DNA of 34,625 bases. It comes from Acidobacteriota bacterium (GTDB lineage: Bacteria; Acidobacteriota; Terriglobia; Versatilivoradales; Versatilivoraceae). The DNA lies in NCBI GenBank assembly GCA_009841055.1, contig VXMN01000146.1, positions 1 through 34,625 on the forward strand, read 5' to 3'. The position numbers and the translations under genes are program-made. Below the pieces are notes generated by a model. It had not been told where the DNA came from, made no database searches, and worked only from the letters and a program-made list of their open reading frames with translations. Shown piece by piece: positions 1 to 34,625 of the stretch. Within the stretch, counting starts at the first letter, position 1; every line of letters starts with the position of its first letter.

Positions 1-127
1 GCCCGGCCTCGGATGTGGTGGGGGGGCGGCGCCGCCCGCGCTCCCGGGCGGGCTTCATCCCGTGACGTCGTCGCAACAATCGGCAGTTTCTTCCTCGTGT
101 GATCCGAATGGCAGGACGAGGGCACGG

Positions 128-508
128 CTACCTTGGGCTGGATGGCGGAGTTGTGGAGGGACGGCTGAGAACGAACAGGGCCACGCCGAGGCTGCTGAGG
201 ATCAGCAGCGCCTGGAGGTAGGGCGAGCCGACCACGAACCACACGCTGTAACCGACCAGGCCGAACATCAGCACCACCGCGGCAGCCTTTGCCCCCGGGC
301 GGATCACCTGTCCGTTTTCCCAGTCCCGCAGTATGGGCCCGAAACGCCGGTGGGCTCGCAGCCAGCGATGAGTCCGAGGCGAGCTCCTGGAGAAGAAGAA
401 GGCGGCCAGCAATACAAGGGGGGTAGTGGGAACCAGGGGAAGGAATATCCCTGCGAATCCAATCGAAAGAGACACAAGTCCCAGTACCAGGTAGAGTTTT
501 CTGATCAT
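128..508 (-). CDS. DUF454/YbaN-like small inner-membrane protein
   Basis: 126-aa C-terminal part of the 128..1084 minus ORF, starting at ATG (506-508): MIRKLYLVLGLVSLSIGFAGIFLPLVPTTPLVLLAAFFFSRSSPRTHRWL...; the LPLVPTTPLVLLAAFFFSRSSPR signature is typical of the DUF454 family. The upstream part of the ORF is antisense/out-of-frame to the symporter. Confidence 0.85.
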   Translation of the reverse strand: MIRKLYLVLGLVSLSIGFAGIFLPLVPTTPLVLLAAFFFSRSSPRTHRWLRAHRRFGPILRDWENGQVIRPGAKAAAVVLMFGLVGYSVWFVVGSPYLQALLILSSLGVALFVLSRPSTTPPSSPR

Positions 509-516
509 GGATCCAC

Positions 517-1977
517 TCACCCTCCCAGCCTGGCCCGGGCCTGGCCCACCCCGACCGTGACCAGGCAGCCTATCAGGGTGTGCCAGGTGTAGTCGACCCG
601 GGTCAGCGTCAGGACGAGGGCCATGGCAAGGATTCCGGCCAGGAAACCGGCCAGGGCGTCTCCGGGCCTGGGCCGCCGGGACAGAAGCCCCAGGAAGAAA
701 ATTCCCAGCAGGCTGCCGTAAGTCACCGAGGCGATGCGCAACCCCAGCTCCACCACCGGGTTGCGGGTGTCGGTGAAGAGCATGGCGCCTCCGATGAGGG
801 CCAGCCCCCAGAACAGGGTAAAGGTCCTGGACCAGAACATCTCCTGCCGGGGGCTGAAGCCGCGGGCTCGATCGGAAAGACGAAACAGGTCCAGGTAGCT
901 GGAGGAGGCCAGGGAGCTGATGGCCGAGGAGAGAGTCCCCATGGCGGAGGCCAGCACGCCCGCGATGACCAGCCCGGCCAGCCCGCTGGGGAGCTGCTCG
1001 ACGATGAACTTGGGGAACACCTGGTCGGGACTCTTCAGTCCAAGTTGGGTGACGTCGGCGCCGCCGTAAAAGGCGAACAGGCACAGCCCCAGCATCAGGA
1101 AGAAGGCGAACTGGAGCACGATGACGGCAGCGTCCAGCAGCAGGGCCCTCTGACTCTCACGGGCGGTCTTGCAGGCCAGCAGGCGTTGAACCAGGAGTTG
1201 ATCGGTGCCGTGGGAAGCCATGGTCAGAAAGACCCCGCCCAACAGGCTTCCGGTCAGGGTGTAGGGAGAGGTCAGCCACTCCGTCAGGCCCGATCCCCCA
1301 TAGGGGTTCAGCAGAGAGAGCTTGTCCGCTCCGGAGGCCGTGCTGAAGCGGACAACGTCCTGCCATCCGTGAGGCAGGTGGTTCAGAATGAGGGCCATGG
1401 CCACGCCGGCCCCGGCCAGGTATATGAAGGTCTGCACGACATCCATGGCCACCACCGCCTTGAGTCCCCCCATGTAGGTGTAGACGAGGGTGAAGACTCC
1501 GATCAGGAGGATGCTTGCCGGGTAGCTCAGGCCGGTGATGAGATGGAGGGGAATGGCCGAGGCGAACAGACGGACCCCGGAAGCCAGTACTCGGGTGACG
1601 ATGAAGACGGAGGAGGTCAGCCGGCGCAGGGGAAGGCCGAACCGCCTGCCGATAAAGTCGTAGGCGGTTTCCAGCTCCCCACGATAGTAGGCCGGGATGA
1701 AGAAGAGGGCGACCAGGCAGCGTCCGGCAAGGTAACCGAAGGCCAATTGCAGGAAGTGCAGGTTCCCCTGGTAAGCCAGTCCGGGCACGCTGATGAAGGT
1801 CAGGGTGCTGGTCTCGCTGGCCACCACCGAAAGCCCCACCGCCCACCAGGGCAGGGCCCGGCCGCCCAGAAAATAGTCTCGGGAAGACTGCTGGCGGCCG
1901 CCGATGCGTGTGCCGATCCAGGCCACGCCCACCAGGTAGACTGCGATAATGGCGTAGTCGATTGGGTCGAGGCCCAT
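517..1977 (-). CDS. Sodium:solute symporter (SSS family)
   Basis: 486 aa, polytopic; N-terminus MGLDPIDYAIIAVYLVGVAWIGTRIGGRQQSSRDYFLGGRALPWWAVGLSVVASETSTLTFISVPG is typical of SSS transporters. Confidence 0.9.
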   Translation of the reverse strand: MGLDPIDYAIIAVYLVGVAWIGTRIGGRQQSSRDYFLGGRALPWWAVGLSVVASETSTLTFISVPGLAYQGNLHFLQLAFGYLAGRCLVALFFIPAYYRGELETAYDFIGRRFGLPLRRLTSSVFIVTRVLASGVRLFASAIPLHLITGLSYPASILLIGVFTLVYTYMGGLKAVVAMDVVQTFIYLAGAGVAMALILNHLPHGWQDVVRFSTASGADKLSLLNPYGGSGLTEWLTSPYTLTGSLLGGVFLTMASHGTDQLLVQRLLACKTARESQRALLLDAAVIVLQFAFFLMLGLCLFAFYGGADVTQLGLKSPDQVFPKFIVEQLPSGLAGLVIAGVLASAMGTLSSAISSLASSSYLDLFRLSDRARGFSPRQEMFWSRTFTLFWGLALIGGAMLFTDTRNPVVELGLRIASVTYGSLLGIFFLGLLSRRPRPGDALAGFLAGILAMALVLTLTRVDYTWHTLIGCLVTVGVGQARARLGG

Positions 1978-2078
1978 GGTCGGAGGATGCTCTGTGGACG
2001 GTCCGTCCGGAAGGGAAGGGCCGACACCGAACCTTCAATCTCTTCGCCATCCCTATGAACAGGCCGGCGCCGGACCAC

Positions 2079-3410
2079 TCAGCCGGACCACTCGGCAAAG
2101 ACCTCGGCGGCGGCAGTCACCGTCTGTTCGATATCGGAGGGGGTGTGGGCCGTGGAGAGAAAGGCGGCTTCGAACTGACTGGGCGGCAGATAGATTTCCC
2201 GCTGCAGCATCTCCCAGAAGAACCGCGAGAAGCGTTCCGGATCCGACCGCTTGGCGGAAGGGAAGTCGGTGACCGGGGCGCCGGCGCCCTCACCGGGCTG
2301 AGCCGGGTCGATGCCCGAATCCCCCGGCGTAAAGAAGACCGTGAACATGCTGCCGACGTGATTGACGCAGACGGAGACACCGGCCCGGTTGGCTGCCCGG
2401 GTCACTCCGACCCGGAGTTGGTTGGCCAGTCGTTCCAGCCCTTCGTAGGTCCCGGGCCGTTTGAGAATCTTCAGGGTGGTCAGGCCCGCGGTCACCGCCA
2501 GGGGATTTCCCGAGAGGGTGCCGGCCTGATAGACGGGCCCGGTCGGCGCCAGGCGGCTCATGATCTCGTCTCGACCCCCATAGGCTCCCACCGGCAGGCC
2601 TCCCCCGATGACCTTGCCCAGGATGGTCAGATCCGGTTGGACTCCGAAGCATTGCTGGGCGCCGCCGTAGGCGATTCGAAAGCCGGTCATCACCTCGTCG
2701 AACACCAGGAGCGCGCCCTGCTGCCGGGTGATGGCCCGCAGCCCTTCCAGGAATCCGGACTGCGGGGGGACACAACCCATATTCCCGACCACCGGTTCCA
2801 GGATCACGGCCCCGATCTTGTCCTTGTGCCGGGAAAAGGCTTCCTCAACCGCAGGTAGATGGTTGAAGGGGCAAGTCAGCGTCAGCCGGGCCAGTTCCGA
2901 GGGAACGCCGGGACTGTCGGGCAGTCCCAGGGTGGCCACTCCGGATCCCGCCTTTACCAGCAGGCTGTCGCCGTGGCCGTGGTAGCACCCTTCGAACTTC
3001 AGGATCATGGAACGGCCGGTAAAGGCGCGGGCCAGCCGCAGGGCGGCCATGCTGGCTTCCGTGCCGGAACTGGTCAGCCGTACCTTCTCCACCGACGGAA
3101 AGGCCTGGTGGATCAGTTCGGCCAGTTCCACTTCCCGTTCGGTTGAGGCGCCGAAGCTGGTGCCGGTCTCCAGGACGTCTCGCAGGGCCGCCATCACCTC
3201 CGGGTGGCAGTGGCCCAGAATGAGCGGTCCCCAGGATCCCACGTAGTCCAGGTAGCCGTTGCCGTCCACGTCGTAGATGCGGGATCCCTTGCCGCGATCG
3301 ATAAACAGGGGGTTGCCTCCGACGGCGCGGAAGGCTCTGGCCGGCGAGTTGACTCCTCCCGGAATGAACTTCCGGGCTTTCTCGAACAGTTGTTGGGACT
3401 TCCGGAACAA
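2079..3410 (-). CDS. hemL: Glutamate-1-semialdehyde 2,1-aminomutase
   Basis: [101 protein letters not shown] are canonical HemL motifs. The ORF track starts at 3497; a TTG at 3408-3410 preceded by GGGAGG is the more plausible start. Confidence 0.95.
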
Positions 3411-3474
3411 GTTTCCTCCCTGGAATGGCTCTGACAGGGCTGGCCGGCGAGGACGGTTGAACCGGCTCACCCGC

Positions 3475-4467
3475 CTAGGATTCGGAGGCGGCCTCACGCT
3501 CGAGGAGCTTCACGGCCGACTTGGCGAAGTAGGTAATGATCCAGTCGGCTCCAGCCCGCCGGATGCAGGTGAGCGACTCCAGAATGGTCTGTGCTTCATC
3601 CAGCCAGCCGTTTCCGTGGGCGGCCACCAGGGCGGAATACTCGCCGCTGACCTGGTAGGCCGCCACCGGAAGATCGAATTCGGTCCTGACCCGGTGGATG
3701 ACGTCCAGGTAAGGCATGGCCGGTTTGACCATCACGATGTCGGCTCCCTCTTCCACGTCCAGAGCCACCTCGCGCAGGGCCTCCCGCTGATTGGCGGGAT
3801 CCATCTGATAGGAACGCCGGTCGCCGAACCGAGGGGCCGAGCCGGCCGCCTCCCGGAAGGGTCCGTAGAACGCGGAGGCATATTTGGCGGCGTAGGACAG
3901 GATCGGGATCTTTTCGAATCCGTGGTCGTCCAGCCTATCCCGAATGGCCTCCACCCGGCCGTCCATCATGTCCGAGGGGGCGATCAGGTCGGCGCCGGCC
4001 CGGGCATAGACCAGCGCGGTCTCGGCCAGAAGCTCCAGGGTGGCGTCGTTGTCGACGTCGCCGTCGCGCAGGCTGCCGCAGTGGCCGTGGGAGGTGTATT
4101 CGCAGAGACAGACGTCGGTAATGACCAGCAGGTCGGGTTCGGCCGCCTTGACGGCCCGTACCGCCGAGGCGATGATGCCCTCCTCGTCGTAGGCCCCGCT
4201 GCCCTCCTCGTCCTTCGACGGCGGAATACCGAAGAGCAGAACGGCCGGGATTCCCAGCGACCGCACCCCGTGGCATTCCTCCACCAGCCGATCGACGGAA
4301 AAGTGGTAGTTGCCGGGCATGGAGGGGATTTCGCGCTTCACACCCTCGCCCGGACAGACGAAGAGGGGATAGATGAAGTTGAGCGGGGAGAGCCGGGTCT
4401 CGCGCACCATGGCGCGCAGCCGCCGGCTGCTCCGCAGGCGGCGCGGTCGGTAGAATGGCGTCGGCAC
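3475..4467 (-). CDS. hemB: Delta-aminolevulinic acid dehydratase (porphobilinogen synthase)
   Basis: [118 protein letters not shown] are HemB motifs. ORF opens at 4539; GTG at 4465-4467 is the likely start. Confidence 0.95.
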
Positions 4468-4551
4468 GAATCCCCCCGGAACCCAGGACGCGCCGATTGT
4501 AGCACAGGCAGACAGAGGCACCCGATGCGGCGAATTCATTGCCCTACCCTC

Positions 4552-4557
4552 TATAAT
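4552..4557 (+). promoter_or_regulatory. Possible -10 element (TATAAT) upstream of the Tat-exported protein gene
   Basis: Perfect TATAAT hexamer ~70 nt upstream of the ATG at 4627; no convincing -35 at 16-18 nt spacing. Confidence 0.25.
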
Positions 4558-4626
4558 GACCTCGCCACAGCACCGGCGGTGCTATCCGGAACCAGAGCAA
4601 TGCGGCCGCCACGGGAGGACAAGCTC

Positions 4627-6729
4627 ATGACCAGTCGTCAAAAGGGGAAAAGGAGTCGTCCGGCGGGGTCATCCCGCCTTGCCGGGATCAGCCGCCGGGG
4701 TTTCCTGCAGGCCGGCGCCCTGGCGGGTTTGGGGCGGATCGGTCGCCTGCAGGCCAGGCCTCAGGTCGATCCCGGGTTGGAGTTGGCGGGACGCCGGATA
4801 TCGGTCAGGCTCCGGCCCGACCTGGGCCTGATTGTCGCGGGTCGCGACGGGAAGCCGATCTGGACGACCTCCACCCGGAAACGACCGGAAGCGGTATGGG
4901 TCTCTTCCGGTTCCGGCGAAGAGAGGCGGGCCGCTTTCGAAACAGCCGGCCGCCGGCATCAGGAAGCCTTCAGCGACGGCGCCCACCGAGGCCATCTGAT
5001 TCGGCTGAGCCGGTTTCCCCAATCGGACCTGGTCCTGGCCCTGGTGGTGGCGCTCGATCCCGATAGCGACGAGCTGCTTATCGAGGTCCGCCAGGAAGGA
5101 GGCGGGGACAGCCTGAAGCAGGTGGACCACCTCTATTGCCTGGAAAAGCCCACGGCGGACGGGGGATACCTGGTGGTCCCGCATGGATCGGGCTATCTGA
5201 TTCCCGCCGACACCGCCAGCAAGCTGGAGCCCCTGGACGACTACTTCGTCCAGCCGGGCGCAACGGGTGGAAACACGCGCAGAAGCCAAAACATTATCGG
5301 GTACCGCTACACCCTGCCGGTCTTCGGCATGGTCAACCGAAACCGGGATTGCCTCTACCAGATCGTGGAGACCTGGTGGGATTGCAGCGTTGCCGTCGAG
5401 CATCTCCCGGGAGAACGGTCAACGCTGGATTTCAACTGGCTGCCCTCTCTGGGGCGGTTCTCCTACCCGCGCAGGTCACTGATGAGGTTCGCCCGGGGAA
5501 TGGACCACGTCGGCATTGCCAAGAGCTACCGTGCCTACGCCAAGGCCAAGGGACTGGTGCGCACCCTGGAAGAAAAGGCCGAGGAGGTCCCGGCGCTGCG
5601 CCGGTATGTCGAGGGGATCGAATATCGGATCCTGTGGCAGGCCGAGGCCGACCGGAAATCCCTGCGCGACCTCAGGGAATTCCGGAGCCGGGATCTGCCG
5701 GTCAACTTCTTCTTTCCCAAGTGGGGTATTGAGGAATACGACTCCGGGCGGGGTGAGATCTGGAACGCCACCGCCTCCTGGCAGGCCTTCATGCTGGAGA
5801 AGAATCCGATTCCGGGGGGATGGGAACGCCTGGTGCGCCTCTCCCGAGCCGCCGGAGTCGAGGGCGCCCTGGTGAAAGTGATGATCAATCCCACCCAGTA
5901 TGCACCCGGAGCCCCCTCCTACGATCCCGCCAAGCGTGCCCTGGACGAGGCGGGACAGCCGCGCCGCTGGCCTCAGATCAGTCCCTGGTTCGCGCCCGAG
6001 CTGACTCGGCAGGCATTGGAGAGCCTCCTGTCCAAGGGCTTTCAACTGGATGCTCTCTATTTCGACGGCTATGCGGCCCATGCCGGCGTGCCGGAGGACC
6101 ACTCCAGCAGCCATCCGCTGCCGCGGCGGTTGGCCATCCAGAGGATGCTGGAGAGCTTTCGGGAAGCCCGCCGCCGCGGAATCATAGCGGGCGCGGAGCT
6201 GCCCAGGTTCTGGGCCATGGCGGAGTGCGATTTCTTCTTTTTCCGGTCGGGATGGTCCTCGGAGATCCTGGGGGTGGGAGAACCCATTCCGTTGTTTCAA
6301 CTGGTCTTCCACGAATGTTTTGCCGGCTGCTTTTCGGGCGGCGGCTACGGGCGCTACGACTGGCCCCGTGACCGGCAGCCGAGGCTTTATGAATTGCTGT
6401 TCGGGGCGGCTCCGGCCTACAACTGGATGCTGCCCTACAGCGATGCCCATCCGGGGACGGCGTTCACCGAGGTCCCGGTTGCCGATTGGGACAACCCCAG
6501 GATGGAGGCCCGCCTGGAGTGGCTGAGGCGTTGGCGCGCCTTCTATCGGGCCGTGGCCTGGTCGGAGATGGTTTCCCACCGGTTCCTCAACGCCGAGAGG
6601 ACTCTGCAGCAGGTTGCCTACGCCAACGGGGTCAAGGCGGATTTCGACCTGGCGAAGGGGCTGTGCCGGGTTCGGGGGGTGTCCGGGTTCAGCGGCGAAT
6701 GGGAGCAGCCCCACCGGGGACGACTCTGA
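4627..6729 (+). CDS. Tat-exported putative glycoside-hydrolase-like protein
   Basis: 700 aa from ATG 4627: MTSRQKGKRSRPAGSSRLAGISRRGFLQAGALAGLG with the twin-arginine motif SRRGFLQAG. N-terminal beta-rich region, then a TIM-barrel-like region (LPVNFFFPKWGIEEYD, LDALYFDGYAAHAG, GIIAGAELPRFWAMAECDFFFFRSGW). Family not assignable by eye. Confidence 0.6.
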   Translation: MTSRQKGKRSRPAGSSRLAGISRRGFLQAGALAGLGRIGRLQARPQVDPGLELAGRRISVRLRPDLGLIVAGRDGKPIWTTSTRKRPEAVWVSSGSGEERRAAFETAGRRHQEAFSDGAHRGHLIRLSRFPQSDLVLALVVALDPDSDELLIEVRQEGGGDSLKQVDHLYCLEKPTADGGYLVVPHGSGYLIPADTASKLEPLDDYFVQPGATGGNTRRSQNIIGYRYTLPVFGMVNRNRDCLYQIVETWWDCSVAVEHLPGERSTLDFNWLPSLGRFSYPRRSLMRFARGMDHVGIAKSYRAYAKAKGLVRTLEEKAEEVPALRRYVEGIEYRILWQAEADRKSLRDLREFRSRDLPVNFFFPKWGIEEYDSGRGEIWNATASWQAFMLEKNPIPGGWERLVRLSRAAGVEGALVKVMINPTQYAPGAPSYDPAKRALDEAGQPRRWPQISPWFAPELTRQALESLLSKGFQLDALYFDGYAAHAGVPEDHSSSHPLPRRLAIQRMLESFREARRRGIIAGAELPRFWAMAECDFFFFRSGWSSEILGVGEPIPLFQLVFHECFAGCFSGGGYGRYDWPRDRQPRLYELLFGAAPAYNWMLPYSDAHPGTAFTEVPVADWDNPRMEARLEWLRRWRAFYRAVAWSEMVSHRFLNAERTLQQVAYANGVKADFDLAKGLCRVRGVSGFSGEWEQPHRGRL

Positions 6730-6880
6730 AGGGGCAAATGGCGTCCGGGCGCCTGTGTTTTCAGTGTAAGATAACCTGGGAACTGAAGCCGCCGTGGCGA
6801 GAGCCCTGTTTCGTGGCCGGCATTCGGGGCGGAAGGTCCGGAGCAGAGAGAAACCCACTCTTGTCAATCGCAGGAAGAGA

Positions 6881-8587
6881 ATGAAGCACAAACCGAATCT
6901 CACAGTCCTGATCCCGTTTCTCTTGTTTCTGTCGGCTACCGTTCCCCGCCAAGGAGCCGGCGAACCTCCAGCCAACGGGAAGCCGATCGCCGTGACCTTC
7001 GTGGACGTGGCCGAACAGGCCGGTATCGATTTTCAGCACTTCAGCGGCAGCGCCGAGAAGACCTACATTCTGGAAGGAATGAGCGGGGGGGTGGCCTGGA
7101 TCGACTACGACCGGGACGGCTGGCAGGATCTCTACCTGGTGAACGGCGGCCACTGGGAGGAACTGCTGCAGGGCAAGCGGAGCGTCTCCAACGCTCTCTA
7201 CCGCAACAACGGTGACGGCACCTTTACCGACGTCACCAAAAAGGCCGGCGTCGGCGGCGACCGCTGGGGCATGGGAGTAGCCGCTTCCGACTACGACAAC
7301 GACGGCTGGCCGGATCTCTTCGTGTGCAACTACGGACCCAACACCCTCTACCGCAACAACGGCGACGGCACCTTCACCGACGTCACCGATCGAGCCGGAG
7401 TCGGAGACGGGCGCTGGGCGGTCAGCGCCGCCTTCGGCGACTATGACGCCGACGGGCACCTGGATCTGTACGTGACCAACACCGTCACCTTCGACCACAA
7501 GAATCCACCTCCCATGAACTGCCAATACCGGGGCATCACCGTGCAGTGCGGTCCCCTGGGCCTGCCCTGCGACGGCGACATCCTCTACCGTAACAACGGC
7601 CGGGGCGTCTTCGAGGATGTGACCCGAAATGCCGGGGTAGGGGAGGTCAAGCCCTCCTACGGACTCGGCGTGCTGTGGACCGACTACGATAACGACAGGG
7701 ACCTGGACCTCTACGTGGCCAACGATCAGATGGCCAACTTCATGTTCCAGAACCAGGGGGACGGGACCTTTGCCGAGGTCGGCCTGCTTTCGGGAGCCGG
7801 CTATTCCGACGACGGCATCGCCCAGGGCAGCATGGGAGTCGATTTCGGGGACTACGACCACGATGGTCTGCTGGACATCTTCATCACTCACTTTGCGGAC
7901 GACTACAACACCCTCTACCGCAACCTGGGCGGCGGGAATTTCCGGGATGTCAGCCACCTGGCGGAGGTGGCTTTTCCCAGTTGGTCCTACCTGGCCTGGG
8001 GGACCGGCTTCGTGGATGTCGACAACGACGGCTGGGAGGATCTCTTCATCGCCAACGGGCACCTGTTCCCGCAGGTGGACCGCTACGAGATGGGCCAGAG
8101 CTTCTTTCAGCGCAGCCAGCTTTTTCGGAATCTGGGCAACGGGAGGTTCCGCGAGGTCACGGCCGGGCTCGACCGGGTCAAGCTCTGGTCCAGCCGGGGA
8201 GCGGCCTTTGCCGACTATGACAACGATGGAGATATCGACGTCGCCGTCAACAACCTGGACGGAAACCCCTGGCTGCTGCGGAACGACGGGGGAAGCCGGC
8301 AACGGTGGCTGAGCCTGCGCCTGGAAGGCGCCCAAAGCAATCGCAGCGCCGTGGGGGCCCGGGTGACGGCATTGACCCGGACGGGGGTCCAGATCCGCGA
8401 GGTCCGGGGAGGGTCCAGCTATCAATCGACTCACGATCTGAGAGTGCACTTCGGCCTGGGAAACTCCAGGAAAGTCCAGTCGCTGGAGGTGCGCTGGCCG
8501 GACGGAAACGCGCAGAGATTTACCGACGTCTCCGGAAACCGCAGATACCGGCTCAAGGAAGGAGGGCGTCTTGAGCGGGACAAGTGA
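6881..8587 (+). CDS. CRTAC1-family protein (FG-GAP/VCBS repeats with C-terminal ASPIC/UnbV domain)
   Basis: Signal peptide MKHKPNLTVLIPFLLFLSATVPRQGAG; many DxDxDG loops (DYDRDGWQDLYLVNGG, DYDNDGWPDLFVCNYGP, DGTFTDVT); CQYRGITVQCGPLGL; C-terminal SNRSAVGARVTALTRTGVQIREVRGGSSYQSTHDLRVHFGLG is ASPIC/UnbV-like. Confidence 0.92.
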   Translation: MKHKPNLTVLIPFLLFLSATVPRQGAGEPPANGKPIAVTFVDVAEQAGIDFQHFSGSAEKTYILEGMSGGVAWIDYDRDGWQDLYLVNGGHWEELLQGKRSVSNALYRNNGDGTFTDVTKKAGVGGDRWGMGVAASDYDNDGWPDLFVCNYGPNTLYRNNGDGTFTDVTDRAGVGDGRWAVSAAFGDYDADGHLDLYVTNTVTFDHKNPPPMNCQYRGITVQCGPLGLPCDGDILYRNNGRGVFEDVTRNAGVGEVKPSYGLGVLWTDYDNDRDLDLYVANDQMANFMFQNQGDGTFAEVGLLSGAGYSDDGIAQGSMGVDFGDYDHDGLLDIFITHFADDYNTLYRNLGGGNFRDVSHLAEVAFPSWSYLAWGTGFVDVDNDGWEDLFIANGHLFPQVDRYEMGQSFFQRSQLFRNLGNGRFREVTAGLDRVKLWSSRGAAFADYDNDGDIDVAVNNLDGNPWLLRNDGGSRQRWLSLRLEGAQSNRSAVGARVTALTRTGVQIREVRGGSSYQSTHDLRVHFGLGNSRKVQSLEVRWPDGNAQRFTDVSGNRRYRLKEGGRLERDK

Positions 8588-8600
8588 CGGGGCTGATGAA

Positions 8601-8685
8601 TTGTTGATTGCTGATTTCCGATCGTTGATTGAGGAGTCATGACGACTGATTTTGCCTCAAATCCAATCCAAAATCGAAAATCCAA
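8601..8685. repeat. Low-complexity dispersed-type repeat spanning the TPR gene start
   Basis: ttgttgattgctgatttccgatcgttgattg (8601-8631, GTTGATTG twice) and aaatccaatccaaaatcgaaaatccaa (8659-8685): AT-rich near-repeats unlike the surrounding GC-rich sequence. Confidence 0.45.
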
Positions 8686-9628
8686 GCTGCCGGTTTACCT
8701 GATTCTCTGGGTCTTTTTTTTCAGTCCTCGGCTGGGGGCCGAATCCCGCCACTACCGGGAGGCCAGGGGCCTGTATGACAAGCAGCAGACTCTGATGGCC
8801 ATGCTGTCAGCCCAGAAGGCCGTGGAGGAGGAACCGGAGAACGCCGACCATCTTTTTCTCTATGGTCTGATCCTGACCGACCTGAAACAGTTCAGCGAAG
8901 CCGAGGTTCAGCTTCGCAAGGCCCTGGGCTTCCGGCCCGACAGTGCTGAATTCCACTACCGCCTGGCCGCCCTGCTGCTGCAGGAGAAGATGGAGTGGAA
9001 GGCCACGCTGGGACTGGACAGGCGGGACACCAGCACCCGGGTACTGCGGGGAACCGAGCAGGAAGCCCTGGAATCTCTGGAAGCAGCCGTCAAGCTCGAC
9101 CCCAACCACTTCAAGGCCCGGCTCCATCTGGGTCGCAACTATTACGAGCACAATCAGCACCTGAAGGCGCGGCAGCAGTTCGAGGCGGTATTGGAAAAGG
9201 ATCCCGGCTACCCCTGGCTTCACTACCATCTGTCGATGCTGCATTCCAACCGTGGAGAGGTGCAGACGGCTATCCTGGAGCTGGAAAAGGAACTCGAACT
9301 CCACCCCGCGCACTCCCAGGCCCGGCTGGAGCTGGGGGAGTGGCTGGTCAAGATCAGCCGGTACGAAAGCGCGTTGACCCATCTTTCCCGGATAAAGCAG
9401 GATGAGGTCCATCCGGTCGATCTGAACTATGCCATCGCCAAGGCGCACCGGGGGCTGGGGAGTCCCGAGCAGGCGCTGGCGGCGGCCCGGAAATGCCTGG
9501 AGATGGACCCCGAGTTCTCCGACGCTCACTACCTGCTGGGACAGCTCTACCGGGAAACCGGGAAACCGGAGTTGGCCCGCCAGTCCATGCAGACCTTCCA
9601 AAGAGTCAAGAAGAGCCCCACTCGCTGA
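8639..9628 (+). CDS. TPR-repeat exported protein
   Basis: 329 aa; repeated TPR helices (FLYGLILTDLKQFSEAEVQLRKALGFRPDSAEFHYRLA, FSDAHYLLGQLYRETGKPELARQSMQTF); hydrophobic N-terminus LPVYLILWVFFFSPRLGA. Confidence 0.85.
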   Translation: MTTDFASNPIQNRKSKLPVYLILWVFFFSPRLGAESRHYREARGLYDKQQTLMAMLSAQKAVEEEPENADHLFLYGLILTDLKQFSEAEVQLRKALGFRPDSAEFHYRLAALLLQEKMEWKATLGLDRRDTSTRVLRGTEQEALESLEAAVKLDPNHFKARLHLGRNYYEHNQHLKARQQFEAVLEKDPGYPWLHYHLSMLHSNRGEVQTAILELEKELELHPAHSQARLELGEWLVKISRYESALTHLSRIKQDEVHPVDLNYAIAKAHRGLGSPEQALAAARKCLEMDPEFSDAHYLLGQLYRETGKPELARQSMQTFQRVKKSPTR

Positions 9629-9721
9629 GCGTCTCTCCCTATTGACTTTCGGCCGCTCCTTGGCCAACATGGATTGATAGTCTGAATTCGACCCTTTGAA
9701 CCGGAATCGGGCGGGTGCCTC

Positions 9722-11326
9722 ATGAAACTGGCGAAATGGACTTGCTGGCTTGTGTGTGGATTGCTGCTGTCACCGCTGGCGGTGATGGAGGCTCAGAAGA
9801 AGAAGGACCGGCAGCGGGAGCGGTCGCTGCGCCGGGAGACTCAGGACCGGTTCCTCAAGAAGTGGCTCAAGCAGGACGTCTCCTTCATCATCACGCCGGA
9901 AGAGAGAGACGCGTTCGACAATTTGAGCAACGACGAGGAGCGCTACCAGTTCATCGAGCAGTTCTGGCTGAGACGGGACCCCAATCCGGACACCGTGGTC
10001 AACGAGTTCCGGGACGAGCACTACCGGCGCATCGCCTACGCCAATGAGCGTTTCACTTCAGGCAAGATGGGATGGAAGACCGATCGCGGGCGCATCTACA
10101 TCATGTACGGCCCGCCGGATCAGATCGAGACCCACCATGGGGGAGGCACCTACTACCGGCCCTACTGGGAGGGGGGAGGGAAGACCAGCACTCATCCCTT
10201 CATCACCTGGCGATATCGCTACCTGGACGGGCTGGACCTGGGACAGGAAGTCATCATCGAGTTCGTGGATCGCACCTTTACCGGTGAGTATCGCATTGCG
10301 CTCGATCCCTTCGAGAAGGACGCCCTCAAGAATACCCCGGTGGCCGACCTGACCGAGGACCAGAGAATGGGGCGGGGCGACGACATCAGCCGCCATACCC
10401 GCTACCCGTCGGGGCTGTTCTATTCGGACTTCCGAATGAGCCAGATGCTCCGACTGAGACAGGTGGCGGCTCTCAACCGGGCTCCCAAGATCCGGTTCAA
10501 GGACCTGGAAACGGTGGTCGACACCAAGCTCACCTACAACACCTTTCCCTTCGACTACCGCACCGACTTCATCAAGATCACCGAAGACACCATCCTGACG
10601 CCCATCACGGTGGTCATGAAGAACAGCGACATGACCTTCAAGGACGTGGAGGGCGTCAAGAAGGCCGAGGTGAACGTCTTCGGCAGGATCACCACCATCA
10701 CAGGCCGCTCGGTCCAGGTTTTCGAGGAGGTTGTCCGGCAGATCGCGCCCGACGCCCTGTTCAGGAGCACCCTGGAGAAGCGTTCCCTCTACCAGACCCG
10801 CATCCCCCTGCGTTCGGGCCTCTACAAGCTGGAACTGGTGCTCAAGGACCTCAACAGCGGCAACCTGGGGACCGTCTACCACAGCATCCGGGTGCCGAAG
10901 TTTCCCGAGGACGAGCTGGCCACCAGCAGCATCATCCTGGCCGACCAACTGGAGCGGCTGCCCAGAAAGCAGGTGGGTTCCGGCCAGTTCGTGATCGGAA
11001 GCTCCAAGGTGCTGCCCAGCGTCGAGGAGTCTTTCGGCAGGGACCGGCCCATGGGGGTCTATTTTCAGGTCTACAACCTGGCCAGGGACGAGCAGACCCA
11101 AAAGCCGTCCGCCACCATTGAATACGTGCTGAAGAAGGGCGGAAGAGAGATCGGCAGAGCCCTTGAGTCCAACGACAAGTTCGTCGGAGCGGCCCAGCAG
11201 ATGACCCTGCAGAAACTGGTGGCCCTCGACGAGCTCGAACCCGGTCAATACAGCCTGGTGGTCCAGGTCACCGACAACGTCGCCAACCGTTCCGTCGCAC
11301 CCGAGGCCAAATTCGCGGTGCGGTAA
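9722..11326 (+). CDS. GWxTD domain-containing protein
   Basis: 534 aa; signal peptide MKLAKWTCWLVCGLLLSPLAVMEAQ; QFWLRRDPNPDTVVNEFRDEHYRRIAYANERFTSGKMGWKTDRGRIYIMYGPPDQIE contains the GWxTDRGRIYIxYGPPD signature. Confidence 0.92.
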   Translation: MKLAKWTCWLVCGLLLSPLAVMEAQKKKDRQRERSLRRETQDRFLKKWLKQDVSFIITPEERDAFDNLSNDEERYQFIEQFWLRRDPNPDTVVNEFRDEHYRRIAYANERFTSGKMGWKTDRGRIYIMYGPPDQIETHHGGGTYYRPYWEGGGKTSTHPFITWRYRYLDGLDLGQEVIIEFVDRTFTGEYRIALDPFEKDALKNTPVADLTEDQRMGRGDDISRHTRYPSGLFYSDFRMSQMLRLRQVAALNRAPKIRFKDLETVVDTKLTYNTFPFDYRTDFIKITEDTILTPITVVMKNSDMTFKDVEGVKKAEVNVFGRITTITGRSVQVFEEVVRQIAPDALFRSTLEKRSLYQTRIPLRSGLYKLELVLKDLNSGNLGTVYHSIRVPKFPEDELATSSIILADQLERLPRKQVGSGQFVIGSSKVLPSVEESFGRDRPMGVYFQVYNLARDEQTQKPSATIEYVLKKGGREIGRALESNDKFVGAAQQMTLQKLVALDELEPGQYSLVVQVTDNVANRSVAPEAKFAVR

Positions 11327-11761
11327 ACGGTCTGGGGAAATCAGCGCTGCTCCGCCCGGAAGGGCGGCCGGACGGTTTCCAGATTCTCCAATGCCCTACG
11401 AGATACCGTAATCGGTATCCGGCCTACCGAGCCGGGGACAAAGGAGTGCTCTTTCCTCATAAAATATTCATTATATTAGACTTATTTAAGAATAGTCCCT
11501 TTGCTTTGACGGTTTGACTGCCGGACGCGGGGCTATTGACTTCAATATTTCGTAGAATGGCGCAAGCGAGTTAGGACGAGCGCGAGCGGGGTTGTCGTCT
11601 AAATTATTGAAATATAGATGTTTAAGTTAATTTAATTTCGTTTTCCGGAATTTGGCAAGCTGATTGCAGCAAATTAGTCGATTTAGAGTTGAACTTTTGA
11701 AGTCAGTTCGATTATGACGACTTCACTGGTGGCAAACGTTAACTTGAGGAGGTATCCACTG

Positions 11762-14700
11762 ATGCAACGCTTTCTAACAGTGGCTGGATTGGCCGTTGTC
11801 CTGGCCCTTACACTGTCCTGGACGCCCATGCTGGCCCAGGAGTACACCGGCATCCACGGGAACGTCGAGGACGAGACCGGCGCCAGGGTGACCCAGGTCG
11901 AGATCACGGCGACCGAAGAAGCTACGGGGATGACCCGCTCGACCGTGAGCAACGAGGTAGGCATCTACGAGCTGCGCGGCCTGCCGCCCGGGACCTACAC
12001 CCTCGGGGCCGAATTGGCCGGCTTCAAGGCCTACACCAACAGCGGTGTGATCATCTACGCCGGACGTCCTCGTCGCGTCGACGTCGTGCTGCAGGTGGGC
12101 GACATCCAGGACACCATCACGGTTTCCGAGGAAGGCGCCGTCATCGAGACGGACAAGTCGAGCATCACCTACACCTTGCCCTACAAGGAGGTGGAGGCCT
12201 TCCGGATTGCCGCCAGCCTGATCTACACGGTGGGGAACAATCCCGGGGCCGAGTCCCGCAGCCAGGTGCACGGGGCCTTCGCCAACAACACCACCTCGCT
12301 GCAGGACGGCGTGGCCACCAATGCCTACGGCACCTTCCGGGCGCCTCAGGAGCTGGTCCAGGAGATCAACCAGGTCTCGCTGAACGCCCCGGCCGAATAC
12401 AAGACCGCCACCACCATCAACGGGGTGGGCCGAGGCGGCACCAACCAGTATCACGGCGAGATCTGGATGCAGTTGGACCACCCCCGGCTGCGGGCCTTGA
12501 CCGTCGGCCAGACCAGGCATCCTCCCGCCAAGCCGGGTGTCCGCTGGAACTACATGGCCTCGGGACCCATCTACATCCCCAAGGTCTACGACGGGCGAGA
12601 CAAGACCTTCTTCCATTTCTACGTTCAACCCAACAGGAGCGACCAGAAAGCTCCCATCCGGAATTACGTCTATCCCACCGCGGCCATTCGCGGCGGGGAC
12701 CTGACCGAGGTGGTGCAGCAGCATTTGAAGGGTGAGCCCGTCATCAATCCCTTTACGGGCGAGCCTTTCGCCAACAACATCATTCCTCCTGAGCTGCTCA
12801 GCCCGGTGGCGCAGGCGGCCTTGAGATACGCTCCCATGCCCAATGCTTCAAATCCCTTGGGCACCCTGGTCGACAACACCCATGGTTTCCAGTTCGGCAG
12901 CAACGTGGAGAAGGACTGGCACGTGCGGTTCGACCACGCCATCACCGACACCAACACCATCTCCTTCAACCACTACGGCTACAACCGGGTTCTGGACGAA
13001 GGCAACACCATTTCGCTTTCGACCTGGTTCGGCGACAACGCCACCCGCATGTGGAGCATCCAGGATTCCCACATGTTCTCCCCCACGGTGATCAACGAGT
13101 TCACCTTCGGGACCAACGATCAGGGATACGACCAGAAGGGCGCCACCACCGTCGGCAACACCCTGATCAAGGAGTTCGGCATCGACCTGGGCGGGCGCAC
13201 CTCGCCCGAGGGACCCGGATGCCCCCAGATCTACACGGGGCTGTGGGGATTCCAGCCGGGCGCCCTGTCCGGTTCCTTCTCGGCCACCGAGCTTACCTTC
13301 CCGTTCCTGGGACGTTGCGGCGCCGGCGGTAACAGCAGCAATCCCAAGGTCTGGGTGATGAAGGACAACGTCTCCGTCAACAAGGGCACCCATCTCATCA
13401 AGTTCGGGATCGAGGCCAACTGGGAGCGGCCCTTCGGGTCGGCCAACAGTGCGGACGCCTGGGGTATATATCGCTTCACCGGCCATTACAGCGGAAGCGA
13501 CATTGCCGACTTCCTGCTGGGAATCCCCCGCGAGACGGGAATCGCCACCTCCCGCGCCGCCGTTCACGCCCGCGGCTTCGACTTCGGGTTCTTTGCCCAG
13601 GACGACTGGAAGGTGACCCCGCGTCTGACCATGACCTACGGCGCCCGCATCCAGCACTTCGGCGCGCCCACGGACGCCAATGGACTGTTCTACAACTTCG
13701 ACTTCGACAACCTGCGGGTGGTGGTTCCCGACCGGTCCTTCCACCACGTGGTGCCGGTGTGGCCGCAGGGAGCGATTCCGGTGGTGAAGGCCAGCGACGC
13801 CGGCTATCCCCAGAGCCTGGTCAACTTCACCACGGCCCACATCTCTCCGCGCTTCGGGCTGGCCTATCGCATCAACGACTTTACCGTGATCCGGGCCGGC
13901 TACGGCATCTACCACGTGCCCTTCGCCATCGCCGGAGCAGGCACGAGCGGCCTGGGACGGGCCGGCTGGCTGGGAGGCCGCGAGGCCGGACCCTTCGCCG
14001 GATCGGAGACGTTCGGGCCCAACGTGATCACCGACGGCGTGCCGCAGTTGACGTTCAAGGACCCCTTCCTGCCCGCTGGCACCGGCGCCGTCTCCAAGCA
14101 GGGCGTGCGGGGGATTCCCCTCAACAGCCGCAAGGACGCCTGGGCTTACGACCAGCAGTGGAACCTGACCCTGGAGAACGACCTGGGCGATGGTTGGGCG
14201 TCGCGGGTCTCCTACGTGGCCTCCAAGGGCACCAGTTGGCCCTATCGGAGCAACCTGCAGACTCCCACCCCCAGCACCATTCCCTTCGACGAGCGGACCG
14301 ACAAGTTCCCCTGGGGCCCGAACTTCTCGTTCGTCGACCGCCACGACCTGGGAGGGACCGGAAGCTTCCACAGCCTGGAAGTGGAAGCCACCCGCCAGTT
14401 CAGCCGGGGCATCTACCTGCGCGCCTGGTACGAGTGGAAGAAGAACCTGGCTGATGTCATTCCGGGGCTGTTTTCCTCCACCATCGGCTTCGAGGCCGAA
14501 GATCCGCTGGACCGCAAGCGCGACAAGGGGATCCAGAACGGAATCCGCCGCCAGCGCTGGCACGTGGGCGGGGTCTGGGATCTCCCGGTAGGCCAGGGGA
14601 GGCAATACGCCGGTAACATCGGCGGCGCCCTCAATACCCTTATAGGCGACTGGACGGCCGCCTTCAAGTTCACCGGCGGCTCGGGAACGGCCTTCACGCC

Positions 14701-15103
14701 TTCCTACTCCGGTTCGGATCCCTCCAACACCGGACGATCCAGCGGCCGGCCGGACCAGTTGTGCAATCCCAACGGCTTCGGCGAAACGCCGGGAATCGGA
14801 TGGAACAAGTCTTGTTTCGCCATTCCGCCCGCGGGAATCGGCCGTTACGGCAACGCCAGCCGGGGGATGCTGATTGCGCCGCGTGACTGGGGCACCGACC
14901 TCAACGTGTTCAAGCGGTTCAACCTGACCCAGTATGAGAACGGACCCTACTTCAACTTCGAGACCTACATCAGTAACGTCTTGAACCACCGCAACGCCTC
15001 GGGTCCCTCCTCGACCAACATCTCCGCTGCCAATTTCGGACTCTTCCAGCCCAGCGGGTGGGAAGCGCGCCGCATCGTGTTCCGCTTGCGTCTCGGCTTC
15101 TAG
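11762..15103 (+). CDS. TonB-dependent receptor, Oar-like, with N-terminal carboxypeptidase-regulatory-like domain
   Basis: ATG 11762 with AGGAGG ribosome-binding site at ~11747-11752 (ORF track starts upstream at 11714). MQRFLTVAGLAVVLALTLSWTPMLAQ signal; GIHGNVEDETGARVTQVEITATEEATG...YELRGLPPGTYTLGAELAGFKAY; plug-like region and long beta-barrel ending YISNVLNHRNAS...FRLRLGF. Confidence 0.92.
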   Translation: MQRFLTVAGLAVVLALTLSWTPMLAQEYTGIHGNVEDETGARVTQVEITATEEATGMTRSTVSNEVGIYELRGLPPGTYTLGAELAGFKAYTNSGVIIYAGRPRRVDVVLQVGDIQDTITVSEEGAVIETDKSSITYTLPYKEVEAFRIAASLIYTVGNNPGAESRSQVHGAFANNTTSLQDGVATNAYGTFRAPQELVQEINQVSLNAPAEYKTATTINGVGRGGTNQYHGEIWMQLDHPRLRALTVGQTRHPPAKPGVRWNYMASGPIYIPKVYDGRDKTFFHFYVQPNRSDQKAPIRNYVYPTAAIRGGDLTEVVQQHLKGEPVINPFTGEPFANNIIPPELLSPVAQAALRYAPMPNASNPLGTLVDNTHGFQFGSNVEKDWHVRFDHAITDTNTISFNHYGYNRVLDEGNTISLSTWFGDNATRMWSIQDSHMFSPTVINEFTFGTNDQGYDQKGATTVGNTLIKEFGIDLGGRTSPEGPGCPQIYTGLWGFQPGALSGSFSATELTFPFLGRCGAGGNSSNPKVWVMKDNVSVNKGTHLIKFGIEANWERPFGSANSADAWGIYRFTGHYSGSDIADFLLGIPRETGIATSRAAVHARGFDFGFFAQDDWKVTPRLTMTYGARIQHFGAPTDANGLFYNFDFDNLRVVVPDRSFHHVVPVWPQGAIPVVKASDAGYPQSLVNFTTAHISPRFGLAYRINDFTVIRAGYGIYHVPFAIAGAGTSGLGRAGWLGGREAGPFAGSETFGPNVITDGVPQLTFKDPFLPAGTGAVSKQGVRGIPLNSRKDAWAYDQQWNLTLENDLGDGWASRVSYVASKGTSWPYRSNLQTPTPSTIPFDERTDKFPWGPNFSFVDRHDLGGTGSFHSLEVEATRQFSRGIYLRAWYEWKKNLADVIPGLFSSTIGFEAEDPLDRKRDKGIQNGIRRQRWHVGGVWDLPVGQGRQYAGNIGGALNTLIGDWTAAFKFTGGSGTAFTPSYSGSDPSNTGRSSGRPDQLCNPNGFGETPGIGWNKSCFAIPPAGIGRYGNASRGMLIAPRDWGTDLNVFKRFNLTQYENGPYFNFETYISNVLNHRNASGPSSTNISAANFGLFQPSGWEARRIVFRLRLGF

Positions 15104-15128
15104 CAGAACCGAGCGCCGGACCCTCTAC

Positions 15129-15163
15129 AAAAGCCCCGTGCCATCCGCACGGGGCTTTTTTTT
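15129..15163 (+). terminator. Rho-independent terminator downstream of the TonB-dependent receptor
   Basis: aaaagccccgtg-ccatccg-cacggggctttttttt: 12-bp stem, 7-nt loop, T-tract, starting 26 nt after the stop codon. Confidence 0.93.
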
Positions 15164-15405
15164 CGGAATCTGATCTGAGCACCCCCTACTGTCGTGCCGG
15201 TCAGCGCCGAGCCTTGCTCAACGCTTTCGAACATCGCCATGGCATGACGCGATGCCCCCCTTGAGGAGCAAGAGTGACGGGAGGAGGCCCACCCGGGAGC
15301 GCGGACGTCCGGCCCGCACAAGGCCCGGCACGGCTTCACCCATCTCCCTCATTCCGATCAACCGGGAAAGGCACCATTGCTTGCCCATCGTTGCAGTAAC
15401 CATTT

Positions 15406-15434
15406 TTGACCATATTCGTTATTCCTGCTAGGAT
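15406..15434 (+). promoter_or_regulatory. Sigma70-like promoter of the ParDE-type operon
   Basis: TTGACC (15406-15411), 17-nt spacer, TAGGAT (15429-15434), 34 nt before the ParD start codon. Confidence 0.55.
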
Positions 15435-15468
15435 GGAAGAGTGATGCATCCCCGTGGAGGACCGCTGT

Positions 15469-15741
15469 ATGAATGTGTCTCTTACGTCGGAACTTGAAGC
15501 GTTTGTAGCGTCCAAGGTGCGGAGTGGGCGCTACCATTCGGCCAGTGAGGTGATTCGTGAGGCATTGCGGCTGCTGGAGGAGCGTGAACAGGTGAGAGCC
15601 CTCCGAATTCGTGCGCTACGCGAGAAAATTGGCGAAGGATTGGAGCAACTGGATCGCGGCGAGGGAATTGCCGGGGAGTTGATATTCTCAGAGCTCGAGG
15701 CTGAGTTGGGTATCCTGGAACAAACCCGGCACGAAGATTGA
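15469..15741 (+). CDS. ParD-like antitoxin (type II toxin-antitoxin, ribbon-helix-helix)
   Basis: MNVSLTSELEAFVASKVRSGRYHSASEVIREALRLLEEREQVRALRIRALREKIGEGLEQLDRGEGI is ParD/CC2985-like; GGAGG at 15456-15460; TTG-started downstream partner overlaps the stop. Confidence 0.9.
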   Translation: MNVSLTSELEAFVASKVRSGRYHSASEVIREALRLLEEREQVRALRIRALREKIGEGLEQLDRGEGIAGELIFSELEAELGILEQTRHED

Positions 15742-16028
15742 GTCAATGCCTTCTTTCCCCAGCGGCGGTGCGAGACCTCAGAGAAATCCAAGCATACATT
15801 GCACGGGACAGCATTGACGCATCCCGGCGGGTGGTCACTCAACTTCGCACCGCTTGCGAACGACTCGCACGGAATCCGTTAATGGGACATAGTCGCGAGG
15901 ATTTAACAGATCAACCGGTATTGTTCTGGCCCGTAGGAGCGTACTCAGTCATCTATCGCCCAGAAACCACGCCATTGAAAATCGTTCGGGTCTTGCACGG
16001 ATCTCGGGACATTCCAAATCTGGTGTAA
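15738..16028 (+). CDS. ParE/RelE-family toxin
   Basis: LSPAAVRDLREIQAYIARDSIDASRRVVTQLRTACERLARNPLMGHSREDLTDQPVLFWPVGAYSVIYRPETTPLKIVRVLHGSRDIPNLV, typical ParE fold signature (YxVIYR...IxRVLHGxRD). Confidence 0.9.
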   Translation: MSQCLLSPAAVRDLREIQAYIARDSIDASRRVVTQLRTACERLARNPLMGHSREDLTDQPVLFWPVGAYSVIYRPETTPLKIVRVLHGSRDIPNLV

Positions 16029-16071
16029 CGCAAGCACCGTCCCTGCCAGCTTATCCAATTACACTTTCGGA

Positions 16072-17226
16072 TTGACGTCGCTGCCAGCTTTGAAACCCCC
16101 GTTCAACACAACTCGAATCCTGACGGCACTTCTCATTGTGTTTTTTGGCGCGCCGCTGATTTCCCAGGCGGATGCCTATCAGGAGGCATTGGCAAGCTAC
16201 CGGTCCGGAAGTTACCTGGAGGCGCTGGTGGCCGTGCAGAATGCCCTGAGCCAGAATGAAGGCAACGCCTCCTACCACCTGCTGCATGCCAAGGTTCTGG
16301 TGGAGCTGCGCCAGTACGGCGACGCCGAGAAGAGCCTGAAGCGAGCCGGCGAACTGCGTCCCCAATGGGTGGAGCCTCTCTACGAGGCGGGCATACTCCT
16401 GTTCAGGCGCGGAAATTTTCAGGAGGCAGTTACGACGCTGGCCAAGGGAGTCGAACTCGCACCCGATTCCATCAAGACTCGCTTTCTGCTGGGCGTCAGC
16501 TATCTGCAGATCAACCTGGACCATGCGGCCCTGGAGCAGCTCAAGGACGTGGAGGCGGCCGATCCGCGCTACCCCGCGGTTCACCACAGCATCGGAAGGG
16601 TTTACTTTCGGCAGGGCAGGGACGCCGAGGCAATCGAGCACTTCAGAACCGAGTTGGCGCACAACCCCGATCGTCACGCGGCCAGGTTTCTTCTGGGCAA
16701 GGCGCTGGTAAGGACGGGCCAGGCGGAAGCGGCGGTGGTGCAACTGCTGAGGCTTCAGGGAAAAGAGGTGGGCCAGGGGCAACTCCATTACTACCTGGGG
16801 GCGGCCTACCGTCGCCAGGGGAAACGGGCGGAGGCCCTGGAAGCGCTTCAGCAGAGCATCGCTATCAATCCCAACTCCTATGAATCGCGCTACCTGCTGG
16901 CTCGGCTCTATCTGGAAACCGGCCAGCCCGAGTTGGCCCGGAAGCAGATGGCGGCCTTCGAGCAGTTGCGGAACAGAGAAGGGCGTGGGCGGTCGGTCGA
17001 GGGTTTGAAGCGGGAGAGGCAGGACCCGGAATTCAGTGAAGCCGACATTGATGCCGATGGCCAGTTGACGCCGGTCGAATTCGAGCGCTTCGTCAATACG
17101 CGAGTGAAGGGTTTTGCAAGACATGGTGAGTTCTTCCGGGGATTGGACGGCAACGGCGACGGCCTGCTGGACCGCCAGGAATTCTCCCGGCGCTTTGGAG
17201 TTCTGCGAAGTCTTCAGAGTCAATAG
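16072..17226 (+). CDS. TPR-repeat exported protein with C-terminal EF-hand pair
   Basis: 384 aa; TPR repeats, then DIDADGQLTPVEF (17044-17082) and DGNGDGLLDRQEF (17146-17184), both matching the 12-residue EF-hand loop. TTG start; start position uncertain. Confidence 0.85.
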   Translation: MTSLPALKPPFNTTRILTALLIVFFGAPLISQADAYQEALASYRSGSYLEALVAVQNALSQNEGNASYHLLHAKVLVELRQYGDAEKSLKRAGELRPQWVEPLYEAGILLFRRGNFQEAVTTLAKGVELAPDSIKTRFLLGVSYLQINLDHAALEQLKDVEAADPRYPAVHHSIGRVYFRQGRDAEAIEHFRTELAHNPDRHAARFLLGKALVRTGQAEAAVVQLLRLQGKEVGQGQLHYYLGAAYRRQGKRAEALEALQQSIAINPNSYESRYLLARLYLETGQPELARKQMAAFEQLRNREGRGRSVEGLKRERQDPEFSEADIDADGQLTPVEFERFVNTRVKGFARHGEFFRGLDGNGDGLLDRQEFSRRFGVLRSLQSQ

Positions 17227-17287
17227 GAAGCTGGTTGGCGTTGATCCGATTAAAATGGCTTATGGCCCTTGAGGTCCCAACAGGGGG

Positions 17288-19099
17288 GTGCGAGTGAAGC
17301 TTCACCGAGGGCCTCGGCAGCGGCCGGCGGCTGAGAGCCCGGTGCCCTTTCTGTCGGTTCGGGCTGGTTCCGGGCCGACCCCTGAACGCCCGGTCCGTCG
17401 CTCGATCAGGTTCGCAATCGGGTGGCGGGTCCTGCTCGCGGCGCACCTGTTTCAGGTTCCCGCCCTGCCGGAGGCGATACCCCAATTCGTCGACATCACC
17501 GGCTCCAGCAAAATCGCCTTTCGGCACATGAACGGTGCCGAGCGGAACAAGCGCTACCTGTTCGAGCTCAAGGGCGGCGGCGCCGGTTTCTTCGATTTCG
17601 ACAACGATGGCAGGCTGGACCTTTTCATGGTTCAGGGATCCACCCTGGAGAGGTTCCGCAAGGGAGACAACCCCCACGGCACCCTCTATCGAAACCAGGG
17701 AGACGGCACCTTCAAGGACGTGACCCGGAAGTCGGGACTGACCCGCACGGCCTGGGGGATGGGAGTCAGCTTCGGAGACTACGACAACGACGGCTTCGCC
17801 GACGTCTACCTCAACAACCTGGGGACCAACTTCCTCTACCGGAACCGGGGCGACGGGACCTTCGAGGATGTCACGGAGCAAGCCGGCGTGGGCGGATCCG
17901 GGTGGACCGCCTCCTCGGCCTTCGGCGACTACGACGGGGACGGGGACCTGGACCTGTTCGCCTGCAACTACATCCACTACGATTTCGATAACCTGCAGCC
18001 ACCCGATCCCAAGCTGGTCTGCCACTACCGGGGCACCACCATCCCCTGCGGACCGCTGGGACTCCAGGCCGGATCCAACCGGCTCTACCGCAACAACGGC
18101 GACGGCACCTTTGCCGACGTCACCGTGGAGTCCGGATTGGACGAAAACAACCACTTCTATTCTCTGGGCGTGGTGTGGGCCGATCTGGACGGTGACGGAG
18201 ACCAGGATCTCTACCTGGCCAATGACAGCACCCCCAATCAGCTCTATGTCAACCAGGGAAACGGCACCTTCAAGGAAATGGGACTGTTGAGCGGTCTGGC
18301 CACCAGTGCGGCCGGAGACTTCCAGGGCGGCATGGGCGTGGACGCCGCCGACTACGACAATGACGGTCGGCTGGACGTCTTCGTGACCAACTTCGCCCAC
18401 GACTACAGCACGCTCTACCGAAACCGGGGCGGCCTCATGTTCGAGGACGTGACCCAGCAGGCCGGGTTGATTCAACCGGAATGGCTGTTGGTCGGTTGGG
18501 GGACGGGGTTCTATGACCTCGACCATGACGGCTGGAAGGACATCTTCCATTCCAACGGGCACGTGTATCCCTTTATCCTGGACGCCGAATGGTCGGAGAC
18601 CTATTTTCAGCCCTCCTCCATCTATGTCAACCGGCGGGACGGGACCTTCAGGGACGTGAGAAAGATGGCGGGAGACGATCTCCAGAAGCAGCTCCTGGGA
18701 CGGGGGATGGCTTTCGCCGACATCGACAACGACGGCGACATGGACTTCCTCATCGGCAACCTCAACGGGGTCCCCCGGCTCTACAGGCACCAGGGGGCGG
18801 CCCCCAACCATTGGGTGATGTTCCGCGCCAGAGGGGTGCGGAGCAATCGAGACGGCATCGGGGCCCGCATCACCGTGGTCACCCGCCGGCTGCGCCAGGT
18901 CTGGGAGATCAAGCGAACCGTCGGGATCTACTCGGCCAGCGATCCCAGAGCCCATTTCGGGCTGGGAAAGGCCGGCCGGATCGATCGGGTGGAGGTCAAG
19001 TGGCCCAGCGGCGTGGTGCAGGAATTCAAGGACGTGGCCGCCGACCGGCACTACCGAATCGACGAAGCCAAGGGGTTGGAGAGGGAGTTCGATCCGTGA
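17288..19099 (+). CDS. CRTAC1-family protein (FG-GAP/VCBS repeats with ASPIC/UnbV domain)
   Basis: 603 aa; FFDFDNDGRLDLFMVQGSTLERFRKGDNPHGTLYRNQGDGTFKDVT, CHYRGTTIPCGPLGL, C-terminal SNRDGIGARITVVTRRLRQVWEIKRTVGIYSASDPRAHFGLG; GTG start. Confidence 0.92.
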   Translation: MRVKLHRGPRQRPAAESPVPFLSVRAGSGPTPERPVRRSIRFAIGWRVLLAAHLFQVPALPEAIPQFVDITGSSKIAFRHMNGAERNKRYLFELKGGGAGFFDFDNDGRLDLFMVQGSTLERFRKGDNPHGTLYRNQGDGTFKDVTRKSGLTRTAWGMGVSFGDYDNDGFADVYLNNLGTNFLYRNRGDGTFEDVTEQAGVGGSGWTASSAFGDYDGDGDLDLFACNYIHYDFDNLQPPDPKLVCHYRGTTIPCGPLGLQAGSNRLYRNNGDGTFADVTVESGLDENNHFYSLGVVWADLDGDGDQDLYLANDSTPNQLYVNQGNGTFKEMGLLSGLATSAAGDFQGGMGVDAADYDNDGRLDVFVTNFAHDYSTLYRNRGGLMFEDVTQQAGLIQPEWLLVGWGTGFYDLDHDGWKDIFHSNGHVYPFILDAEWSETYFQPSSIYVNRRDGTFRDVRKMAGDDLQKQLLGRGMAFADIDNDGDMDFLIGNLNGVPRLYRHQGAAPNHWVMFRARGVRSNRDGIGARITVVTRRLRQVWEIKRTVGIYSASDPRAHFGLGKAGRIDRVEVKWPSGVVQEFKDVAADRHYRIDEAKGLEREFDP

Positions 19100-19101
19100 C
19101 G

Positions 19102-20595
19102 TCACCGGACCGAATTGGTTACTTTCATGGGCGGCTCGTACTGAGCCCGATCGGACTTGAGGAGGTATGAGTTCCTGCGTCGCCCCGCCATCGTTTTTTC
19201 CCGCAGGTCGCGTCCCCGAATCCAACGGATGTTGGTGTAGTGGAATCCATAGGGTGAGCGAGGGGAGGAGTCGAAGGGAACATAGGTGAACCATTGGGAC
19301 TTGGAGCTGAGTACCCAGCCGCCCTTGTTCTGATAGCCGAAACCGGGGTAGGCGGAATCCCGGCTCGCCAGCGAGAGGCCGGCATTCACCTGCACCAGTT
19401 CCCGGGCCCGCAGCCGGCTCCAAAGGTTGAGAGGGTCTTTCCGGTAATTCTTGTCGAGACCTGACGATCCAGGCTCCAGCGAAGACGATGAATTGCCGAG
19501 GATCCAGCGCCTGCCGGATTTCAACCGGGTCTTCCTTCCCCCGGCTCCTGTCCACAGGACTCTCCCCTTGTAAACGGAAACAGCCGGCTTCTGACCCGGC
19601 AGGACATCCAGCCGATACAAGCCCCGGCTTTGCACGTGAAGGTCGCCCGATGGAACGGCCAGGGTCAGGGAGTGAATCCTGGGGTTCAAGCTTGCCGATT
19701 CAATGATGACCGTGCCCCGGACCACCCGGAACCGCATGTCCCTGTAGGTTGTGCCCATCACCTGGATCCCGCTGTTTTCGGCGACTCTCAGGTAGGTCCC
19801 CGGGCTCAACAGCAACTCGGCCCGGCTGTTGCCGGTTGTCCTCAGACCTCCGCCGGCCTTGATCCGATAGCCGGCGTTGGCCCGAACCGGCTGGGTCACC
19901 GCTGGAACGGAGACCAGCGGACGCCGACCCCAGAAGCAGTTCAGCAGGAAAGCGGATCGCTCCTGTGCCCAGGAATCCAGTGTGGCCCACTCATACTTGT
20001 CCATGCGGCTGACAGAGGGAGTCTCCGCCAGGGGATCCAGTGAATAATGTCTGCTCCGGCTCATCTCGGCCTGCCGGCCGCCGGGCCCCAGCCAGGACAA
20101 CCGCCCTGAGAAAACCGTGACCCCGACCGGCCGTTTCCGATGGACCCGGATCCGGTAGAAGCCGGGACGAACCACCCGCAGGTCTCCCGCCGGAGTGGAA
20201 ATGGTCGAGACCTGGTGCTCTTCCCTGGTTCTGGCGGAATCGACTACCACCTCTCCATCCACCAACCGGAAATCCATGGCAGGGTAGTCAGCGGTCAGGA
20301 CTTCCAGTTGAGCCTGTCCGGCGACGCGCAGGTAGCTGTTGGCGGACAAAACGATTTCAACGCGGTCGCCCGGCCGCGTGCGAACCTGGTCTCCCGTGGT
20401 GAGCCGGTGCCTGGACTGCAAGCCTCCGGGTCGCCGTTGTCCGGCGTCAAGGACGGCGGGGCTTCCACTGACGTGCCGGACAGAGCCGGGCCGGGCGCTG
20501 GTCACCGCGGCGGAAGCATCCGGGGATACCGGGAATGCCGGGAAAGAGCCGTGAAACACCAGTCCGAGGACACCAGTTGCGATGAACACTCTCAT
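19102..20595 (-). CDS. Exported protein with two tandem FecR-like modules
   Basis: Start ATG 20593-20595 (MRVFIATGVLGLVFHGSFPAFP). Two aligned modules: LSANSYLRVAGQAQLEVLTADYPAMDFRLVDGEVVVDSA...STPAGDLRVVRPGFYRIRV...VTVFSGRLSWLGPGGR and LSPGTYLRVAENSGIQVMGTTYRDMRFRVVRGTVIIESA...AVPSGDLHVQSRGLYRLDV...VSVYKGRVLWTGAGGR. Confidence 0.7.
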   Translation of the reverse strand: MRVFIATGVLGLVFHGSFPAFPVSPDASAAVTSARPGSVRHVSGSPAVLDAGQRRPGGLQSRHRLTTGDQVRTRPGDRVEIVLSANSYLRVAGQAQLEVLTADYPAMDFRLVDGEVVVDSARTREEHQVSTISTPAGDLRVVRPGFYRIRVHRKRPVGVTVFSGRLSWLGPGGRQAEMSRSRHYSLDPLAETPSVSRMDKYEWATLDSWAQERSAFLLNCFWGRRPLVSVPAVTQPVRANAGYRIKAGGGLRTTGNSRAELLLSPGTYLRVAENSGIQVMGTTYRDMRFRVVRGTVIIESASLNPRIHSLTLAVPSGDLHVQSRGLYRLDVLPGQKPAVSVYKGRVLWTGAGGRKTRLKSGRRWILGNSSSSLEPGSSGLDKNYRKDPLNLWSRLRARELVQVNAGLSLASRDSAYPGFGYQNKGGWVLSSKSQWFTYVPFDSSPRSPYGFHYTNIRWIRGRDLREKTMAGRRRNSYLLKSDRAQYEPPMKVTNSVR

Positions 20596-20718
20596 GGAAG
20601 GACCTGCCGTCGACACCAGGGACTCAACGTACAATCATTCTCGACAGAAGCATATATTTTTCGCCTGTCGGTTGCTCTCCAAAAATGCTAATATTCAACT
20701 GGTTTTTTCGCACTTGCG

Positions 20719-22614
20719 GTGAGTTGCGTCGTGACGGTCATCCGTTCCAATTGGCTGCATTTTCTGGTTGTCCCCACAACGGCCCTGGTGGTAGCGGGCG
20801 TATTGTGGGCGGAATCGAAGCAACCGGGTTGGACTGTCCACCGGGTCATCAAGCCGGTTCCCGCTCTCTCCAACGTCTCTCCCAATTCCTCTCCGTCACG
20901 CGATTCCACCCTCACCATTACCGTGACCGGCGACGGGTTCGTGGACGGCGCCTCGCTGGTGCAGTGGGACGGGGAAGACCTTCCCACCACCTTCGAGAGC
21001 ACCAGCGAACTCACGGCTCGCATCTCCCCACAACGGCTATCCACCCCGGGAGACGTCGCCTTAACCGTTTTCAATCCCGAGCCGGGCGGTGGGACCTCCA
21101 CCTCGATGACCTTCACTGTCACGGAAGGGGAACCTTCCCTGGATCTGTTCGTTCCGGTGGTGGTTTCCTTGACGGGAGCCAACGGCTCTTCCTTTACCTC
21201 GGAGATGACCCTGACCAACAAGACGGACGCCGCGGTCACCCTGAGTTTCCGCTACACCGCTACGCCCAGCAATGTAACCGGGCGGGTCTCCGATGTTCAA
21301 TTGCCCCCGGGCCAGCAAATTGAATCCGACGCCATCGACTATTTGAGAGGCCTGGGCCTGCCGATTGCGTCCACCGGCAATCGAGTGGGAACGGTGATGG
21401 TGCGGGCCTTGGGAACTTCTTCGCCCGCGGATGTGGCCGTGACGGTCAGAACCAGCTCGCCGGTGCCCGAGGGACGTGCCGGGCTCACCTATACGGCTGT
21501 GCCGGTGGCCACCGATGCTCTCACCGGGCCGTCCTACCTCTGCGGCCTGCGGCAGAATGAGACCGACCGCACCAACGTGGCCGTCCAGCACGCGGGAACT
21601 TCGGGAAACATCACGCTGCGTGTGAGCGTTTATTCGGGGGATGCCACGCTTTCCGATCCGCAACTGGTCTCGGAGGTGGCGCTGCCGCCGGGGGGGTTCA
21701 AGCAGTTCAACAGTATCTTGCATTCGGAAGGCCTGACGCTGGGCCAGGGCTATGCGAAAATTGAAAGGATCTCCGGGGAAGCGCCCTACTATGCCTATGC
21801 GGTGATCAACGATCAGGTCAATTCCGATGGCTCCTTCGTGTCTCCCGTCAGCGAGGACTGGATGGCCGGGCGTTCCGGATTGACGCTTCCGGTTGTCGTC
21901 GAGACCGGGGGAGCCCACAGTGAGGTGATCGTCTCCAATTGGTCCACAGAGGCCAAGACGCTGACTTTTGATTTCGTCGACAGCGACATCGACGGTGGGA
22001 AACTCTCCTTTTCGATGGGCATCGAGGCGGGCTCGCAGCAGATCCTGGGAGAATTCATCGATGAGATCCGGCAGTCCGGATTTGAAGCTCAACTGCCGAG
22101 TGATGGTTCCTACGCCGGCCCCTTGATGGTTACGGTCGACGGGGACGGAGAAGAGGAGGGTGACGGAGATGGACTGTTTCTGGGAGCCCGAACGATGACA
22201 CCCGGCGGCGGTGGGCAGTACGGATATTTCTACCAGGGGGTGCCAACCGGAGACGAGTTCAGTAGCGGGGCCTGGTTGTATGGGCTGCAGCAGGACAGCG
22301 AAGACCGCACCAATTTGGGCCTGCTGACCACTTCGAGTGCGAACGGCGATGCCAATACCTACGAAATCGATCTCTATGATGGAGCCACCGGGCTCATGGT
22401 GAAAACACTCACCCGGGAAGTTGCCGCCAATCAATCGACCCAGATCGAAATGATTCTGGAGCAGGCCGAAATATCTCAGGGTTACGCCCACGTCAAGCGA
22501 ACGGCTGGAGCCAACGACTTTATTACCTACGCGGTGATCAACGACGGGGGAAAGCCGAATGAACGCAGTGATGATGGTGCCTTTGTCCTAGGAGTTGCGG
22601 ACATTGCCCAATAG
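20719..22614 (+). CDS. Exported hypothetical protein: N-terminal IPT/TIG-like domain plus two ~215-aa internal repeats
   Basis: VSPNSSPSRDSTLTITVTGDGFVDGASLVQWDGEDLPTTFESTSELTARI is IPT/TIG-like. Repeats share CGLRQNETDRTN / YGLQQDSEDRTN, QGYAKIERISGEAPYYAYAVIND / QGYAHVKRTAGANDFITYAVIND, SDGSFVSPV / DDGAFVLGV. Confidence 0.7.
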   Translation: MSCVVTVIRSNWLHFLVVPTTALVVAGVLWAESKQPGWTVHRVIKPVPALSNVSPNSSPSRDSTLTITVTGDGFVDGASLVQWDGEDLPTTFESTSELTARISPQRLSTPGDVALTVFNPEPGGGTSTSMTFTVTEGEPSLDLFVPVVVSLTGANGSSFTSEMTLTNKTDAAVTLSFRYTATPSNVTGRVSDVQLPPGQQIESDAIDYLRGLGLPIASTGNRVGTVMVRALGTSSPADVAVTVRTSSPVPEGRAGLTYTAVPVATDALTGPSYLCGLRQNETDRTNVAVQHAGTSGNITLRVSVYSGDATLSDPQLVSEVALPPGGFKQFNSILHSEGLTLGQGYAKIERISGEAPYYAYAVINDQVNSDGSFVSPVSEDWMAGRSGLTLPVVVETGGAHSEVIVSNWSTEAKTLTFDFVDSDIDGGKLSFSMGIEAGSQQILGEFIDEIRQSGFEAQLPSDGSYAGPLMVTVDGDGEEEGDGDGLFLGARTMTPGGGGQYGYFYQGVPTGDEFSSGAWLYGLQQDSEDRTNLGLLTTSSANGDANTYEIDLYDGATGLMVKTLTREVAANQSTQIEMILEQAEISQGYAHVKRTAGANDFITYAVINDGGKPNERSDDGAFVLGVADIAQ

Positions 22615-22619
22615 AACCG

Positions 22620-24944
22620 TTGCTCATTCGTCCCTTGGATTCCCCCCATCTCCTTACTACGCCAACCCCCTTGGTAAACGCTCCGGTTGTGGAGCATCGC
22701 GACGAGCCTGATCGGACAAGGTTGAGCAGCCTTCCCTGTCCCTTCTTGTCCCGAATTCGCTCGGTATTTTCCGGCGGAATTCTCCGTCCATCCCGGTACC
22801 TTCTGCCTCTCTGGTTGCTCTGCGCTCTCCCCATGCAGGCACAGAGGCCGGTCGGCAACCCCCACCAGCCCTCGCTCCGGCCTCAACCCTACCAGCGCGC
22901 CGAAGCCTGCCTGCCCTGTCATCGGAGACAGTATGACGAGTTGCGCAGCTCGGTGAAATCCGGCTATCGAAGCGTCAGCTCGGTGTTCAATGCCCTGGAG
23001 TTGTCAGGAAACTTTCTGAGCGGCGGAAGGCTGAGGCCGGTCTACGGCGACAGCGACAAGGTCACCGCCATCGACGTCACCGGGGTGGCCGGTCAGGGAA
23101 AGCCGCTGAATACCAACATGAACAGCGCCGACACCTTTACCCACATCAACCAGGTTCAGGCGGCTTTTTGCATCGGATGCCACGCCCCTCATATCGTGTT
23201 GATGGGGGAGGATCCCGACCAGAGAGAGATTCCCGAGCTGGAGGAGGTGGGGGGAAAATTTCGTCCGGATCTGATTCGTCCCTTGCGGGACTTCCATTTC
23301 GTGGACAACTCCAATCGGCAGATCCTGCCGGAGGAAATCGGTGGACCGCCTCCTCCGGGGGCCAGGCCTTCCCTGGGCGCCCAGGGGATCAACTGCGATG
23401 TCTGTCATGACATCACCGCCCCTGACCTGGACCGCAGCCCCAACCGCGACGGTCTTGCCAATTCCAGCTTCGAGCTGATCCCGACCATCAGCAAGATCGG
23501 TCCCTTTCTGTTTCCGGCTCCGGTCAAGGACAACTTTCACTTTGCCAGCCGCGACCCCGATCAGATCGGCTATTTGCGGAGTAGCGACTTCTGCGGCAGT
23601 TGTCACGATGTCAGAGTTCCCGGGGACGGATCGGGATCGCTGACCCACCGCGAAATCAGCCTGAACCCCGGGAGTCAAAGCGTCAGTCTCTTCCGCCTCG
23701 AAAATCTGAACACCGAGTGGATGACGGGCCCCTACAACAGCACCCAAAACCCGTTCGGCCGGGTCGTTCGTTGTCAGGACTGCCACATGTCCCTGTTCCC
23801 CTATGGACAGGAAAGCACCTACCAGGTCGGGGAGCTGGAAGTCACCAGTCCCACCCCGGGCCAGTTCCCCGTGAACTTCGCGGCCGTGCCGGGCGTCTCG
23901 ACGGACCTGAACTATCCGCTGCAGCAGCGTCAGGTGGTGACTCACTACATGACCGGGGTGGATGTGCCCATTCTGAGAACCGATGAATTGCGGGCCCGCC
24001 TGGGACAGGACTACCCGGATGTCAACGAGCCGGGAACGGATGAGTACGGGATTCCGCTTTCCCTGGCCCAGCGGCGCGAGGACCTCTTGAAGGCTTCGGT
24101 TCGAATCAACCTGGACAAGTCGGACCGGACGGCCCGACTCGGCCGGCCCCTGATGGTCAGGGTGACGGCCGTCGCCCTGACCGGACACCGATTCCCGGCC
24201 GGATTTTCCCAGGAACGAACGGCCTACATCCAGCTCTCCATCCGGGACAACAAGGGATTTCTCCTCTACCAGTCCGGGTATGTCGTGGACAAGCCCCACC
24301 CGGAGGTGGGCGAGATGGCTCCCGATGGAAATCTGGACGATGAAGATCCCGAGCACCTTCATGCGGTGGTCGACCCCGGGTATCCCGCGGCCGTCTACCG
24401 TGTGGGGCAATTCACCAACGGGCATCGCAATCAGGTGTTTCAGTCGGGTCCGGACAACGGACCCGACGCTCGAATCTTTTTCGGCAGACCCAGCGGCCTG
24501 GTAATGTGGCGCAACGAGTTGACCCGGGTCTTCCTGCCGGGGGAAAGCTTGGGGCGTTTCGACGAGGAGGGCAATCCGATTCGCTTGACCCGACCTCACA
24601 TGGAGGAAACCTTCAGCGCGGTCCTGGCGAACTCTGTCGACAACTATCGCTCGCTGCCCCCGTTGCAGCCCAGGACCTACGCCTATGAGGTGGTGCTTCC
24701 GACCCGGGAGGAGCTGCAACTTCTGGAGGTTGGAGAGCTGGAGTCGCCCTTGCACGTCCACGCTCAGGTTAACTTCCTTCACTTTCCGCCTCTGTTTCTG
24801 CGCTTTATGGCCAGGACCACCAGCGCGGAGGGCCCCGGAGGACGGGATTACCATCTCATCGATGAAAAGCTCATCGACGATTTGCTGGTGAACGTGCGCG
24901 CCATCGCATCGGCCGACTTCACCATCGACCTGGAGGCGCCATGA
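22620..24944 (+). CDS. Exported multiheme c-type cytochrome (5 CxxCH)
   Basis: CLPCH, CIGCH, CDVCH, CGSCH, CQDCH; C-terminal region with TGHRFPAGFSQERTAYIQL. Start uncertain: the signal-like segment ILRPSRYLLPLWLLCALPMQAQ lies ~60 codons in, and TTG at 22746 is a possible start. Confidence 0.88.
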   Translation: MLIRPLDSPHLLTTPTPLVNAPVVEHRDEPDRTRLSSLPCPFLSRIRSVFSGGILRPSRYLLPLWLLCALPMQAQRPVGNPHQPSLRPQPYQRAEACLPCHRRQYDELRSSVKSGYRSVSSVFNALELSGNFLSGGRLRPVYGDSDKVTAIDVTGVAGQGKPLNTNMNSADTFTHINQVQAAFCIGCHAPHIVLMGEDPDQREIPELEEVGGKFRPDLIRPLRDFHFVDNSNRQILPEEIGGPPPPGARPSLGAQGINCDVCHDITAPDLDRSPNRDGLANSSFELIPTISKIGPFLFPAPVKDNFHFASRDPDQIGYLRSSDFCGSCHDVRVPGDGSGSLTHREISLNPGSQSVSLFRLENLNTEWMTGPYNSTQNPFGRVVRCQDCHMSLFPYGQESTYQVGELEVTSPTPGQFPVNFAAVPGVSTDLNYPLQQRQVVTHYMTGVDVPILRTDELRARLGQDYPDVNEPGTDEYGIPLSLAQRREDLLKASVRINLDKSDRTARLGRPLMVRVTAVALTGHRFPAGFSQERTAYIQLSIRDNKGFLLYQSGYVVDKPHPEVGEMAPDGNLDDEDPEHLHAVVDPGYPAAVYRVGQFTNGHRNQVFQSGPDNGPDARIFFGRPSGLVMWRNELTRVFLPGESLGRFDEEGNPIRLTRPHMEETFSAVLANSVDNYRSLPPLQPRTYAYEVVLPTREELQLLEVGELESPLHVHAQVNFLHFPPLFLRFMARTTSAEGPGGRDYHLIDEKLIDDLLVNVRAIASADFTIDLEAP

Positions 24945-25789
24945 TCAGGAGGGAAATGCAGCTCCTGGCTGCGCTGGGATTCCTCATCGTGGCCGTTTCC
25001 CTTTGGATCGGCTACGGAGAAGCCTGGTCGCAGAACGGTCAAGCCGGCGGGCAGAAACGCAACCCCAACTACCTGGATCGGAATCCGTTTTACTTCGAGG
25101 GGAAGGTCGACTACGAGCTGTTGGGCATCGATCAGCCTGTGGACCCGTGGGAGTTCATGCAACGGGGGATCCACCGCCAGGACGATCTGGAGGATCGAGA
25201 AGGAGCCATTCAGGACTACCGCGCCGCCATCGAGCGCAACAACCCGGAAAACGGCACTTGTCAGATTGTGAAGACCCTGCCGTCAACCACCCTGGAGTTT
25301 CAACAGCTCACCCCGGCTCCCTGCCTCTTCACCCCACGCCTCAGACTGGGATATCTCCTGCTCCATGAGGACACCATGCAGGCCATCGAGCTCTTTCGCC
25401 AGGTGACCGACATCGATCCGCAGCGGCTGGAGGTAAACGCGCTCATTGGCGAAGCGTACGAAATACTGGGGGACGAGGCCTCTGATCCCGAGGACAAGGA
25501 AGCCCATTACCTGGAAGCGGTTCGTGCGCTCAATGCCGAGCTGGCCCTTTCACCCGTCACCGAGCTGACCCGCCGCCTGACGGGCGATGAGGCCAACAAT
25601 GCCCATGCCCATTGGAATTTGGCAAGGATTCAGGAGAAGTTGAACAACCATGCGGAGGTGCTGTTCGCGCTCGATCAGTATCTCAAGGCCACCCGTTGGC
25701 ACAGCGATGTGTACCCCTGGAGGATTCTCCTGGCCCAGCGACGCATGGAGCAATTGAGAGCACGGCTAGGTCCGTCGTCGGCCGAATGA
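24941..25789 (+). CDS. TPR-like exported protein, translationally coupled to the 5-heme cytochrome
   Basis: ATGA overlap (24941-24944) with the upstream stop; N-terminal signal MIRREMQLLAALGFLIVAVSLWIGYGEA; TPR-like helices (GYLLLHEDTMQAIELFRQVTDIDPQRLEVNALIGEAYEILGD, AHWNLARIQEKLNNHAEVLFALDQYL). Confidence 0.75.
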   Translation: MIRREMQLLAALGFLIVAVSLWIGYGEAWSQNGQAGGQKRNPNYLDRNPFYFEGKVDYELLGIDQPVDPWEFMQRGIHRQDDLEDREGAIQDYRAAIERNNPENGTCQIVKTLPSTTLEFQQLTPAPCLFTPRLRLGYLLLHEDTMQAIELFRQVTDIDPQRLEVNALIGEAYEILGDEASDPEDKEAHYLEAVRALNAELALSPVTELTRRLTGDEANNAHAHWNLARIQEKLNNHAEVLFALDQYLKATRWHSDVYPWRILLAQRRMEQLRARLGPSSAE

Positions 25790-25972
25790 AGCAGAGTCGG
25801 TGAAGGAAAGGCGAGCCTTTTGCATGGGTTCGGCCGGTGTGAGAAACTGCCCTCCAATCACCCTCCCGGCTTGGCCGGCCGGGCAACCGGCGGGTCATCG
25901 TTCAGGGTGTTGTTCCGGATGCACGATTCGCTGCCGGGCATGGTTGGATCCGTAAAGGTCTGGTGAGCCAAC

Positions 25973-27553
25973 ATGGCGCTCCGTACCCTCACATTGCCTG
26001 CCGCTGTGGTCGGTTTGTGCCTGGTTGCCTACTCCCAATCCTCCCGGGTCACCATCGAAGACGCCTGGAATGACCTGCTGGGCAATCCCGTCTCCAAGGG
26101 GACCGAGAGCCTCCTGGTTTCCCCGGAACCTCCGGAATCCAAGAACGCCGCTCGGGATTTTGCCGATCATTTTTTCTACAACACCCGTTCCGAATACGTT
26201 CACCAGCAGGCCACCTTCAGCGGCCTGCCCACCCTGACCGGCGTCGTCGACCGTGAACCGGGACCGGTGGCCGATCCCACGGCCATTCCGTTTCCCGGAG
26301 CCTTCCAGCCTCACTCCGGCCATTTCTACTCGTCAATGAACTGGGGAACCCGAGGTTGGCTCTCACCGCGAATCAACACCAACTTTTCCCTCCGCTATCG
26401 CCAGGACCTTTCGGCCCTTGACATCGGTTCTCCCGCTCGATCGGTGCTGAATACCTTTTCCCGGAATCGGTTGTTTGAGCTGACCACCGGTGTGGTTGAG
26501 TTGAACGGGCTGACCCGGCAGGGGACTCTTTCCGATTCGACCCTGCGCCTGGGTCGGCAGAACATTTTCGGGGCCGAGATGGCGACGGTGGACGGATTCT
26601 CGTTTGCCCTGGATCGGCCGAAGTACCGGGTAGGCCTTTTCGGAGGACGGCGCTTTACCTATTACTCCAACCCGGGGCAGCGGGCCATCGGCGGCGGAAG
26701 CCTCGGTTTCCGGCTGCCGGGAGGCGGCAGCTTCGAGTATCAGGGCCTGTTCTATGTCAAGGGGATCCACCGGCTGGTTTTTCGCCAGCCATTGGAGCCC
26801 TCCTGGATGGTGGGGGCTCACTACAAATCGGTAGGTTCCAGGCCGGTCGACTTCGGCGCTCAACTGAGTTACCTGCCTGCCGACGGGCTTACGGGAGCAC
26901 GGTTCGCCTTTGCCCAGAAGCTGTCGGAACACGACTTCATCTATGACCATACCTTTTGGGTCAGAGACGGAGATTCCTTCAATCGCCTGAGAAGACTGAA
27001 CTTCGGCGTCATTTCTCCCCACCGTCAGTTTTCTGTCGAGGTCCACCGTCAGATTTTCGAGGCGGCCACGGTGGGGGGAGCCGTGTGGGTGCGCCGCTTG
27101 AACCGGGAAAGCGATGCCGGTCCCTTCGACACCTCGTTCGAGGACTATCGAACCCACCTCAGGCTGTTCCCTCTGCGACGAACAACCGTGCTGGTGGAGC
27201 TTCACCGCCGCCGCACCGATCGCCCCAGCCCTCTTGGAGTCCAGGAATTCGACGACGTGCGCAACGCCGGTGAGACTCGCATACGGGACATCAGTCTTGA
27301 AGTCAGCCGCTCTTTCGGCGAGGATCGGCTGGGGCTCACCGTCGGGGGCTACCATCGAGAGATCGACTTGCAGAATCGATTCTTTTTCATAGACAAAGCC
27401 CGGGTGCTGGGGGCCATCGGCGGGGCCTGGTTTCGGCTGGATCAGCGCACCCGCCTTTACTTTCGTTACGGGCTGGATGAGGACTTCACCATCTTCAGAC
27501 CCAGCCTGCAACGATTCCAAACCTATCGCATGGGATTGGACTGGAGGCTCTGA
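25973..27553 (+). CDS. Predicted outer-membrane beta-barrel protein
   Basis: 526 aa; signal peptide MALRTLTLPAAVVGLCLVAYSQS; alternating aromatic/polar strands (FSLRYRQDLSALDI, YRVGLFGGRRFTYYSNP, TRLYFRYGLDEDF) ending in RFQTYRMGLDWRL. No cysteines or heme motifs. Confidence 0.65.
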   Translation: MALRTLTLPAAVVGLCLVAYSQSSRVTIEDAWNDLLGNPVSKGTESLLVSPEPPESKNAARDFADHFFYNTRSEYVHQQATFSGLPTLTGVVDREPGPVADPTAIPFPGAFQPHSGHFYSSMNWGTRGWLSPRINTNFSLRYRQDLSALDIGSPARSVLNTFSRNRLFELTTGVVELNGLTRQGTLSDSTLRLGRQNIFGAEMATVDGFSFALDRPKYRVGLFGGRRFTYYSNPGQRAIGGGSLGFRLPGGGSFEYQGLFYVKGIHRLVFRQPLEPSWMVGAHYKSVGSRPVDFGAQLSYLPADGLTGARFAFAQKLSEHDFIYDHTFWVRDGDSFNRLRRLNFGVISPHRQFSVEVHRQIFEAATVGGAVWVRRLNRESDAGPFDTSFEDYRTHLRLFPLRRTTVLVELHRRRTDRPSPLGVQEFDDVRNAGETRIRDISLEVSRSFGEDRLGLTVGGYHREIDLQNRFFFIDKARVLGAIGGAWFRLDQRTRLYFRYGLDEDFTIFRPSLQRFQTYRMGLDWRL

Positions 27554-27610
27554 CTGTCCGGAGAAGACAGTGCGGCCGGAATCCCGTCCAGCAAAATAGG
27601 CCGGATACAC

Positions 27611-28933
27611 TTGGAAACGCTTGCATTCATCGCCAGGAGAAAGCGCCGGGCTCGGCTCATCGGTGGGGTGCTGCTGACCGCTGTTGCGGTGGCCTTGGCC
27701 GCCGAACAGCTCGGCGGCAAAGAGCCCGGAGCCCCTCCGGCCGACTACCGCTTGCATGATCACCACGTGGGTCAACTGGGCCTGGAATGCAGGGACTGCC
27801 ATGTGCCGAAGCAACCGGAATCGGTGGTGATGGTCCGTCCGGGCCACGCTCAATGCCTTTCCTGCCACCAGGAGGACTTTCAGGGCCAACCCGGCGTTGG
27901 CCTTTGCCAGGAGTGCCATGCCTCCTTGCAGCCCACGGGTCCGGACGACCTGCGTCCCTATCCCGAGTTCAGCAAGCCGCAGGCACTCCTGTTCCGGTTC
28001 TCCCATGCACAGCACCTGGACAAAGAGGAACGCCTGGACCCGGCTACCGGGTTTCGCGCCGACTGCACCTTTTGCCACAAGTTTGAGGGAGAGGGGGTTT
28101 TCGCCGGGTTTCCGGGTCACACGGAATGCGCCGCCTGCCATTCCAGGCCCAACATTCTGCCCAACCTCACGGCCGGTTCCACCAGCGCCGATTGCAGTCA
28201 GTGCCACGGCACGGCCGAGCGGGACAACCCGGGTTTCAGCAAGGAGCGGCGGCTGACGGGGTCTCAGCAGGCCTCAGGGTCGGCAGTGAACCTGAAGTTT
28301 GCCCATCTGCCCCATCTGCAACCGAATGAGGCCGAGCGCATCGCATGTGTCACCTGCCACTACGAAATTCCCCAGAGTCAGCGCGTGGCCGATCTCAGCC
28401 ATCCGGAAGTCCTGGACTGTGTGGCCTGCCACGACGGACAGCAGGAGTTGGTGTCCCATTTCAGGATGGAGGACTGCCGGGCCTGCCACCTCGAGCCTCG
28501 AGAGGGGGTCCTGCCCGCCAGCCACAGCCGCAGTGTGAAGCCCATGTCTCACAGCGCCGCTTTCCGCAGACACCACCAGGAGGAAGCCTCGGCGGGGAAT
28601 GCCAAGTGCTTCGTTTGCCACACTCATGTTTCCCCGGCCGTTCGCCGGGGAGGGGATTGCGCGTCTTGCCACCAGGTGATGCGACCCCTTTCCCACACGC
28701 CGCGCTGGCGGGATGCCATTCACGGAAAGCACGCGGCCCTGGATCGCCAGGCCTGTGCCGTCTGTCACACGGCCGACACCTGTTCGCGATGCCACAACCA
28801 GGTTCCCAGAAGCCACCTTCCGCTTGGACTGTTCAAGGCCGGGGCCCACGCCGACCTGGCTACCCTGCAGTTGCGCTCCTGCTTTACCTGCCACACCTTC
28901 GAGGAAAGCTGCGCGGCCTGCCACCTGCAGTAA
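27611..28933 (+). CDS. Multiheme c-type cytochrome (15 CxxCH)
   Basis: Fifteen CxxCH counted by eye: CRDCH, CLSCH, CQECH, CTFCH, CAACH, CSQCH, CVTCH, CVACH, CRACH, CFVCH, CASCH, CAVCH, CSRCH, CFTCH, CAACH. N-terminal membrane segment RLIGGVLLTAVAVALAA. Confidence 0.93.
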   Translation: METLAFIARRKRRARLIGGVLLTAVAVALAAEQLGGKEPGAPPADYRLHDHHVGQLGLECRDCHVPKQPESVVMVRPGHAQCLSCHQEDFQGQPGVGLCQECHASLQPTGPDDLRPYPEFSKPQALLFRFSHAQHLDKEERLDPATGFRADCTFCHKFEGEGVFAGFPGHTECAACHSRPNILPNLTAGSTSADCSQCHGTAERDNPGFSKERRLTGSQQASGSAVNLKFAHLPHLQPNEAERIACVTCHYEIPQSQRVADLSHPEVLDCVACHDGQQELVSHFRMEDCRACHLEPREGVLPASHSRSVKPMSHSAAFRRHHQEEASAGNAKCFVCHTHVSPAVRRGGDCASCHQVMRPLSHTPRWRDAIHGKHAALDRQACAVCHTADTCSRCHNQVPRSHLPLGLFKAGAHADLATLQLRSCFTCHTFEESCAACHLQ

Positions 28934-28952
28934 GGAAATCCGGAAGGTTCCC

Positions 28953-30176
28953 ATGAAACGGAGAGAGTTCCTGGCTGCTTCCACCACCGCCCCGGCATTG
29001 CTGTTTGCCCGGACCGGCAAAGGCCGGGAAGCCACCGGGAATCGGGAGGGTTTCTTGAGGGAGCACGGCTTCTGGGACTACACCACCCCCGGGGCCGGAG
29101 GGATGGAGTCTTACCGGCAGGAAGACTACCTTTCCCTGCTCGACGACATGGCCGGGGCGGGCATGAACTCCCTGATGATCTACGTGAAGTGGCTGACCAC
29201 GGGTTACCGGTCCCGCCTCTCGTTTCAGGATCAGTCTCCCGACAACCCCGTCATCGCCTCCGACAACTCTCTATTGCGGCGGACCATCGAGGAGGCGGGC
29301 AAGCGGGGGATCAAGGTCTGGCTGGGCGGGGCCGTGACCTATTTCGACACCTCCAGGTTTCGAGCCGAACCCTACCGAACCTACACCCGGTTGAGCGGGT
29401 TCGATCTGCCGGTCGAGGTAGGGTTGTACGACACGGACACTCCCGGCATCACCGAGAGCATCGTGCAGATCTATGAGGAACTGGTGGAGCTGTTCCCGGG
29501 CGCCGGCGGCCTGGAAGTGGAGCTTGAAGGAGCAGGAGTCGAGAACCCCCACCGAATCCCGCTTTACGATCGATGGGCCAGGGAGAACGGGCGACCGCCC
29601 TTTGCGGAACTGGGCCACCCGTTCAATCCCCGGTCTTTCGATGTACCCGACTGGCGGGACTACACCACCGATTCCCGCCTGAAGGTGCTCCGGGCTGTGG
29701 AAAAGGCCGTGCGGGCCAAGGGTTTCGGGGGGGACCTGTCGACGATCTGCGAAACGGGCTCGAGTCCTTATGCTTTGGGTCAGGCCGTCAACCTGAAGCA
29801 GTTCCACCGGCGCTTTCCCCAGTGGATCGCCACCACCTACGAGTACGACAAGTGGAACCACCGCTACGGCATGATGGACCTCTGCATCGATCACCCCAAG
29901 CAGGAAGGGCTCCCGGTGTTTTATCTGCCCCGAGGCGTCATGACCTGGGGAAGCCGGTGGCCTCTGCCAATCCCTCTCGAGCGTAGTTGGCGGATGGACC
30001 TGGAAGACATTCGAAGATTCAAGCCCCACGGAGTGTGGTGGTTCGGAAGCGGGGGGCGCAACGAAGGCGCCCACGTGAGCCTCGCCCGCCTGCGCAAGTC
30101 CGGCTACACCAGCGGCGAAGATGCGCGACGAGCCTTGTTAAGGGTGGCTTCCGAGCTTCGGGAGCTTCAGGTCTGA
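28953..30176 (+). CDS. Tat-exported putative glycosyl-hydrolase-like TIM-barrel protein
   Basis: ATG 28953: MKRREFLAASTTAPALLFA (twin-arginine); GMNSLMIYVKWLTTGY, GIKVWLGGAVTYFDTSRFR, GGLEVELEGAGVENPHR, WIATTYEYDKWNHRYG. The ORF track extends upstream to 28713 across the cytochrome gene; that part is out-of-frame overlap. Confidence 0.6.
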   Translation: MKRREFLAASTTAPALLFARTGKGREATGNREGFLREHGFWDYTTPGAGGMESYRQEDYLSLLDDMAGAGMNSLMIYVKWLTTGYRSRLSFQDQSPDNPVIASDNSLLRRTIEEAGKRGIKVWLGGAVTYFDTSRFRAEPYRTYTRLSGFDLPVEVGLYDTDTPGITESIVQIYEELVELFPGAGGLEVELEGAGVENPHRIPLYDRWARENGRPPFAELGHPFNPRSFDVPDWRDYTTDSRLKVLRAVEKAVRAKGFGGDLSTICETGSSPYALGQAVNLKQFHRRFPQWIATTYEYDKWNHRYGMMDLCIDHPKQEGLPVFYLPRGVMTWGSRWPLPIPLERSWRMDLEDIRRFKPHGVWWFGSGGRNEGAHVSLARLRKSGYTSGEDARRALLRVASELRELQV

Positions 30177-30252
30177 GCGCTTGGGTCAGGCCGGCCCCCG
30201 GAAATAATCAATTAGAAAATCCTATCTGCTGGCAGTGTCGTGGGTTTAGGGA

Positions 30253-30333
30253 GAGCTGCGAAGCTGCGGTTGGAGTGGGTAGGCCACGGAAACGCCTGCT
30301 ACAAGCCATCCTTATAGAGCTGCGAAGCAGCGG
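30253..30333. repeat. Direct repeat GAGCTGCGAAGC[T/A]GCGG, two copies (30253-30269, 30317-30333)
   Basis: 16 of 17 positions identical; the second copy forms a GCTGC-GAA-GCAGC hairpin. Confidence 0.8.
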
Positions 30334-30339
30334 CTCAGG

Positions 30340-30363
30340 GTAGCCCCGGGTGTCAACCCGGGG
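30340..30363 (+). repeat. REP-like hairpin headed by GTAG
   Basis: GTAG (30340-30343), then CCCCGGGT-GTCA-ACCCGGGG, a perfect 8-bp stem. Confidence 0.6.
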
Positions 30364-30386
30364 TCGTCTGATCCCGCTCCAACCCA

Positions 30387-30493
30387 GCCGCGAATGCGGC
30401 GAATAGAAAGCACCCCTTCGGAAACGCACTGCTTCTCCAAAGAAACGCCGCCCCACGCCGCGGTGACCCGCTGACGCCGCGAAGGCGGCGAAT
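30387..30493. repeat. Short repeat GCCGCGAA[T/G]GCGGCGAAT, two copies (30387-30404, 30476-30493)
   Basis: 17 of 18 positions identical; both palindromic around GCCGC...GCGGC. Confidence 0.8.
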
Positions 30494-30656
30494 TGCAAGA
30501 TTGGCACCCTAACAAACTCCCTGTTTTTTATAACCACCAAACACACACCCTCTTCTCAAAACTTCGGTCTGCCGTTGGAAACCCGCTCCGCCTCTACGCC
30601 GCTTCTCTCAGGGCCATCCCACGCTGTCCAAATCACCGCCGTATCCCATGTGGGAT

Positions 30657-30732
30657 TGTAGGGGCGCCCTTTGAGGGCGCCCAATGCGAGGTCAGCGGGA
30701 ACATCAGGGCAACCACAAGGGTTGCCCCTACA
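30657..30732. repeat. REPIN-like element: two GTAG-headed hairpins in inverted orientation
   Basis: Outer inverted repeat TGTAGGGGC (30657-30665) / GCCCCTACA (30724-30732). Hairpin 1 GGGCGCCCT-TTG-AGGGCGCCC (30662-30682); hairpin 2 GGGCAACC-ACAAG-GGTTGCCC (30707-30727). Both stems perfect. Confidence 0.75.
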
Positions 30733-30894
30733 GGGTGAGGGTTAGAGCGGGATGGCCCCTACCGCTTCTCTTGGGCACGGCCGGACCAGTGTGCCATAAT
30801 CGCCATAGTGGAAGTTTGGCGAGTACCTGCCGCGACTCGCCCGGGCGTATGACCGGAGCGCCCGATTGCGGAAAGTCGCAGAAACCAAGGTCCC

Positions 30895-32733
30895 ATGGTA
30901 GTCATTCTTCTAGCGCTGACGCTGCTGTCCCTGCTGGGGCCGACAACGGTCCTGGGCCGGGATGCCCCGGTGCGGGAACAGGGTCGGCCGGTGCAGGTCC
31001 TGGACTACGGATACGTCTCATCCGAGGAATGCCGCAGCTGCCATCCGCAGAACCACGCCAGTTGGCATGCCTCCTACCATCGGACCATGACCCAGGTCGC
31101 GACCCCGGAAGCTCTGGCTATTCCCATCGACCAGGTGCAGTTGAAGCTGGAGGGCCAGACCTACCATTTAAAGAGGGAAGGGGATCGGATATGGGCGGAT
31201 ATGCCCCACCCGTCCATGGGGCGTATCAAGAGGCGCATCGTCCTGACCACGGGGTCGCACCATTTCCAGATGTACTGGTTTTCCAGCGGCTCGACGCGCA
31301 AGCTGGAGCTGTTTCCCTTTGTATACGCCATCCAGGAGGGCCGCTGGATTCCCGAGAAGTCCACCTTCCTCATGCCGCCGTCACCCAGTATTTCCACTCA
31401 GCCCGGGCGCTGGAACCAGGCTTGCCTGCAGTGCCACACCACTTTGGGACGACCCCGGGTCGCGACTCAGGACAACATGGACACCCAGGTGGCGGAGTTC
31501 GGCATTGCCTGCGAAGCCTGCCACGGTCCGGGGGGGCGGCATGTGCAGGTCATGAGCCGGCCGGGCAGCCTGGAAGCCTATCGCAGCGGCAAACTCGAGC
31601 TGAGTATCGTCAATCCCGCCAAGCTGCCCCACGACCGTTCCTCCCAGGTCTGCGGACAGTGCCACAGCGTCTTTACCTTCGGTGACCAGCAGGAACTGGT
31701 CCAGTGGTTGAACCACGGCTTTTCCTACCGGCCGGGACAGGATCTGAACGACAGCCGCTTCCTGATCCGCTTTCACCAGAGTCGGGGCGCTCCCCAGATG
31801 GAAGCCTATCTGAAAGCTCAGCCAAGGTTCCTGGAGTCGGTCTTCTGGTCGGACGGAATGGTTCGGACGGCCGGAAGAGAGTACAGCGGGCTTCTGGAGT
31901 CGGGGTGTTACCAGGTGGGTCAGATGTCCTGCCTGTCCTGCCACCGCCTGCACAAGGCGCCGGAGGATCCCCGGCCCCTGAAGTCCTGGGCCAACGACCA
32001 GTTGCAACCGCGGATGGATACCAATCTGGCTTGTCTGCAGTGCCACCCTGATTTCGAGTCCAGCCTGGAGGAGCACACCCATCACCGGCCGGGCTCTCCC
32101 GGAAGCGAATGCTACAACTGCCACATGTCTCACACCTCCTACGCCCTGCTGAAGTCCATTCGCAGCCATCAAATCAGCAGCCCCACGGTGGCTGCCAGCC
32201 TGGATACGGGCCGGCCCAACGCCTGCAACCAGTGCCACCTGGACAAGACCCTGGCCTGGACGGCCGAGAACCTTCAGAAGTGGTACGGGGTGCCCAAGCC
32301 CAAGCTGTCCAGGGAACAAGAGACCATCGCCGCCTCGGTGCTCTGGACCTTGAAGGGGGATGCCGGCCAGCGGGCGCTCATGGCCTGGAGCCTGGGGTGG
32401 GAACCGGCCAGGGCCGCCTCCGGTTCGGGCTGGATGGCGCCCTATCTGGCCCAGTTGCTGGAGGATCCTTACGACGCCGTGAGGTTCATCGCCTACCGCT
32501 CGCTCCGGCGACTGCCCGGTTTCAGCGACTTCCGGTACGACTACGTGGACTCTCCGCAGCAGCGGGCCCGGGCTCGTCTCGAGGCCCTGGAGATCTGGCG
32601 CCGAGCCGGCCGGCAAGATCGGACCGCAAACGGGTCTGCCGTCCTGTTCGATGGCCGCGGCAACCTCCGGCAACAGGCCTTCGATCGCCTGCTGAGCCAG
32701 CGTAACGACTATCCCCTGGGCCTGGCCGAGTAA
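30895..32733 (+). CDS. Exported multiheme c-type cytochrome (8 CxxCH)
   Basis: CRSCH, CLQCH, CEACH, CGQCH, CLSCH, CLQCH, CYNCH, CNQCH; signal peptide MVVILLALTLLSLLGPTTVLG; C-terminal helical repeat-like region (APYLAQLLEDPYDAVRFIAYRSLRRLPG). Confidence 0.92.
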   Translation: MVVILLALTLLSLLGPTTVLGRDAPVREQGRPVQVLDYGYVSSEECRSCHPQNHASWHASYHRTMTQVATPEALAIPIDQVQLKLEGQTYHLKREGDRIWADMPHPSMGRIKRRIVLTTGSHHFQMYWFSSGSTRKLELFPFVYAIQEGRWIPEKSTFLMPPSPSISTQPGRWNQACLQCHTTLGRPRVATQDNMDTQVAEFGIACEACHGPGGRHVQVMSRPGSLEAYRSGKLELSIVNPAKLPHDRSSQVCGQCHSVFTFGDQQELVQWLNHGFSYRPGQDLNDSRFLIRFHQSRGAPQMEAYLKAQPRFLESVFWSDGMVRTAGREYSGLLESGCYQVGQMSCLSCHRLHKAPEDPRPLKSWANDQLQPRMDTNLACLQCHPDFESSLEEHTHHRPGSPGSECYNCHMSHTSYALLKSIRSHQISSPTVAASLDTGRPNACNQCHLDKTLAWTAENLQKWYGVPKPKLSREQETIAASVLWTLKGDAGQRALMAWSLGWEPARAASGSGWMAPYLAQLLEDPYDAVRFIAYRSLRRLPGFSDFRYDYVDSPQQRARARLEALEIWRRAGRQDRTANGSAVLFDGRGNLRQQAFDRLLSQRNDYPLGLAE

Positions 32734-32806
32734 GAGTTACCGGCCTGCCCCCCAGCCATACAGCCCGCCGCGAACCCCGGTCGAAGGGCCGGAATTGCGA
32801 GGCTTC

Positions 32807-33724
32807 ATGATCAAACGGATCCTGGCTCCAAGGCATGTCGCGGTTCTGGTGGTGCTGTGGATCGCCCCGGCGGTTCTGGCCCAGTCGGAGGACTATCGCA
32901 AGGCGCTGGCCAGCTATGGGGACAAGCGTTACCTGGAGGCCCTGGTCTGGATTCAGCAAGCAGTGGCCACGGAGCATGACAAGGCGGCCTACTACCTGCT
33001 TCAAGGCGAGATCTACAGCGCCCTGCGTCAGTTCAGCGACGCCGAGGCCTCGTTGCGCCGGGCGGTTGAGTTGCAGCCGGATCTGGCCAGGGCTCACTTC
33101 CAACTGGCGGTTCTTTTCCTGCGGGACAACAAGTACCGCCAGGCAGCGACCGCTCTGGAGCAGGTTTCGGTCGTCGAGCCCGGCGATTTGAGAGCCCGTC
33201 TCCTGCTGGGCAATGTCTACTGCCTTCAACTCAATCTCGACAGCCTGGCCTTGCAGCAGTTTACGGCGGTAGCAGAGGCCGATCCCCGATACCCCGCCGT
33301 ACAATTCGGATTTGGGAGACTCCTTTTCAGGCAGGGCAGGGACGGTGAGGCCGTCGAGCGATTCCGATCGGAGTTGGAGTCTCAACCGGAACATGCGGAA
33401 GCCCGTTTTCACCTGGCCAAGGCCCTGCTGAGGATGGGCCGCACCGAGAAGGTTCTCGGCCATTTGCAGGCGCTGCTGGGCAAAGAGGTGGACCAGGCGG
33501 AACTTCACTTCTTCCTGGCCAAGACCTACCACCGCCTGGAACAACCGGCCAAGGCCATTGAAGCCTTGCTGGAGGGGATCGACCTCAAACCCGACTTCCC
33601 GGACGCGCACTACCTGCTGGCCCGGCTCTACCTGGAAACGGGGCGCCCCCGGCAGGCTCGGGATCAGATGGATCGATTCGAAGCGATGCGCGACCGGGAG
33701 GGTCGCGGCCGGCTGAGGCCATGA
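32807..33724 (+). CDS. TPR-repeat exported protein (paralog of the 16072..17226 product)
   Basis: MIKRILAPRHVAVLVVLWIAPAVLAQSEDYRKALASYGDKRYLEALVWIQQAV...; shares AEADPRYPAV, RLLFRQGRDGEAVERFRSEL, YLLARLYLETGRPRQARDQMDRFEAMRDREGRGR with the other copy; lacks the EF-hand tail. Confidence 0.88.
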   Translation: MIKRILAPRHVAVLVVLWIAPAVLAQSEDYRKALASYGDKRYLEALVWIQQAVATEHDKAAYYLLQGEIYSALRQFSDAEASLRRAVELQPDLARAHFQLAVLFLRDNKYRQAATALEQVSVVEPGDLRARLLLGNVYCLQLNLDSLALQQFTAVAEADPRYPAVQFGFGRLLFRQGRDGEAVERFRSELESQPEHAEARFHLAKALLRMGRTEKVLGHLQALLGKEVDQAELHFFLAKTYHRLEQPAKAIEALLEGIDLKPDFPDAHYLLARLYLETGRPRQARDQMDRFEAMRDREGRGRLRP

Positions 33725-34551
33725 GCATGGATTGCAAAGCCGTATGGATTTGGCTTGGCTTTTGTCTGGTGCTTGCGGACGGTGGGTCTCTTCGAGCCGA
33801 CTCGGTGCCCCGGTTCACCAACATCAGCAGCTCCAGCGGCATCGACTTCCTCCATATCAACGGTCCCGAGAACACCAAGCCCTACCTGTTCGAGGCCAAG
33901 GGCGGCGGGGCCGGCTTCTTCGATTACGACAACGATGGCTGGCTGGATCTGATCATGGTTCAGGGGTCCACCCTGGAACGATTCCGCAAGGGAGACAACC
34001 CGCACGGGGCGCTCTATCGGAACCAGGGGGACGGAACCTTCAAGGAGGTGACCCGGGAGGCGGGTCTGACCCGATCTGCCTGGGGGATGGGAGTCACCCT
34101 GGGAGACTACGACAACGATGGCCATGTTGACGTCTACTTGAACAACTTGCAGACCAACATTCTATACAGGAACCGGGGAGACGGAACCTTCGAGGACGTC
34201 ACCGCCCGGGCCGGCGTGGGAGACTCCGGGTTGAGCTCCTCTTCCGCCTTTGGCGACTACGACCTGGACGGGGACCTGGACCTCTACGTCTGCAACTATG
34301 TTCGCTACAATTTCGACAGTCTGCCGCCTCCCGGCTCCAAGCCCATCTGCAACTACCGGGGAGCTCCGGCCTTTTGCGGTCCAAAGGGGCTGGAAGGGTC
34401 GGCCAATCGCTTCTACCGCAACAACGGAGACGGAACCTTCTCGGACGTCACCGAGGCAGCCGGGTTGAACGTGAAGAACCACTATTACTCCCTGGGGGTG
34501 GTTTGGGCCGATCTGGACAGCGACGGGGATCCGGACCTCTACGTGCCCTGA
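33721..34551 (+). pseudogene. CRTAC1-family (FG-GAP/VCBS) protein, truncated by a stop at 34549-34551 (probable contig-end sequence error)
   Basis: ATGA overlap with upstream TPR gene; FFDYDNDGWLDLIMVQGSTLERFRKGDNPHGALYRNQGDGTFKEVT, CNYRGAPAFCGPKGL; reading DLYVP*DSTPTQLYDNQ versus paralog DLYLANDSTPNQLYVNQ; homology stops ~40 nt before the window end. Confidence 0.75.
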
Positions 34552-34625
34552 GACAGCACGCCAACTCAGCTGTATGACAACCAGCGACATGTATCTATCA
34601 GCGAAAGCCGATTCATGATAGAACT

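Follow-up and report, generated by a model that had tools for sequence, protein, structure and literature searches.

A conserved Acidobacteriota gene cluster of two multiheme cytochromes, a TPR protein and a predicted 22-strand barrel probably encodes a divergent porin-cytochrome conduit

Does a run of four neighboring genes in an Acidobacteriota genome encode a path for electrons across the outer membrane, and how would such a path relate to the conduits already described? The genes lie consecutively on the plus strand of a stretch of 34,625 nucleotides, which we analyzed as a whole (the window). They encode a pentaheme cytochrome, here c5 (22620–24944; 774 aa from a TTG codon, 5 CxxCH motifs), a TPR protein (24941–25789; 282 aa, with Pfam TPR matches), a barrel protein (25973–27553; 526 aa) and a 15-heme c7-type cytochrome, here c15 (27611–28933; 440 aa from TTG, 15 CxxCH motifs); the true start is uncertain for both cytochromes. 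The initial annotation had described four consecutive genes on one strand with 5 and 15 CxxCH motifs, and coordinates, strand and counts were all borne out, as was the ATGA coupling of the TPR gene to the pentaheme gene, i.e., a 4-base overlap. When the two cytochromes were shuffled in 5000 trials each, the maximum number of CxxCH motifs was 3 for c15 and 1 for c5, compared with 15 and 5 in the real proteins. GC content by codon position was similar across all four genes. The junction between the TPR and barrel genes is a gap of 183 bp in the window, and at other loci the two genes overlap by up to 64 bp or lie up to 95 bp apart; a structured RNA or attenuator was sought in the 183-bp gap and none was found (fold z-score −0.5). 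The downstream GHL6-like gene (~28953–30176) and an octaheme gene (30895–32733) were rejected as parts of the module, as both are kept within the genus and do not adjoin the module elsewhere.

The complete c5-TPR-barrel-c15 order on one strand was present at nine independent loci, each with exactly 5 + 15 hemes. The loci were collected by a scan with the c5 alignment and further genome searches, and the window's genus, other members of which also carry the module, was counted once. Two further module loci end at contig ends inside c15; at another (L123), the contig starts inside the barrel gene and the c15-type protein has 11 hemes. The barrel was absent from one single-contig genome of the window's genus (G001). 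Conservation of the four-gene order, suggested beforehand as a check, held far outside the genus. The lowest pairwise identities between loci were 52% for c5, 43% for the TPR protein, 36% for the barrel and 44% for c15, the identity patterns of the four proteins correlated (Spearman 0.64–0.90), and the genes flanking the module differed between loci. One might still suspect a chance adjacency of unrelated genes, given the many unrelated TPR and FG-GAP genes in the flanks of the window. However, order and heme counts are kept at 36–57% identity in several families, unlike the flanks, and this refutes chance adjacency, to which we assign practically no weight.

Within the class, 12 of the 399 genomes sampled encoded the barrel, and these represent 6 of 136 genera in six families; for the phylum as sampled, the figure was 3 of 396. 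The module hence occurs rarely and in a scattered pattern. Barrels of the MtrB/PioB type are much more frequent in the phylum (90 of 392 genomes). Every named record from which a module locus derives is a MAG; among them is "Ca. Versatilivorator", a genus of Acidobacteriota/Terriglobia according to NCBI taxonomy; the host genus of the window's module is presumably sponge-associated. We did not accept a Chloroflexi-binned locus (L030) as proof of inter-phylum transfer, because its contig is short enough for mis-binning.

The third gene had been annotated as an outer-membrane barrel, in line with which AlphaFold2 predicted 22 strands from a 13-row alignment at moderate confidence (pLDDT 68, pTM 0.61). 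The barrel matched no Pfam or NCBIfam model, and solved structures searched with its profile yielded nothing useful. Foldseek with the predicted model returned generic barrels, both porins and ushers, at 7–10% identity; this supports the fold class, but not a specific family. Membership in MtrB/PioB was rejected: PF11854 matched none of 13 barrels and was found nowhere in the window's genome, which has no barrel of this type, and a control alignment with hhalign to nine Acidobacteriota MtrB proteins gave 1.4%. The dissimilarity to MtrB that had been claimed earlier was thus confirmed with profiles.

c15 contains one heme per 25 residues. In an 11-row alignment, beside the 15 histidines of the motifs, exactly 15 others were invariant, most simply explained as a distal ligand for each heme. 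Read in this way, c15 would be an all-bis-His conductor, i.e., a pure electron wire like MtrCAB, in which all 20 hemes are bis-His (PMC7198977). Its Pfam and NCBIfam matches were c7-type and MtrC/MtrF-domain models, and among solved structures it matched only c7-type proteins and the A subunit of alternative complex III. The MtrA/DmsE decaheme model (TIGR03508) did not match c15, which has 15 hemes and not ten, in agreement with the mismatch to the MtrA layout stated in the initial annotation. By eye the N-terminus is of the Sec type, and we predict a periplasmic or membrane-spanning placement.

c5 carries its CxxCH motifs at residues 97, 184, 259, 325 and 385, whereas its C-terminal ~350 residues are heme-free and in part predicted as β-strands. 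Searches against Pfam and NCBIfam gave sub-threshold cytochrome matches only. The NCBIfam ExtKL model (NF040886), which represents a family linked to conduits, weakly matched all 13 of the 13 module c5 orthologs (best E 2.4e-5, well short of the cut-off). Ten stand-alone pentahemes with matches to c5 reached E 1e-8 to 1e-20 against this model; five CxxCH motifs and a GHxxPxG motif are common to the superfamily. Judged by its sequence, c5 is an exported c-type cytochrome of the ExtKL/PHC pentaheme superfamily, yet the window's c5 scored 13.4 bits against an ExtKL cut-off of 250 bits, i.e., it is kin at the superfamily level and not a member of ExtKL. Members of this superfamily also occur alone, with neither barrel nor c15, which indicates that c5 is used outside conduits too. 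Relatives of c5 were sought in plasmids and viruses as a sign of mobile origin and none were found. The AlphaFold model of c5 (pLDDT 39) was too poor for a fold search, and solved structures searched with the c5 profile gave nothing useful. c5 contains no CxxCK motif, and all its matches to NrfA and octaheme enzyme families in Pfam and NCBIfam were below cut-off. We hence rejected a nitrite, hydroxylamine or tetrathionate reductase for c5 as well as for c15; an enzymatic family of the cytochromes had been named at the outset as an outcome against a conduit, and what emerged was a c7-type wire and an ExtKL/PHC pentaheme. The TPR protein has a Sec-type N-terminus and a conserved motif, NPxYxxRNPFYFEGR.

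The barrel and the wire have remote relatives that occur as a pair. Searching 50 genomes with c5-like genes for the barrel profile, we obtained two matches, both in Deltaproteobacteria MAGs (L133, L134). In these, the barrel gene is directly followed by one for a 12-heme protein, whose N-terminus is lipobox-like, and then by 1-heme and 7-heme genes. Compared with the module by hhalign, the barrels reached 98.1% and the cytochromes 99.8%, the 12-heme protein aligning to hemes 4–15 of c15; the TPR gene, c5 and the first three c15 hemes are lacking. As c7-type cytochromes are generally alike, the weight is carried by barrel homology and adjacency. A further distant genome (G749) encodes a weaker barrel homolog followed by a 14-heme protein matching c15, with c5 and TPR genes on a separate contig. 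Judged by these pairings, barrel plus wire acts as one sub-module and c5 plus TPR as another, and Acidobacteriota carry the two in combination. The uncharacterised conduit-like system with a TPR subunit proposed in the initial annotation is supported, with the refinement that these remote pairs give barrel and c15 relatives elsewhere.

A conduit would need a partner at the inner membrane. NapC/NirT-type tetraheme orthologs (50–56% mutual identity) adjoin the module at three loci (L034, L036, L119), another at this level of identity adjoins the barrel-c15 part at L123, and a homolog with 32–36% identity adjoins a divergent barrel (L127). Two NapC/NirT genes are also encoded in the window's genome, away from the module. 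This arrangement is consistent with a putative CymA-like quinol dehydrogenase that would be expressed with the conduit, pair with it and supply its electrons.

Known conduits combine an outer-membrane barrel, a periplasmic multiheme cytochrome and an outer-membrane redox lipoprotein (PMC6148476). With a barrel, a periplasmic multiheme protein and a further cytochrome, the architecture of the module follows this accepted layout. The module encodes a barrel of 22 predicted strands with cytochromes in a conserved cluster, and with c15 a predicted periplasmic multiheme protein able to span the membrane (15 CxxCH, 15 distal His candidates). The place of the lipoprotein might be taken by the exported multiheme c5; a lipobox is missing in the window's c5 and was matched among module orthologs by L034 (LAGC) alone, so a surface position of c5 is tentative. 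PMC4245776 accepts Pcc systems that lack an outer cytochrome, gives Pcc porins 18–22 segments and, in its 2014 listing, periplasmic cytochromes 5–14 hemes. The module barrel falls within the range of these porins and not with the Mtr type, and the 15 hemes of c15 would lie above the listed cytochromes.

With MtrCAB, MtoAB and PioAB, the module shares the all-bis-His wire logic and a likely NapC/CymA-like tetraheme donor; it differs in a profile-unrelated barrel of 22 instead of 26 strands, a 15-heme wire instead of a decaheme and a pentaheme instead of MtrC. The total of 5 + 15 = 20 hemes equals the 10 + 10 of MtrCAB, possibly by coincidence. The Geobacter Ext clusters (extEFG, extHIJKL, extABCD), in the descriptions at hand, likewise have a small barrel (18–21 segments) and a pentaheme; extEFG and extABCD also have a dodecaheme compared with the 15 hemes of c15, and these descriptions include no TPR component. 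The module barrel matched none of the library models and may nonetheless be related to the OmbB, ExtB, ExtE or ExtI barrels. OmbB-OmaB-OmcB, PCC3, PCC4 and the Verrucomicrobia porin-MHC systems resemble the module in a barrel co-encoded with a periplasmic multiheme cytochrome, the module barrel being Pcc-sized. According to the sections available of PMC4245776, PMC5566968 and PMC5615132, heme numbers differ, i.e., 8 + 12 in OmbB-OmaB-OmcB, a median of 21 + 34 in PCC3 and 8 in the Verrucomicrobia systems compared with 5 + 15 here; PCC4 has no outer cytochrome, partners differ too, the inner-membrane protein gene of PCC3 and PCC4 is absent from the window's module, and a TPR protein is not mentioned in these sections. 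Among the open-licence papers searched, we found no description of the four-gene cluster. The module is best read, on sequence grounds, as a divergent variant of the porin-cytochrome conduit that is not of the MtrB, MtrA or ExtKL type.

We therefore propose that the four genes probably encode a trans-outer-membrane electron conduit in which the barrel houses c15, and c5 and the TPR protein act in a terminal or docking role. c15, as a rod of 15 bis-His hemes, would sit inside the 22-strand barrel and reach into the periplasm, where it would exchange electrons with the inner-membrane NapC/NirT-type tetraheme quinol dehydrogenase. The TPR protein would hold c5. As terminal or docking cytochrome, c5 would donate electrons to an external partner or accept them from it, and for its position the cell surface is slightly favored over the periplasm.

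The side on which c5 works is where a different arrangement deserves most attention. c5 might be a periplasmic donor or acceptor that links c15 to the inner-membrane tetraheme; the TPR protein would then be a periplasmic scaffold, and c15 alone would reach the surface. ExtKL is predicted to be periplasmic (PMC6148476), most c5 orthologs have no lipobox, and 12–14 heme Pcc cytochromes that operate without an outer cytochrome are known (PMC4245776). However, several c5 relatives as well as L034 and L040 in the module clade have an N-terminal cysteine near the signal-peptide end, and c15, with three hemes more than its remote partners, might need no intermediate; we consider a periplasmic c5 quite conceivable, though on balance we doubt it. 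Whether c5 merely conducts is a related matter. DmsEF in Shewanella serves an extracellular DMSO reductase, and by this model barrel and c15 would only be the cable and c5 the enzyme at its end, an oxidoreductase with five-coordinate heme that reduces or oxidises a specific soluble substrate. About three distal His candidates (307, 442, 523) are kept superfamily-wide for five hemes, and in Planctomycetota a multicopper oxidase gene overlaps at its end with a c5-like gene. In cable bacteria, ExtKL-like pentahemes with an immunoglobulin-like domain (the PHC family) are regarded as potentially catalytic, PHC/ExtKL-type pentahemes being listed among such cytochromes with pentacoordinate heme (PMC11976967). 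c5 may be catalytic rather than conductive only. By contrast, c5 of the module clade has six invariant non-motif histidines, enough for five distal ligands, and the missing CxxCK and over-cut-off reductase match also speak against an enzyme, hence this reading is tentative and, in our estimate, rather unlikely.

Lastly, barrel and TPR protein could serve to export or assemble the cytochromes, e.g., on the surface or in a filament, and not to sheathe a wire. PHC-type pentahemes have been structurally linked to nanowire-forming cytochromes (PMC11976967), and ushers were found next to porins among the best Foldseek matches of the barrel; yet these matches are generic at their low identity, and distant genomes pair the barrel directly with a multiheme wire and not with c5. 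We regard an export device as improbable. Starting again from the conduit, its most far-reaching form would be an undescribed type, with a 15-heme wire that is sheathed by a barrel of a new family and supplies a catalytic surface pentaheme via a TPR-organised docking unit; this is speculative, and we hold it to be unlikely.

If the catalytic-pentaheme reading were true, the module would provide otherwise ordinary Acidobacteriota of soils, lakes and probably sponges with a respiratory or oxidative enzyme at the outer membrane. As a conduit distinct in sequence, it would have been missed by searches built on MtrB, in lineages for which the literature searched holds no prior description. With its strict 5 + 15 hemes, paired remote homologs and constant TPR protein, the module offers a testable case of a barrel-wire core that would be shared across phyla and recruit different terminal cytochromes.

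Two paralogous pairs of a TPR gene and an FG-GAP repeat gene (16072–19099 and 32795–34551) flank the proposed conduit cluster of pentaheme cytochrome c5, TPR protein, barrel and 15-heme cytochrome c15, and the TPR proteins of the two pairs share about 46% identity. Immediately 3' of c15, a gene at about 28953–30176 encodes a protein with a Tat-like N-terminus (MKRREF), which matched the hypothetical glycosyl hydrolase family GHL6 below threshold; this gene is kept across the genus. It is followed by an octaheme cytochrome gene (30895–32733), weakly similar to the DmsE/GSU2203 decaheme, and then by the second pair, i.e., the TPR gene (32795) and the FG-GAP/VCBS-type gene (33721). The octaheme gene region keeps this place downstream of the module within the genus alone.

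At loci L037 and L038, a NuoEF-like protein adjoins c5 on its upstream side. In L038 the genes upstream of c5 also include one for a ferredoxin-like protein that carries cyclic-nucleotide-binding domains, as well as those for a possible membrane protein and a c7 protein with 10 hemes; these upstream genes lie on the strand opposite to the module. One 11-kb contig from a Chloroflexi bin (VXPS01000256.1) also carries the complete module, which may reflect either transfer or mis-binning.

Pentaheme genes of the c5 superfamily directly follow a multicopper oxidase gene in Planctomycetota (L042, 6991–10691; likewise L041 and L044), and the two genes overlap in L042 and L044. The module-bearing genome G012 carries, at a second site (L026, 7396–8217), a heme-free ORF resembling the c5 C-terminal region. 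This ORF may be a degenerate copy, or the domain may be used separately there.

In a different class of the same phylum (L127, 261–4912), the genes upstream of a divergent barrel encode an NDH-2-like oxidoreductase, which carries a cyclic-nucleotide-binding domain, and a tetraheme of the NapC/NirT type. The window's own genome holds two paralogous pairs of a NapC/NirT tetraheme gene and an octaheme gene (L129, contig 122; L130, contig 369), with identities of 69% and 81–83% between the pairs. These are possibly further respiratory modules.
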